Positions 1 through 64,000 of a DNA stretch of 64,000 nucleotides are shown one piece after another (within the stretch, counting starts at the first letter, position 1; each line of letters starts with the position of its first letter). Both the position numbers and the translations under genes were made by a program. Below the pieces are notes generated by a model. The model worked only from the letters and a program-made list of their open reading frames with translations, searched no databases and had not been told where the DNA came from. The stretch comes from Bradyrhizobium sp. WSM471 (GTDB lineage Bacteria > Pseudomonadota > Alphaproteobacteria > Rhizobiales > Xanthobacteraceae). The stretch covers positions 5,394,001 to 5,458,000 of the forward strand of contig NZ_CM001442.1 of NCBI RefSeq assembly GCF_000244915.1. The letters run 5' to 3'.

Positions 1-2
1 GC

Positions 3-407
3 ACGCCGCCGACAGGCACGGAAGTCCTGCCCGGCTTCAAGGACAAGAGCCTTTATCTGGTCGCCAAGGACAGCGTGCTCGACGGCGACGACATCAGCTA
101 TGCGGGCCCGGGATTTGCGAGCGCCACGAAAGAGCCGATCGCCTCGTTCCGCTTCAACGGCCGCGGCACGCGGCGCTTTGCCCACATCACCGAGGAGAAT
201 ATCGCAAAGCCGTTCGCCATCGTGCTCGACGGCAAGGTGATCTCCGCCCCCATAATCCGCGAGCCCATCACCGGCGGCTCTGGCCAGATCTCCGGCAATT
301 TCACCCTGGAGGAAGCAAACAGCGTCGCCATGCTGCTGCGCGCCGGTTCGCTGCCGGGGCACCTCGGCCTGGTCGAGCAGCAGGTCGTGCCGCCCGCCAA
401 GCCCTGA
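3..407 (+). CDS. SecDF P1-head-subdomain protein, 5' partial
   Basis: The frame is open from the left edge and stops at 405-407, so only the C-terminal part (about 134 residues) is present. It resembles the periplasmic P1 head of SecD, seen in the segments AIVLDGKVISAPIIREPI and GGSGQISGNFTLEEAN followed by LLRAGSLPG. In full SecD this region leads into a six-helix membrane domain, but here the protein ends about 15 residues later at PPAKP. It is therefore a stand-alone head-domain protein rather than a translocase subunit. What lies upstream cannot be seen. The function is unknown; a periplasmic role is inferred from the domain. Confidence 0.75.
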   Translation, partial: TPPTGTEVLPGFKDKSLYLVAKDSVLDGDDISYAGPGFASATKEPIASFRFNGRGTRRFAHITEENIAKPFAIVLDGKVISAPIIREPITGGSGQISGNFTLEEANSVAMLLRAGSLPGHLGLVEQQVVPPAKP

Positions 408-685
408 GGCGGGGGATCGCCCCCCGCCCACGCCTGGTCCCGCCCCGCCCCGTCGACCGCCGAGGTCCACCACGCCGAGGCTCGTAGCCGGTGGCCCCCG
501 AATCGCGGGCGCGCCACGGTCATACGCACCGCCAAACAGGCAATTGCCGAAACGCCCGATCAGGCTAAAATTTGCCTCTTGCGGCACGGCGGCCGAAAGC
601 TTCATTCAAGAGGTCGTCGTTCGATTTCGGCTATAGGTGTCGAGAAGACCGACCGGGACTGAAGGCCTTACGCGGGGATAGTACC
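408..685. other. Intergenic region, nothing recognised
   Basis: This 278-base gap separates the SecD-head gene from the cyclic-nucleotide-binding gene. I see no convincing small gene, terminator or RNA. The + frame stays open from 572, but the part before 686 does not resemble the family and was left out of the CDS. Confidence 0.5.
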
Positions 686-1492
686 ATGCCGTCCGGCAGC
701 GCAGACATTTCGTCGATCCTCGACCGCATTCTCGAGGCGGCGACGGATAACCTCAGGATCGCGAAGATCCTGGTCCAGATGGGCCTCGATCCAAACAACG
801 TCACCTATGACTCGATCTTCAATCGGATGCTGGAGATCTTCGTCCAGAACATCACGCTGGCTAATATGTTCGCCGCGGTCGGGGCCGGCTTCTTCGTCGC
901 CACGCTCCTGATGCGGACCATGGTGCCGCTGCGCGTCGCCAACATGGTCGGCTGCGCGTTCTTTGCCGTCTTCGGCGCGCTCTCCGCCAACGTCTCGACC
1001 TTCCTGCTCTATCTCCTGCTGCTACCGATCAACGCCTTGCGCCTGCGGCAGATGCTCAAGCTCGTCAAGAAGGCGCGCCATGCGGCCGAAGGCGACATGT
1101 CGATCGAATGGCTCAAGCCGTTCATGACCGAACGCAAATATCGCCGCGGCGACACGCTGTTCAAACTCGGCGATCCAGCCAAGGAGATGCTCCTCACGGT
1201 CACCGGCAAGTTCCTGGTCAAGGAGATCAATATCGAGATCATGCCGGGCGCGCTGATGGGCGAGCTCGGCTTCCTCACGCCGGGCAACCGGCGCACCGGA
1301 ACGATTGAATGCATCGAAGACGGGCAGGTGCTGACGATTACCTATGACCGGTTGCTCGAGATCTACTTCCAGGATCCGCAGTTCGGCTACTACTTCCTGG
1401 TGCTGACCAGCCAGCGGCTACTGCAGAACATCGATCGCTTGCAGAAGCAGCTGGCGTCGGAGCGGACGGCGACCACGAACAGGATCGCTTGA
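686..1492 (+). CDS. Popeye-like membrane protein with C-terminal cyclic-nucleotide-binding domain
   Basis: A 268-aa protein with three predicted membrane helices (about residues 59-77, 82-99 and 103-117), then a basic linker and a cyclic-nucleotide-binding fold from about 142 to the end (KYRRGDTLFKLGDPAKEM, then MPGALMGELGFLTPGNRRTGT). Three helices followed by a cNMP-binding domain is the architecture of animal Popeye-domain proteins and their bacterial relatives. The phosphate-binding cassette is degenerate, so ligand binding is uncertain. The start is set at the ATG at 686 because upstream residues look non-coding. It is monocistronic and faces the GST gene. The role is unknown; membrane-anchored cAMP sensing is an inference. 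Confidence 0.75.
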   Translation: MPSGSADISSILDRILEAATDNLRIAKILVQMGLDPNNVTYDSIFNRMLEIFVQNITLANMFAAVGAGFFVATLLMRTMVPLRVANMVGCAFFAVFGALSANVSTFLLYLLLLPINALRLRQMLKLVKKARHAAEGDMSIEWLKPFMTERKYRRGDTLFKLGDPAKEMLLTVTGKFLVKEINIEIMPGALMGELGFLTPGNRRTGTIECIEDGQVLTITYDRLLEIYFQDPQFGYYFLVLTSQRLLQNIDRLQKQLASERTATTNRIA

Positions 1493-1510
1493 TAGCCTGC
1501 ACGCCGCCGT

Positions 1511-2152
1511 TCAGTCCAAGAGCAACGCCATGCCCGGATCGCCCTTCTCTATCGCACGCCGGTAGCCCGCCCGCGCGCTGATGCGGCCGAGATATTTGAC
1601 CACGTCCGGACAGCGCTGGAGGTCATAGGGCTGGAAGTAGCGCATCGTGGTGAGCGAGAACACCGTCATGATGTCGGCAGTCGTGAAGGCGCTGCCCGCA
1701 AGATATTCGGCCTCGCGAAGCCTTGCGTCGAGAAGATCGTAGGCCCGATCGAGACGCCCCTTCATCGCGAGCAGGGTCGGATTGTCCTTGGCGAGATCGA
1801 GCCGGCTCAGGATCATCATCCTCCCCATGCCGGGTTGCAGGGTGCCATTGGCGAAATGAAGCCAATACAGAAACTGCGCGAAGGCGGGATCAGTGGGACC
1901 GAGCACGAGTCGGCCGTCGCCATATTTTGCAACGATGTAGTCGACGACGGCGCCGGATTCCGCGAGCACCAGCTCACCGTCGGTGATCACAGGCGCCGCC
2001 CCGATCGGATGCAGCGCCTTGTACTCGGCCGGAGCCAGCATGGTGACGGGATCGCGCGTATAGCGCTTCAGCTCGTAGGGAATCCCCAGTTCCTCGCACA
2101 GCCAGACGATACGCTCGGACTGCGACTTGCCGAGATGATGGACGGTGAGCAT
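1511..2152 (-). CDS. Glutathione S-transferase family protein
   Basis: A 213-aa protein with an N-terminal thioredoxin-like GST domain (LTVHHLGKSQSERIVWLCEE, cis-Pro in GAAPVI, then the glutathione-gamma-Glu-binding ESGAVVDYI) and an all-helical C-terminal domain (ADIMTVFSL). Such cytosolic proteins conjugate or reduce electrophiles with glutathione; the substrate is unknown. The start at 2152 is preferred over the longer frame because AGGAGG lies five to ten bases upstream of this ATG and the protein then begins right at the family start. It is followed by cytochrome b561 on the same strand, but upstream of it. Confidence 0.85.
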   Translation of the reverse strand: MLTVHHLGKSQSERIVWLCEELGIPYELKRYTRDPVTMLAPAEYKALHPIGAAPVITDGELVLAESGAVVDYIVAKYGDGRLVLGPTDPAFAQFLYWLHFANGTLQPGMGRMMILSRLDLAKDNPTLLAMKGRLDRAYDLLDARLREAEYLAGSAFTTADIMTVFSLTTMRYFQPYDLQRCPDVVKYLGRISARAGYRRAIEKGDPGMALLLD

Positions 2153-2218
2153 GAGGCCTCCTGAAGAGATGAAGCAGAACGTGGGATGTGCCACGAGATC
2201 GCACAGGAGCGGTTGCGA

Positions 2219-2767
2219 TTACGCCTCGTCCGTCACCATCCGCGCCACGACGCGGTCGCGGCGGATGAAATGGTGCCACAGGGCGGCGATCACGTGAACC
2301 GCGATCAAGGCGAGCAGCACATAGGCAAAGAGGATGTGGCGGTCTTCATAGGCGCCCGCCGCCGCGCGGTCGGGAGCGGTGAATTGCGGCACGTGGAACA
2401 GGCCGAAGAAATCCGAATAATCAGGTGCGTGCGCGCCGGAATGCGCCCAGCCGAGCATGGTGACGACGATGACGGCGAGGTAGAGCGCACCGTGGCTGAC
2501 ATAGGCCGCGACCTTCTGCCAGCGCGAGGCCTCGGCCGGCATGGTCGGCGTCGGGTTGACGAGGCGCCACACCAGGCGCAGCACCGTGAGCAGCAGGATC
2601 ACGTAGCCGATATCGGCGTGGATCGAGCGGTAGAAGAAACGGTCGGGACGCGCCGGGATGTGGTTCATCCACCACCCGAAGCCGATCATGCCGAGGATGG
2701 TCAGCGCCAGACTCCAGTGCAGCCATCTGGAAATGCTGCCCCAGCCGCTGCTGGTATTTCTGATCAT
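2219..2767 (-). CDS. Cytochrome b561 family membrane protein
   Basis: A 182-aa protein with four predicted membrane helices and the haem-ligand histidines expected of the YceJ/cytochrome b561 family (RWLHWSLALTILGMIGFGWW, the RSIHADIGY histidine in helix 2, and VLLALIAVHVIAALWHHF near the end). These di-haem proteins carry electrons from ubiquinol in the inner membrane, for example to periplasmic acceptors. The start at 2767 (MIRNTSSG) was chosen over an earlier in-frame ATG because the extra residues are unlike the family. The GST gene follows 66 bases downstream on the same strand. Confidence 0.85.
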   Translation of the reverse strand: MIRNTSSGWGSISRWLHWSLALTILGMIGFGWWMNHIPARPDRFFYRSIHADIGYVILLLTVLRLVWRLVNPTPTMPAEASRWQKVAAYVSHGALYLAVIVVTMLGWAHSGAHAPDYSDFFGLFHVPQFTAPDRAAAGAYEDRHILFAYVLLALIAVHVIAALWHHFIRRDRVVARMVTDEA

Positions 2768-2940
2768 GTCGGCGCTCCGGAGTTTTGCGGGCCTGTCCCT
2801 ATCCGCACCGCAGTACGGCAGCTGATAGCGGGACCATGCGGCAATCGCGAAATTGAATCGTTCCAAATTGGCCCTCAGCGCCCCTGCCGCAAAACCGCCC
2901 CAAAAACCGAATGGTAACCATGTCGGGCTAGAGTGATCAC

Positions 2941-3738
2941 GTGACCAATTCTCCGACGATTCTGGTGTTCGATTCCGGCCTTGGCGGGCTCACGGTCCTG
3001 CGTGAGGTCGTGGCCGCGCGCTCCGACGCGCATTATGTCTACGTCGCGGACGACGCCTTCTTCCCATACGGCCACCACAGCGAGGACGAGATCATCGCCC
3101 GCGTGGTGCCGCTGATGGGGGAATTGGTCGGCACGCACGATCCTGACCTCGTCGTCATCGCCTGCAACACGGCGTCCACCCTGGTCCTATCGCATCTGCG
3201 CGCCGCTTATTCCCTGCCCTTCGTCGGCACTGTGCCGGCGATCAAGCCGGCCTGCGCGCAGTCGAGGAGCCGGCGCGTGTCGGTGCTCGGCACCAAGGGC
3301 ACGGTGAAGCGCGAATACACCAAGGCGCTAATCCGCGATTTCGCGCAGGGTTGCGAGGTGACACTGGTCGGCTCGCCCGAGCTGGCCGCGCTGGCTGAAG
3401 CCGAGCTCAGCGGCTCTCCCGTCAGCGACGACGCCATCCTCGCCGAGCTCGCCCCGTGTTTCGTCGGCGATGCCGGGGACGCAGGCGCACGCACCGACAC
3501 CGTCGTGCTAGCCTGCACGCATTATCCACTGCTGCTCGACCGGCTGAAAAAGCTCGCGCCCTGGCCGGTCGACTGGATCGATCCGGCGCCCGCGATCGCC
3601 CGCCGCGTCTCGGATCTACTCGGTCCGCACACCGGTGACATCGCGCAATCCGGCGCCGAGATGATCTTCACCTCGAACCGCGTGCATGGTCTTTCGGCCG
3701 CGCTGATGCCGTTCTTCGGCGGCCGCATTCCGGCCTGA
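2941..3738 (+). CDS. murI: Glutamate racemase
   Basis: A 265-aa enzyme interconverting L- and D-glutamate for peptidoglycan. Both catalytic cysteines are visible, Cys75 in VVIACNTAST and Cys192 in VLACTHYPL, together with the N-terminal FDSGLGGLTV motif. The length is normal. The start is a GTG at 2941. The HpcH/HpaI aldolase gene follows 62 bases downstream on the same strand. Confidence 0.97.
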   Translation: MTNSPTILVFDSGLGGLTVLREVVAARSDAHYVYVADDAFFPYGHHSEDEIIARVVPLMGELVGTHDPDLVVIACNTASTLVLSHLRAAYSLPFVGTVPAIKPACAQSRSRRVSVLGTKGTVKREYTKALIRDFAQGCEVTLVGSPELAALAEAELSGSPVSDDAILAELAPCFVGDAGDAGARTDTVVLACTHYPLLLDRLKKLAPWPVDWIDPAPAIARRVSDLLGPHTGDIAQSGAEMIFTSNRVHGLSAALMPFFGGRIPA

Positions 3739-3800
3739 CCTTGCGCCTCGACGGCGCGCTGCTAGGCTCCGCCGTCGTCGTTTCTTGCAGGTTCTTCCCC

Positions 3801-4574
3801 ATGTCCGTCCCGACCACGCCGCTCAACCGTCTCCGGCAGCTCTGGCGCGAGGGTCGTCCCGCCTTCGGCGCGATCGCGACGATCCCGAGCGTGCAGACCG
3901 TGCAGATCATGGCGCGCTCACTCGACTGGATCATCGTCGATCTCGAGCATGGGCCGATTGGACTGACCGAAGCTCATGCGATGATCGCGGCCACCACCGG
4001 CACACCTTGCACACCGCTGGTGCGGATCGCGGCTAACGAGCCATGGCTTGCGAAGGCACCGATGGACATCGGCGCCTTCGGCATCAATTTCCCGATGATC
4101 ACCAATCGCGCGGAGGCTGAGAAAGCGGTGCGCAGCGTGCGCTATCCGCCACGCGGCGATCGGCTCTGGGGTCCGTTCCATGCGCCATTCCGCTGGGGCC
4201 AGTCGATGCCGGACTACATGGCCAGTGCCGACGACGAGATGATCTGCATGATCACCATCGAGCACGTCGACGCCGTCAACCGCATCGACGAGATCATGGC
4301 CACGCCCGGCATCGACGTCGCCGTGATCGGCCCCGGCGATCTCGCCACCTCCATCAACAAGCGCGGACAGATGGACGATCCGGAATTGCTGGAGCTGGTG
4401 GCGCGGGCCGAGGCCGGTATCCTCAGAAGCGGCGTGCCGATCGGCGGCGTGGCGCGTACCGCAGATCAGGCCAACGCCCTGGTCGATCGCGGCTACCGTG
4501 CGATCGCACTCGGTTTCGACTGGTCGCTGTTCCAGCGCGGCATCATGGCGGCGTTCGAAGGGATCAAGCGCTGA
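3801..4574 (+). CDS. HpcH/HpaI family aldolase
   Basis: A 257-aa class II (metal-dependent) aldolase of the HpcH/HpaI family, which cleaves 2-keto-3-deoxy or related hydroxy-acids to pyruvate and an aldehyde. Visible signatures are IIVDLEHGPIGL near the N-terminus, IEHVDAVNRIDEI, and IGPGDLATSI with the metal-binding region. The start at 3801 (MSVPTTPL) excludes a 20-residue in-frame extension unlike the family. The substrate cannot be read from the sequence; related annotations include 4-hydroxy-2-oxovalerate and 2,4-dihydroxyhept-2-ene-1,7-dioate aldolases. Confidence 0.88.
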   Translation: MSVPTTPLNRLRQLWREGRPAFGAIATIPSVQTVQIMARSLDWIIVDLEHGPIGLTEAHAMIAATTGTPCTPLVRIAANEPWLAKAPMDIGAFGINFPMITNRAEAEKAVRSVRYPPRGDRLWGPFHAPFRWGQSMPDYMASADDEMICMITIEHVDAVNRIDEIMATPGIDVAVIGPGDLATSINKRGQMDDPELLELVARAEAGILRSGVPIGGVARTADQANALVDRGYRAIALGFDWSLFQRGIMAAFEGIKR

Positions 4575-4646
4575 CGGCGAAGCCGATTGCCAACTTGCCG
4601 GGAACAGCGGCGCTGCTAGGGTCGGCCGTTCCAGGGAGGAAAAACC

Positions 4647-5030
4647 ATGCTCAAAAAGACTTTGCTCGCTGTCGCCTTCACCAGCCTCGCTGTTGCGGCC
4701 TTCGCCCAGCAGCCCGGCATCAAGCGCACCCCGCTCCAGAAGGTCGAATTTCCGGATGGCTACAACACCGTCACCGCCATCGCGGAAGTCCCGGCGGGCG
4801 GCTCGGCCGGACGCCATACCCATCCGGGCATTGAGACCGGCTACGTGCTCGAAGGTGAACTCAATCTCCTCATCGACGGGCAGCCGGAAAAGACGCTGAA
4901 AGCCGGCGATTCCTACCAGATCCCGGCAGGCGTCGTGCATGACGCCAAAGCCCACGGCGACAAGGCTATGAAGGTGCTTGGGGTTTACGTCGTCGACAAG
5001 ACCAAGCCGCTGGCCTCGCCGGCGCCCTGA
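4647..5030 (+). CDS. Secreted cupin-domain protein
   Basis: A 127-aa protein with a signal peptide (MLKKTLLAVAFTSLAVAAFA, cleavage after AFA) and one cupin barrel. Cupin motif 1 is GRHTHPGIETGYVLEGE with two histidines and a glutamate; motif 2 is AGDSYQIPAGVVHDAKA with the third histidine. A metal site is therefore probably intact. A good ribosome-binding site (GGGAGG) lies just upstream. It is probably periplasmic, with unknown substrate. Confidence 0.88.
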   Translation: MLKKTLLAVAFTSLAVAAFAQQPGIKRTPLQKVEFPDGYNTVTAIAEVPAGGSAGRHTHPGIETGYVLEGELNLLIDGQPEKTLKAGDSYQIPAGVVHDAKAHGDKAMKVLGVYVVDKTKPLASPAP

Positions 5031-5135
5031 TGCGGCGAACCGACCGGCCCTGAGCTCGTTGGTTCGTGCTAGAGCAGGCGGCGAGCGGGACCCCCGCTCG
5101 CTGCACAAATTTTAATCAGGGGAAACCAAAGAGCG

Positions 5136-5903
5136 ATGCGCGGGACTCCCAAGACCATTTCGCTGCCGCGTCGCCTGATTATCGACCTCATGCACGCCTC
5201 GATGGGCGTGCCCTTCGTGTCGCTTTCACGTTCGCTCGATATCGGCCCCCTGCTGGAGGCTCGCGCGGGCGCGATGGCGCCAGCCGGCTGGGCGGCCATG
5301 TTCGTCAAGGCTTTTGCCCTCGTCGCCAGGGACGAGCCGGTCCTGCGTACCGTCTATGCCAAATGGCCCTGGCCGTCGCTCTACGAGCTGCCGACGAGCG
5401 TGGCGTCGGTGGCCATTGCCCGGGTCGAGGGCGGCGAGGAATGCGTGATCCCGCAGCGAATCGCGGCTCCCGAGGCCATGACGCTGGCTGCGGTCGACGC
5501 CGAGATCCGGCGCGCCAAGACCGCCCCGATCGACGAAATTCCCATGTTCCGCAAGATCATGCGGGCCACCCGCCTGCCGCTGCCGCTGCGGCGGCTGTCC
5601 TGGGCGATGGGGCTGAACTTCGGCCGGCAGCGCGGCAACTGGTTCGGCAGCTTCGCGGTGAGCTCGGTGGCCGCCTATGGCGGCGGCGAGCTTCACCCCA
5701 TCACACCGGGGCCTTTCATCGTCAGCTATGGGGTGGTCGGGCCTGATCAGACCATCCATGTCGTAATCCGCTGGGATCACCGGGTCACCGATGGCGCCCC
5801 AATCGCCCGGGTCCTGACCCGGCTGGAACAGGTCCTGAACACTGAAATCGCTGCCGAATTGCAGGCGGCGGGCCCCAAGCCGATCCGGGCGGTCGGGACG
5901 TGA
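5136..5903 (+). CDS. 2-oxo-acid dehydrogenase E2-type acyltransferase catalytic-domain protein
   Basis: A 255-aa protein matching the chloramphenicol-acetyltransferase-like catalytic fold of 2-oxo-acid dehydrogenase E2 subunits. The active-site signature DHRxxDG is present near the C-terminus (IRWDHRVTDGAPIARVL). It has no lipoyl domain and no peripheral-subunit-binding domain, and no E1 or E3 gene is nearby, so it is not a normal dehydrogenase component. An N-terminal helix-like segment (PRRLIIDLMHASMGVPFVSL) could associate with membrane. It is probably a free-standing acyltransferase with unknown acceptor. Confidence 0.75.
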   Translation: MRGTPKTISLPRRLIIDLMHASMGVPFVSLSRSLDIGPLLEARAGAMAPAGWAAMFVKAFALVARDEPVLRTVYAKWPWPSLYELPTSVASVAIARVEGGEECVIPQRIAAPEAMTLAAVDAEIRRAKTAPIDEIPMFRKIMRATRLPLPLRRLSWAMGLNFGRQRGNWFGSFAVSSVAAYGGGELHPITPGPFIVSYGVVGPDQTIHVVIRWDHRVTDGAPIARVLTRLEQVLNTEIAAELQAAGPKPIRAVGT

Positions 5904-5958
5904 TTTCAGGCCATTCGCATTGACAGCGAGCCCCAAATCCCCCTAAAAGCCGCTTGCT

Positions 5959-5980
5959 CGCGGGCCGATTTCGGCCCGCG
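5959..5980. other. GC-rich perfect hairpin upstream of rpsD
   Basis: The arms CGCGGGCCG (5959-5967) and CGGCCCGCG (5972-5980) pair perfectly around a four-base loop. There is no U run, so it is not a classical terminator. It lies between the acyltransferase gene and rpsD and might end the former or belong to the rpsD leader. I cannot show that it is functional. Confidence 0.45.
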
Positions 5981-6100
5981 AAGCGTTTCGCGACCCGCGG
6001 TCCCGTCCCTTAAGCTTTGGGGATCGGACCTGTCAGTGCCGGGCTAGCCCGTCACACAGGAGGGCGCGTTTCCTCAAACCATGTACCTGAAGAGGACGCG

Positions 6101-6718
6101 ATGACTAAGCGCAGTGAGGCGAAGTACAAACTCGATCGCCGTATGGGCCAGAACATCTGGGGCCGCCCGAAGAGCCCCGTGAACCGCCGCGAATACGGCC
6201 CCGGCCAGCATGGCCAACGTCGCAAGGGCAAGCTCTCCGACTTCGGCGTGCAGCTGCGCGCCAAGCAGAAGCTGAAGGGCTATTACGCCAACATCTCCGA
6301 GCGTCAGTTCCACAGCATCTACGTCGAGGCCAGCCGCCTCAAGGGTGACACCGGCGAGAACCTGATCGGCCTGCTCGAGCGCCGTCTCGACGCGGTCGTG
6401 TACCGCGCCAAGTTCGTCTCCACGATCTTCGCCGCGCGCCAGTTCATCAACCACGGCCACGTCAAGGTGAACGGCCGCAAGGTCAACATCTCGAGCTATC
6501 TGGTCAAGATCGGCGACGTGATCGAGGTCAAGGAAGCCTCGAAGCAGCTCGCCCACGTCCTCGAAGCCAGCCAGCTCTCCGAGCGTGACACCCCCGACTA
6601 TCTCGAAGTCGACCACGGCAAGATGACCGCGAAATACATTCGCATCCCCCACCTCTCCGACGTGCCGTTCCCGGTGCAGATGGAGCCGCATCTGGTCGTC
6701 GAATTCTATTCGCGCTAA
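6101..6718 (+). CDS. rpsD: 30S ribosomal protein S4
   Basis: A 205-aa S4 protein that binds 16S rRNA early in small-subunit assembly. The N-terminal [17 protein letters not shown] and [17 protein letters not shown] segments and the S4 RNA-binding domain ([39 protein letters not shown]) are clear. The length is typical of alphaproteobacteria. The start at 6101 is the family start ([10 protein letters not shown]). The gene stands alone, outside a ribosomal-protein operon, and is followed by a strong intrinsic terminator. Confidence 0.98.
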
Positions 6719-6731
6719 GATCTGAATATCG

Positions 6732-6758
6732 AAAGGCCCCGGTTCGCCGGGGCCTTTT
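6732..6758 (+). terminator. Intrinsic terminator of rpsD
   Basis: A perfect GC-rich hairpin (AAGGCCCCGG, loop TTCG, CCGGGGCC) is followed by five T residues, beginning about 14 bases after the rpsD stop codon. Confidence 0.93.
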
Positions 6759-6806
6759 TGCTTAAGAGCCACACTTCATTGGCCGTTTGCCTTCAGGAGG
6801 CGTCGC

Positions 6807-7874
6807 ATGCTCTACACCCCTCCCCCGATCGACCCCAAAGCGCCGCCGGTGCGCATCAATCTGCTCTCGGACACGCAGACCAAGCCGACACCTGCGATGC
6901 GCGAGGCGATGGCGCGGGCGGAGGTCGGCGACGAGCAGGTCGGCGACGATCCGACCGTGAACGCGCTGTGCGAGCGCGTCGCCGAGTTGCTCGGCAAGGA
7001 AGCCGCCGTGTACATGCCGTCAGGCACGATGTGCAACGTCACCGCGACGCTGGTGCATTGCCGCCCCGGCGACGAGATCCTCGCCCATGAGAGCGCCCAC
7101 ATCATCGCGCGCGAGGGCGGCGCGCATGCCGCGATCGGCGGCTTTCAAGTCACGCAATTGAAGGGACCCGACGGCCAGTTCACGCCGGAGACCTTTCGCA
7201 GAGCGCTGCATCCGCGCACGCGCTACCAGCCGCCACAGACGGTGGTCAGCGTCGAGCAGACCGCCAATATCGGCGGCGGCACGATCTGGAAGAAGGCTGC
7301 GCTCGACGAGATCGTCGCGATCGCGAAACAACATGGCCTCGTCACCCACATGGACGGCGCGCGCCTGCTCAACGCCACTGTCGCGAGCGGCATCTCGCCG
7401 CGCGACATGACCGCCGGGTGGGATTCGGCCTGGATCGACTTTTCGAAGGGCTTGGGCGCGCCGATCGGCGGCGTGCTGGCAGGCTCGCGCGCCTTCATCG
7501 ATGCGGTCTGGCAGTGGAAGCAGCGGCTCGGCGGCTCGATGCGACAGGCCGGAATCTGCGCGGCGGCTTGCATCTACGCGCTCGACCATCATGTCGAGCG
7601 GCTCGCCGACGACCACGCCAATGCGCGCGCGCTCGCCCGCGGTCTGTCGCAGATCGCAGGAATCGAGGTGCAGGAGCCCGAGACCAACCTGGTGTTCTTC
7701 AAGCCCGATGGTGCCGGCATTCCCGGCGACAAGATGGTCGCGGCGCTGCGCCAACGCGGCGTGACGCTTGCAATGATGGACGGCCGCATCCGCGCCTGCA
7801 CCCATCTCGACGTCAATGCCAGCCAGATCGAGGAGACGATCGGCTACGTGCGCGAAATCGTGCGCGGAGCGTAA
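6807..7874 (+). CDS. Low-specificity L-threonine aldolase / beta-eliminating lyase family protein
   Basis: A 355-aa PLP enzyme of fold type I in the threonine-aldolase family, which cleaves L-threonine or allo-threonine to glycine and acetaldehyde. Visible features are SDTQTKPTPAMREAM at the N-terminus, HMDGARL with the cofactor-nitrogen-binding Asp183, and DFSKGLGAPIGG carrying the probable Schiff-base Lys214. AGGAGG upstream supports the ATG at 6807. Glycine made here could feed the glycine-cleavage system encoded later in the window, but there is no physical linkage. Confidence 0.88.
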   Translation: MLYTPPPIDPKAPPVRINLLSDTQTKPTPAMREAMARAEVGDEQVGDDPTVNALCERVAELLGKEAAVYMPSGTMCNVTATLVHCRPGDEILAHESAHIIAREGGAHAAIGGFQVTQLKGPDGQFTPETFRRALHPRTRYQPPQTVVSVEQTANIGGGTIWKKAALDEIVAIAKQHGLVTHMDGARLLNATVASGISPRDMTAGWDSAWIDFSKGLGAPIGGVLAGSRAFIDAVWQWKQRLGGSMRQAGICAAACIYALDHHVERLADDHANARALARGLSQIAGIEVQEPETNLVFFKPDGAGIPGDKMVAALRQRGVTLAMMDGRIRACTHLDVNASQIEETIGYVREIVRGA

Positions 7875-7887
7875 GTCGAGCAGTCCC

Positions 7888-7964
7888 GTAGCCCGGGTGA
7901 GCGCAGCGATACCCGGGACTTCACGCGCAGGGATCCCGGATGTCGCTGCGCTCATCCGGGCTAC
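7888..7964. repeat. Intergenic inverted repeat, GTAGCCCGG...CCGGGCTAC family
   Basis: An imperfect inverted repeat runs from GTAGCCCGGGTGAGCGCAGC to the matching CATCCGGGCTAC end, with inner arms ACCCGGGA and TCCCGGAT. It lies between the convergent threonine aldolase and serine hydrolase genes. A close copy is at 17852-17928. The structure is REP/BIME-like, and it could act as a bidirectional terminator or mRNA-stabilising element. Confidence 0.85.
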
Positions 7965-7979
7965 AAACAAATCGGCGAT

Positions 7980-9239
7980 TCACCGCCCCATCGCCTGATA
8001 GATCAGCGTCTTCAGCGCCAGCTGAATCCGGCCGCGCTGCGTTGGGGTCTGCACCATGAAGATCCCGAACAGATCGTCCTCGGGATCGATGAAGAAGAAC
8101 GTGCCCCCGACGCCGTCCCAGCGATATTCGCCGAGCGGCCACGCCGTTCCAGGGGGTACCGAGGTGCGCACGGCGAAGCCGAGACCAAAACCGGAAGATC
8201 CGCCCGGATAATAGTTCTGGTCGCGCGCGATCTTCGTCTCCGGCCCGATATGATCCGAGGCCATCAGCGCGATGGTCTCTGGCTTCAGATAGCGCCGGCC
8301 GTCATAGGTGCCGCCACTCAGCAGCATCTGTGCGAAGCGGGCATAGTCGCCAATCGTGCCGACCATGCCGCCGCCGCCCGATTCCCATCTCGTGGGCCGC
8401 TTGATGTCGCGGACCTGCGTTGTCGGATTGATGTTGCGATCCCCAGGCATCGGCTCGGCGATGCGCGGGAATTTGGCGGAATCGGCGATGAAGAACGCGG
8501 TCTCGGTCATCCCAAGGGGATCGAGCAGCCGCTCCTTCTCGAACTGGAGCAGCGTCTTTCCGGAGATCACCTCAATGACGCGGCCGAGCACGTCGGTGGA
8601 AAAGCCGTAGTCCCACACCGTGCCCGGCTGCTCGACCAGCGGCAGCGCGGCGATCTTCGCGACGAAGTCGGCGTTGGTGAGTTCGCTGTTGAAGAGATTG
8701 GCGTCCGCGTAGAGCTCGCGCACCGCGCCGCCGCCTTGATAGCCGTAAGGCAGCCCCGAGGTGTGACGCATCAGGTCCTTGATCGTGACCGGGCGATTCA
8801 CCGGCTCCAGCACCAGCGCAACCTTGCCGTCCTCGGCCTTCCTCTCGACGCCAACCTTCATCCCGCCAAAGGCCGGAATGTACTTTGCGACGGGATCGTC
8901 GAGCGTAAGCCTGCCCTCCTCGACCAGCATCATCGCCATGACTGAGGTGACCGGCTTCGACATCGAGTAGAGGCGGAAGATCGTATCCGCGCTCATCGAT
9001 AACTCGGTCGCGACGTCGCGGACGCCGAAATTCTGGTAGTAGACCGGCTTGCCGTGCTGCTGGAGCAGCAGGATGGCGCCCGGAAACGTGCCAGCGGCGA
9101 TCTCTTTCCGAATGTAGTCGGAGACTCTTGCCAGGCCTTCCGGCGAGAGATTGTGCGCGGCGCGCTCGGAGCCGGCCTTCGCACCAACGACTCCGAACAG
9201 AAGCACGAGCGCCGCGACCAATGCGCGGCGCCCGAACAT
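7980..9239 (-). CDS. Secreted serine hydrolase, beta-lactamase/transpeptidase-like fold (copy B)
   Basis: A 419-aa protein with a signal peptide (FGRRALVAALVLLFGVVGAKA). The penicillin-binding fold SxxK nucleophile motif is SMSK in RLYSMSKPVTSVMA, and the second motif region is WDYGFSTDVLGRVIE. This family (class C beta-lactamase/EstB-like) includes esterases and D-aminopeptidases; beta-lactam hydrolysis should not be assumed. The start at 9239 follows the upstream gene's TGA by one base, so the two are probably translationally coupled. It is a paralogue of the upstream gene and arose by tandem duplication. Confidence 0.85.
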   Translation of the reverse strand: MFGRRALVAALVLLFGVVGAKAGSERAAHNLSPEGLARVSDYIRKEIAAGTFPGAILLLQQHGKPVYYQNFGVRDVATELSMSADTIFRLYSMSKPVTSVMAMMLVEEGRLTLDDPVAKYIPAFGGMKVGVERKAEDGKVALVLEPVNRPVTIKDLMRHTSGLPYGYQGGGAVRELYADANLFNSELTNADFVAKIAALPLVEQPGTVWDYGFSTDVLGRVIEVISGKTLLQFEKERLLDPLGMTETAFFIADSAKFPRIAEPMPGDRNINPTTQVRDIKRPTRWESGGGGMVGTIGDYARFAQMLLSGGTYDGRRYLKPETIALMASDHIGPETKIARDQNYYPGGSSGFGLGFAVRTSVPPGTAWPLGEYRWDGVGGTFFFIDPEDDLFGIFMVQTPTQRGRIQLALKTLIYQAMGR

Positions 9240-9240
9240 G

Positions 9241-10527
9241 TCAATTCTCCATCGCTTCATAAACCAGCTGCTTCAATGTTCGCTGCACGCGCTGGCGCTC
9301 GGTCGGGGTCTGTTCCAGCAGCACGAAGAACATGTCCTGCTTGGGGTCGATCACGAAATAGCAGCCGGAGGCGCCGTCCCATTTCAATTCGCCGAGATCG
9401 CCGGGCGGTGGCGGTTTTGCGTTGCCGGGGTCGGTGCGGACCGCAAGTCCGAGACCGAAACCAAAACCGTCGCCGGGGAAATAGAAATAATCGCGATCGA
9501 CGCCCGACTTGGGTCCGATCTGGTCGGTCACCATCAGCTTGAACGTCTCGGGCTTGAGAATCGTCTTGCTGTCGAAATTGCCGCCGTTGAGCAGCATCTG
9601 CGTAAAGCGCTCATAATCCGCCATGGTCGTAACCATACCGCCACTGGCAAACTGGATTTTCTTGACGACAGTCGGATCGTTGATCCGTCCGACCCGGAAA
9701 TCGCTGTCGTTCGGCACCGGCTGCGCCAGCAGCTTCTGCTTCTCAGGATCGGTGACGAAGAAGCCGGTGTCGACCATGCCGAGCGGGTCCAGCAGCTTCT
9801 CCCGTTCGATCTCGATGAGCGGCTTGCCGGCCGCGACTTCCATGACCCGCGCCAGGATGTCGGTGGAATGGCCGTATTGCCACAGCGCGCCCGGCTGGTT
9901 GTGCAGCGGAAGTTTTGCGATTCGCTCGGCGAACTCGGCGAGATCGAAATCGCCAGCATAGATGTTGGCCTCACGATAGGCCTTGCGGACGAGGCTGTCG
10001 CCGTAGAAGCCGTAGGTGACGCCCGAGGTGTGCGTCATCAAATCGTGCACCGTCATCGGCCGGTTCGGCGGCACGAGCTCGAGCGACTTGGTGCCGTCCT
10101 CGGTCTTCTTCTCGACGCCGACTTTCACATTGGCGAAGGACGGAATGTATTTCGAGACGGGATCGTCGAGCTTGATCGTACCTTCCTCGATCAACTTCAC
10201 TGCGACGACGGACGTGATCGCCTTGCTCATCGAGAACAGGCGGAAGATCGTCTTGTCGGTGATCGGCGCCTTGCTGACCGCGTCCTGCACGCCGAAGACT
10301 TCGTGGTAGACGGGCTTGCCATGTTGCTTGATGAGGACGTTTGCCCCGGCGATCTTGCCGATCGCAACCTCGTTCTTGAAGAACTCGGTGATCCTCGCGA
10401 GCTTGTCCGGATTGAAATGCGCGCCGACCGGAATCTCGTAGGTGCCCTCCGCCCGCGCGAACGACATCGTACCCAACGACACAAGCGCGGCGCAGACCAG
10501 CGCACGCAGTCCAGACTGTGAAATCAT
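9241..10527 (-). CDS. Secreted serine hydrolase, beta-lactamase/transpeptidase-like fold (copy A)
   Basis: A 428-aa protein with a signal peptide (SGLRALVCAALVSLGTMSFA) and the same domain as its downstream neighbour. The SxxK motif is in RLFSMSKAITSVVA and the second motif region is WQYGHSTDILARVME. The start at 10527 is supported by GGGGAGGGG just upstream and by the signal peptide beginning there; a longer in-frame reading was discarded. It is first in a two-gene operon of paralogues. The substrate is unknown; the C-terminal half is nearly colinear with copy B. Confidence 0.85.
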   Translation of the reverse strand: MISQSGLRALVCAALVSLGTMSFARAEGTYEIPVGAHFNPDKLARITEFFKNEVAIGKIAGANVLIKQHGKPVYHEVFGVQDAVSKAPITDKTIFRLFSMSKAITSVVAVKLIEEGTIKLDDPVSKYIPSFANVKVGVEKKTEDGTKSLELVPPNRPMTVHDLMTHTSGVTYGFYGDSLVRKAYREANIYAGDFDLAEFAERIAKLPLHNQPGALWQYGHSTDILARVMEVAAGKPLIEIEREKLLDPLGMVDTGFFVTDPEKQKLLAQPVPNDSDFRVGRINDPTVVKKIQFASGGMVTTMADYERFTQMLLNGGNFDSKTILKPETFKLMVTDQIGPKSGVDRDYFYFPGDGFGFGLGLAVRTDPGNAKPPPPGDLGELKWDGASGCYFVIDPKQDMFFVLLEQTPTERQRVQRTLKQLVYEAMEN

Positions 10528-10573
10528 ATCCCCTCCCCGGAACATGGCCCGGCAGAGTGTACCGACCGCGTCG

Positions 10574-11125
10574 TCAGGCACAAGGGCCGCCATACCGCGC
10601 CAAAACGTCCGCGTGCAGAACCGCGCTCTTTTCCGAGAAACAACAAAATATGACGTCGACGACCAGCGGCGCGGCCGGCAGGGCTTCAATGGTCGCATGG
10701 ACTGCAATCTTCGCGGCCTGGTCGGCCGGAAAGCCGTAAACCCCCGTCGAAATCGCGGAGAACGCCACGGAGGTCAGCTGATTGGCCTCACAGAGCTCAA
10801 GCGCACGGCGATAGCAGGCGCCCAGCGCCTCTGCCTCACCGCGAGTGCCGCCGTGCCAGACCGGGCCGACCGCATGGATCACATGGCGCGCAGGAAGAAG
10901 GTAGCCCTTCGTGATCTTGGCATCGCCGGTCGGGCATCCTCCGAGCTTCCGGCACTCGGCCAGAAGCTCGGGACCGGCCGCCCGATGGATCGCGCCATCG
11001 ACGCCGCCCCCACCCAGGAGCGACGTGTTGGCCGCGTTGACGATGGCGTCAACGCTCAGCGTGGTGATGTCAGCTACGATGACCTTGAGCTCCGCGCCGC
11101 CGATCCGGCGCGTCAGCTGGGTCAT
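10574..11125 (-). CDS. Macro-domain protein, probable O-acetyl-ADP-ribose deacetylase
   Basis: A 183-aa single macro domain. The signature VDAIVNAANTSLLGGGGVDGAIHRAAG carries the catalytic Asn and Asp, and ISTGVYGFP the second ligand-binding loop, as in YmdB-type O-acetyl-ADP-ribose deacetylases. It is cytosolic and removes ADP-ribose-linked acyl or mono-ADP-ribosyl groups. It begins three bases after the grxD stop on the same strand, so it is very probably co-transcribed with grxD. Confidence 0.92.
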   Translation of the reverse strand: MTQLTRRIGGAELKVIVADITTLSVDAIVNAANTSLLGGGGVDGAIHRAAGPELLAECRKLGGCPTGDAKITKGYLLPARHVIHAVGPVWHGGTRGEAEALGACYRRALELCEANQLTSVAFSAISTGVYGFPADQAAKIAVHATIEALPAAPLVVDVIFCCFSEKSAVLHADVLARYGGPCA

Positions 11126-11128
11126 GGA

Positions 11129-11455
11129 TCAGGCCGCGATAGCGACGCCCTTTTCGGAGAAGAGCTGCTGCAATTCACCGGCCTGGAACATCTCGCGGAC
11201 AATGTCGCAGCCGCCGACGAACTCGCCCTTCACGTAGAGCTGCGGAATGGTCGGCCAGTTCGAAAAGTCCTTGATGCCGTTGCGCAGTTCGGCGGATTCG
11301 AGAACGTTAAGGCCCTTATAGCCGACGCCGATGTGGTCGAGGATCTGGACGACCTGGCCGGAGAACCCGCACTGCGGAAATTGCGGTGTGCCCTTCATGA
11401 ACAGAACCACGTCGTTCGACTTCACTTCGTTGGCGATGAATTCCTCGATGCTCAT
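11129..11455 (-). CDS. grxD: Monothiol glutaredoxin, Grx4 family
   Basis: A 108-aa monothiol glutaredoxin with the CGFS active site (Cys29 in FPQCGFSGQ) and the glutathione-binding WPTIPQLYV and GGCDIVREM segments. Members hold a [2Fe-2S] cluster with glutathione and deliver it, often with BolA partners. bolA lies about 4 kb away on the same strand with unrelated genes between; in many alphaproteobacteria the two are adjacent at the end of the purine cluster. The macro-domain gene follows closely. Confidence 0.96.
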   Translation of the reverse strand: MSIEEFIANEVKSNDVVLFMKGTPQFPQCGFSGQVVQILDHIGVGYKGLNVLESAELRNGIKDFSNWPTIPQLYVKGEFVGGCDIVREMFQAGELQQLFSEKGVAIAA

Positions 11456-11608
11456 ATCCGTGTCCTTCTGGGGCGCGAGCCCTCAATAATCCCTTCGGGC
11501 GGCTCGGCCGATCTAACCCGATACCTCCCATATATGTAGCCCAAACCGTTGTGCATCCAAAGTAAAATGGCGGCGACGGGGTCCGCTGGCCGGCCCGGAC
11601 CATAGGCT

Positions 11609-11626
11609 GATGACATTAATATCATC
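11609..11626. promoter_or_regulatory. 18-bp near-palindrome upstream of egtB, possible operator
   Basis: GATGACATTAATATCATC is self-complementary except for one base pair (the ideal would be GATGAYATTAATRTCATC). It lies in an unusually AT-rich patch of the grxD-egtB divergent region, 107 bases before the egtB start. Size and symmetry fit a dimeric regulator's operator. The regulator is unknown. Confidence 0.5.
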
Positions 11627-11732
11627 GTCGAAAAGCACTTTTATCCCGTAGCGGGCGCCCTATCTAGGACGAACCCAGGTTTTGGAACCGGGCAACGCCA
11701 ACAACGTTCTCTTGTCCTGTCTGGAGAAAAAC

Positions 11733-12980
11733 GTGACGAAACCAGCCTCCGCTACGGCCAGTCCGCCGCTTTCGTCACCGCCGGCCGACCCGAGCAACCT
11801 CGCCTGGCGGCTTGAGGATGCCTTTCTCACGGTCCGCAACGAGACCGAGCGCCGCGCCGCGCCGCTCTCGCCGGAGGACCAGCAGATCCAATCGATGCCG
11901 GATGCGAGCCCCGCAAAATGGCACCGGGCCCACACCACCTGGTTCTGGGAGCAATTTCTGCTCGGCGAGCATTGCCCCGGCTACCGCCCCTTTCACCCTG
12001 ACTTCGCCTTCCTGTTCAATTCCTATTACGTCAGCGCAGGGCCCCGTCATGCCCGGAATCACCGCGGCGACATCACCCGTCCCAGTGCAAGCGAGGTCGG
12101 CGCCTATCGCAGTTATGTGGATGCTGCGGTCGTGAAGTTCTTCCGGGAGGCCGGCGAGGACAAGCTCCGTGCCCTCGCCCCATTGGTCGAGGTCGGGCTC
12201 AATCACGAGCAGCAGCATCAGGAATTGATGTTCACCGACATTCTGCACGCCTTTGCGCAGAACCCGGTCTATCCCGCCTACGATCCGGACTGGCACTTTC
12301 CATCCGCAACGCGCGCCGGCAATGCCTGGCTGACGCTCAACGAGGGCATCCACACCGTCGGCCATGTCGAGGACAGCTTTCATTTCGACAACGAGAAGCC
12401 GGCCCACCGCGCCCTCGTCGGCCCGGTCAAGATCGCACGCAATCTCGTCACCAATGGCGAATGGCTGGCCTTCATGCGCGATGGTGGCTACGCGAACGCA
12501 ACACTGTGGTTGATGGACGGCTTTGCCGCCGCCAACAAGGACGACTGGCAGGCCCCGGGCCATTGGCGCGAGGTCGACGGCCAATGGCAGGTCATGACGC
12601 TGGCCGGCCTCAAGCCGGTCGACCCCGACGCGCCGGTCTGCCACGTCAGCTATTACGAGGCCGACGCCTTCGCGCGCTGGGCCGGAAAACATCTGCCGAC
12701 CGAGATGGAATGGGAGGTCGCGGCCCGCGCCGGCCAGCTCAACGATGCCTTCGGCATCGTCTGGCAGTGGACCCGCAGCTCGTATTCGCCCTACCCCGGC
12801 TATCGCGCGATCGAAGGCGCGCTCGGCGAATACAACGGCAAGTTCATGGTTAACCAGCTGGTGCTGCGCGGCTCTTCGCTTGCAACCCCGGAGGGGCACA
12901 GCCGTATCAGTTATCGCAACTTCTTTTATCCGCACCACCGCTGGCAGTTCACGGGACTGCGGCTCGCCGACTACGAGTAA
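11733..12980 (+). CDS. egtB: Ergothioneine biosynthesis protein EgtB
   Basis: A 415-aa non-haem iron sulfoxide synthase that joins a thiol donor to hercynine using O2. It has an N-terminal DinB-like domain with iron-ligand histidines (WHRAHTTWFWE, and VGLNHEQQHQELMF giving HxxxH) and a C-terminal formylglycine-generating/sulfatase-modifying domain (VCHVSYYEADAFARWAG, LPTEMEWEVAAR). The GTG at 11733 was chosen because GGAG sits six bases upstream; a TTG further upstream has no such site. egtD follows 53 bases downstream. Whether the sulfur donor is gamma-glutamylcysteine or cysteine cannot be read by eye. Confidence 0.95.
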   Translation: MTKPASATASPPLSSPPADPSNLAWRLEDAFLTVRNETERRAAPLSPEDQQIQSMPDASPAKWHRAHTTWFWEQFLLGEHCPGYRPFHPDFAFLFNSYYVSAGPRHARNHRGDITRPSASEVGAYRSYVDAAVVKFFREAGEDKLRALAPLVEVGLNHEQQHQELMFTDILHAFAQNPVYPAYDPDWHFPSATRAGNAWLTLNEGIHTVGHVEDSFHFDNEKPAHRALVGPVKIARNLVTNGEWLAFMRDGGYANATLWLMDGFAAANKDDWQAPGHWREVDGQWQVMTLAGLKPVDPDAPVCHVSYYEADAFARWAGKHLPTEMEWEVAARAGQLNDAFGIVWQWTRSSYSPYPGYRAIEGALGEYNGKFMVNQLVLRGSSLATPEGHSRISYRNFFYPHHRWQFTGLRLADYE

Positions 12981-13033
12981 AATTCTCATCCGACGACAAA
13001 ATGCGCGCCGGACAGCGCGTTCAGGAGAGTACC

Positions 13034-14005
13034 ATGAATGTGCACGCCAGCGCTTTGGCCGAAGCCCATCTTCCCGACGAGCAGACCACTGCCTTCGCGC
13101 GCGAGGCCATCGAGGACCTCTCGCAGCAGCCGAAAAAGCTGTCGCCGAAATATTTCTATGATGCGGCCGGATCGGAATTGTTCGAGGCAATCACGCGCCT
13201 GCCCGAATATTACCCGACGCGCACGGAGCTTGCGATCCTGAAGGAGCGCGGCAGCGAGATCGCGAAAATCATCCCGGAGCACGCGGCCCTTGTCGAATTC
13301 GGCGCAGGCGCGACCACAAAGGTCCGCCTGCTGCTCAACCACTGCAAGTTCGCGGCCTATGTGCCCGTCGACATCTCCGGCGATTTCCTGACGGCGCAGG
13401 CGAACGGCCTGAAGCGGGATTTTCCGTCACTCGGCATCTACCCGGTGGCGGCCGACTTCACCACACCGTTCGAGCTGCCCAAGGCGGTGGCGACCATGCC
13501 CAAGGTCGGGTTCTTCCCGGGCTCGACCATCGGCAATTTCGAGCCCCATGAAGCGCAGGCCTTCCTGAAGAGCGCGCGCGCTATTCTGGGCCGGGGTGCG
13601 CAGATGATCATCGGCGCCGACCTCGAGAAGGAGGAGCGCCTGCTCCACGACGCCTATAACGATGCCGCCGGCGTCACCGCGCGCTTCAACCTCAATGTGC
13701 TGGTGCGGATCAACCGCGAACTCGGCGGCAATTTCGACCTCTCCGCCTTCACCCATCGCGCGATCTACAATCGCGAACGGCACCGCATCGAGATGCACCT
13801 GATCAGTAAGAAGAGCCAGACCGTGCGCCTGCTTGGCACCAGCTTTTCGTTCCGCGCGGGCGAGAGCATCCACACCGAGAACAGCTACAAATACAGCCTC
13901 GAGCGCTTCGCCGCGCTGGCGCAGGGCGCAGGCTGGCGGGTGCGCGAGAGCTGGACGGATGCGGCGAAGATGTTCTCGGTGCACGCGCTGGAGGCGGCGG
14001 AGTAG
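13034..14005 (+). CDS. egtD: L-histidine N-alpha-methyltransferase EgtD
   Basis: A 323-aa SAM-dependent enzyme that trimethylates histidine to hercynine, the EgtB substrate. Visible features are KKLSPKYFYDAAGSELFEAI, the SAM-binding LVEFGAGATTKVRLLL, PGSTIGNFEPHEAQAFL and the C-terminal IHTENSYKYSLERF. GGAGAG upstream supports the ATG at 13034. With egtB it forms a two-gene operon sufficient for the first two steps; no egtA, egtC or egtE gene is in the window, so the final C-S lyase must be elsewhere. Confidence 0.96.
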   Translation: MNVHASALAEAHLPDEQTTAFAREAIEDLSQQPKKLSPKYFYDAAGSELFEAITRLPEYYPTRTELAILKERGSEIAKIIPEHAALVEFGAGATTKVRLLLNHCKFAAYVPVDISGDFLTAQANGLKRDFPSLGIYPVAADFTTPFELPKAVATMPKVGFFPGSTIGNFEPHEAQAFLKSARAILGRGAQMIIGADLEKEERLLHDAYNDAAGVTARFNLNVLVRINRELGGNFDLSAFTHRAIYNRERHRIEMHLISKKSQTVRLLGTSFSFRAGESIHTENSYKYSLERFAALAQGAGWRVRESWTDAAKMFSVHALEAAE

Positions 14006-14028
14006 AAATTCCTCCGTTTCCTGCGGCG

Positions 14029-14159
14029 CATCCTTCGAGACGCACGCCTTAGGCGGGCACCTCAGGATGAGGACGGTATCCGTGGCAGCAGTTTCGACGG
14101 GCACCGGCGCTGATTAGCCTCATCCTGAGGAGACCGCGGAGCGGTCGTCTCGAAGGACG
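14029..14159. repeat. Intergenic nested inverted repeat
   Basis: The outer arms CATCCTTCGAGACG (14029-14042) and CGTCTCGAAGGACG (14146-14159) match, and the inner arms CCTCAGGATGAGG (14060-14072) and CCTCATCCTGAGG (14118-14130) are exact complements. It fills the gap between the convergent egtD and ltrA-like genes. Confidence 0.88.
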
Positions 14160-14190
14160 AGGCGTTCAGTCAGGCGCTCGCGGCCCGTGC

Positions 14191-15384
14191 TCAATGCTCC
14201 TCGGCTTCTTCCGGCGTCGATCCCAGCGAGACCGATTCCCACACCGCAACAACGATCATGATCACCGTCGCGGCGACCGACAGCCATAGCGGGGACAGTT
14301 CGGCGGCGAACCACGACAGCGCCGCGAGCGCGATGATGCCAATCCCGTGCGAGAGCTGGAGGAAGCCGCGGATCGCGTGCTTGAACAGGATGGTGCCGAC
14401 CAGGAACAGCAAGGGACCGCCGATCGTGCTGACGATAGTCCTGATATCGGAATGCCCGACCGGATGCTTCAGCACCAGCTCGTCCGAGACCGCGGTCAGG
14501 ATGATGCCGGCGACGATCGGCATATGTAGATAGGTGTAGGCGAGCCGCGCCAACCGGCCGGATTCCTCGGATTTCGAGATGCGCTCGGCGCCGGCCTCGG
14601 CACCCCTGTGGAAATAGACCCACCACATCGCGATGCTGCCGACCAGCGCGGAGACGAAGGCCAGCATGTTGTCTGCGGTCCAGGCCAGCTCGGCGAAGGT
14701 CGCGCCGTTGACGACGACGGCCTCGCCGAGCGCGATGATGACGAAGAGCGAGCAGCGCTCGGCCATGTGGCCGCCTTCGACAGCCCAGGCCTCGACCGAC
14801 GAGAAGCCCAGCTTGGGGACCCAGAAGCGCACCGCTGGCGAGATGTATTCGATCGTCAGCGCCACGATCCAGAACCATAGCCGCGCCTCGTCATGGGCGA
14901 GGCCGCCGAGAATCCAGAAGATCGCGGAGACCGAGAGCCACGTCAGGATGCGGATCGCATTGTGCCGGACCGCAGTTCGATGGTGCGGCGTTGCAAACAT
15001 CCAGAAGGCGGTGCGCCCGACCTGCATCGTTGCGTAGGCGATCGCAAACCACAGGCCGCGCCCCTCGAAGGCGGTCGGGATCGTCGTCGACAGCACGAGG
15101 CCGCCCAGCATCATCAGGAAGATCAGGATCCGGACCGGCGTCAGCTCGGGATCGAGCCAGTTGGTGACCCAGGCGGTGTAGACCCACACCCACCATACCG
15201 CGAGGAACAGCACCGCGACGTGCACGGCACCGAGCGGCGTGAAATGGTGCAGCAGCGTGTGCGAGACCTGCGTGATCGCGAAAACGAAGACCAGGTCGAA
15301 GAACAGCTCGGCATTGGTGACGCGGCTGTGCTGGTTTGGCAGGATGACGCGAAACATCGCGCCGCGCGGATTGTCCGCAGCCAT
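14191..15384 (-). CDS. Low-temperature-requirement protein A (LtrA) family membrane protein
   Basis: A 397-aa polytopic protein of the LtrA family. The N-terminal family signature is VTNAELFFDLVFVFAITQVSH, and about ten to eleven hydrophobic helices follow (FLAVWWVWVYTAWVTNWLD, MAERCSLFVIIALGEAVVV). The family is named from Listeria growth at low temperature but has no established biochemical role. Two ATGs lie six bases apart; the one at 15384 is properly spaced from the GGGGGG site. It lies between bolA and the egt operon, splitting bolA from grxD. Confidence 0.9.
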   Translation of the reverse strand: MAADNPRGAMFRVILPNQHSRVTNAELFFDLVFVFAITQVSHTLLHHFTPLGAVHVAVLFLAVWWVWVYTAWVTNWLDPELTPVRILIFLMMLGGLVLSTTIPTAFEGRGLWFAIAYATMQVGRTAFWMFATPHHRTAVRHNAIRILTWLSVSAIFWILGGLAHDEARLWFWIVALTIEYISPAVRFWVPKLGFSSVEAWAVEGGHMAERCSLFVIIALGEAVVVNGATFAELAWTADNMLAFVSALVGSIAMWWVYFHRGAEAGAERISKSEESGRLARLAYTYLHMPIVAGIILTAVSDELVLKHPVGHSDIRTIVSTIGGPLLFLVGTILFKHAIRGFLQLSHGIGIIALAALSWFAAELSPLWLSVAATVIMIVVAVWESVSLGSTPEEAEEH

Positions 15385-15408
15385 CGTCATCCCCCCGTCA
15401 CGATCAGA

Positions 15409-15645
15409 TCAAGCGCCCGGCACACCGGTTTGCAGCGCCAGCGCATGCAGGACGCCGCCCATCTGGCCGCGGAGGGACTGATAGACGATCTGGTGCTGCT
15501 GGACGCGGGACTTGCCGCGGAAGGTCTCCGAGATCACGGTCGCGGCATAGTGATCGCCGTCCCCGGCGAGGTCACGGATGGTCACTTCGGCATCGGGGAT
15601 CGCCGCCTTGATCATCGCCTCGATATCGTGGGCGTCCATAGGCAT
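15409..15645 (-). CDS. BolA family protein
   Basis: A 78-aa BolA/IbaG-type protein with the class II KH-like fold (DAEVTIRDLAGDGDHYAATVIS, then RVQQHQIVYQSLRGQMGGVLHALALQT). BolA proteins pair with CGFS glutaredoxins such as the one encoded at 11129-11455 to handle [2Fe-2S] clusters. AGGAG lies ten bases before the ATG at 15645; a second ATG six bases inside is possible. The LtrA gene follows 24 bases downstream. Confidence 0.92.
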   Translation of the reverse strand: MPMDAHDIEAMIKAAIPDAEVTIRDLAGDGDHYAATVISETFRGKSRVQQHQIVYQSLRGQMGGVLHALALQTGVPGA

Positions 15646-15856
15646 TCGGGTCGTGCTCCTGTCTCGGCTGCAATCAGCCTTGTCGTCGAATCCTTGCCGG
15701 GGTCCGGGTCTACAAAGCCAAACGTGCCGGCGGGGCCAAACTTAGCGTGAACGGCCTTCTACGTCACGCCTTCCGGCACTATATCGGTGATCCGATCTGG
15801 ATAAAGCCACGACAAAGTGCCGCGCGCGGCAGAGTGATCGAAAAAGGCGTGAAATC

Positions 15857-16216
15857 ATGAAACTTCCAGGGCCCGACCACCCCATCACCATCACCCCGAA
15901 TCCCCGGCGCGTCCGCGTCACGGCCGGCGGCATTGTGATCGCCGAGACCACCAAGGCGCTGACGCTGAAAGAGGCGAAATACCCGGCGGTTCAATATGTG
16001 CCGCGACAGGACGCCAACATGGCGTTGCTGGAGCGCACCGACCGCGTCACCCATTGCCCCTACAAGGGCGATGCCAGCTATTACAGCGTCAAGGCCGACG
16101 GCCAGACGCTGGACAACGCGATCTGGACCTATGAGGCGCCCTTCCCCGCGATGACCGAGATTTCCGGTCACCTCGCCTTCTATCCGGACAAGGTGAAGAT
16201 CGAGGAAGTGGGGTAG
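15857..16216 (+). CDS. DUF427 domain protein
   Basis: A 119-aa protein of the DUF427 family (ITITPNPRRVRVTAGGIVIA, then VTHCPYKGDASYYSV and AIWTYEAPFPAMTEISGHLAFYP). The family has a small beta-rich fold and no firmly assigned activity. The length is typical. It stands alone on the + strand between bolA and the DUF1328 gene. The function is unknown. Confidence 0.9.
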   Translation: MKLPGPDHPITITPNPRRVRVTAGGIVIAETTKALTLKEAKYPAVQYVPRQDANMALLERTDRVTHCPYKGDASYYSVKADGQTLDNAIWTYEAPFPAMTEISGHLAFYPDKVKIEEVG

Positions 16217-16227
16217 CCCCGTGTTGG

Positions 16228-16309
16228 TCATTCCGGGGCGATGCGTCAGCATCGAACCCGGAATCTCGAGATTCCGGGTCTGGTGCTAACGCACCATCCC
16301 GGAATGACG
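16228..16309. repeat. Intergenic inverted repeat with perfect 24-bp palindromic core
   Basis: The outer arms TCATTCCGGG and CCCGGAATGA enclose a perfect palindrome at 16256-16279 (half-site ACCCGGAATCTC). It lies between the convergent DUF427 and DUF1328 genes. The CATTCCGG end is shared with the repeat at 26393-26429. Confidence 0.9.
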
Positions 16310-16316
16310 AAGGAAG

Positions 16317-16490
16317 CTACGCCCTGAATATCGTGAGTCCCAGGATCAGCAGCACCAGGAAAATCACGACGAACACGTAGAACAGGAAGCGGGCGATGTC
16401 GGCGGAGGCGGCCGAGATGCCGGTGAAGCCGAGCACGCCGGCCACGATCGAGACGAGTAAGAATATCAGCGCCCATTTCAGGATCGTCAT
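16317..16490 (-). CDS. DUF1328 small membrane protein
   Basis: A 57-aa protein with two hydrophobic helices ([20 protein letters not shown], and [20 protein letters not shown]) separated by the [13 protein letters not shown] loop, matching the DUF1328/YtjA family of inner-membrane proteins. The start at 16490 (MTILKWAL) is the family start. The family is often linked to stress conditions, with no known activity. Confidence 0.9.
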
Positions 16491-16654
16491 CGCCAGCTCC
16501 GAAATTGTACCGCCTGCCGCGGTCCTCAAGCCCTTTTGGCGAACGCTAACTTCGTCGCAGGGAACTGGTTCCTAGCGTCCAAACGACCCTTGCTGAATCC
16601 GGTTCCCGGCGGCAAAGTCCGGCCGGGACGGAAAGCGCGACCGGGGCGGCCACG

Positions 16655-17839
16655 ATGACGATGTCACACTCAGCGACGATCGGCGCAGAGGCGCACGCGG
16701 CGCCGAGGAGCAAGGCGCGCAATTTGTCGCTGGATCGCGCCCGCACCTTCCTCACGCTGGTGGTGCTGCTGCACCACGCCGTCATTCCCTACACCTATTT
16801 CGGGCACACCGATCCGGCGTCCTGGGCCGGTTTCGACATCGTCGTGTTAGCCACCGACAGCTTCTTCATGGCGATGTTCTTCTTCCTGTCAGGACTGTTC
16901 ACCTGGCCTGGCATCGCCCGCAAGGCGCCGTCCGTTTTTCTCAGCAATCGCCTGTTGCGGCTCGGGCTGCCGTTCGCGATCGCGGCGTTCACCGTCATCC
17001 CGCTCGCCTATTACGCAATCGCGCTGCGGCACGATCCCGGGCTGAGCTTTACGGCATTCTGGTGGAAGACGATCACGGTTGGTCCGTGGCCGAGCGGCCC
17101 GATCTGGTTCGTGTGGGTGCTGCTGGCGTTCGACCTGACCGCGAGCCTGCTCTACCGGGTCTCCGCGCATCTGGTCGATCCGGTCAATCGCGTCTCGCTG
17201 CGCGGATTCGAACAGCCGGTCGTATTCTGGCTGCTGCTCGTCGTCATCACCACAATCGCCTACGTGCCGGCGCTGCTCTATTTCGGCGGCAGCACTTGGT
17301 TCGAGTTCGGGCCGTTCTCGGTGCAGGCGAGCCGCATCCCGCTCTACTTCGCCTATTTCTTCATCGGCGTCAGCGTTGGAGCGGCGAACTTCGATCGCGG
17401 CATCCTCAGCGCCGACGGGCAACTGCCGAAACAGCGCTGGCTATGGGTGCTCGCCACGCTGATTCCTTACTGCCTGATGTGGGTCATGATCTACATCAAG
17501 CGCGAGATCCTCGGTAATCCCGACCCACAGCCGCACTGGTATCAGGCGATCTACGGCACGTTCTTCGTGCTGTTCTCCGGCTCGATCCTGCTCGCGATTC
17601 TCGCCTTCTTCCTGGACCAGAAGTCGCCGCGCCCGAACCTGCTCGACCGCATGCAAGCGGATGCCTACGGCATCTTCCTGGTGCACTACCCGATCGCGTT
17701 GTGGATCCAGTACGGGCTGTTCGATTACAGCTGGCCTGCGATCGTGAAAGCCACGATCGGCTTCGTGCTCACGGTGATCTCGAGCTGGGGGCTGACGGCG
17801 GCCTTACGGAAGATTCCGGGGGCGTCGCACGTGTTGTGA
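16655..17839 (+). CDS. Acyltransferase family 3 membrane protein
   Basis: A 394-aa protein with about ten membrane helices and the acyltransferase-3 motifs: the N-terminal SLDRARTFLTLVVLLHHAVI with the conserved histidine pair, FFFLSGLFTWPG with RLLRLGLPF, and FLVHYPIALWIQY near the end. Such proteins transfer acyl groups to extracytoplasmic carbohydrates (OpgC-like or exopolysaccharide modification). Two ATGs lie six bases apart at the start. The substrate is unknown. A GTAG-type repeat follows before the convergent purL. Confidence 0.88.
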   Translation: MTMSHSATIGAEAHAAPRSKARNLSLDRARTFLTLVVLLHHAVIPYTYFGHTDPASWAGFDIVVLATDSFFMAMFFFLSGLFTWPGIARKAPSVFLSNRLLRLGLPFAIAAFTVIPLAYYAIALRHDPGLSFTAFWWKTITVGPWPSGPIWFVWVLLAFDLTASLLYRVSAHLVDPVNRVSLRGFEQPVVFWLLLVVITTIAYVPALLYFGGSTWFEFGPFSVQASRIPLYFAYFFIGVSVGAANFDRGILSADGQLPKQRWLWVLATLIPYCLMWVMIYIKREILGNPDPQPHWYQAIYGTFFVLFSGSILLAILAFFLDQKSPRPNLLDRMQADAYGIFLVHYPIALWIQYGLFDYSWPAIVKATIGFVLTVISSWGLTAALRKIPGASHVL

Positions 17840-17851
17840 GGCAAGACGCTC

Positions 17852-17928
17852 GTAGCCCGGATGAGCGAAGCGACATCCGGGAAACCTCTCGACAAAGACC
17901 CGGATGTCGCTTCGCTCATCCGGGCTAC
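17852..17928. repeat. Intergenic inverted repeat, GTAGCCCGG...CCGGGCTAC family
   Basis: The left end GTAGCCCGGATGAGCGAAGC is repeated as its complement at the right end (CTTCGCTCATCCGGGCTAC). It is the second clear copy of the element at 7888-7964 and again sits between convergent genes (acyltransferase and purL). Confidence 0.92.
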
Positions 17929-17940
17929 AAGTTCAGCGCC

Positions 17941-20151
<2,211 letters not shown>

Positions 20152-20334
20152 GGAATTTGGGCTTTCGGCAGCAGTTGGCCGTTCTTAGGAACATCGGGCG
20201 GCTTGGAAAAGCCCTTTATGGCGCATTTTCCCGCTGTCCCACGTTTTGCGGCCGGGGGCTGCGGGAACAGGAATTGCACAGCGCGGACAGATCGGATTTA
20301 AGGGCAAAAGACCCGCAATTGAAGGCCCATTTCC

Positions 20335-20814
20335 TTGCATGAATTGACCAAAGCGCCCCCGCCTCGCCGCCCCGACCTCCACGTCGCCACCGACGGGGAA
20401 TTCCAGGGCTGGCGAACCTGGATTCGCGACAGTTTTGAGAGCCATATCGGCCCGTTCTGGCACAAGATCGAGAACGACGGCAGCGTTCGCTCGGCGTTCC
20501 GGGTCGAGAAAAAGCACCTCAACGGCTCCGGAAACGTCCATGGCGGCTGCTTCATGGCGTTTGCCGACTATTGCCTGTTCGCGATCGCCACCCACGAGCT
20601 GGATGGCCCAGCCGTGACCACCAATTTCGCCTGCGACTTCCTCGACGCGGCGCGCGAAGGCGAGCTGATCGAATGCGTCGGCGAAGTCTCCCGCGCCGGC
20701 GGCTCGCTGATCTTCCTGCGCGGCAAGCTGACATCAGGCGGGCGGCCCCTGTTCACCTTCTCCGGCACGATCAAGCGGGTGAAGCGGAAGCCGGCACTGC
20801 AGCCAAACGCATAG
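20335..20814 (+). CDS. PaaI-type hotdog thioesterase
   Basis: A 159-aa hotdog-fold protein with the PaaI-type helix HGGCFMAFADYCLFAIA and the strands TTNFACDFLDAAREGELIECVGEV, expected to hydrolyse acyl-CoA thioesters. No ATG fits: the frame opens at a stop at 20320 and the first usable start is TTG at 20335, with GAAGG ten bases upstream; a second TTG at 20344 is possible. It is divergent from purL. Confidence 0.85.
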   Translation: MHELTKAPPPRRPDLHVATDGEFQGWRTWIRDSFESHIGPFWHKIENDGSVRSAFRVEKKHLNGSGNVHGGCFMAFADYCLFAIATHELDGPAVTTNFACDFLDAAREGELIECVGEVSRAGGSLIFLRGKLTSGGRPLFTFSGTIKRVKRKPALQPNA

Positions 20815-20853
20815 CTCGCCGCCTTCCCTTTTGGCGCCCTCTCGCCCAGACTT

Positions 20854-21846
20854 ATGTCGAGCGCTGTCGCGCCGGGGAGCAACATCAAGGTGCCGCAGAG
20901 CACACCGCCGACGGCTCGCGCCACGGCCTCGCAATTGCCGTCCATGTCCGCATCCGGCGCGCGCAACTGGCGCGACTATGCGCTGCTGGTCGCGCTCGCC
21001 TGCTGCTGGAGCTCCACCTATCCGCTGGCCAAGCTCGCGCTGGATACGATCCCGCCCGTGACCTTCATCTCGGCGCGCTCGCTGATCGCGGCCGCCTTCC
21101 TGTTCGCGATCCTGTGGATGCGCGGCGTCAGGATCCCGACCGATGCGAAGGCCTGGAAGCTGTTCGCGACCCAGCAATTGATCAACTCGACCTTTCCGTT
21201 CCTGATCATCACCTGGTCGCAGCAATATGTGCCGGCGTCGAACACGGTGGTGTTGGCTTCGACCACGCCGATCTTCGCCTTCCTGATCACCTCGCTGATC
21301 ACGCGTCATGAGCCGGCCACGCTGCTGAAGCTCGCGGGCGCGATCCTCGGCCTTGCCGGCACCATCGTCATCGTTGGCCTCGACGCATTGCGCGGCTTCG
21401 GTAGCGAGATCGTGGCCGAGATCGCGATCCTGCTCGCCACCATCTCGTTCGCCTGCGCCACCATCTTCGGCCTGCGACTGTCCGAGTACGATCCGATGGT
21501 GGTGGCGGCCGGTTCGCTGCTGTTCGGCGGCCTCGTGCTGCTGCCGCCTTCGCTGATCATCGACCAGCCCTGGACGCTGCACCCGACGCCGACCGCGATC
21601 ACAGCCACCATCGTCATGGGCATCGTCTCCAGCGCCTTGGGGCTGATGCTGTTCTACATGTGCCTGGGACGGCTCGGCACGCTGACGACGAACGCACAAG
21701 GCTATTTGCGCATCCCGATCGGCGTCGGCCTCTCTGTGCTGCTGCTCGGCGAGAGCGTGCCGTCGAACCTGGCGCTGGGACTGGTGCTGGTCATGGCGGG
21801 CGTCGCAGCGATGACGGTGCCGACGGAACGGCTGAAACGACGCTAG
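20854..21846 (+). CDS. EamA/DMT family transporter
   Basis: A 330-aa inner-membrane protein with ten predicted helices and two EamA repeats (first from about residue 40, WRDYALLVALACCWSSTYPL; second from about 180, EIAILLATISFACATIFG). Such proteins export amino acids or metabolites. The start could be 20854 or an ATG at 20944; the extra 30 residues are hydrophilic. It converges on the TctC-like gene with no space between. Confidence 0.88.
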   Translation: MSSAVAPGSNIKVPQSTPPTARATASQLPSMSASGARNWRDYALLVALACCWSSTYPLAKLALDTIPPVTFISARSLIAAAFLFAILWMRGVRIPTDAKAWKLFATQQLINSTFPFLIITWSQQYVPASNTVVLASTTPIFAFLITSLITRHEPATLLKLAGAILGLAGTIVIVGLDALRGFGSEIVAEIAILLATISFACATIFGLRLSEYDPMVVAAGSLLFGGLVLLPPSLIIDQPWTLHPTPTAITATIVMGIVSSALGLMLFYMCLGRLGTLTTNAQGYLRIPIGVGLSVLLLGESVPSNLALGLVLVMAGVAAMTVPTERLKRR

Positions 21847-22836
21847 CTATGGCTTGGAGTCTTCCGCCAGCATCTTGCGGTACTTCTCGACGTCGCGCGT
21901 CACGACCTTTTGCAGCACCTCGGGCGTGTGCTCGTCGGCATCGGGGGCCACGGTCGAGAGGTCGGCGAACCGCTTCTTCACCGCGTCGGTTTCGACCGCC
22001 GTGCGTGCTGCGGCATTCAGCTTGGCGATGACCGCCGGCGGGGTGCCCTTGGGCGCGAACAGGCCGTTCCAGCCCTGCGCTTCGAATTCGGGCAGGCCGG
22101 CTTCGGCCGACGTCGGCAGATCCGGCACTGTCGCGAGCCGCACGGTCGAGCCGACCACGAGCCCGCGCGCCAGCTTCTCGTTGATCGACTGCGAGACGGA
22201 GGCTGCCGCATCGCAGACGCCGTCGATCTGGCCGCCGATCGCATCGGTGAGCGCGGGCGCGGCGCCGCGATAGCCGACCAGCGTCGCGTCGATCCCCGCG
22301 GCTGTGATGAAGCTCTTGCAGATCAGGTAGTTCGAAGAGCCGACGCCGGCATGGCCGAGATTGATCTTGCCCGGATTGGCCTTGGCGTGGGCGATGAACT
22401 CTTTCAGGTCTTTCGCCGGAAAATCCTTGCGCACGGCGATGATGCCGAACGTTTTCGCCACCATGGCGATCGGCACGAAGGAATCCGGCGTGAACGGCAG
22501 CTTTGGATAGATCGTATAGGTCGCGGCGTTGGTGCCGGCGTTGCCGATCGCAATGGTGTAGCCGTCGGGCTCGGCGCGAGAGGCGCGCGCCAGTGCGGTC
22601 GAGCCGCCGGCGCCGGCGACGTTCTCGATCACGATGGTCTGGCCGAGCGCGATGCCCATCTGCTCGGCAACGGTGCGCGCGATCACGTCGGACGTGCCGC
22701 CGGCCGCGAACGGCACGATCATGGTGACGGGACGCTTTGGGAAATCCTGTGCGAACGCCGCCGTCGCGAACGCGGCCGTCGAGAGCGCAACGACGGCGAC
22801 AGCGGCCGACAGCCGCTTCAGCACGAACGCAATCAC
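21847..22836 (-). CDS. TctC/Bug family extracytoplasmic solute-binding protein
   Basis: A 329-aa periplasmic binding protein of the tripartite-tricarboxylate (Bug) family. A signal peptide ([21 protein letters not shown]) is followed by [20 protein letters not shown], the typical mature start, and by [20 protein letters not shown] and [12 protein letters not shown]. The start is a GTG at 22836 sharing GTGA with the purQ stop, so translation is probably coupled to purQ. No TctA or TctB membrane genes are nearby, so it is an orphan binding protein of unknown ligand. Confidence 0.9.
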
Positions 22837-23534
22837 GCGGCTTTTTCCAGATGCGCGGTGAGGCCGGCGAACAGGCCGCGGCCGTCGGTGCAGCCCATGA
22901 TGTCTTCGACGTGGTTTTCCGGATGCGGCATCATGCCGAGCACGTTGCCCTTGTCGTTGACGATGCCGGCGATGGATTGCGCGGCGCCATTGATGTTGCT
23001 GATATCGTCGATCGCGCCGTCGGCCGAGCAATAGCGGTAAAGCACGCGACCCTCGCCCTCGAGCCGCTTGATGGTCTCCGTGTCCGCCGCATAATTGCCC
23101 TCGCCATGCGCGATGGGCACGCGGATCACCTGCCCCGCATTGTAGCCGCGCGTGAACGGCGTGTCGGACCGCTCGACGCGGAGATGCACGTCGTGGCAGA
23201 TGAATTTCAGCCGCGCATTGCGCATCAGGACGCCGGGCAAGAGGCCGGATTCGCAGAGGATCTGAAATCCGTTGCAGACGCCGAGCACGAGGCCGCCCTT
23301 GGCCGCATAGTCGCGCACCGCGTCCATCACCGGCGCCCGCGCCGCAATCGCGCCGCAGCGCAGGTAATCGCCATAGGAGAACCCGCCGGGGACGACCACG
23401 AGATCGGTCCCCGCAGGCAGCGAGGTCTCGGCGTGCCAGACCATCGCGGGCTCGCTGCCCGAGATCAGCCTCAAGGCACGCGCCATGTCGCGCTCGCGGT
23501 TGATTCCGGGAAAGACGAGGATGGCGGCTTTCAT
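22833..23534 (-). CDS. purQ: Phosphoribosylformylglycinamidine synthase subunit PurQ
   Basis: A 233-aa class I glutamine amidotransferase that supplies ammonia to PurL. The nucleophile cysteine is in [13 protein letters not shown] and the His-Glu pair in [11 protein letters not shown]. The start at 23534 ([16 protein letters not shown]) is the family start; an upstream in-frame ATG adds only unlike residues. Its TGA overlaps the GTG of the following TctC-like gene by four bases. Confidence 0.97.
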
Positions 23535-23699
23535 GGCAGAGGTTCCGAACGAGGATTGGAATGGGGCTGGCACGGCTGCCAAATCGGCAGCAGACATATC
23601 CATTTGACGGGGATTTTACCAGTGCTAGCCTTGCTCGCGAGCGTTGTGCACAGGCCATAGCCCGCCATTCGGCCGATCGATTCGCCCGGGATTGAAGCC

Positions 23700-24716
23700 A
23701 TGAATGTCCCCTCGCTGCCCGCATCCCTCTCCGAGCCAGTGTCCACCGAGGGCGTCATCGCCGCCGGCGCCTATGTCGACGGCCGGCGCGTCGCCAATAT
23801 CGCCATCAGCGAGGCCTCGAGCTGGCGGGCGAAGCCCGGCCACGTGGTCTGGATAGGGCTGCACGAGCCTGACATGGCGCTGCTCACCGCGGTGCAGAAG
23901 CAGTTCGATCTGCACGAACTCGCCATCGAGGACGCCAACCACGCCCATCAGCGACCGAAGATCGAGCAATATGGCGAGGCCCTGTTCATCGTGGCGCGGA
24001 CCGCGCAACTGATCGAGGGCCGGATCGCCTTCGGCGAGACGCACATCTTCGTCGGCGAAGGCTATCTGGTCTCGGTGCGCCACGGCGCGTCGACGTCCTA
24101 CACGCCGGTGCGCGAACGCTGCGAAAGCTGCCCGCGAGCGCTCGCGCGCGGCGAGGACTACATCCTCTACGCCATTCTCGATTTCATCGTCGACAACTAC
24201 TCGCCCGTGCTCGAGAGCATTCACGAAGAGGTCGAGAGCATCGAGGATGACGTGCTCTCCAAGGCGATCAGCAAGGCGCAGATCGAGCGGCTCTACATGC
24301 TGCGCCGCGACCTCTTGCGGCTCCGGACTGCGATCGGCCCTCTGGTCGAGGTCTGCCGCCGGCTCGAGCATGACGAGCTGGCGATGGTGCGCGCAACGAT
24401 GCAACCGCTGTTCCGCGACGTCACCGACCACGTCAGGAACATCCAGGAGCGGATCGATTCGATGCGCGAGGTGCTGGCCTTCGCCTTCGAAGCAAGCCTG
24501 CTGGTCGGCCAGGCCCAGGAGACGGCGGTCTCCAAGAAGCTTGCCTCCTGGCTCGCGATCATCGCGATCCCCACCGCGCTTGCCGGAATCTACGGCATGA
24601 ACTTCAAGCACATGCCGGAGCTGGACTGGGAGTACGGCTATTACACGCTGCTCGGCGTGATGCTGACGGCGTGCGGCGCGCTTTACTGGCGTTTTCGTCG
24701 GGTCGGATGGCTGTGA
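23700..24716 (+). CDS. CorA family magnesium/divalent-cation transporter
   Basis: A 338-aa protein with a large soluble N-terminal domain, long helices (about 150-260) and two C-terminal membrane helices. The ion-selectivity motif GMN is in AGIYGMNFKHMPELDW. The length and architecture fit CorA pentamers. Specificity among Mg2+, Co2+ and Ni2+ cannot be told. It sits on the opposite strand, between purQ and purS, interrupting that cluster. Confidence 0.93.
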   Translation: MNVPSLPASLSEPVSTEGVIAAGAYVDGRRVANIAISEASSWRAKPGHVVWIGLHEPDMALLTAVQKQFDLHELAIEDANHAHQRPKIEQYGEALFIVARTAQLIEGRIAFGETHIFVGEGYLVSVRHGASTSYTPVRERCESCPRALARGEDYILYAILDFIVDNYSPVLESIHEEVESIEDDVLSKAISKAQIERLYMLRRDLLRLRTAIGPLVEVCRRLEHDELAMVRATMQPLFRDVTDHVRNIQERIDSMREVLAFAFEASLLVGQAQETAVSKKLASWLAIIAIPTALAGIYGMNFKHMPELDWEYGYYTLLGVMLTACGALYWRFRRVGWL

Positions 24717-24726
24717 GCCATCCCGT

Positions 24727-24969
24727 TCACCCGATCAGCTCGACCCGATAATTCTCGATCACGGTGTTCGCCAGCAGCTTGTCGGCGGCGTCCTTCAACG
24801 CCGCCTCCGCCTTCGCCTTGTCCGCGCCCGCGAGCTCGATGTCGAACACCTTGCCCTGCCGGACGCTGGCGACGCCGTCGACGCCGAGCGACTTCAATGC
24901 ACCCTCGATCGCCTTACCTTGCGGATCGAGGATGCCCGTTTTCAACGTCACGGTAACACGTGCCTTCAC
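24727..24969 (-). CDS. purS: Phosphoribosylformylglycinamidine synthase subunit PurS
   Basis: An 80-aa PurS, the small bridging subunit of the PurLQS complex (KARVTVTLKTGILDPQGKAI, SVRQGKVFDIELAGADKAKA). The start is GTG at 24969 with GAGGGA upstream. It follows purC by 12 bases, forming a purC-purS operon. The corA gene on the other strand now lies between purS and purQ. Confidence 0.96.
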   Translation of the reverse strand: MKARVTVTLKTGILDPQGKAIEGALKSLGVDGVASVRQGKVFDIELAGADKAKAEAALKDAADKLLANTVIENYRVELIG

Positions 24970-24981
24970 GTCAGATCCCTC

Positions 24982-25749
24982 TTAGCTCTTCACCAGCACC
25001 GGGCCTGAGCCCGCCGGACGCTCGTTCTCCATGAGAATGCCGAGACGCTTGGCGACTTCGGTATAGGCCTCGAGCAGCCCACCGAGATCTCGGCGGAAAC
25101 GGTCCTTGTCGAGCTTCTCGTTCGACTTGATGTCCCACAGGCGGCAGCTATCCGGCGAGATCTCGTCTGCGACGATGATCCGCATCATGTCGTTTTCGAA
25201 CAGCCGGCCGCACTCCATCTTGAAGTCGACGAGGCGGATGCCGATGCCGAGGAAGAGACCGGTGAGGAAGTCGTTGACACGGATGGCAAGCGCCATGATG
25301 TCGTCGATCTCCTGCGGCGTCGCCCAGCCGAAAGCGGTGATGTGCTCTTCCGACACCATGGGGTCGTTGAGCTGGTCGTTCTTGTAGTAGAACTCGATGA
25401 TCGAACGGGGCAGCTGCGTGCCCTCCTCGATGCCGAGGCGCTGCGACAGCGAGCCGGCGGCAACGTTCCGCACCACCACTTCCAGCGGCACGATCTCGAC
25501 CTCGCGAATCAACTGCTCGCGCATGTTGAGGCGACGGATGAAATGGGTCGGCACCCCGATGTCGTTGAGGTGCTGAAACAGGTACTCCGAGATCCGGTTG
25601 TTGAGGACACCCTTGCCCTCGATCACCTGATGCTTTTTCGCATTGAACGCGGTGGCGTCATCCTTGAAGTGCTGGATCAGGGTACCGGGCTCCGGACCTT
25701 CGTAAAGAACCTTTGCCTTGCCTTCATAAATGCGACGCCGACGGCTCAT
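24982..25749 (-). CDS. purC: Phosphoribosylaminoimidazole-succinocarboxamide synthase
   Basis: A 255-aa SAICAR synthetase of the purine pathway ([73 protein letters not shown]). The start is put at 25749 ([10 protein letters not shown]), the usual family start, rather than ten residues upstream at 25779. It heads the minus-strand purine genes. Confidence 0.97.
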
Positions 25750-26058
25750 GGGGATGTACCGTGTTTTGTTGAAATCCATGTATCTGGTGTGCTCCGGTTG
25801 ACGAGACTACGACCCACAGCGGAGCTGCCGTGAACGGCCCGGAACCCCAAGAAACAGAACGGGAACCCAGCCTTAGGCAACCTATCCGATTGGCTGTCCC
25901 AGCACAATCGATCCGGCCGTCCGGCATCAAACTTATACCGTCTTGCCTGCGGCTTAACGGCTCGTTGTTTTGCCGATTCGTGCCCCCTATCTAGGCATGC
26001 ACCGGGGCTCTCGCAACGAGGGCCAGCCGGGTCCAGTCAGCAGGGAATTGGAAAAGGC

Positions 26059-26382
26059 ATGAGCACGTTGGACAAGCGCGAGGAAGGCTTCGAGAAGAAG
26101 TTCGCCCTCGACGAGGAGCAGAAATTCAAGGCGGAAGCCCGCCGCAACCGGCTGCTCGGTCTGTGGGTGGCCGAAAAGCTCGGCATCGCCGGCGATGCCG
26201 CCACGGCCTATGCCAAGGAGGTGGTCGCGGCCGATTTCGAGGAAGCCGGTGATGCCGACGTCCTGCGCAAGGTCATGGCCGATTTCGCCGCCAAGAACGT
26301 GGCCGTCACCGAACAGGCGATTCGGGCCAAGATGAACGAGCTGATCGCGGTGGCGGCGGCCGAGGTGAAGGCCGGGAAATAG
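26059..26382 (+). CDS. F1F0-ATPase zeta subunit / DUF1476 family protein
   Basis: A 107-aa protein of the DUF1476 family, which in alphaproteobacteria includes the zeta subunit, a natural inhibitor of the F1-ATPase. It shows the N-terminal LDKREEGFEKKFALDEE segment, considered the inhibitory region, and the helical bundle ARRNRLLGLWVAEKLGI. The length is typical. Direct inhibition here is inferred from the family. It is monocistronic and converges on cynS with a hairpin between. Confidence 0.92.
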   Translation: MSTLDKREEGFEKKFALDEEQKFKAEARRNRLLGLWVAEKLGIAGDAATAYAKEVVAADFEEAGDADVLRKVMADFAAKNVAVTEQAIRAKMNELIAVAAAEVKAGK

Positions 26383-26392
26383 GACGAAGCGT

Positions 26393-26429
26393 CATTCCGG
26401 GGGCACGTCTGCGACGCGCCCCCGGAATG
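26393..26429. terminator. Bidirectional hairpin between zeta gene and cynS
   Basis: The arms CATTCCGGGGGC (26393-26404) and GCCCCCGGAATG (26418-26429) are exact complements around a 13-base loop. There is no U run. Its position a few bases from both stop codons suggests transcript termination or 3' protection of both convergent mRNAs. Confidence 0.7.
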
Positions 26430-26437
26430 CCAACCAG

Positions 26438-26920
26438 CTACCCCTCCTTGAAGCCATATTCCGGCACATTGCCGCTGGCGCCGTAATATTTGTACGGCAG
26501 GAATTTGCCGCTCATGGTGATCTTGACACGGTCGCCCTTCGGGTTGGGCAGGCGCTCCATCACCATGTCGAAGTCGATCGCCGACATGATGCCGTCGCCG
26601 TACTCCTCCTCGATCAGCGCCTTCCAGGCCGGACCGTTGACCATGACCAGCTCGTAGAAGCGGTAGATCAAGGGATCGGTCGGCGGCATCGGCATGCCGC
26701 GCATCGGCGTCTCGTTCAGCATCGTGGTCTCGGCCTTCGTCAGGCCGAAAAGCTCAGCAGCGTTGGCGGCCTGCGGCTTAGTCAATTTCATCTGGCCGAG
26801 GATCGCGCCTGTTATCAGCACCTCGGAATAGCCGCCGATCTGCTCGCAGATATATTTCCAGGTCCAGCCCTTCTCGCGCTTGATGTCGAGCAGCTTCTCG
26901 GTGAGGTCTTCGCGTTTCAT
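26438..26920 (-). CDS. cynS: Cyanate hydratase (cyanase)
   Basis: A 160-aa enzyme converting cyanate plus bicarbonate to ammonia and CO2. The catalytic triad known from the E. coli enzyme (Arg96, Glu99, Ser122) is present as Arg87 and Glu90 in IYRFYEL and Ser113 in DGIMSAIDF. The N-terminal helical domain is LTEKLLDIKREKGWTWKYIC. The C-terminus is slightly longer than in E. coli. It is the last gene of the cyanate transport operon, 16 bases after the ATPase gene, and so probably under the sigma-54 promoter at 30290-30304. Confidence 0.98.
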   Translation of the reverse strand: MKREDLTEKLLDIKREKGWTWKYICEQIGGYSEVLITGAILGQMKLTKPQAANAAELFGLTKAETTMLNETPMRGMPMPPTDPLIYRFYELVMVNGPAWKALIEEEYGDGIMSAIDFDMVMERLPNPKGDRVKITMSGKFLPYKYYGASGNVPEYGFKEG

Positions 26921-26936
26921 GTCAGGGTCTCCTTTT

Positions 26937-27860
26937 TCAAGCAGTCAGCCCGGGACTCGTCCCGGGTATCCAGGTCTGTCGTTGCTCGTCGCCACCGGAC
27001 GCGACGGTCAGTCCGGGCTTGCCGATATGCACCACCGGTACATTGCGCGGATCTTGACCGGGCGTCTCGGCCGCGAAAGTCTTGCTGCGCGTCACCAGGA
27101 AATCAACGATGTGGTTGCGCAGCGCGTAGTACAGCGGATGGCGGTGCAAATCGGTGCGGCCGCGATCCCGCGGCAACGGGTTCTCGACCACTTCCGCCAG
27201 CACCGCGCCGGGTCCATTGGTCATCAGGAAAATCTTGTCGGCGAGATAGATCGCTTCGTCGACGTCATGGGTGATCATGAACGCGGTCTGCCCGGTCTCC
27301 AGACAGATGCGCCGCACCTCGTCCTGCAGCGTGCCGCGCGTCAGCGCGTCGAGTGCCGAGAACGGCTCGTCCATCAGCATCATCTTTGGCGTGATCGACA
27401 GTGCACGCGCGATGCCGACGCGCTGCTTCATCCCGCCGGAAAGCTCGGAAGGTCGCTTGTGTTCCGAACCCGTCAGGCCGACGAGATCGATAAATTTCTG
27501 CGCATGCGCCTTCACCTTGGCGCGATCCCAGCTCCGCCATTTCGAGCTCACGGCGTAGGCAACGTTGCCGAGCACGGTGCGCCAGGGCAGCAGCGCATGG
27601 CTCTGGAAGATCACGGCGCGATCGAGGCTCGTCCCTGAAATGGCCTGCCCGTCGACGATCACCGCGCCTTCGCTCGGCGCATCGAGGCCGGCGAGGATGT
27701 TGAGCACCGTGGTCTTGCCGCAGCCGGAATGGCCGATCACGCAGCAGAACTCGCCGCGCGCCATCGACAGCCACAGATTCTCGAAGACCGCCGTTGTCGC
27801 GCCGTCCGCGCCCGGATAGCGCTTTGCGATGGCTTCGATGGAGATGAATTTTTCGGTCAA
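26937..27860 (-). CDS. Nitrate/cyanate-type ABC transporter ATP-binding protein
   Basis: A 307-aa ABC ATPase. Walker A is IGHSGCGKTT, the signature is LSGGMKQRVGIARAL, Walker B is MMLMDEPFSALDALT and the switch histidine is in MITHDVDEAIYLAD. The C-terminal 50 residues extend beyond the core domain. No ATG is available near the start; TTG at 27860 has GGAG eight bases upstream, overlapping the end of the permease gene, and fits the family start (LTEKFISIEAIAKRYPG). Linkage to cynS suggests cyanate as substrate. Confidence 0.9.
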   Translation of the reverse strand: MTEKFISIEAIAKRYPGADGATTAVFENLWLSMARGEFCCVIGHSGCGKTTVLNILAGLDAPSEGAVIVDGQAISGTSLDRAVIFQSHALLPWRTVLGNVAYAVSSKWRSWDRAKVKAHAQKFIDLVGLTGSEHKRPSELSGGMKQRVGIARALSITPKMMLMDEPFSALDALTRGTLQDEVRRICLETGQTAFMITHDVDEAIYLADKIFLMTNGPGAVLAEVVENPLPRDRGRTDLHRHPLYYALRNHIVDFLVTRSKTFAAETPGQDPRNVPVVHIGKPGLTVASGGDEQRQTWIPGTSPGLTA

Positions 27861-27865
27861 CGGCC

Positions 27866-28708
27866 CTACTCCGGAAACGTGACCATGCGCGTGAAACGCG
27901 CGAGGATCTGGTCGAGCAGCATGCCGACGACCCCGATCAAGAGGATCGCGATGATCACGTTGGTGATCGACAGATTGTTCCACTCGTTCCAGACGAAATA
28001 GCCGATGCCGGTGCCGCCGACGAGCATTTCGGCCGCGACGATCACGAGCCAGGCGATGCCGATCGAGATGCGCATGCCGGTCAAGATCGTCGGTGCTGCC
28101 GCGGGCAGGATCACGGTGAAGGCGCGCCTGATCGTTCCGACCTCGAGCGTTCGCGCGACATTGATCCATTCCTTGCGTACGCTCGCGACCCCGAACACGG
28201 TGTTGAGCAGCATCGGCCAGATCGAGCAGATGAAGATGACGAAGATCGCCGAGATCGAGGAATCCTTGATGGTGTAGAGCGCGAGCGGCATCCACGCCAG
28301 TGGCGAGATCGGCTTCAGCACTTGGATGAAGGGATCGAGCGCCTGGCTGAGCAGCGGCGACATGCCGATCAGGAAGCCGAGCGGGATGGCGACGAGCACG
28401 GCGAGCAGATAGCCGGCGCCGACGCGCGCGATCGAATAACCGAGCTGGATGCCGAGCCCCTTGTCGTTCGGCCCGTTGTCGTAGAACGGCCTCCTCAAAT
28501 GCTCCCAGAGCTTTGCGCCGACATCGAACGGCCCGGGCATGGCGGATTTGCCCTGCGTCGCGGTCAGGCCCATCAGCTTGGCGTATTCCGCGCTCATCGT
28601 GGCCACCGGTGCGGTCGAGCGCACGGCGAGATGCCAGACGCCGAGGAACGCGACGAGCAGCACGATCGATACCAGGCCGGCGCGGAGACGGAGGGAGGCG
28701 GTGGTCAT
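27866..28708 (-). CDS. Nitrate/cyanate-type ABC transporter permease
   Basis: A 280-aa inner-membrane permease of the NrtB/SsuC type with six or so helices and the EAA-like cytoplasmic loop (VARTLEVGTIRRAFTVILPA). A periplasmic loop precedes the core (residues 30-85). Its Shine-Dalgarno sequence lies in the 3' arm of an inverted-repeat hairpin that ends two bases before the ATG, so translation may be structurally controlled. Confidence 0.92.
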   Translation of the reverse strand: MTTASLRLRAGLVSIVLLVAFLGVWHLAVRSTAPVATMSAEYAKLMGLTATQGKSAMPGPFDVGAKLWEHLRRPFYDNGPNDKGLGIQLGYSIARVGAGYLLAVLVAIPLGFLIGMSPLLSQALDPFIQVLKPISPLAWMPLALYTIKDSSISAIFVIFICSIWPMLLNTVFGVASVRKEWINVARTLEVGTIRRAFTVILPAAAPTILTGMRISIGIAWLVIVAAEMLVGGTGIGYFVWNEWNNLSITNVIIAILLIGVVGMLLDQILARFTRMVTFPE

Positions 28709-28709
28709 C

Positions 28710-28853
28710 TCCCTCTCCCCGTTCTTACGGGGAGAGGGTTGGGGTGAGGGGCATGCTTCCGCATATTCGGTGAGAGACGAACTCGCGGAGAGTCCCCCTC
28801 ACCCGGATTGCATCTAACGATGCAATCCGACCTTTCCCCGCAAGCGGGGCGAG
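28710..28853. repeat. Intergenic inverted-repeat element inside the cyanate operon
   Basis: It holds three hairpins: CCCTCTCCCCG / CGGGGAGAGGG next to the permease start, GGATTGCATC / GATGCAATCC (28804-28827), and CCCCGC / GCGGGG (28836-28849). A related element is at 32382-32536. Within the operon it separates the abundant binding-protein gene from the permease gene, where such hairpins often stabilise the upstream message. Confidence 0.85.
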
Positions 28854-28874
28854 GTGAAAAAAAAGCGCGGCCGC

Positions 28875-30254
28875 TCACGACGCCTTCCTGATCTTGAAGC
28901 CCGCCAAATAATCCTCCGGCTTGGCTGGATCGAAAGTCTTGCCCATCACCGCGAACGATTTGTAGCTGCCGGCTGGCGGCGCGAGGCCCATCTCGGTCAT
29001 CAGCTTCCTGGTGTCGGTGGCGAGATACACCTGCTCGGCGATCGCCTTGTAATCGACGTCGCCCTTGATCTGGCCCCAGCGCTTCATCTGCGTCAGCATC
29101 CACACCCCAAAGGACTGCCAGGGGAACGGATCGAAATCGACGCGCTTGGCATCCGTCTTCACGCCGCCGAGGCCGTCGGCATAGGTGCCGGTCAAGACCT
29201 GTTCCAACACCGTGACCGGCGCGTTGATGTAGTTCGCCGGCGCGATGGCTTCCGCGATCTGCTTGCGGTTCTCCGCCTTCGAGGCATAGGCCGTGGCATC
29301 GACGATCGCGCGCGTCAGCGCAGCAAAGCTGTTCGGCGCCGTGGTGATGAACTCGCGGCTGGCGGCGAAGCTGCAGCAGGGATGGCCGTCCCAGATTTCC
29401 TTGGACAAAAGATGCATGAAGCCGACGCCGTCATAGATCGCGCGCTGGCAGATGTTGTCGGGCGCGAGGAAACCGTCGATGTTGTCGGCGCGCAGGTTTG
29501 CCACCATTTCCGGCGGCGGTACCGAACGCAGTTGCACGTCGGTATCGGGGTCGATCCCGTGTTCGGCGAGATAGTAGCGCAGCAGGTAATTGTGCATGGA
29601 ATAGTCGAAGGGGATGGCGAACTTCATGCCCTTCCAGTCCTTCGGATCGCGCTTGTCCTTGTGCTTCATGGCAAGCGTGATGCCCTGCCCGTTGATGTTC
29701 TCGATCGCTGGGACCGCGAACGGAATGGGGTTCGAGCCGAGGCCGAGCGAGATCGCCAGCGGCATCGGCGCCAGCATGTGCGCGGCGTCGTATTCCTTGT
29801 TGATGGTCTTGTCGCGGACCACGGCCCAGCCGGCGGTCTTCACCACGTCGACGTTGAGGCCGTGCTTGGCATAGAAGCCCAGCGGCGCCGCCATGATGAT
29901 CGGCGTGGCGCAGGTGATCGGGATGAAGCCGACCTTGAGGTCCTTCTTTTCCGGCGCGCCGGCTTGCGCAAACACTTCGGTCGCGGTCTGAAGCGGGAAG
30001 AACTGAGACAGCGCAGCCAGCGCGGTGGAGGCCCCGACCGACTTCAGGAACGCGCGTCGCGCAACGTCCTGCGGAAACATCGCGCGCATCACGGCAGAGG
30101 CGACCACGCCCTCGTAGCGCTTCTCTTCGCTCTCGACGGGAGCACAGCGCAACGCGGTGGCCTGCTCATGCTCCGCCGCGGATTGATGCTGACCACAGGC
30201 ACAGCCGGCTCGCAGGTTGCGATCGGGATCAAACGGATTGTCGAAAGTGGACAT
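28875..30254 (-). CDS. Tat-exported ABC substrate-binding protein, NrtA/CmpA-like (cyanate transport candidate)
   Basis: A 459-aa binding protein of the nitrate/bicarbonate/cyanate family (KVGFIPITCATPIIMAAPLG, PFDYSMHNYLLRYYLAEHG, LRADNIDGFLAPDNICQRAI). A twin-arginine motif (RRAFLK, residues 66-71) and hydrophobic stretch indicate Tat export, but it is preceded by an unusual 65-residue N-terminal extension rich in Cys and His (AGCACGQHQ, RCAPV). AGGAGG lies four bases before the ATG. It is the first gene of the operon ending in cynS. Cyanate as ligand is inferred from that linkage; nitrate is the main alternative. Confidence 0.92.
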   Translation of the reverse strand: MSTFDNPFDPDRNLRAGCACGQHQSAAEHEQATALRCAPVESEEKRYEGVVASAVMRAMFPQDVARRAFLKSVGASTALAALSQFFPLQTATEVFAQAGAPEKKDLKVGFIPITCATPIIMAAPLGFYAKHGLNVDVVKTAGWAVVRDKTINKEYDAAHMLAPMPLAISLGLGSNPIPFAVPAIENINGQGITLAMKHKDKRDPKDWKGMKFAIPFDYSMHNYLLRYYLAEHGIDPDTDVQLRSVPPPEMVANLRADNIDGFLAPDNICQRAIYDGVGFMHLLSKEIWDGHPCCSFAASREFITTAPNSFAALTRAIVDATAYASKAENRKQIAEAIAPANYINAPVTVLEQVLTGTYADGLGGVKTDAKRVDFDPFPWQSFGVWMLTQMKRWGQIKGDVDYKAIAEQVYLATDTRKLMTEMGLAPPAGSYKSFAVMGKTFDPAKPEDYLAGFKIRKAS

Positions 30255-30289
30255 CGGACCTCCTGCGCGTCATTTGCGAGGAGAATTAC

Positions 30290-30304
30290 GCAAGGAGCAT
30301 GCCA
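30290..30304 (-). promoter_or_regulatory. Sigma-54 (-24/-12) promoter of the cyanate operon
   Basis: On the minus strand the sequence reads TGGCATG-CTCC-TTGC, matching the RpoN consensus TGGCACG-N4-TTGC at 10 of 11 fixed positions, with the invariant GG and GC. The predicted transcript start is near 30278, giving a leader of about 24 bases that includes the AGGAGG before the binding-protein ATG at 30254. The divergent neighbour is a sigma-54 activator gene. Confidence 0.82.
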
Positions 30305-30363
30305 CCACCCTCAGGCCGGCCAGTGCCTTGATGACGCAGCACTTTCGCTCACACTTGGTCATT

Positions 30364-30413
30364 ACGAAAATTCGTGATAAACGATATTTCGTAGTTGAAT
30401 AACGAGATTTCGT
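30364..30413. promoter_or_regulatory. Three palindromic activator sites between cyanate operon and activator gene
   Basis: Three 12-bp sites are seen: ACGAAAATTCGT (30364-30375), ACGATATTTCGT (30381-30392) and ACGAGATTTCGT (30402-30413). Each differs by one base from the perfect palindrome ACGAAATTTCGT. They lie 60-110 bases upstream of the -24/-12 promoter, the normal position of sigma-54 enhancer sites, and the third ends one base before the activator ATG, so it could also mediate autoregulation. Confidence 0.8.
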
Positions 30414-30414
30414 A

Positions 30415-32349
<1,935 letters not shown>

Positions 32350-32381
32350 AGCATGGCGAGATTGGAATGCATGTTGATGTG

Positions 32382-32536
32382 CCCTCGCCCCTTGTGGGAG
32401 AGGGCAGCGACGCCGGTAGACGCAGACTCGCTTGGGTGAGGGGTCTGTCTCCGCGAGTCCGACGCCGATTTGAATCGCGGAGAGAGACCCCTCATCCGGC
32501 GCTCCGCGCCACCTTCTCCCACAAGGGGAGAAGGGG
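32382..32536. repeat. Intergenic inverted-repeat element
   Basis: The outer arms CCCTCGCCCCTTGTGGGAGA and its counterpart TCTCCCACAAGGGGAGAAGG match imperfectly; the inner parts GTGAGGGGTC and GACCCCTCAT also pair. It belongs to the same class as 28710-28853 and lies between the convergent activator and sulfurtransferase genes. Confidence 0.85.
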
Positions 32537-32568
32537 TACCGAGTCCGCGGGCCGCCGGTTAGCGGTAA

Positions 32569-33447
32569 TCACGCCGCCTTGGTCGTCACCTCCGATGCGA
32601 TCGGCAATCCCTGCTCGATCGGCAGCGACGGATCGCGCGACCATTCGTTCCAGGAGCCGAAATACATCCGCACGTCCTTCACGCCGGCGTTCTTGAGCGC
32701 CAGGAACGTGTTCGAGGCGCGCGCCCCCTTGAAGCAGTAGAGATAGACCGGCGTGGAGGGCGAGATGCCGACCGTGGCGCATTCCGCCAGAATCTCGTCC
32801 TTGGACTTGAAGCGCGGTCCCTCGGCGGTCGGCTTCATCATGCGATACCATTCCAGCCACACCGCGCCGGGGATGCGGCCTTTGCGCGGGCAGAAATCCT
32901 TGCCGTAGGGCGAGGAGCTGTCGCCGATCCACTCGTCGACATCGCGCACGTCCAGGAGTGCGATGCCGGGCTTGCCGACCGCGGCGAGCATGGTCTTGGC
33001 GTCGATCAGGATCTCGCCCGCTTCAGGCACGATCGAGAACGACGCCTTCGCCGGCGCCGGCACATCCTTCGTCACCGGAAGACCTGCGGCCGCCCAGGCG
33101 TCGAAGCCGCCATGCAGCACCTTGATTTTGGGATAGCCGAGCATGGTGAGCAGGTAGTAGCCGCGGCAGGATTGGCCGAAGCCGGAGTTCATCGACTGCT
33201 CGTAGATCACGGCCGTCTCCTTGCCGGAGAGACCGGCAGCGCCGAACGCGTCGGCGAATTTGGTCTTCAGCTCGGCCATGCCCTCCGGCGTCGAGGTCGC
33301 GAGGAACGTGAATATCTCATGCACGTTCACGGCGTTGGGAAGGTGCCCGGCGCCATAGGCGTCGGGGTTGCGGGTGTCGATCACGACACAGGGCTCGGTT
33401 TTCAAGAGATCGGCAAGTTCGCTGGCAGAGATCAGAACGTCCGTCAT
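32569..33447 (-). CDS. Sulfurtransferase with two rhodanese domains
   Basis: A 292-aa protein with an inactive-type N-terminal rhodanese domain and an active C-terminal one. The catalytic Cys238 is in the loop YLYCFKGARAS, and the CDC25-like Asp/Arg is in ALLDVRDVDEW. Such enzymes transfer sulfane sulfur from thiosulfate or 3-mercaptopyruvate to acceptors such as cyanide. The start at 33447 (MTDVLISASE) is the family start. It is the third gene of an OsmC / acyl-CoA-dehydrogenase-like / sulfurtransferase operon. Exact donor and acceptor are unknown. Confidence 0.9.
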   Translation of the reverse strand: MTDVLISASELADLLKTEPCVVIDTRNPDAYGAGHLPNAVNVHEIFTFLATSTPEGMAELKTKFADAFGAAGLSGKETAVIYEQSMNSGFGQSCRGYYLLTMLGYPKIKVLHGGFDAWAAAGLPVTKDVPAPAKASFSIVPEAGEILIDAKTMLAAVGKPGIALLDVRDVDEWIGDSSSPYGKDFCPRKGRIPGAVWLEWYRMMKPTAEGPRFKSKDEILAECATVGISPSTPVYLYCFKGARASNTFLALKNAGVKDVRMYFGSWNEWSRDPSLPIEQGLPIASEVTTKAA

Positions 33448-33493
33448 TGGCAGCCTCTCCGTTGAGGTTAGATGGTGGGTGGGCTCGTAGAAC

Positions 33494-34627
33494 TCAGGAA
33501 TCGGCGAGCATCTTGCGCAACTGCTTGGTGGCAGGCGTGACGATCGCGACGAAATAGGCCTCGCGCAGCCGGCGCTGCGCGCGGTGGGACTTGAGATAGC
33601 CGCGCGCGCCACAATGCAGCATCGCCGCATGCGCCGCCGCGACGCTGGCCTCGCCGGCGCGAAGCCTGAGCGCAATCACCTTGCGCCAGTAGGTCTCCTC
33701 CTCGTTGTAGGGATCGCGCGCCAGCGCCATGGTCTCGGCCTCGAGCTCGGCGGCGAGATCGCGGAAGTGCACCGGCTGTTGCGGCAAATAGCGGTTGATG
33801 TGACCGAGGGGATTATCGACCTCGTCCATGATGTTGATGCAGTCCTTGATGAGGCCAAGCGCCATGCCGGCCTGCAGCAGGATGAAGCCGGCGCGGATCT
33901 TCTTCACAAAAGGCGCGGCGGGATCGGCGAGGATCAGCTCGTCAGGCACGAAGACGTCGCGGAACTGCACGCCGTAGGTGCCGGTTCCGTCCATGGCAAG
34001 GAACGGCTTGCATGGCGTCAGCGTGATCGCGGGGTCCGAGCAGTCCGCCAAAAACATCACTTGGCCGGGCTCGCCACTTGCGATGCCCGGCTCGTCCTCG
34101 CGTTCGAAGATGGTGCCGAAGTAATGGTCGGGGCCGAGATTGGAGACCCAGGGCAGCGCGCCGCGTACGATGTAGCCGCCGTCGACCTTGCGCCCCTTCA
34201 ACTTGAGCTTTTCGATGCCGAAAAAGCTCTTCATCGGATTGGAGAGCCCAGTGCCGCCGAGCACGCGGCCGGTCGAGAACGCATCGCCGAAGCGCTTGGC
34301 GAGCTTCATATTGGTCGAGTTGGCGGCGTACCAGACCAGCGTGTTCTGGCACCACGCCATGAAGGCGGTGCTGCCGCAGACCTCGCCGATCGCCGACATG
34401 GCCTGGATGGCACAGCGCAGGTCAGCGGGCCCCTCGTGCGGCACGTGACTGCCCCAGGCGCCGACCTCGCCGAATCGGCGCAGCACCTCGGCCGGATAGA
34501 CGGTGCCGGCATCGATGCCGGCGGCAAGCGGCGCGAGCTGCTCCCGTGCAATCCGCGCCACCTCGCCTGCAATGGACGGTGCGGGCTGATCCAAAACTTC
34601 GGCCCGTGATAAAGCCAGTGACCCCAT
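33494..34627 (-). CDS. Acyl-CoA dehydrogenase family flavoprotein
   Basis: A 377-aa protein with the acyl-CoA dehydrogenase fold: N-terminal helical domain, central beta domain (GGTGLSNPMKSFFGIEKLKL, GYIVRGALPWVSNLGPDHYFG) and C-terminal helical domain (CGARGYLKSHRAQRRLREAYF). The GGMAxT-like FAD loop is present in altered form and the base residue cannot be assigned by eye, so it may be an SfnB/DszC-like flavin monooxygenase rather than a true dehydrogenase. The ATG at 34627 is preferred because GGGAG lies six bases upstream. OsmC precedes it by 33 bases and the sulfurtransferase follows 46 bases later. Confidence 0.85.
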   Translation of the reverse strand: MGSLALSRAEVLDQPAPSIAGEVARIAREQLAPLAAGIDAGTVYPAEVLRRFGEVGAWGSHVPHEGPADLRCAIQAMSAIGEVCGSTAFMAWCQNTLVWYAANSTNMKLAKRFGDAFSTGRVLGGTGLSNPMKSFFGIEKLKLKGRKVDGGYIVRGALPWVSNLGPDHYFGTIFEREDEPGIASGEPGQVMFLADCSDPAITLTPCKPFLAMDGTGTYGVQFRDVFVPDELILADPAAPFVKKIRAGFILLQAGMALGLIKDCINIMDEVDNPLGHINRYLPQQPVHFRDLAAELEAETMALARDPYNEEETYWRKVIALRLRAGEASVAAAHAAMLHCGARGYLKSHRAQRRLREAYFVAIVTPATKQLRKMLADS

Positions 34628-34660
34628 GATCGTCTCCCGCACCTTTCCTGTTGCCGTCTA

Positions 34661-35203
34661 CTAGATGCCGACCTCGAGATTGACCGGGCGGGTGAAGGTG
34701 TTTGCGACCGGCGACCATTGCTTCACATGGGCGACCAGCGCATTGATCTCGTCCGGCGAGATCCCCTCACATTCCATGTCGACCTTGACGCGTACGTCGG
34801 TGAAGCCGACCGGCTTGTCCGAGACGTCGCCGGTGCCCCAGACCGCGGTGATGTTGAGATCGCCCTCGAGCTCGAGCTCGAGCTTGTTGACGATCCAGCC
34901 GCGATGCACGGCGTTGGCGTGCAGGCCGACGGCGAGGCAGGAGCCCAGCGCGGCGAGCGAGGCCTCGGACGGATTGGGCGCAGTGTCGTCGCCGAGCAGA
35001 CCGGGCGGCTCGTCGACGATGTAGGGCTGCAAATTGCGGATGTAGTTGGCGTGGCGGAATTTTCCTTCCGCGACCGTCTTGCACTTCAAGGTCTTGATGA
35101 CCTTCGGATTGGCCTTGCCGTTGGCGATCAGTTGCTCGAGGCCATTCTTGTCGATGGGCGCGAGGCAACCCGTCAGCACTGTCTTTTGAACGACGGCAGT
35201 CAT
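34661..35203 (-). CDS. OsmC family protein
   Basis: A 180-aa OsmC/Ohr-type protein. The conserved cysteine is in SLAALGSCLAVGLHANA, with FRHANYIRNLQPYIVDEP upstream and the C-terminal WSPVANTFTRPVNLEVGI. Family members are thiol peroxidases acting on organic hydroperoxides, although many, like this one, lack a clear second catalytic Cys in the usual place. Two adjacent ATGs exist; the one at 35203 is best spaced from GGGAG. It is first in an operon that appears to start from a -24/-12-type promoter. Confidence 0.88.
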   Translation of the reverse strand: MTAVVQKTVLTGCLAPIDKNGLEQLIANGKANPKVIKTLKCKTVAEGKFRHANYIRNLQPYIVDEPPGLLGDDTAPNPSEASLAALGSCLAVGLHANAVHRGWIVNKLELELEGDLNITAVWGTGDVSDKPVGFTDVRVKVDMECEGISPDEINALVAHVKQWSPVANTFTRPVNLEVGI

Positions 35204-35259
35204 CATCTTCTCCCTGGCAGAAGTGGAAATCGGTAGGATACCGAACGGTCTGTTTCCTT

Positions 35260-35274
35260 GCATGGAGCGTGCCA
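35260..35274 (-). promoter_or_regulatory. Sigma-54-like (-24/-12) promoter of the OsmC operon
   Basis: On the minus strand the sequence reads TGGCACG-CTCC-ATGC. The -24 part is a perfect match and the -12 part has one mismatch (A for the first T of TTGC) but keeps the essential GC. The four-base spacer CTCC is the same as in the cyanate promoter at 30290-30304. The predicted start is near 35248, about 45 bases before the ATG at 35203. No ACGAAATTTCGT site was seen nearby. Confidence 0.6.
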
Positions 35275-35449
35275 GACCCAGCCAAAATCAAAAGGCGAAG
35301 CATTGGAGCCGCTTAGCGAACGCTGCCTGCGGATTGATCAGCGGCCGTCTGCTCAAAGGCGATGCAGATGAGCTTTCCCGTGCGAATCTTTTCAGCGCAG
35401 AACAGATGCGGCTTGCTGATGCGGCGCGGCTGCGATTAAGTTGCATCCC

Positions 35450-36130
35450 ATGGCCAAGCTTTCACTGAACAAGCCCTCACCGAACAAGACTTCTAAGCAG
35501 AAGTCTCAGTCGCCGCACGCCGGTGCGGGTGACGACGAGTCCGCACGCGGGCGCCTGCTCAGCGCGGCCACGCATCTGTTCTGCAAGAACGGCATCAACG
35601 CCACCGGCATCGACGCGATCATCGCGGAAGCCGGCACCGCAAAGACCACGCTCTATAAATTGTTCGGCTCCAAGACCAATCTGGTCAACGCGGTACTGGA
35701 GAGCGAAGGCAAGCAGTGGCGCGAATGGTTCATCGGCGCCATGGAAGAAGGCGGCGGCGACGCGCAAGCCAAACTCACGCGCATCTTCCCGGCCCTGAAG
35801 AGCTGGTTCGCGGAAGAGCGCTTCTACGGCTGTCCCTTCATCAACGCGGTCGGCGAGCACGACAAGGACGCCAAGCAGTTCCGCAACATCGCGATGAAGC
35901 ACAAGAAGATCGTGCTCGGCCACATCGAGAAGCTCGCCGGCGAGCTCGGATCGAACGAGCCCGTCGTGCTCGCGCACCAGCTCGGCCTCCTGATCGACGG
36001 CGCGATCGTCGCCGCGATGGTGTCGCGCGATCCAGGCGTGGCGGATACGGCGGCGCTGACGGCAGGTCCCCTGCTCAGCCAGCCCAAGGCAAAGAAGAAG
36101 CGCGCGGCGGATCAGCTCGAGGCGGTGTGA
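35450..36130 (+). CDS. TetR family transcriptional regulator
   Basis: A 226-aa regulator with an N-terminal TetR helix-turn-helix (ARGRLLSAATHLFCKNGINA, TGIDAIIAEAGTAKTTLYKL) and a C-terminal ligand domain. The first 30 residues are a flexible Lys/Ser-rich tail, and the C-terminus is basic too (KAKKKRAADQ). It diverges from the OsmC operon, its most likely target along with itself; the inducer is unknown. The start may be 35450 or the in-frame ATG nine bases earlier. Confidence 0.93.
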   Translation: MAKLSLNKPSPNKTSKQKSQSPHAGAGDDESARGRLLSAATHLFCKNGINATGIDAIIAEAGTAKTTLYKLFGSKTNLVNAVLESEGKQWREWFIGAMEEGGGDAQAKLTRIFPALKSWFAEERFYGCPFINAVGEHDKDAKQFRNIAMKHKKIVLGHIEKLAGELGSNEPVVLAHQLGLLIDGAIVAAMVSRDPGVADTAALTAGPLLSQPKAKKKRAADQLEAV

Positions 36131-36143
36131 TCGCTCTATCTTC

Positions 36144-36213
36144 GTAGCCCGCATGGAGCGGAGCGCAATGCGGGGGCACTGTCCCGGATTGCGCTCCGCT
36201 CCATCCGGGCTAC
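36144..36213. repeat. Intergenic inverted repeat, GTAGCCCG...CGGGCTAC family, variant
   Basis: GTAGCCCGCATGGAGCGGAG at the left and its near complement ending CCATCCGGGCTAC at the right flank a CGCAATGCG core. It has the same ends as the copies at 7888 and 17852 but a different interior (GGAGCGGAGCGCAAT). It lies between convergent tetR and the BTAD-hydrolase gene and includes the latter's stop codon. Confidence 0.88.
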
Positions 36214-37778
36214 AGCACCTTACGGCCCGCTCTCGCCTCCCACGGCAACAGATCTATGAATCTTTTGATCGCATCGAGCACCGGCCCCTGATCGCCTGCA
36301 AAGAACCAGTGATCGTGGCCGTCAAGCTCGACGAATTGCGCACCTTTGATCCGGCTCGCCACATCGCGGCCGGCCGCGATCCGTACCGCCTTGTCGTCCC
36401 GACGATGCAGCACCAATGTCGGCATGGCAATCTGCGGCAGAAGGTGCCGCACGTCGGCGTCGCGAAACGCCTCGAGCACCGCCGAGATGCCGCCGGGACT
36501 GGACGCCGCGCGCAATAGCCCGGCCCACCAGGCGCGGGCCTGGGGATCGCCGGCTAGGCTCGGCGCGAAGGTTTCAATCTCCACCGGACCTCCCCATTGC
36601 GCAATGAGGCGCTTGCTCCAGGCGTCGTACTGGCTGGCGCGCAACGCGTGCGGATAGTCCTGCGACCAGCAGCCCTTGGCCAATGCACCGAACAGAATGA
36701 GCCCGGCCACGAGACGTGGCTCGTCCACCGCAAATTTGATGCAGGCAGGTCCACACTCGGATGCGCCGAACAGCACGACGCGGCGCGCATCCACGGCCCG
36801 CAGCACGGTGCCGATATCCTCCGCGGTGACGTCGATACCGGGCGCAGATCCAACCCGGTCGGACAACCCGATGCCGCGACGATCAAACACGATCAGACGT
36901 CCCAGCTTCATCAGCGAGGCCAGAAACGTCCGGCTCGCGGGATGCTCCCAGGCGCGTTCCACATGCGACACGAAGCCCGGCATGACCAGGATATCGAGCG
37001 GACCGCTGCCATAGGTTTGATACGCCAGATGCACGCCGGCGCCCTTGACATAGCGCGTCGCTGGAATCGCATGTGCCGCCGCCGGACTCATCAACGCTTC
37101 GGTCGCGGCTTCGGGCGTAACACCAAGCTCGTCACGCAGCCGCTGCGTCAGTGCCGCGTGGTGCCGCTCTGCCGCACTGCGGTCACCCGCCAGCAGCAGG
37201 CTGCGGATCAGATGCCGGCCGTAGACCTCGCTCAAAGGATCGAGCTCGACCAGACGGGTCGCATGCGCGGCCGCGGCAAAGTAGTCGCCGGCGGTGGTCT
37301 TGTCCTGCACCAGGCGCTCCAGCGCGTGCATCAGCCGTCCGCGCAGTGCCTCGCGGCGAAAGAACGCCCAGTCGTCGAATTCCCGACAGTCCTCCGGCGA
37401 GAAGCCTGCGAGGAAATCTCCCCGATAGATCTGGCAGGCCTCGTCAAAATCACCGCGATCGCAGGCGCTCTCGAATAGATGTGCATCGACCTGCAGCGCG
37501 ACTGCCGGAGACCATCGCAGGCTGGTCCGGTCGGTCTCGAACACCTGCTGACCGAGCGTCAGCTCGATGCGGTGAAGCAGCCGCCGCAATCGCGCAAGGC
37601 CGGTCTCGCGGTCAGTTTCAGGCCACAGCAGCGTGGCCACGATTTCGCGGGCCACAGCGCCCTTGGCCTCCGCGAGATAGACCAGCAGCGCGAGGCCCTT
37701 GCGGAGGGCCAATTTGATCGGGTGGCCGTCGGCGTGGACCTCCGGGAACCCGAACGTCCCCAGCGAGAAAGCCGTCAT
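36210..37778 (-). CDS. BTAD/SARP-type regulator fused to an alpha/beta hydrolase
   Basis: A 522-aa fusion. Residues 1-80 resemble the OmpR-like winged helix of SARP/AfsR regulators (LALRKGLALLVYLAEAKGAV, LLWPETDRETGLARLRRLLH), 90-225 the helical bacterial transcriptional activator domain, and 245-520 an alpha/beta hydrolase. The nucleophile elbow is FGASECGP with Ser340; the usual final glycine of GxSxG is Cys. Acid and histidine are plausible in LVLHRRDDKAV and LDGHDHWFF. The hydrolase half resembles those fused to adenylate-cyclase domains. It may be a ligand-sensing regulator. The target is unknown. Confidence 0.82.
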   Translation of the reverse strand: MTAFSLGTFGFPEVHADGHPIKLALRKGLALLVYLAEAKGAVAREIVATLLWPETDRETGLARLRRLLHRIELTLGQQVFETDRTSLRWSPAVALQVDAHLFESACDRGDFDEACQIYRGDFLAGFSPEDCREFDDWAFFRREALRGRLMHALERLVQDKTTAGDYFAAAAHATRLVELDPLSEVYGRHLIRSLLLAGDRSAAERHHAALTQRLRDELGVTPEAATEALMSPAAAHAIPATRYVKGAGVHLAYQTYGSGPLDILVMPGFVSHVERAWEHPASRTFLASLMKLGRLIVFDRRGIGLSDRVGSAPGIDVTAEDIGTVLRAVDARRVVLFGASECGPACIKFAVDEPRLVAGLILFGALAKGCWSQDYPHALRASQYDAWSKRLIAQWGGPVEIETFAPSLAGDPQARAWWAGLLRAASSPGGISAVLEAFRDADVRHLLPQIAMPTLVLHRRDDKAVRIAAGRDVASRIKGAQFVELDGHDHWFFAGDQGPVLDAIKRFIDLLPWEARAGRKVL

Positions 37779-37922
37779 GAAAGTCCTCCCTCCCCTCGCG
37801 GCGCCCCCGGGGGGACGCACAGGGGACGGTCCAGCGATAGCAGTCGGGGCAGATCCAGCCGCCGGCGAGCAATTCAGGCTCCTGCATGCGGCACGGCTGC
37901 ATCAGGCACAATAGGAAAAAAC

Positions 37923-38696
37923 ATGATCTCGCGCCTCCTGATCCTGCTCTACGCCATCGTGAGCTACGTCATCTTCACGGTCTCCTTTCTCTATGCGCTC
38001 GGTTTCGTCGGCAATTATGTCGTGCCCAAATCGATAGATATGTCGATTGATAAGTCGATCGATATGCCAATCGGCGTCGGCAGCCCGACGGACCTGAGCG
38101 TGGCCATCGTCGTCAACCTGCTGCTGATGAGCCTGTTTGCGATCCAGCACAGCGTGATGGCGCGGCCGGCTTTCAAACGATGGTCGGCCACATTCCTTCC
38201 CCTCGCCTGCCAGCGCAGCACCTATGTGCTGCTCTCCAGCCTGATCCTGCTGTTGCTGTTCTGGCAGTGGCGTCCGATCCCGACGCCGGTCTGGCACGCG
38301 AGCGGGATAGCGGCCTGGTTGCTGATCGGCGTGCATTGGCTCGGCTGGCTGATCGCATTCGCCTCGACCCACATGATCGATCATTTCGATCTGTTCGGCC
38401 TCCGCCAGGCCTTCGTCGCGTTCCGCGGGAGCGAGATACCAGGTCAGTCGTTCAGGACGCCGCTGCTCTACAAGATCGTGCGCCATCCCATCATGCTCGG
38501 CTTTCTGCTCGCATTCTGGGCCACGCCCGAGATGACCGTTGGCCACCTTCTGTTTGCGCTTGCAAACACCGCCTACATCCTGGCCGCGCTTCAGTTCGAG
38601 GAGCGCGACCTGATCGCCGAATTCGGCGCGACCTATCAGGACTATCGCCGACGCGTTCCCATGCTGCTGCCGCGTCTTTTCGGAGCACCCCGATGA
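37923..38696 (+). CDS. mddA: NnrU/ICMT-type membrane methyltransferase, MddA-like (methanethiol S-methyltransferase)
   Basis: A 257-aa protein with five to six membrane helices. It resembles MddA, which methylates methanethiol with SAM to dimethyl sulfide and is known from Bradyrhizobium: N-terminal LYAIVSYVIFTVSFLYALGF then VGNYVVPKSID, middle FAIQHSVMARPAFKRW, and the ICMT-like C-terminal IVRHPIMLGFLLAFW and EERDLIAEFGATYQDYRRRV. Its stop overlaps the start of the oxidoreductase gene by ATGA. A 12-bp tandem repeat inside (38031-38066) adds SIDM/SIDK units after the first helix. Confidence 0.82.
   Translation: MISRLLILLYAIVSYVIFTVSFLYALGFVGNYVVPKSIDMSIDKSIDMPIGVGSPTDLSVAIVVNLLLMSLFAIQHSVMARPAFKRWSATFLPLACQRSTYVLLSSLILLLLFWQWRPIPTPVWHASGIAAWLLIGVHWLGWLIAFASTHMIDHFDLFGLRQAFVAFRGSEIPGQSFRTPLLYKIVRHPIMLGFLLAFWATPEMTVGHLLFALANTAYILAALQFEERDLIAEFGATYQDYRRRVPMLLPRLFGAPR
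38031..38066. repeat. 12-bp tandem repeat, three units, within the mddA-like gene
   Basis: Three consecutive units read TCGATAGATATG, TCGATTGATAAG and TCGATCGATATG. They are in frame and encode SIDM-SIDK-SIDM, so copy-number change would alter loop length without frameshift. Confidence 0.85.
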
Positions 38697-39670
38697 AAGC
38701 GATTCTGTGCAGTTCATTCACTGGCCCTGCGGATTTGTGCGTCGGCGAGATCGACGAGCCGAAGCCGGTCGGCGACGAGATCCTGATCGACGTCCATGCG
38801 GCCTCGGTCAGTTTCATGGACCAGTTGGTGGTCTCGGGCCTCTACCAGATGCGGCCGCCGACGCCTTTCGTGCCCGGCACGGAAGCATCCGGTGTCGTCG
38901 TCGCGGTCGGCGACGAGGTCACGGGATTCGCGCCCGGCGACCGCGTGGCGTGCAGCGCCTGGACCGGCGGCTACGCCGAACGGATGATCGCGAAGGACTC
39001 GAAGTGCGTGCATCTGCCTGAAGGCGTCGCGTTCGAAGCCGCGGCGACGGTCCTGCACAATTACGGCACGGCCTATTATGCGCTGGTCGAGCGGGCCCGG
39101 GCGCAGCGCGGCGAAACGCTGTTCGTCACCGGCGCTGCCGGCGGAGTTGGCCTTGCCGCGGCCGATCTCGGCCGTGATCTGGGCCTGTGTGTCATCGCCG
39201 GTGTCGGCTCCGATGACAAGGCTGCCCTGGTCCAGAGTTACGGCGCCAGCGAGATCATCAACTATCGCACCGAGAATCTGCGCGACCGGATCAAGGCGAT
39301 CACCGGTGGCGAAGGCATCGATATCGGCTTCGACACTATCGGCGGCGAGATATTCCAGCAGATGGCCCGGTCGATGAAATGGGGCGGACGGCTGATGCCG
39401 ATCGGCTTCACCAGCGGCGAAATTCCGCAGCTCCCGATGAACCTGCCGCTGTTGAAGAACTATTCCATCCTCGGCGTCTTCGTCGGCGCCTGGGCGGAAA
39501 AATTCTCCGCGGAAGCCGCGCGCATGAACGACGCGCTGATGCAATTGCTGGCCGGCGGAAAAATCCGCCCGCACGTCGATCGCGTCCTCCCTTTGGAGGA
39601 GGCCGCAGAAGCCATGCGTGCCGTGGCCAACCGAACGGTTCAGGGCCGAATTGTCCTCAAGATCAGGTAA
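38693..39670 (+). CDS. NADPH:quinone oxidoreductase-like zinc-less MDR protein
   Basis: A 325-aa medium-chain dehydrogenase/reductase of the quinone oxidoreductase type: N-terminal GroES-like domain (VPGTEASGVVVAVGDEVTGF, PGDRVACSAWTGGYAE) and a Rossmann domain (LFVTGAAGGVGLAAADLGRD). It lacks the zinc-binding cysteines of alcohol dehydrogenases. The start ATG at 38693 overlaps the mddA-like stop (ATGA), implying coupled translation. The substrate is unknown; enals or quinones are typical. Confidence 0.9.
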   Translation: MKAILCSSFTGPADLCVGEIDEPKPVGDEILIDVHAASVSFMDQLVVSGLYQMRPPTPFVPGTEASGVVVAVGDEVTGFAPGDRVACSAWTGGYAERMIAKDSKCVHLPEGVAFEAAATVLHNYGTAYYALVERARAQRGETLFVTGAAGGVGLAAADLGRDLGLCVIAGVGSDDKAALVQSYGASEIINYRTENLRDRIKAITGGEGIDIGFDTIGGEIFQQMARSMKWGGRLMPIGFTSGEIPQLPMNLPLLKNYSILGVFVGAWAEKFSAEAARMNDALMQLLAGGKIRPHVDRVLPLEEAAEAMRAVANRTVQGRIVLKIR

Positions 39671-39698
39671 AGTGCACGGGGAAGAGAGAACAAAGCCG

Positions 39699-40448
39699 AT
39701 GACACAGATCATCATCGATAAACGCTTTTGCGGTCCTCCGAACTCCGGCAACGGCGGCTATGTCTGCGGCCGGCTCGCCCGCCACATTCCCGGCGGCGCC
39801 GAGGTGACGCTGCGCGCACCGCCTCCACTGGACACGCCGCTCGATGCAGTCGCGACAGACGACGGCACATGGGAGCTTCGCGACGGCGACAAGATCGTCG
39901 CGACCGGGCGAGCGGCAAGCGTGGAGCTTGCACGCGTGGAGACAGCCAGCTTCGAGGAGGCCTGCGCCGCCGAATTGCTGACCCCGATCGAGCCGCACGA
40001 GCATCCGCTGCCGACATGTTTCGTGTGCGGTCCCGCAAGGGCGAAGGGAGATGGCCTGCGCATTTTTGCCGGTTCGCTCCGTGGTCACAAAGCCGTTCTC
40101 GCGGCGAGCTGGACCCCGGATCAGAATCTCGCTGCCGAGGACGGCCTGATCGCGCCGGAATTCCTCTGGTCGGCGCTCGACTGCCCCACCGGCTTTGCCT
40201 GCAATTGCGATCAGCAGACCGGCAGCTTCGACCGGACCCCGCTGCTGCTGGGGCGGATGTCGGCGCGGATCGAGGCCCGCCCGCGCCCGGGAGAACGCTG
40301 CATCATCACGGCCTGGCCCACCGGCCGCGACGGCCGCAAGCGCATGGCCGAGGCTGCGGTGCATGATGGAGCCGGGAAGTTGCTGGCGGTGGCGCGCACG
40401 ACATGGATCGCGGTCAATCGCGAGGTGCAGTTCGGGCGCACTCCGTAG
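39699..40448 (+). CDS. Hotdog-fold thioesterase-like protein
   Basis: A 249-aa protein probably made of two hotdog-like halves. The N-terminal half has FCGPPNSGNGGYVCGRLARH with RAPPPLDTPLDAV, and the C-terminal half CFVCGPARAKGDGLRIFAG followed by LWSALDCPTGFAC. The sequence pattern recurs in uncharacterised actinobacterial and rhizobial proteins. It follows the oxidoreductase gene by 28 bases, third in the mddA-like operon. Acyl-CoA thioesterase activity is only a guess from fold. Confidence 0.75.
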   Translation: MTQIIIDKRFCGPPNSGNGGYVCGRLARHIPGGAEVTLRAPPPLDTPLDAVATDDGTWELRDGDKIVATGRAASVELARVETASFEEACAAELLTPIEPHEHPLPTCFVCGPARAKGDGLRIFAGSLRGHKAVLAASWTPDQNLAAEDGLIAPEFLWSALDCPTGFACNCDQQTGSFDRTPLLLGRMSARIEARPRPGERCIITAWPTGRDGRKRMAEAAVHDGAGKLLAVARTTWIAVNREVQFGRTP

Positions 40449-40531
40449 GGTGGATTAGTAGCGAAGCGTAATCCACCACTTTGGCAGCGGTACGAGAAGA
40501 GGTGGATTACGCCTTCGGCTAATCCACCTAC
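40445..40531. repeat. Intergenic inverted repeat, GTAGGTGGATTA type
   Basis: GTAGGGTGGATTAGTAGCGA at the left and CGGCTAATCCACCTAC at the right are complementary ends; inner copies AATCCACCAC and GTGGATTACG pair as well. It lies between convergent genes. The GTAG...CTAC ends are shared with the other classes. Confidence 0.9.
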
Positions 40532-40536
40532 GAAGC

Positions 40537-41736
40537 CTACGCGCTCTGAGACATCATCTCCTGAAGCCGCTCCAGCTCCGCCTCCAGACCCCGCTCGACA
40601 TCCGCCGCCCGCATCTCGATCACCCGATAGTCCCTTGCCTCCAGCCACGCTCGCCTCGCCACACGATCCGCGACGATCGCCTCGTTCTCACCCGCGTTGA
40701 CCAGCTCGATCGCGATCCGGTGCGGGAACGAGACGAAGTCCGGAATGTGCCGCCCCACAGGGGTCTGGCGCTTGAACCCTCCTGCGAAGCGGCGATCGCG
40801 TGTGAGCGCCTGCCAGAGCAGCCGCTCGGCATCGGTCGGGTTGCGGCGGAGCAGGCGTGCGAGGCCGCGTACGGTGGAGCCACTGTCGGGCACACCGCCG
40901 CCCTGACCGTGTTCGGCCAGCAGCGCGCGCAGGCGCGTGGCCTGCTCGCCGTCGAGCACGCCGCCCTTGGCCGGGCCCTTGCGTCCCTCGGCAATGGCCA
41001 TCACCACCCCGTGCAGGGTGTGCATGTCCTGCTTGGTCGGCTCCATCCGGGTGAAGATGTTGCGCAGGTTCACCAGCATGGTGTCGCGCTTCTCGGCCGG
41101 GCGCAGAAATTCGACCCGGTCGAGCTCGCGGATCAGATTGTCGAAGAACGCCTGCATCTGGTGCTGCGAGGCGCGCTCGGAGCGCTCGGGCATGGCGTGC
41201 GGCAGCTGGCCGGAGGTCGCGCGCTTGAACCATTCGTAGCCGACCAAGAGCACGGCCTGGGCGAGGTTGAGCGAGGCAAAGCCCGGATTGACCGGAAAGG
41301 TGATGATGCGGTTGGCGAGCCCGACCTCCTCGTTGGTCAGGCCCCAGCGCTCCCGGCCGAACAGGATACCGGCCTTGCCGCCCGCCGCGACGTGCCCGGA
41401 AATCTCGCTAGCTGCGGCTTCCGGCCCCACCACCGGCTTGGCCTGGTCGTGGGGGCGCGCGGTCGTGGCGAACAGCAGGTCGAGGTCGGCGACGGCCTCA
41501 CCGACCGTGTCGAACAATTCGACCTTGTCCAGAATATAGTCGGCCCCGGCTGCGGCGCGCTGGGCGGCGATGTTGGGCCAGCCGTCGCGCGGGTTGACGA
41601 TGCGCAGCGCGGAAAGCGCAAAATTGCCCATGGCGCGCGCGGCCATGCCGATGTTTTCGCCAAGCTGCGGCTCGACCAGGATCACGATGGGACCGTCGAG
41701 GGAAAGGCCCGCCTTGCTCTTGTCAGTCCCCGACAT
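40537..41736 (-). CDS. TrmJ-type RNA 2'-O-methyltransferase fused to a DUF559 (Vsr-like) nuclease domain
   Basis: A 399-aa fusion. Residues 1-275 are a SpoU/TrmJ methyltransferase with the trefoil-knot motifs (VILVEPQLGENIGMAARAM near the N-terminus, ILFGRERWGLTNEEV, ASLNLAQAVLLVGYEW); TrmJ methylates tRNA position 32. Residues 287-399 match DUF559, a PD-(D/E)xK relative of Vsr (RRNPTDAERLLWQAL, Asp333 in HIPDFVSF, Glu344 in IAIEL), but the usual DGxxH is replaced by NAGEN. A GC-rich linker of about 12 residues (EHGQGGGVPDSG) joins the halves. The frame is intact. Nuclease activity is doubtful. Confidence 0.88.
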   Translation of the reverse strand: MSGTDKSKAGLSLDGPIVILVEPQLGENIGMAARAMGNFALSALRIVNPRDGWPNIAAQRAAAGADYILDKVELFDTVGEAVADLDLLFATTARPHDQAKPVVGPEAAASEISGHVAAGGKAGILFGRERWGLTNEEVGLANRIITFPVNPGFASLNLAQAVLLVGYEWFKRATSGQLPHAMPERSERASQHQMQAFFDNLIRELDRVEFLRPAEKRDTMLVNLRNIFTRMEPTKQDMHTLHGVVMAIAEGRKGPAKGGVLDGEQATRLRALLAEHGQGGGVPDSGSTVRGLARLLRRNPTDAERLLWQALTRDRRFAGGFKRQTPVGRHIPDFVSFPHRIAIELVNAGENEAIVADRVARRAWLEARDYRVIEMRAADVERGLEAELERLQEMMSQSA

Positions 41737-42104
41737 CTCGCTTCGCTTTCACACTGGTTCTCAAGGCCTTGGAGAGGCGCTCTTCATGAATCGATTCAAG
41801 GCCGGTCCTGGCCTGGTCTCGACCCGGTCTTGACCTGCTCTCGGGCCGGCTGACCGTCCGCCTGTCGTTTGCCTGTCCTGACGAAATTCTCAAGGGAAAT
41901 AACGGGTTGGATTCGACTTTTGAATCTCGTCTGAAACCTCAGCCCGGTCCCCGCGGCAGGGCTGCTCCCGCCCCCCATCTGCGGGGGCTGGATGAGCTAA
42001 AAGTGCATAATCCCTTGGCTTTCGCCGGCCGCGTCCCGGTGCTAAGAGGCGGCGGATATTCCCGTGGCGCGCCAAAGCGCCGTTCCCAAGAGGCTTCCCC
42101 GATC
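41737..42104. other. Divergent intergenic region upstream of icd
   Basis: This 368-base region separates the divergent TrmJ-fusion and icd genes and must hold both promoters. It contains several short CCGGTC/CCTGGTC-like direct repeats around 41800-41850. No small gene or known RNA was recognised. An in-frame extension of icd starting at 41907 is unlike the family. Confidence 0.5.
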
Positions 42105-43319
42105 ATGGCAAAAATCAAGGTGTCCAACCCCGTCGTCGAACTCGATGGCGACGAGATGACCCGGATCATCTGGCAGTACATCAAGGACAAGCTGATCAAC
42201 CCGTTCCTGGATGTCGAGCTGCTCTATTTCGACCTGGGCATGGAGTACCGTGACGAGACCAACGATCAGGTGACGATCGACGCCGCCGAAGCCATCAAGA
42301 AGGTCGGCGTCGGCGTCAAGTGCGCCACCATCACTCCGGACGAGGCCCGGGTGAAGGAGTTCAACCTCAAGCAGATGTGGAAGTCGCCGAACGGCACCAT
42401 CCGCAACATCCTCGGCGGCGTGATCTTCCGCGAGCCGATCATCTGCAAGAACGTGCCGCGCCTGGTTCCCGGCTGGACCAAGCCAATCATCATCGGCCGC
42501 CACGCCTATGGAGACCAGTACCGCGCCACCGACATCAAGTTCCCGGGCAAGGGTACGCTGACGATGAAGTTCGTCGGCGAGGACGGTACCGTGATCGAGC
42601 GTGAAGTGTTCAAGGCGCCCGGCGCCGGCGTCGCCATGCAGATGTACAATCTCGACGATTCCATCATCGACTTCGCACGCGCTTCGCTCAACTACGGCCT
42701 GCTGCGCAACTACCCGGTCTATCTCTCGACCAAGAATACGATCATGAAGATCTATGACGGTCGCTTCAAGGACATCTTCCAGGACATCTACGAGCGCGAG
42801 TTCAAGAAGGAATTCGACGCCAAGGGCCTGACCTACGAGCACCGCCTGATCGACGACATGGTCGCCTCGGCGCTGAAATGGTCCGGCGGCTATGTCTGGG
42901 CCTGCAAGAACTATGACGGCGACGTGCAGTCCGACACGGTGGCGCAGGGCTACGGCTCGCTCGGCCTGATGACCTCGGTCCTCCTCACCCCCGACGGCAA
43001 GACGGTGGAAGCCGAAGCCGCCCACGGCACCGTGACCCGCCACTACCGCGAGCACCAGAAGGGCAAGGAGACCTCGACCAACTCGATCGCGTCGATCTTC
43101 GCCTGGACCCGCGGCCTGTCGCACCGCGCCAAGCTCGACAACAATGCCGAGCTCGCCAAGTTCGCCAACACCCTGGAGAAGGTCTGCGTCGACACCGTCG
43201 AGGAAGGCTACATGACCAAGGACCTCGCGCTCCTGGTCGGCGCCGACCAGCGCTGGCTCTCGACCACCGGCTTCCTCGACAAGGTCGCCGAGAACCTCGG
43301 GAAGGCGCTGGCGGCGTAA
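42105..43319 (+). CDS. icd: NADP-dependent isocitrate dehydrogenase
   Basis: A 404-aa enzyme of the eukaryote-like NADP-IDH type used by rhizobia in the TCA cycle ([80 protein letters not shown]). The start at 42105 (MAKIKVSNP) is the family start. It is followed by an intrinsic terminator. Confidence 0.97.
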
Positions 43320-43358
43320 GCCGTCCGCAATTTCGCCCGACTGGATCGGACATCATCA

Positions 43359-43394
43359 CGGGCCGCGTCGTAAGCGCGGCCCGTTCGCTTTTTT
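43359..43394 (+). terminator. Intrinsic terminator of icd
   Basis: The arms CGGGCCGCG (43359-43367) and CGCGGCCCG (43375-43383) pair perfectly around a seven-base loop, followed by TTCGCTTTTTT. Confidence 0.88.
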
Positions 43395-43418
43395 GGACCT
43401 TTGCGCGGAGATGCGACC

Positions 43419-43913
43419 ATGTCGATCAAGCTTGCCGTCCCCTGCCTGTTGCTGCTCGCTGGACCGGTTCTGGCCGCCGACCCGCGCCCCGACGCCATCG
43501 CCGCGCCCGGCGAGAGCATCGTGCTCAGCGTCCACGCCGAGGGCGCGCAGGTCTATGAGTGCAAGGCCGGCACCGACGGCAAGCTCGCCTGGGCTTTTCG
43601 CGAGCCGATCGCCACGCTGCTGTCCGAGGGCAAGACGATCGGCCGGCACTATGCCGGGCCGAACTGGGAGCATGCCGACGGCAGCGCCGTGGCCGCCAAG
43701 GCCGCCGGCAATGCGCCGGGTACCACCGCTGCCGACATTCCCTGGCTGAAGCTGGAAGTGACCGCCCACCGCGGCAGCGGCATCCTCACGCCGGTTACGA
43801 CGGTTCAGCGCGTCAACACCCATGGCGGCAAGCTCGAGGGTTCTTGCGACAAGGCCGGCGATTTCAGAAGCGCGCCCTATTCGGCCGAGTATGTCTTCCT
43901 GAAGAAAGGCTGA
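43419..43913 (+). CDS. DUF3455 secreted protein
   Basis: A 164-aa protein with a signal peptide (SIKLAVPCLLLLAGPVLA) and a DUF3455 domain (AEGAQVYECKAGTDGKLAWA, FREPIATL, IGRHYAGPNWEHADGS, IPWLKLEVTAHRGSGILTPV). The family is of unknown function; two conserved cysteines could form a disulfide. The start is at 43419 (MSIKLAV). Its last 37 bases overlap the end of the convergent channel gene. Confidence 0.9.
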   Translation: MSIKLAVPCLLLLAGPVLAADPRPDAIAAPGESIVLSVHAEGAQVYECKAGTDGKLAWAFREPIATLLSEGKTIGRHYAGPNWEHADGSAVAAKAAGNAPGTTAADIPWLKLEVTAHRGSGILTPVTTVQRVNTHGGKLEGSCDKAGDFRSAPYSAEYVFLKKG

Positions 43914-45145
43914 GCCCTCAGCGGGTCGGTGCCTTCGCGCTCCGCCTGCGCCAGCTCCGCCACCGCAAGGTCGCCGCTGCCCTCCAGCCGCGCCTTCGCC
44001 GTCTTGTGGACATGCGCGGCGAGCGTCGGCATGCGTTCGATCAGGGCGTGAAAGTCCTGGGCGTCGAGCACCAGCAGTCGGGTCTTGCGCGTCGCTGTCA
44101 CCGTGCCGCTGCGTTTGGTCTTGTGCAGCAGCGCGATCTCGCCGAAGAAGGTGCCATCCGCGAGCCGCACCTGCTGGTTCGGCAGCGCGATCTCGACCTC
44201 GCCGGCGGTGATGAAATACATCGACGAAGCCGCATCGCCCCGCCGCACCAGGATCTCGCCCTGCTCGATCGTGCGCGCCCGCAGCAGCCGCATGATGTCG
44301 GCGATCTCGGACGCGCTGAGATGCGAGAACAGCGGCACCCGCGCCAGCATGCCCCAGGTGACCACGAAGTCGCGCCGTTTCACCTCTTCCGCAAAGGCCG
44401 TCGAGATGATCGCGACCGGCAGCGCGATCATGGCAAATCCGCTGATGATGGTGAAGACGGAGATGAATTTTCCAAACGCCGTCACCGGCACGACGTCGCC
44501 ATAGCCGACGGTGCCGAGCGTCACGATCGCCCACCACATCGCCTGCGGAATGGTGCCGAGCTTGTCCGGCTGCACGTCGCGCTCGATGGCGTAGAGCAGC
44601 GAGGCAAACGTCAGAACCGCGCCGATCAGGATGACGATGCAGCCGATAAGCGCCCGCCGCTCGGCATGGACGGCCGCGAGCAGCGAACGCATCGCCGGCG
44701 AGTAGCGCACCAGCTTGAAGAACGGCAGCACGCCGAGCGCTGCCAGCGTCGCATGCCGGCCGGTGGCCAGCACGATCGCGGCCGGCAGGAACGCGAGGAG
44801 ATCGATGATGCCGAGCGCGGAGAAGACATAGCCGAGCCGGTCCGACAGCGCGGACGCCGTGCGCTGGGTATGGCCCGCCACGGTCCACAGCCGCGCCGCA
44901 TATTCCAGCGCGAACACGATCACGGACAGGATGGTGATGCCCGCGAACAGCGCGCCGAATTGCGCGTCCAGCTCCGGCACCGAGGCAAGGATCATCGCAG
45001 CGACGTCGAGCACGATGACGCCGATGATCAGCTGGATGAAGCGCGATCCGACCGAGTAGGCCAGCGGATCGTGCTCCAGCAATTCGTAGAGGCGATCCCT
45101 CAGATCGGGATCGGTTGAGCCACGTCCTCGCGGAACGGGGCGCAC
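43877..45145 (-). CDS. Cyclic-nucleotide-gated potassium channel
   Basis: A 422-aa channel with six membrane helices, the potassium selectivity filter TVGYGD (residues 212-217), and a C-terminal cyclic-nucleotide-binding domain (about 275-395; GEILVRRGDAASSMYFITAG, FFGEIALLHKTKRSGTV). It resembles the Mesorhizobium MloK1 channel. The fourth helix has few arginines, so voltage gating is unlikely. The start is GTG at 45145, four bases after the alaS stop, so the two are probably co-transcribed. Confidence 0.93.
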   Translation of the reverse strand: MRPVPRGRGSTDPDLRDRLYELLEHDPLAYSVGSRFIQLIIGVIVLDVAAMILASVPELDAQFGALFAGITILSVIVFALEYAARLWTVAGHTQRTASALSDRLGYVFSALGIIDLLAFLPAAIVLATGRHATLAALGVLPFFKLVRYSPAMRSLLAAVHAERRALIGCIVILIGAVLTFASLLYAIERDVQPDKLGTIPQAMWWAIVTLGTVGYGDVVPVTAFGKFISVFTIISGFAMIALPVAIISTAFAEEVKRRDFVVTWGMLARVPLFSHLSASEIADIMRLLRARTIEQGEILVRRGDAASSMYFITAGEVEIALPNQQVRLADGTFFGEIALLHKTKRSGTVTATRKTRLLVLDAQDFHALIERMPTLAAHVHKTAKARLEGSGDLAVAELAQAEREGTDPLRAQPFFRKTYSAE

Positions 45146-45149
45146 CTGC

Positions 45150-47843
<2,694 letters not shown>

Positions 47844-48080
47844 GTTCATCCAATCGGGTGTGCTTGCACCCGCCTTCCAGCCATCCAAACCGCGAGTTTG
47901 GGCTGATATCTGCGGGTCAAAGCGCTTTTAGACAAGGCCAGCTTCGCTGTCCAGAAACTGTGCAGACAGATCAAGGCGTTGCCGCAGGTTTGCAATCCCC
48001 TTGCAATCCGTTGGAAAGCCGCCGATGCCGCGTTGACAGGCTTGGCCGGCCTGTGGTCTTTACCTATCTGTATCGTACGG
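47844..48080. other. Divergent region between alaS and the glycine riboswitch
   Basis: It contains the alaS promoter and, reading right, the promoter of the gcv leader. No gene was recognised. TTGACA at 48034-48039 is a good -35 candidate for the gcv transcript, with TATCTG 48065-48070 too far away to be its -10. Confidence 0.4.
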
Positions 48081-48251
48081 CCACGTCGGGAGAGACCGGC
48101 ACTGGTAGCCGGCGCCGAAGGAGCAACCGCCCCGGAAACTCTCAGGCAAAAGGACCGCGTGGCTTTGACAGCATCTGGAAAGAGGCGCCGACGGGCTTAA
48201 CCCGGATAGCGTCCGCCGACGGGATAATACTCTCAGGCACAGCGACAGATG
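48081..48251 (+). ncRNA. Tandem glycine riboswitch controlling gcvTHP
   Basis: There are two aptamers. The first (48081-48162) closes with P1 CCACG / CGTGG and carries the conserved GGGAGAGACC, GCCGAAGGAGCAA and AACTCTCAGGCAAAAGGACC elements. The second (48172-48251) closes with CATCTG / CAGATG and carries GCGCCGACGGG, GCCGACGGG and ACTCTCAGGCACAGCGACAG. It ends 58 bases before the gcvT ATG. Glycine binding is expected to turn the operon on. Confidence 0.96.
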
Positions 48252-48309
48252 GGGCTTCGACTGGTGTCCACGGGAAATCGTTCCCGGGGAACCGCCGAGG
48301 GCCCCCCCG

Positions 48310-49458
48310 ATGCTTGCGCGTGACGACAAAGACTCCCTGAAACGCACCCCCCTTTACGACCTGCATGTCTCGCTCGGCGGCAAGATGGTGCCGTTCGCTG
48401 GCTATGACATGCCGGTGCAATATCCGGCCGGAGTCCTGAAGGAGCACCTTCATACCCGCAACGCGGCCGGCCTGTTCGACGTCTCCCACATGGGTCAGAT
48501 CGCGCTCAGGCCGAAGTCCGGCAAAGTCGAGGACGCCGCCCGTGCGCTGGAGCGGTTGGTGCCGCAGGACATCTTGGCGATTGCGCCGGGCCGGCAGCGC
48601 TACGCCCAGTTCACCAATGGCGAGGGCGGAATTCTGGACGATCTGATGGTCGCCAATTTCGGTGATCACCTCTTCCTGGTCGTCAACGCCGCCTGCAAGG
48701 CCGAGGACGAGGCGCATCTGCGCGCGAATCTCTCGGACGACTGCATGATCGAGCAGCTTGCCGACCGCGCGCTGATCGCGCTGCAAGGGCCGAAGGCGGA
48801 ATCGGCGCTGGCGAAATTATGTGCAGAGGCGCCCGCCATGAAGTTCATGGATTCCGGCCCGCACAGGGTCGCCGGCCTCGACTGCTTCGTCTCGCGCTCC
48901 GGCTACACCGGCGAGGACGGATTCGAGATTTCGGTTCCTGCCGGCGATGCCGAACGGCTCGCCAGGGCGCTGCTGGACAATCCGGTCGTGATGCCGATCG
49001 GGCTCGGCGCCCGCGACAGCCTGCGGCTCGAGGCCGGGCTTTGTCTTTACGGCCACGACATCGACACCGCGACCACGCCGGTCGAGGCCGCGCTGGAATG
49101 GTCGGTGCAGAAGAGCCGCCGCACCGGCGGCGCGCGCGCCGGCGGCTTCCCCGGCGCGGCAAAGATTCTGGCCCATTTCGACCACGGCGCATCCCGCCGC
49201 CGCGTCGGCCTGCGGACCGAGGGCCGCGCGCCGGTGCGCGAGGGCGCGCTGCTGTTTGCGGACGCGACCTCCGGCGAGCCGATCGGAAAGGTCACCTCGG
49301 GCGGCTTCGGCCCGAGCCTGAATGCGCCGGTCGCAATGGGCTATGTGCCCACCGCATCGAGCGCGATCGACACAAAACTCTTCGCCGAGGTGCGCGGCCA
49401 ACGCCTGGCCGTGCAAATCGCCGCCATGCCCTTCGTGAAAAACACCTACAAACGCTGA
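48310..49458 (+). CDS. gcvT: Glycine cleavage system aminomethyltransferase (T protein)
   Basis: A 382-aa tetrahydrofolate-dependent aminomethyltransferase ([73 protein letters not shown]). It is the first gene of gcvT-gcvH-gcvP and lies directly behind the glycine riboswitch. gcvH starts 11 bases after its stop. Confidence 0.97.
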
Positions 49459-49469
49459 GGACCGAGAAA

Positions 49470-49838
49470 ATGACCACGACGCTCTACACCTCCGACCACG
49501 AATGGCTTGCGATCGACGGCGATGTCGCCACCGTCGGCATCACCGACTATGCGCAATCGCAGCTCGGCGATGTCGTGTTCGTCGAATTGCCCAAGCTCGG
49601 CCGGACGCTGAAGAAGACCGAAGCCGCCGCCGTCGTCGAATCGGTCAAGGCCGCATCGGACGTCTACGCGCCTGTTAGCGGCGAGGTGCTCGAGACCAAC
49701 CCCGAGCTCGCGAGCGAGCCGGCGCTGGTGAACTCGGATGCGCAGGGCAAGGCGTGGTTCTTCAAGATCAAGATGGCCGACAAGAGCGAGCTCGGCGGCC
49801 TCATGGATGAAGCGGCGTATAAGGCTCACACGGCGTGA
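49470..49838 (+). CDS. gcvH: Glycine cleavage system H protein
   Basis: A 122-aa lipoyl carrier that shuttles the aminomethyl group between P, T and L proteins. The lipoylated lysine is in [18 protein letters not shown]. It shows the family start [12 protein letters not shown] and end [15 protein letters not shown] repeat-bearing gap of about 275 bases separates it from gcvP. Confidence 0.97.
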
Positions 49839-49930
49839 GGATATGAGACGATCCGTCTCCACACACTCACTGTCATGCCCCGCGAAGGCGCAGGGCTATC
49901 GCACGAGAGTGTACGGGATGTTTCCACAAC

Positions 49931-50013
49931 GTCATGGCCGGGCTTGTCCCGGCCATCCACGGCCTTCGCGCGACACCAAGAACGTGGATGCCCGGGACAA
50001 GCCCGGGCATGAC
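49931..50013. repeat. Inverted repeat in the gcvH-gcvP gap
   Basis: The outer arms GTCATGGCCGGGCTTGTCCC and its complement ending GGGACAAGCCCGGGCATGAC match, and inner arms GGCCATCCACG and CGTGGATGCC pair. It lies within the operon, where it could lower gcvP expression relative to gcvTH. Confidence 0.9.
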
Positions 50014-50113
50014 GAGTTTGTGGCACGGACGTGCCGAAGCAACGTGATCCGCTTATGCGATTGCCCCTGCGCCTGCGGGCGTGACGACGACAGATGACCT
50101 AAAGCGAGGACCC

Positions 50114-52981
<2,868 letters not shown>

Positions 52982-52989
52982 GACGCTGC

Positions 52990-53024
52990 GTAGGATGGGT
53001 TTCGCTTCGCTCTACCCATCCTAC
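52990..53024. repeat. Short inverted repeat, GTAGGATGGGT type
   Basis: GTAGGATGGGT (52990-53000) and ACCCATCCTAC (53014-53024) are exact complements around a TTCGCTTCGCTCT loop. It follows the gcvP stop by eight bases and could serve as its 3' end structure. Confidence 0.9.
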
Positions 53025-53050
53025 AGCCTGCGGCACACGATTTTATTTAT

Positions 53051-53242
53051 CTAAGGCGCAACCAGCAATCGGCTTTCGCGATCCCATCGCCACAGCCGTT
53101 CGTTGGTCAGCTCCGTGCCACCCCACCAGCGATAGATCCGGTTGTGGCGCCACATGTCGTCTTCGCGGGCAACCGCTTCATCGCGCCCCCCGAGCACGAC
53201 CAATCCCAAACGAAACAGGCGCCGAAGACGTCGGCAACTCAA
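53051..53242 (-). CDS. Small Trp/Arg-rich hypothetical protein, doubtful
   Basis: A 63-residue frame with a TTG start at 53242; an internal ATG at 53155 would give 34 residues (MWRHNRIYRWWGGTELTNER then LWRWDRESRLLVAP). The composition, with five Trp and regular spacing, looks more like protein than chance, and it lies 44 bases after the recA stop on the same strand. I do not recognise a family. It may be a real small gene or a fragment. Confidence 0.35.
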   Translation of the reverse strand: MSCRRLRRLFRLGLVVLGGRDEAVAREDDMWRHNRIYRWWGGTELTNERLWRWDRESRLLVAP

Positions 53243-53286
53243 CGTCCTCAGCGCCCGCTCCTCGCGAAAAACTTTACTGTTGAAGC

Positions 53287-54375
<1,089 letters not shown>

Positions 54376-54469
54376 CGGGTCGTGCTCCTTATGACGAGGA
54401 TTCGCGTGAGGGACAAACGATTGGCGAGGCGGCGCGGCGATAAAACCAATGTACCCCATTTGTTCTAGG

Positions 54470-54484
54470 TTCGCAATATGTTCT
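54470..54484. promoter_or_regulatory. LexA (SOS) box of recA
   Basis: GTTCGCAATATGTTC matches the alphaproteobacterial SOS operator GTTC-N7-GTTC exactly. It lies 95 bases upstream of the recA ATG. A third GTTC half-site at 54463-54466 precedes it. Confidence 0.92.
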
Positions 54485-54624
54485 TTTGCGATTTTGGTCT
54501 TGCCTGACACGCATCAAAGACGGATGAGCTGCGCGCCGTCAGAATTCCGTAATCCTGCGGCACCGAACCTTTCGCGGTCTGCGGTCTTCTCTTGGACGGG
54601 ACCGCAACTCTGGGGACCTCAGTC

Positions 54625-54792
54625 ATGACGAACAACACGCATCACGATACGGCCCGGCGCAATCCGCTGCTGGAAGCGGCGCGGGAGGAGATGAGCAAGT
54701 TCGAGCGCAAGGAAAACGAGTTCCGCAAGAAGGACCGCGAAGAGCGTGCCGCCGAACTCCATTTGCCGCTGGACGCGATCAAGGTTCATTAG
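54625..54792 (+). CDS. Small charged hypothetical protein
   Basis: A 55-aa protein, very hydrophilic and helical (NPLLEAAREEMSKFERKENE, FRKKDREERAAELHLPLDAI). The start at 54625 (MTNNTHHD) has GGGGA about ten bases upstream. I do not recognise a family; the composition suggests an alpha-helical, possibly nucleic-acid- or protein-binding peptide. Confidence 0.6.
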   Translation: MTNNTHHDTARRNPLLEAAREEMSKFERKENEFRKKDREERAAELHLPLDAIKVH

Positions 54793-55105
54793 CCGCCGGG
54801 ACGAAGGCGGCGGAGCCGAGGCCAGCCGGCCGACGCGTCAGGCGTGGCGGTGGTCGCCAGCGGCAACGCGCCGGCGACGGTGCCGGAACGGCCGCCCCGT
54901 TGATCTCAGGGAATCGGCACGGGGATCGAGATTCGGATGGCCATGGAGGTGAGTCCGAGCCGATGAGGTATCTAAATACTACCAGTAAGCCATTGATTTC
55001 ATGGTTGAATTTTCAGGCGGGCTACTGTGCATGGGGTTGTTTTCGTGTTTTTGAAAGGCGCGCATGGGCCTTTCACCCCGAGCCGTCTCCCGCAGCCAAC
55101 ACCGC
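54793..55105. other. Intergenic region with AT-rich patch
   Basis: This 313-base stretch has no recognised gene. Around 54962-55014 the sequence is notably AT-rich for this genome, and GAAAGGC / GCCTTTC arms at about 55053-55074 form a small hairpin. An open + frame through here has no family resemblance or ribosome-binding site and was not called. Confidence 0.4.
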
Positions 55106-55195
55106 CTACAGCAGAACCAGCAACCCGATCCCGATCACCAGCACGACGAAGCCAGCCGCCGTCGCGGCGGCGAATGACCGCTCTACGTTGTCCAT
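55106..55195 (-). CDS. 29-aa single-helix membrane peptide
   Basis: A very short frame from ATG at 55195 to TAG at 55106: a nine-residue charged start (DNVERSFA), then an uninterrupted hydrophobic helix AAGFVVLVIGIGLLVLL to the stop. The topology is that of a bacterial single-pass small membrane protein. GGGGTGG lies eight bases upstream. There is no family name to offer. Confidence 0.45.
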   Translation of the reverse strand: MDNVERSFAAATAAGFVVLVIGIGLLVLL

Positions 55196-55312
55196 GATGC
55201 CACCCCGTTGCCGGCACGCCACGTTTCCCCCATGGCAGCACCGTCGCTGCGAAATCTCGCCTGCCGTTGTGTCCTGAGTTGTGCGAACGGATGTCGAAAT
55301 TGGGACCGGTGC

Positions 55313-55478
55313 GGGGCCAGTGTGCGGCCCCCGAGCTCTGGCTTTCGCTGCCGCCGTCGGGCCTTGTCAGGCTGTCGTAAGCTGCGCCGGCTAGGGTCGT
55401 CCGGCTATGGTGTTGCAGCCCAGCACCTCAGCCTCCAATAACCTTCTCCCCGCTTGGCTCTCCCAAGCGGGGTTTTTT
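55313..55478 (+). ncRNA. Candidate structured small RNA ending in an intrinsic terminator
   Basis: Three consecutive hairpins are visible: GGGGCC/GGCCCC at 55313-55331, GCCGG/CCGGC at 55386-55405, and a terminator CCCCGCTTGG/CCAAGCGGGG plus T6 at 55448-55478. No protein gene reads into the terminator from nearby on this strand. It does not match tmRNA, 6S, SRP or RNase P RNA by eye. The 5' end is unknown. Confidence 0.4.
55448..55478 (+). terminator. Intrinsic terminator
   Basis: CCCCGCTTGG (55448-55457) and CCAAGCGGGG (55463-55472) pair perfectly around a five-base loop and are followed by TTTTTT, so it works on the + strand only. Confidence 0.9.
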
Positions 55479-55501
55479 CATGCTTATTTTCTTGCGGATT
55501 T

Positions 55502-55759
55502 TCATGCCGGCCGGCCGGTTTGCGAACCGCCCTCCTCCCGCGTCAGGCGCAGCGAGAAGGCGCGGATCGCCGGCGCCGCGAGCAGCACGATCGGCAGCAT
55601 CGCCGCCCATGCGATCAGCCACGACGCCAGCCAGTGCGCGAGGAAGTCCAGCGCGTTCCCCAAGGGAAGGCTGGCGATGCCCGCGGCGACCAGCGAGGTC
55701 AATCCGGACTGGATGATTCCGAACACGAAATGAGAATAGCGGCGGGGAATGCCCAGCAT
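55502..55759 (-). CDS. DUF2798 membrane protein
   Basis: An 85-aa protein with two membrane helices (FVFGIIQSGLTSLVAAGIAS and WLIAWAAMLPIVLLAAPAIR), fitting the DUF2798 family of small inner-membrane proteins. The start at 55759 (MLGIPRRYSH) is the family start; a longer reading from 55804 is unlike the family. The function is unknown. Confidence 0.85.
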   Translation of the reverse strand: MLGIPRRYSHFVFGIIQSGLTSLVAAGIASLPLGNALDFLAHWLASWLIAWAAMLPIVLLAAPAIRAFSLRLTREEGGSQTGRPA

Positions 55760-56057
55760 GACGCGCCCATGTTGCTGACCGTCATCGGGCCAAGCAAGCC
55801 ACATGCCGCCGCGTTCCGGAAGGCGCCCTTACCCATCCCAGGAACTCTGTTCTTGGTCGGAGAACCACGGGCATGAGGTCTCGCGCCGCCGCGCGCGGCC
55901 GGCGTCTTTCGACATCCGATTTCGAATGTTTCGGAAGTGCGTGCGCTTGCGAGATAGCCGTGGGCTATCCGGGACTTACCGACAGATTTGGCTTTCGCTG
56001 GAATATTATGCCCTCCAGCATGTTCTCAGTGATGGAAGTGAATCGTGGGAGATGGCC

Positions 56058-56264
56058 ATGAATCACAGGGGCATCGAGTTCACCGTCGCCAAGACGGCAA
56101 TTCCCGGGATCTGGCGGTGGCAGTTCCGAATCGGCGAGCAGATCAAGACCGGCAGGACCGAGACCAAGATCGATCTGTTGGCGATCCGGCGGGTGCAGCT
56201 GCGCATCGATCGGGAGCTGAAGGCGATCGGTCGCAAGCCGCGTCCATGGGAGGCTATTCCGTAG
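56058..56264 (+). CDS. Small hypothetical protein
   Basis: A 68-aa protein (NHRGIEFTVAKTAIPGIWRW, QFRIGEQIKTGRTETKIDLL, ending GRKPRPWEAIP). GGGAG six bases before the ATG at 56058 supports this start over the frame's longer upstream extension. The predicted fold is beta-hairpin plus helix. Similar short proteins occur in rhizobia, with no assigned function. Confidence 0.75.
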   Translation: MNHRGIEFTVAKTAIPGIWRWQFRIGEQIKTGRTETKIDLLAIRRVQLRIDRELKAIGRKPRPWEAIP

Positions 56265-56355
56265 CCGCCCGGAATTGATCTGCCGATGGTTTGGGATTGG
56301 ACTGCCGCGATTATGGCCGTGGGGACTGAGCCATCAGGCGCGATCGGTACGAACC

Positions 56356-56589
56356 ATGCCGCTCTACTTTTTTCGAATCCGGAACGGCAGCTATTCCGGC
56401 TGTGCCGACCAGGCGTCGGAATTTGCAAATCGCGATTTGGCCTGGAGGGAGATGACCAGCCTCTGCGCCGACATGGCCGCCGGCATCGCCCGCAAGCTCC
56501 AGGAAAATTCCGAATGGCACATGGAGCTGCTGGACGAGGCCAAGGAGCCCGTGTTCCGGATCCGCATCACGTCCGAAACCTTCGAATAG
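56356..56589 (+). CDS. DUF6894-like small protein
   Basis: A 77-aa protein starting MPLYFFRIRNGSYSGCADQA, with the pattern of the DUF6894 family common in Bradyrhizobium and Methylobacterium (short N-terminal beta strand YFF, acidic D, helix, and C-terminal VFRIRITSE). The function is unknown. It follows the preceding small gene by 91 bases on the same strand. Confidence 0.8.
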   Translation: MPLYFFRIRNGSYSGCADQASEFANRDLAWREMTSLCADMAAGIARKLQENSEWHMELLDEAKEPVFRIRITSETFE

Positions 56590-56598
56590 GGGCCATGC

Positions 56599-56853
56599 CT
56601 AATCCGCGCTGGGCAGCCGCCGCATCGTGAATTCGATGTCGCCGCCGGGCAGCTCGCGCCAGGTCTCGACCGCGCTCATATAGCCGGCCTTGGGGTAGCG
56701 GGCGAAGAAAGCCTGCGCCCTCTCCCGCGCCGCCGCGCGCGGCAGCGTGAAGGTCTCGCGCAGATAGCCGTCGCCGGCCGTCGGGCCGGGCTTGCCGCCC
56801 ATCTTGCGCCGGCGCGCCATCCGCTCGGCGAGATCCCGCGGACGATCGGCCAT
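56599..56853 (-). CDS. Small hypothetical protein
   Basis: An 84-aa protein with a basic N-terminus (MADRPRDLAERMARRRKMGG) and a C-terminal domain (ARERAQAFFARYPKAGYMSA, VETWRELPGGDIEFTMRRL). The start at 56853 is chosen because upstream residues look non-coding and GGACAGGG precedes it. No family was recognised. It converges on the DUF6894-like gene. Confidence 0.7.
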   Translation of the reverse strand: MADRPRDLAERMARRRKMGGKPGPTAGDGYLRETFTLPRAAARERAQAFFARYPKAGYMSAVETWRELPGGDIEFTMRRLPSAD

Positions 56854-56958
56854 GCCCTGTCCTCCTCGACGCAATACGCTCCCGCGCAATGTAGGAAGCA
56901 GGCCGATCAAAGAGGAGTCCCGGCCGAAGGCGCCAGCCGCCTCCGATCGGCCGGAAGG

Positions 56959-57273
56959 TCAATTGGCAGTCGTGCCGGATTTCTTCTTCGGCGCCCCGGT
57001 TGCGGCCGACGCCTTTGGCGGCGCCGGTTGTTTCGGCGGGTCGGAGCGCATGCCGCCCCAGGGATCGCTGGACGCCTTGGAATCCGGAATCTTTTTCAGC
57101 GTTTCCTTGTAGGCCTTGTCACGCTCGGCTTCCGCGGCCTTCTCCTCCGGGGTCTTGCTAGGCCCGTCTTGTAGCAAATTGATATTGGGCAGTTGCGCAG
57201 AGGCCGGTCCCGCCAGCACGGTCGGTCCCGCCAGAACAGCCAGCACCGCGGCCACACGGAAAAGCTTCATCAT
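56959..57273 (-). CDS. Small secreted protein with YK..L..IP.SK...DPW motif (paralogue 1)
   Basis: A 104-aa protein with a signal peptide (KLFRVAAVLAVLAGPTVLAG to ASA) and a mature part carrying AYKETLKKIPDSKASSDPWG, followed by a Pro/Lys-rich tail. The same motif appears in the 77-aa protein at 59182-59415. AAGGAG lies before two adjacent ATGs (57273 and 57270). A longer open frame upstream is not coding. The function is unknown. Confidence 0.82.
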   Translation of the reverse strand: MMKLFRVAAVLAVLAGPTVLAGPASAQLPNINLLQDGPSKTPEEKAAEAERDKAYKETLKKIPDSKASSDPWGGMRSDPPKQPAPPKASAATGAPKKKSGTTAN

Positions 57274-57353
57274 TGACTCCTTGATCATCCATGACGGCGC
57301 GGGTCGCCCGCGCCTTGTCACCCCTGTCACAACCGCAGGGGCCGCTCGGCCCG

Positions 57354-57485
57354 CTAGAGCCGGTCCGATCGGCACGATTTCGGCGCGTGGAGCCAGTCGT
57401 CCCAGATCGGGCCGCACTTGGTGCACCCGTTCAGCAACAGGCCGAGCCCGGCCAGACAAAACACGAGGACATACCGACGCAACAT
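57354..57485 (-). CDS. 43-aa small lipoprotein
   Basis: From ATG at 57485 to TAG at 57354. A basic start MLRRY, a hydrophobic stretch VLVFCLAGLGLLLNGC with lipobox LLNGC (lipidated Cys21), then a mature 23-residue peptide CTKCGPIWDDWLHAPKSC to SDRL. The two further cysteines could be disulfide-linked. Peptides of this pattern (NGCTKCGPIWDDW) are familiar from Bradyrhizobium. The function is unknown. Confidence 0.7.
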   Translation of the reverse strand: MLRRYVLVFCLAGLGLLLNGCTKCGPIWDDWLHAPKSCRSDRL

Positions 57486-57630
57486 CACCCACCCATACCC
57501 ACTCCGTGGCATCATACCGGGCGAAGTCAGGCATTTTCAAGCCGACGGGACCCGCGGCAGACCGGGTGACTTTGCCGCGCCGGCCCGCTCGGAATGCCGA
57601 ACATCCGACAATACGGAGGGAACGACAGCA

Positions 57631-58095
57631 ATGCCATCGCAGCCAGAAGCCGAGTTCGGCATCACTGAGGCCCGACGCATCCTCGGCGAGGTCTTTGCGC
57701 CCTGGGTCCAGGATCTCAACCTGTCGGTCGAGCGCATCGAGCACCTGCCGCCGCCGGACGTGCCGGACTGGCAGCCCGCAGCGCTCCTGCGGATGCCGTT
57801 CTCGGAACGGCTGTGCCGCAACGGCGGCGTGGTCTGCGGCCAGGCGCTGATGGCGCTCGCCGACACCGCGATGGTGATCGCGAACCTCGCCGCCAACCGC
57901 GGCTATCGTCCGATGACGACGGTCGACCAGACCACGCATTTCATGCGCGCCGTCTCCTCGTCGGACGTGCTGGCCGACGCCCGCGTGGTGCGACTCGGGC
58001 GCACCATGAGCTTTGGCCGGGTCACGCTGCTCTCGGCCACCGACAACAAGCCGGTGGCGATGGTGTCGAGTGCGTTCGCGATGCTGCCGGGGTGA
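57631..58095 (+). CDS. PaaI-type hotdog thioesterase
   Basis: A 154-aa hotdog-fold protein with the active-site helix GGVVCGQALMALADTAMVIA and strands TTVDQTTHFMRAVSSSDVLA and FGRVTLLSATDNKPVAMVSS. It is expected to hydrolyse acyl-CoA thioesters. GGAGGG upstream supports the ATG at 57631. It is distinct from the thioesterase at 20335. Confidence 0.87.
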   Translation: MPSQPEAEFGITEARRILGEVFAPWVQDLNLSVERIEHLPPPDVPDWQPAALLRMPFSERLCRNGGVVCGQALMALADTAMVIANLAANRGYRPMTTVDQTTHFMRAVSSSDVLADARVVRLGRTMSFGRVTLLSATDNKPVAMVSSAFAMLPG

Positions 58096-58210
58096 GCATC
58101 TTCGAAAGAAGAAAGCCGCGTGAGCGCAAAGCGCACCGCGGCTCTCAATGGCGTCATGTCGAGACGGGAAACGCGGTTGTGATCTCGCGTCGCGCCGTCA
58201 CGCGGAGAAA

Positions 58211-58504
58211 TTACTTGCCGAGCACTTCGTCAGCCGCGGTGACGATGCTGACGTTCGGATTTTTTCCGCAATAGCTGCCGAACTGCTTGGCGTTCTGGAC
58301 GAACACGTCGGTGTCGATGATCGCGTTCTCTTCATCGCCCTTGTACCAGCCGTCCATCCAGGTCAGCACCATCTTGATGGTGTCGTCGCCGCTCTCCAGG
58401 AACTGCTTGCAGCTCATGGTCGCGAGATCGAGCTTGGTGGCGTGGGCGGGCATGGACGACAGCGAGAGCGCTGCGGCGAACAGAAGCGAGAACGTGGTCT
58501 TCAT
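58211..58504 (-). CDS. HdeA/HdeB-family periplasmic protein
   Basis: A 97-aa protein with a signal peptide (MKTTFSLLFAAALSLSSMPA to HA) and a helical mature domain with two cysteines expected to form a disulfide (DLATMSCKQFLESGDDTI and GSYCGKNPNV), as in acid-stress chaperone HdeA. The ATG at 58504 has GGAG six bases upstream and is preferred to longer readings. Chaperone activity is inferred from the family. Confidence 0.82.
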   Translation of the reverse strand: MKTTFSLLFAAALSLSSMPAHATKLDLATMSCKQFLESGDDTIKMVLTWMDGWYKGDEENAIIDTDVFVQNAKQFGSYCGKNPNVSIVTAADEVLGK

Positions 58505-58684
58505 CAATATCTCCATCGGCGTGTAGCGCCACAAAGGAACGGCTTGGGGAAAAATGGGCGGAGTGACTTCCGCTTCGACGTCGTAAACGAAATCTGAAGC
58601 ACTATGCAAGTAGCGCCAGTATTGAGTTTAGTTCAACGTAATTTCTATGCACTACATCACAAAGATCATTATGGATTAACGTGG

Positions 58685-58927
58685 ATGATCGAGAAGCGTG
58701 CAGCGCAGCGTTACCGGGTTTTCAAGGGTGGAAAGATCACCTTTGAAAACAGCGGCATCACGTGCACGGTGCGAAACATGTCGGCGAACGGAGCCGCAAT
58801 CGACCTCGACGCCACCGTCACATTGCCGCAATCGTTCACGCTCGCGATCGCGCGCGACAATTTCGTGCGCAAATGCCGCGCCGTCTGGCGTAGCGAGAAG
58901 CGCATCGGCCTCGCTTTCGTACAGTAG
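58685..58927 (+). CDS. PilZ-domain protein
   Basis: An 80-aa single PilZ domain. The c-di-GMP-binding RxxxR motif is RAAQR and the (D/N)xSxxG motif is NMSANG, followed by beta strands GAAIDLDATVTLPQSFTLAI and FVRKCRAVWRSEKRIGLAF. It should bind c-di-GMP; the partner is unknown. The start is at 58685 (MIEKRAAQR); an in-frame start at 58604 adds atypical residues. Confidence 0.85.
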   Translation: MIEKRAAQRYRVFKGGKITFENSGITCTVRNMSANGAAIDLDATVTLPQSFTLAIARDNFVRKCRAVWRSEKRIGLAFVQ

Positions 58928-59011
58928 TGCACATGATGTGAATGATCGTTCGCATCACATCCACAACACGATGATGATTGCTTTGATGCGACGGCGACGG
59001 CTCGCGCAGAC

Positions 59012-59150
59012 TCACATGGGCTTGCCGGTGTCGCGGTCGAGCACGACGACGAAACCTCGCCTGCCCAGCGGGCTCGCTATGGGCCAGCCGTTTGCCGCCC
59101 GATGCTTGGCTGCGGTGACGATGCGAGGAGCGTGATGAGAGCGGCCAAAT
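59012..59150 (-). pseudogene. Possible gene remnant, C-terminal fragment
   Basis: The minus-strand frame ending with TGA at 59012-59014 reads protein-like: RIVTAAKHRAANGWPIASPL then GRRGFVVVLDRDTGKPM. No start codon or ribosome-binding site precedes it before it runs into the neighbouring gene in another frame. It could be the tail of a decayed gene, or a short gene with a non-standard start. Confidence 0.3.
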
Positions 59151-59181
59151 AGCGCGGGCGGCTCGCCAACGCCCGCCTCAC

Positions 59182-59415
59182 CTATTTCGGCTTCTTGGCA
59201 GGTTCAGGCGGACGCGCCCCGCTCCACGGATCGTACTTCTCCTTGGACTCGGGAATGCGCTCGAGTGCGGCCTTGTAGGCCTTCTCGTCGACCTTGGGTT
59301 TGTTGTCCGCCTTCTGGCCGCCCTCGTTAGGCTGACGCCTGCCACCACCCATCTGCGCCTGCGCGGAGGCAACCGCCAGCGCCAGCATGGCGGCCGCTAT
59401 GACCAAAATCCTCAT
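59182..59415 (-). CDS. Small secreted protein with YK..L..IP.SK...DPW motif (paralogue 2)
   Basis: A 77-aa protein with a signal peptide (RILVIAAAMLALAVASAQA) and the mature motif AYKAALERIPESKEKYDPWS, ending in a Pro/Lys-rich tail. It is a paralogue of the 104-aa protein at 56959-57273, about 2 kb away on the same strand. AGGGGG precedes the ATG. The function is unknown. Confidence 0.82.
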   Translation of the reverse strand: MRILVIAAAMLALAVASAQAQMGGGRRQPNEGGQKADNKPKVDEKAYKAALERIPESKEKYDPWSGARPPEPAKKPK

Positions 59416-59615
59416 GGGCGCAATCCCCCTCGTCTGGGGTACAAACTAGCCGGCAATGATGGAATAGCCAATGCCGCGGGCTTCAGGGCTTCAGGAGATC
59501 TTGGCTTCAGGAAATCCCGGCTCCAAGAAATCCTGGCTTCAGCAAATCTTGATCGGCCGGGTCTTCGTCGGATCGCATTCGTGCCTATGTTTTGGCCCGC
59601 AGGGGATCTTCACGG

Positions 59616-60020
59616 ATGTTACGGATTATTGCTCACGCCGCGCTGCTGGGCAGCGCGCTCGCGCTCGGGGCCTGCGGCTTTGCCGACAGCCGCGCACCGG
59701 TGCCCGAGTTCATGCGCATGAAGGAGGCCGAGCAGCCGCCGCCGGAAGCGCCCCCCGACGTCAAACGCGTCGTGCGCGAGCAGATCGAATTCGTCTTCCT
59801 CAGCACGTCCTATCCGCGCGAGGTGCACGTCGCCACACCCCATCGTGAGGTACGGGGACCGGGCTGGACAGCTTGCGTCCGGGCCCAGCTCACCTCGGCG
59901 GCGGGATCGCCGCTCGGACCACAGACCTACATCGTGACCATATCAGGCGGAAAGGTGGTCGATCGCCGCCGCGCCGAGGCGGACGACATCTGCGGGTCGG
60001 AAAGCTACGAGCCGATCTAG
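59616..60020 (+). CDS. Putative lipoprotein
   Basis: A 134-aa protein with a lipoprotein signal (LRIIAHAALLGSALALGACG, lipobox LGAC) and a mature part with a Pro-rich segment (EAEQPPPEAPPDVKRVV) then a beta-rich domain ending CGSESYEPI. Two mature cysteines (TACVRAQL, ICGSE) may pair. The start is at 59616. No family is assigned. Confidence 0.8.
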   Translation: MLRIIAHAALLGSALALGACGFADSRAPVPEFMRMKEAEQPPPEAPPDVKRVVREQIEFVFLSTSYPREVHVATPHREVRGPGWTACVRAQLTSAAGSPLGPQTYIVTISGGKVVDRRRAEADDICGSESYEPI

Positions 60021-60130
60021 GAACAAATCACGCCGACATGCGATCCGGCTCCGGGAAAAACCAGCAAGACCGCCGGGAACGATCATCGCCTCCCTTTCTT
60101 GTTACCGCCGAGGGCAGTTTCGAGGAGGAC

Positions 60131-60463
60131 ATGATGAGGACATTCACGATTGCATTGCTGGCTGGCGTCGGAGCCTTGGCAGCGGTGAGCGGCGCGAAGG
60201 CCGCCGACGTCTATACGACCAGCGAATACACCAGCCCCGATCTCGTCCAGGAAGTGCGGCTGGTCTGCGACGAATCCGGCAATTGCTATCGCAGCCGCGG
60301 CGGCTCGCGCGTGATCGTGCGCGACTCCTACGCGACCATGCCGCGCGACCGCTACTATGAGCGCCGCACCTATCGCGACTGGGACGATGGTCCGCGCGGC
60401 GGCGTCGGCATCCGCGCGCCCGGCGTCAGTATTGGCGTCGGTGTCGGCCGGGACCGCTGGTAA
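60131..60463 (+). CDS. Secreted basic Gly/Arg-rich hypothetical protein
   Basis: A 110-aa protein with a signal peptide (RTFTIALLAGVGALAAVSGA to KAA), a Cys pair (VRLVCDESGNCYRSRGG) and a C-terminal Arg/Tyr/Gly-rich tail (RDRYYERRTYRDWDDG, GVSIGVGVGRDRW). GAGGAGGAC precedes the adjacent ATGs at 60131 and 60134. Such tails are common in rhizobial secreted proteins of unknown role. Confidence 0.8.
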   Translation: MMRTFTIALLAGVGALAAVSGAKAADVYTTSEYTSPDLVQEVRLVCDESGNCYRSRGGSRVIVRDSYATMPRDRYYERRTYRDWDDGPRGGVGIRAPGVSIGVGVGRDRW

Positions 60464-60483
60464 TCGATGAAGCCATGACAGAC

Positions 60484-60513
60484 GGGACCGGACGAGACAA
60501 CTCGTCCGGTCCC
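60484..60513. terminator. Perfect 13-bp inverted repeat between convergent genes
   Basis: GGGACCGGACGAG (60484-60496) and CTCGTCCGGTCCC (60501-60513) pair around ACAA, just after the secreted-protein gene and before the end of the AhpD-like gene. There is no U run; probably a bidirectional 3'-end structure. Confidence 0.7.
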
Positions 60514-60538
60514 GCCCATGCGATTCGGACCACAGACG

Positions 60539-60895
60539 TCAGGCGGCAACTGTCTGTTGCTGGAACTGCTCGTAGGCGGCGATCGCATCCGCGGCATACA
60601 TCAGCGACGGCCCGCCGCCCATGTACACCGCCATGCCGAGCGTCTCCTCGACCTCCTCACGCGTTGCACCGAGCTTGACCAGGGCTTCGGTATGAAAACC
60701 GATGCAGCCGTCGCAATGCGCGGCAACGCCGAGCGCGAGCGCAATCATCTCCTTGGTCTTCTTGTCCAGCGCGCCGTCGCGCGTGGCGGCCTGCGCAAGC
60801 GCGGAAAATCCCTTCATGGTGTCGGGAATGTCACTGCGCAGCTTGCGCAGGTTGGCGGAGATTTGGCGGGTGATCTCGGGGTAATTCTTGTCCAT
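60539..60895 (-). CDS. Carboxymuconolactone decarboxylase / AhpD-like protein
   Basis: A 118-aa protein of the CMD/AhpD family with the redox CxxC in GVAAHCDGCIGFHTEALVKL, typical of alkylhydroperoxidase-like members rather than the decarboxylase. It starts nine bases after the stop of the RND pump gene, so the two are probably one operon. Confidence 0.92.
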   Translation of the reverse strand: MDKNYPEITRQISANLRKLRSDIPDTMKGFSALAQAATRDGALDKKTKEMIALALGVAAHCDGCIGFHTEALVKLGATREEVEETLGMAVYMGGGPSLMYAADAIAAYEQFQQQTVAA

Positions 60896-60904
60896 CGTGC
60901 CTCT

Positions 60905-63900
60905 CTAACCGGGTTTGATCTTGGTGGATGCCTCGCGCGGCGCGCGCAAGACGATGTAGATCGCGGGAATGACGAGCACGGTCAGTAGCGTCGATGACGC
61001 CAAACCGAACAGAAGCGAGATTGCAAGCCCCTGGAAGATCGGATCCAACAGGATGGTCGCAGCTCCGATCATTGCCGCAAGGGCGGTCAGAAGAATCGGC
61101 TTGAAGCGCACGGCGCCGGCTTCAAGCACCACCTCGCGCAGCGACTTGTCCCGGCCATCGCTGTGGCGGATGAAATCGACCAGCAGGATCGAATTGCGCA
61201 CGATGATGCCGGCGAGCGCGATGAACCCGATCATCGAGGTTGCGGTGAAAGGGGCCGCGAGCAGCCAGTGCCCGATCAGGATTCCGATCAGCGTCAGTGG
61301 GATCGGCGTCAGGATGACCAGCGGCAGGCGGAAGCTCTTGAACTGGGCAACGACGAGCACGTAGATCCCGAGGATCGCCGCACCGAAGGCCGCGCCCATG
61401 TCGCGGAAGGTAACCCAGGTAATTTCCCATTCGCCGTCCCAAAGCAGCGTGGGCCGCGACTCGTCCGCCGGCTGGCCGTGCAGGCTGATCGCGGGCCTCG
61501 GCAGCCTCCCCCAGTCATGCGCATCCACGCGGTCGGCAACTGCGAGCATACCGTAAAGCGGGGCCTCGAAACGACCAGCAAGTTCGGCCATCACCATGTC
61601 GGCGAAGCGGCCATCGCGTCGGAAGATGGTTGGCGAGCCCTCCTCCACGGTCGCTTTCACGACTTGTCCGAGCTCGACAATTGTCTTGCTGCCGGGAAGG
61701 GTGTTGGCGGGTACTGGCGTCGAGGCCAGCGCCTCGTCCCAGACCAGATCGCGCTTGCCCAGATGCACTGCGATTTCGATCGGGTTGCGGTCCTCGCCGC
61801 GATGCGAATAGCCGATCGAGATGCCGCCGAACAGCGCCTGTATCGTCTCGTAAACGTCCCGCTGCTCGACGCCGAAGAATTCGAGCCGGTCCTGATCGAT
61901 CGACAGCCTTAACCGCGGCCGCTTCTCGCCGATGGAGTCGTCGATATCGACGATGAAGGGAATCTCAGCAAAAATCTTCTTGAGCTCAGTCGTGACAGCG
62001 CGACGCGTCGCGGCGTCGGGACCGTAGACCTCGGCCAGCAGCGTCGAAAGCACGGGTGGTCCCGGCGGGACCTCGACGACCTTGATGCTGGTGCCTTTCG
62101 GACTGTCGAGCGCCTTCAGCCTCCCGCGCAGATCGAGCGCGATCTCGTGGCTCGCGCGCTTGCGCTCGCCGCGCGCAGTGAGGTTGACCTGCACCTCACC
62201 GAGCTCCGGCCGCTCCCGCAAATAGTAATGCCGCACCAGGCCGTTGAAATTGAACGGCGCAGGCGTGCCGGCATAGGCTTGCAACGAGGTGACCTCCGGC
62301 AATTGCCGCGCGATCTCGGCCGCGCCGAATAGCGTGCGCTCGGTCGCCTCCAGGCTCGCTCCTTCCGGCAGGTCGATGACCACGGCAATTTCGGACTTGT
62401 TGTCGAACGGCAGAAGCTTGACCGTAACCGACTTGGTCGCAAACAGCGTCATCGACAGCAACGTCGCGATGCCTACGCCGAGCAGGAATGTCCAGGCCGA
62501 GCGCTTGCTACGTACGATCGGCATGGCGAAGCGCCGGTAGAGCCGGCCGAACCGATCTTCGACCTGCGCCGCATGTGCCGGCGCAATGTCGCCCTTCGGC
62601 GCGAGCTTCAGCATCAGCCAGGGCGCCACCACCATCGCGACGAAGAATGAGAACAGCATGGCCGCCGAAGCATTGGCCGGAATCGGCGCCATGTAGGGGC
62701 CCATCAGGCCGGATACGAATAGCATCGGCAACAGTGCCGCGACCACTGTCAGCGTCGCGACGATGGTGGGGTTGCCGACCTCCGCCACCGCCTCGATGGT
62801 CGCATGCAGTCTCGGCCGCCCGTCTCGCATGCCCCAATGCCTCGCGATGTTCTCGACCACGACGATGGCGTCGTCGACCAGGATGCCGATCGAGAAGATC
62901 AGGGCGAACAGGCTGACCCGATTGATGGTGTAGCCCATCAGATTGGCCGCAAACATCGTGAGCAGGATCGTCGTCGGAATCACGACGAAGGTCACCACTG
63001 CCTCGCGCCAGCCGACCGCAATCGCAATCAGCACCACAATCGAGATCGTCGCGAGCCCAAGGTGAAACAGGAGCTCGTTGGCCTTTTCGTTGGCGGTCTC
63101 GCCATAGTCCCGCGTTACCGTCACCTGGACGTCGTCGGGTATGAGGCGTCCCTTCAATCCCTCCAAGCGGCGATTGATATCGGCGGAAACGACCACCGCG
63201 TTGGCGCCCGCGCGCTTGGCGAGCGCGAGGCTGACCGCAGGCATCCGCGTCCACTGCCCGTTCGCGGCTCGCGCATCGTTCCAGACCCGGTGCTCGATCG
63301 TATTCGGACCGATGATGACGCTAGCGACATCCTTGACGTAGACCGGTCGCCCGTCGCGGGTCGAGATCAAAAGCAATCCGATGTCAGGAATGCCTGATAG
63401 CGTCTGGCCGGCCGCAACATTGCGCACGGTGCCGGCATCGCGGACCTGGCCGGCGAGGAACGAACGGTTGGCATCCTTCACCTTGGCCACGAGCTGTTGC
63501 AGCGTGACGCCGAACAGCGACAATTTTTCGGGATCTGGTTCGACCCGGATCTGCTGGGCCGCGCCACCGGATAGGTAGGTCAGCCCGATGTTGTCGACTT
63601 TCACGAGCTCCGAGCGGAGCTTGTCGGCAAGCTCGAACAGGTCCTTGTCGGTCCAGCGTCCGGCGGCCTCCGGTTTCGGCGACAGCGTCAGGATTGTCAC
63701 AGCAACGTCGTTGATGCCGCGGCCGACGATCGAAGGCTCTGGAATTCCAACCGGGATGCGGTCGAGATTGGCACGAATTTTCTCATGGACGCGGAGAATA
63801 GCATCTTCCGCCTTGGTGCCGACCAGGAACCGCGCGGTGACCATCACCCGGTCGTCCTCGGTCTGGCTGTAGACGTGCTCGATGCCATCGATGCCCTTGA

Positions 63901-64000
63901 CGATCGCTTCGAGGGGCTTGGTAACCAGCTCGACCGCGTCGGGTCCGCGCAAACCGTCGGCATTGACGCGGATATCGACCATCGGGACGCTGATCTGCGG
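60905..64000 (-). CDS. RND efflux transporter permease, N-terminal partial
   Basis: 1031 residues are present; the N-terminus lies beyond the right edge. It is an AcrB/CusA-superfamily inner-membrane pump: periplasmic porter domains, central helix 4 with the paired proton-relay aspartates in GILVDDAIVVVENIARHWG, and the second membrane half (ISLLFGLASSTLLTVLVIPA, IVRNSILLVDFIRHSDGRDK). The substrate class (drugs or metals) cannot be told. A membrane-fusion partner may lie upstream, outside the window. Confidence 0.94.
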   Translation of the reverse strand, partial: PQISVPMVDIRVNADGLRGPDAVELVTKPLEAIVKGIDGIEHVYSQTEDDRVMVTARFLVGTKAEDAILRVHEKIRANLDRIPVGIPEPSIVGRGINDVAVTILTLSPKPEAAGRWTDKDLFELADKLRSELVKVDNIGLTYLSGGAAQQIRVEPDPEKLSLFGVTLQQLVAKVKDANRSFLAGQVRDAGTVRNVAAGQTLSGIPDIGLLLISTRDGRPVYVKDVASVIIGPNTIEHRVWNDARAANGQWTRMPAVSLALAKRAGANAVVVSADINRRLEGLKGRLIPDDVQVTVTRDYGETANEKANELLFHLGLATISIVVLIAIAVGWREAVVTFVVIPTTILLTMFAANLMGYTINRVSLFALIFSIGILVDDAIVVVENIARHWGMRDGRPRLHATIEAVAEVGNPTIVATLTVVAALLPMLFVSGLMGPYMAPIPANASAAMLFSFFVAMVVAPWLMLKLAPKGDIAPAHAAQVEDRFGRLYRRFAMPIVRSKRSAWTFLLGVGIATLLSMTLFATKSVTVKLLPFDNKSEIAVVIDLPEGASLEATERTLFGAAEIARQLPEVTSLQAYAGTPAPFNFNGLVRHYYLRERPELGEVQVNLTARGERKRASHEIALDLRGRLKALDSPKGTSIKVVEVPPGPPVLSTLLAEVYGPDAATRRAVTTELKKIFAEIPFIVDIDDSIGEKRPRLRLSIDQDRLEFFGVEQRDVYETIQALFGGISIGYSHRGEDRNPIEIAVHLGKRDLVWDEALASTPVPANTLPGSKTIVELGQVVKATVEEGSPTIFRRDGRFADMVMAELAGRFEAPLYGMLAVADRVDAHDWGRLPRPAISLHGQPADESRPTLLWDGEWEITWVTFRDMGAAFGAAILGIYVLVVAQFKSFRLPLVILTPIPLTLIGILIGHWLLAAPFTATSMIGFIALAGIIVRNSILLVDFIRHSDGRDKSLREVVLEAGAVRFKPILLTALAAMIGAATILLDPIFQGLAISLLFGLASSTLLTVLVIPAIYIVLRAPREASTKIKPG

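Follow-up and report, generated by a model that had tools for sequence, protein, structure and literature searches.

The locus lies within a 64,000-nucleotide stretch of the genome of Bradyrhizobium sp. WSM471 (hereafter the window) and consists of two divergent sets of genes whose start codons, at 30254 on the reverse strand and 30415 on the forward strand, are 160 bp apart (Table 1). On one side stand genes for a periplasmic binding protein, an ABC permease, an ABC ATPase and cyanase, and on the other a single gene with a sigma54-interaction AAA+ domain; this is the CynF-type arrangement, and the domain matches bear out both the operon order and the divergent PAS-type sigma54 activator of the original prediction, which had been made from the sequence alone. 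The start codon of the ATPase gene is uncertain, and is probably a TTG near 27860. Two GC-rich, repeat-like stretches that look alike by eye (CTCCCC...ACCCGG type) are found at 28709-28870, between the cynA- and cynB-position genes, and at 32360-32540, after the activator gene.

Table 1. Genes and putative regulatory features of the cyn locus, with positions counted from the first base of the window.
Feature	Position	Strand	Remarks
Cyanase, cynS	26438..26920	-	Cyanate_lyase; PF02560 and TIGR00673 over cut-off
ABC ATPase, cynD position	26937..27866	-	ABC_tran; ntrCD model just below cut-off (287.0 vs 291.8)
ABC permease, cynB position	27866..28708	-	BPD_transp_1; ntrB model over cut-off
Periplasmic binding protein, cynA position	28875..30254	-	NMT1_2
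-24/-12 (sigma54-type) promoter element of the cyn operon, TGGCATGCTCCTTGC	30290..30304	-	10/11 consensus bases
Possible activator-gene promoter, TTGGTC-N17-TAAACG	30355..30383	+	weak, by eye; overlaps sites 1 and 2
Candidate operator site 1, ACGAAAATTCGT	30364..30375	.	palindrome nearest the cyn promoter
Candidate operator site 2, ACGATATTTCGT	30381..30392	.	17 bp from site 1
Candidate operator site 3, ACGAGATTTCGT	30402..30413	.	21 bp from site 2
Activator gene, CynF-type	30415..32349	+	two PAS domains, Sigma54_activat (AAA+), C-terminal helix-turn-helix segment

The intergenic region carries a sigma54-type element, scored here against the consensus TGGCACG-N4-TTGC (11 specified bases); its GG (-24) and GC (-12) have the context and spacing of the consensus. 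It is present before the binding-protein gene where it had been predicted, and closely upstream as claimed, although a recount gives 35 nt to the ATG and not 36. Taken alone, the element is not beyond chance: a scan of the window at up to two mismatches returned 27 matches against 29.5 expected, and its support comes from conservation in related loci, described below, and not from its own match score. The genome encodes one protein with a sigma54 DNA-binding domain, the product of an rpoN-type gene. A consensus scan of this region gave no sigma70-type site for the activator gene; the TTGG and TA columns of the possible promoter picked by eye are at least 0.98 conserved in the alignment of 81 loci.

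Further upstream, at a distance of 59 to 109 nt from the -24 end of the promoter element, are three 12-bp palindromes, each one base off ACGAAATTTCGT and sharing the half-sites ACGA-N4-TCGT; the third stops a single base short of the activator ATG. All three are found at the places given in the original prediction, some 60-110 bases upstream. A single site of this kind is weak evidence, since the 12-mer has four matches in the window at up to two mismatches and 13 of 100 shuffles reach that number. The single 12-mer is also not unique in the genome, where ACGANATNTCGT has 190 matches at up to one mismatch against 117 for a reversed-pattern control. Pairing alone is unique: pairs of ACGA-N4-TCGT sites (gap 4-11) occur in the 7.78-Mb genome at this locus only, which points to a dedicated switch. 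Within the window, the three palindromes are the sole matches at up to one mismatch, the exact ACGA-N4-TCGT pattern is found at these three places only, and 200 first-order Markov simulations averaged 0.085 matches at up to one mismatch per 64 kb, none of them yielding a triple within 60 bp. The triple greatly exceeds what chance would produce, and chance palindromes were rejected as an explanation given the uniqueness of the paired sites and the lack of any simulated triple.

Conservation among close relatives was assessed by scanning genome contigs with the first 320 residues of the activator; 80 of 370 relatives were kept, mostly Bradyrhizobium with a few Tardiphaga and one metagenome-assembled genome labelled Rhodospirillum. 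The activator is adjoined by cynS in 76 of these 80 loci, and the remaining four end within 2.7 kb on that side. All 81 rows (the window and the 80 relatives) retain the -24/-12 element with no more than two mismatches, and also the ACGA-N4-TCGT triple, with at least 22 of its 24 half-site bases and a spacing of 17 and 21 bp; the palindromes thus withstood the search of related genomes that had been proposed for them. Information content in the alignment is distributed unevenly: the 24 half-site columns carry 1.91 bits on average vs 1.25 for the 12 core columns, the fixed promoter columns (11) 1.88, the stretch leading up to the binding-protein gene 1.37, the two inter-site spacers 1.54 and 1.27, and the 59 columns from the promoter to site 1 an average of 0.96. 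Fixed half-sites with drifting cores are the pattern expected from protein contacts. In four of the relatives (L079-L082) the best binding-protein match is found downstream of the activator and not at the cyn promoter (in L081, for example, from 8892), which implies an additional binding-protein gene there.

The activator was compared column by column in 27 of the 47 activators used for the tree below. Its KPTTLxSR helix-turn-helix segment is nearly invariant in 21 family members, and in the second PAS domain His207, His211, His212 and Cys225 are invariant in 21 family members; these four residues do not name the ligand, since six outgroup proteins have them too. The PAS-box model excepted, the protein reached the curated cut-off of none of the 25 NCBIfam families listed. 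Against the curated NorR model it scores 369.1 bits (cut-off 476), and with two PAS domains and no GAF match it was rejected as a member of the NorR family. A sequence comparison with solved structures returned nothing beyond AAA+ domains from other activators and some weak matches to PAS domains.

An activator of this kind has a precedent. According to one report (PMC6627978), CynF of Pseudomonas pseudoalcaligenes CECT5344 is a Fis-like sigma54-dependent regulator encoded divergently from cynABDS, 268 bp from cynA, which is preceded by a putative sigma54 promoter; the operon is induced by cyanate, a CynF mutant lacks cyanase activity and fails to grow on cyanate, CynF is essential for cynABDS expression, and similar gene arrangements occur in alpha-, beta- and gammaproteobacteria. 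The CECT5344 (P. pseudoalcaligenes/oleovorans) cynFABDS locus is like the window in its divergent sigma54 activator, gene set and putative sigma54 promoter. The original prediction had called a PAS-sigma54 switch a different regulatory design for cyanase, and on the CynF precedent that claim of novelty was rejected, whereas the mechanism it proposed is strongly supported by comparison. That report also describes CynR of Escherichia coli, which is likewise a positive regulator adjoining cynS but belongs to the LysR family and is accompanied by genes for carbonic anhydrase and an MFS transporter (PMC6627978).

Three loci in our dataset (L201, L205, L206) are inferred from the published layout to be of CECT5344 type: hemE follows cynS in L205 and L206, a gene for the large subunit of glutamate synthase lies beyond cynF in L201, and cynF is separated from cynA by 268 bp in L201 and L205 and by 267 bp in L206. 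Their activators are homologous to that of the window over its length, at 58-59% identity, and the three loci have the same triple, with sites 2 and 3 placed 23 bp apart vs 21 in the window and a gap of 268 bp vs 160. A comparable enhancer is that of norVW in E. coli, where three enhancer sites in the divergent intergenic region are essential for activation by NorR and a scaffold for higher-order assembly (PMC2941729); the window likewise has three conserved sites between the divergent activator gene and its target, upstream of a putative sigma54 promoter. NorR differs from the window activator in having a GAF sensor, for nitric oxide. We found no binding site for CynF or NitA in the open-access literature searched, where the operator sites seem undescribed. 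The present analysis adds the candidate operator with its strict geometry, and shows how widely it occurs and that nit1C clusters have it too.

In more distant bacteria, the N-terminal part of the activator has matches at 1e-20 or better in 120 of 398 Pseudomonadota genomes, and strong matches (at least 261 bits) in 19. For 18 of these 19 strong homologues cynS is within 4.5 kb; the nineteenth (genome G190) has no cynS match, and there the activator faces a nit1C cluster. As cynS was found in 70 of the 398 genomes overall, the switch serves a minority of cynS genes. The triple scores at least 21/24 at 18 of the 19 strong homologues, the exception being G016 (L100/L192) with 18/24. Larger regions were taken for 13 of the 19 strong homologues and for 20 of the 26 matches from 298 genomes of the family of G190, and in 31 of these 33 regions the triple scores at least 20/24 (exceptions L192 and L203), whereas controls reached at most 17 with random pieces (up to 40 for each locus) and 19 with resampled sequences (60 for each locus). 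Considering all 26 matches in the family of G190, 24 have the triple; the exceptions are L164, which is the same place as L203, and L183, which is not a fair test because the match began inside the protein. The distant homologues preceded by the triple have 48-68% identity, and nine families contain it: f1 (the window's own), f2, f5, f14, f22, f40, f44, f51 and f55.

A search of the 398 genomes for exact site pairs with a gap of 4-6 bases gave hits in 13, vs 4 for a reversed-pattern control. In 11 genomes the gap is 5 bases, and all of these pairs are within 200 bp of the N-terminal match of the activator; 6-base gaps occur in two genomes, G190 and G397, and the pair in G397, with no such activator within the 7.5 kb examined, was set aside as chance. 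Counts for the promoter are confined to the close rows, the automatic pick being 238 nt away in L201, L202, L204 and L207.

Activator and operator are also absent together. In ten loci where cynS has no activator next to it, the best triple on either strand scores no more than 17/24. In L224, from a genome of the window's own genus (G335), the cynABDS, rhodanese, acyl-CoA-dehydrogenase and OsmC genes are kept at 91-97% identity, and the activator and the triple are gone; the 120-bp gap left there has no -24/-12 element at up to two mismatches on the operon strand, and one two-mismatch match on the other. By these comparisons, the activator, the candidate operator and the putative promoter are one co-inherited module attached to cynS. 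Two exceptions were observed in which cynABDS and a CynF-like activator occur without a clear triple, L192 (G016), where the score of 18/24 is at control level, and L203/L164 (G587:C213), where there is none.

The targets of the activator and triple are more varied. Besides cynABDS, they include an FNT-type transporter with cynS (L189, where the FNT hit of 144.8 bits is below cut-off, and probably L200) and cynS with no ABC genes detected beside it (L194-L196, L219). In 11 of the 33 larger regions the activator faces nitB/nitC-type genes: L187 and L210 have NCBIfam matches to an MSMEG_0572 family protein, a Nit6803 nitrilase and an MSMEG_0568 radical SAM protein, and the other nit-linked regions match NitB and NitC of L210 in tblastn searches. 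NitA is named as a sigma54-type regulator of nit1C in the literature (PMC8567248, PMC11049912, PMC5333837, PMC6368324). Like the window, the NitA/nit1C loci have a homologous sigma54 regulator (54-56% identity), the same triple and a divergent operon; they differ in that a nitrilase cluster is controlled and in the spacing of sites 1 and 2. Counted over distinct places with a triple of at least 20, this spacing is 18 bp in all 14 nit-linked cases and 17 bp in all 21 cyn-linked ones, as it is in each of the 81 Bradyrhizobium-type rows.

A quick tree was calculated from 47 activators: that of the window, seven from the 80 Bradyrhizobium-type loci, 33 distant ones and six outgroup sequences. The NitA sequences group in a single clade (SH-aLRT 100) that falls among the cyn-linked activators and whose exact place, between the window activator and Pseudomonas CynF, has modest support in this tree. 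Given that NitA nests in this way, CynF is assigned by gene neighbourhood and not as a separate clade, and the contrast between 17 and 18 bp may go back to a single historical event. We offer only as a tentative idea, with the odds against it, that CynF and NitA share one operator code in which a spacing of 17 or 18 bp between sites 1 and 2 decides which operon responds, or permits graded cross-talk, so that one PAS-sigma54 family would run both cyanate and cyanide/nitrile assimilation.

At the window locus, the comparisons argue with good confidence for a CynF-type control region, in which a dedicated PAS-AAA+ activator would act through a three-site enhancer on a sigma54 promoter of the cyn operon. 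A dimer of the activator would bind each ACGA-N4-TCGT palindrome through the KPTTLxSR segment, the three palindromes serving as an enhancer about 60-110 bp upstream of the promoter. A cyanate-related signal, suggested by the Pseudomonas relative, would be received by the PAS region; the three sites would help to assemble the AAA+ ring, as in NorR, and the ring would contact sigma54 polymerase at the -24/-12 element via DNA looping, whereupon transcription of the cyanate transporter and cyanase genes would start. Since the sites overlap the start region of its gene, the activator probably restrains its own production as well.

This last role could instead be the principal one: the palindromes might chiefly serve autorepression of the activator gene, with cyn activation not needing all three. 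The position of site 3 immediately before the activator ATG would suit such a role, as would the placing of all three sites on the activator's side of the gap. In L189, L190, L194, L195, L200, L205, L206 and L209, however, site 3 is at least 100 bp before the matched activator start and the triple geometry is kept. In addition, site 1 lies at clustered distances from the -24 end, near 58, 69, 80, 91 and 101 nt, with a period of 10.9 (p 0.0044, for five cluster centres rounded by hand and a scanned period), which is suggestive of helical phasing of the sites with the cyn promoter; we consider a mainly autoregulatory function improbable. That the palindromes are an element of RNA or DNA secondary structure, such as a terminator or attenuator, with no protein sites, is barely credible. 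They are inverted repeats, also with each other, but a scan found no terminator-like site at the locus, on which ground an RNA or terminator element was rejected; moreover, the cores and spacers vary between loci whereas the half-sites do not, and the spacings of 17-18 and 21-23 bp persist even where the proteins have diverged widely, as contacts with a protein would lead one to expect.

It is very unlikely that the general nitrogen regulator NtrC drives the operon and the neighbouring activator acts elsewhere. Palindromes resembling the NtrC consensus do occur in the leaders of some gammaproteobacterial-type cyn loci, but no such site is present at up to two mismatches in window positions 30000-30700, and NtrC was rejected as a direct regulator at this locus. 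Furthermore, operator and activator gene occur together and disappear together. Repression of cyanase by ammonium in P. pseudoalcaligenes would fit control by NtrC, and against this the same source has CynF as essential there (PMC6627978). In L189, L190, L194 and L200, NtrC-like palindromes (for example TGCGCCGTCCTGGTGCA, 1-2 mismatches) are found in the interval from the sigma54 promoter to the cyn-side gene, and are a possible route for ammonium control in those lineages.

The CynF-type control region supplies a testable candidate operator for a known activator family. Three ACGA-N4-TCGT sites spaced by 17-18 and then 21-23 bp, together with a -24/-12 element, can serve as a genome marker of operons for cyanate or nitrile use, including those in which cynS has an FNT-type transporter gene next to it or no transporter genes were detected; and a three-site enhancer whose geometry is held over great protein divergence is useful for examining how the number and phasing of sites set AAA+ ring assembly.

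A second -24/-12-like element, TGGCACGCTCCATGC, was observed in the window at 35260-35274 on the reverse strand, upstream of the OsmC gene (34661-35206), where it precedes OsmC, acyl-CoA-dehydrogenase-like and rhodanese genes. The window scan found no ACGA-N4-TCGT near it. This element has one mismatch of 11 in all 61 related loci with a complete OsmC start, and a TetR-type box, ACCGAACGGT, overlaps its expected transcript start.
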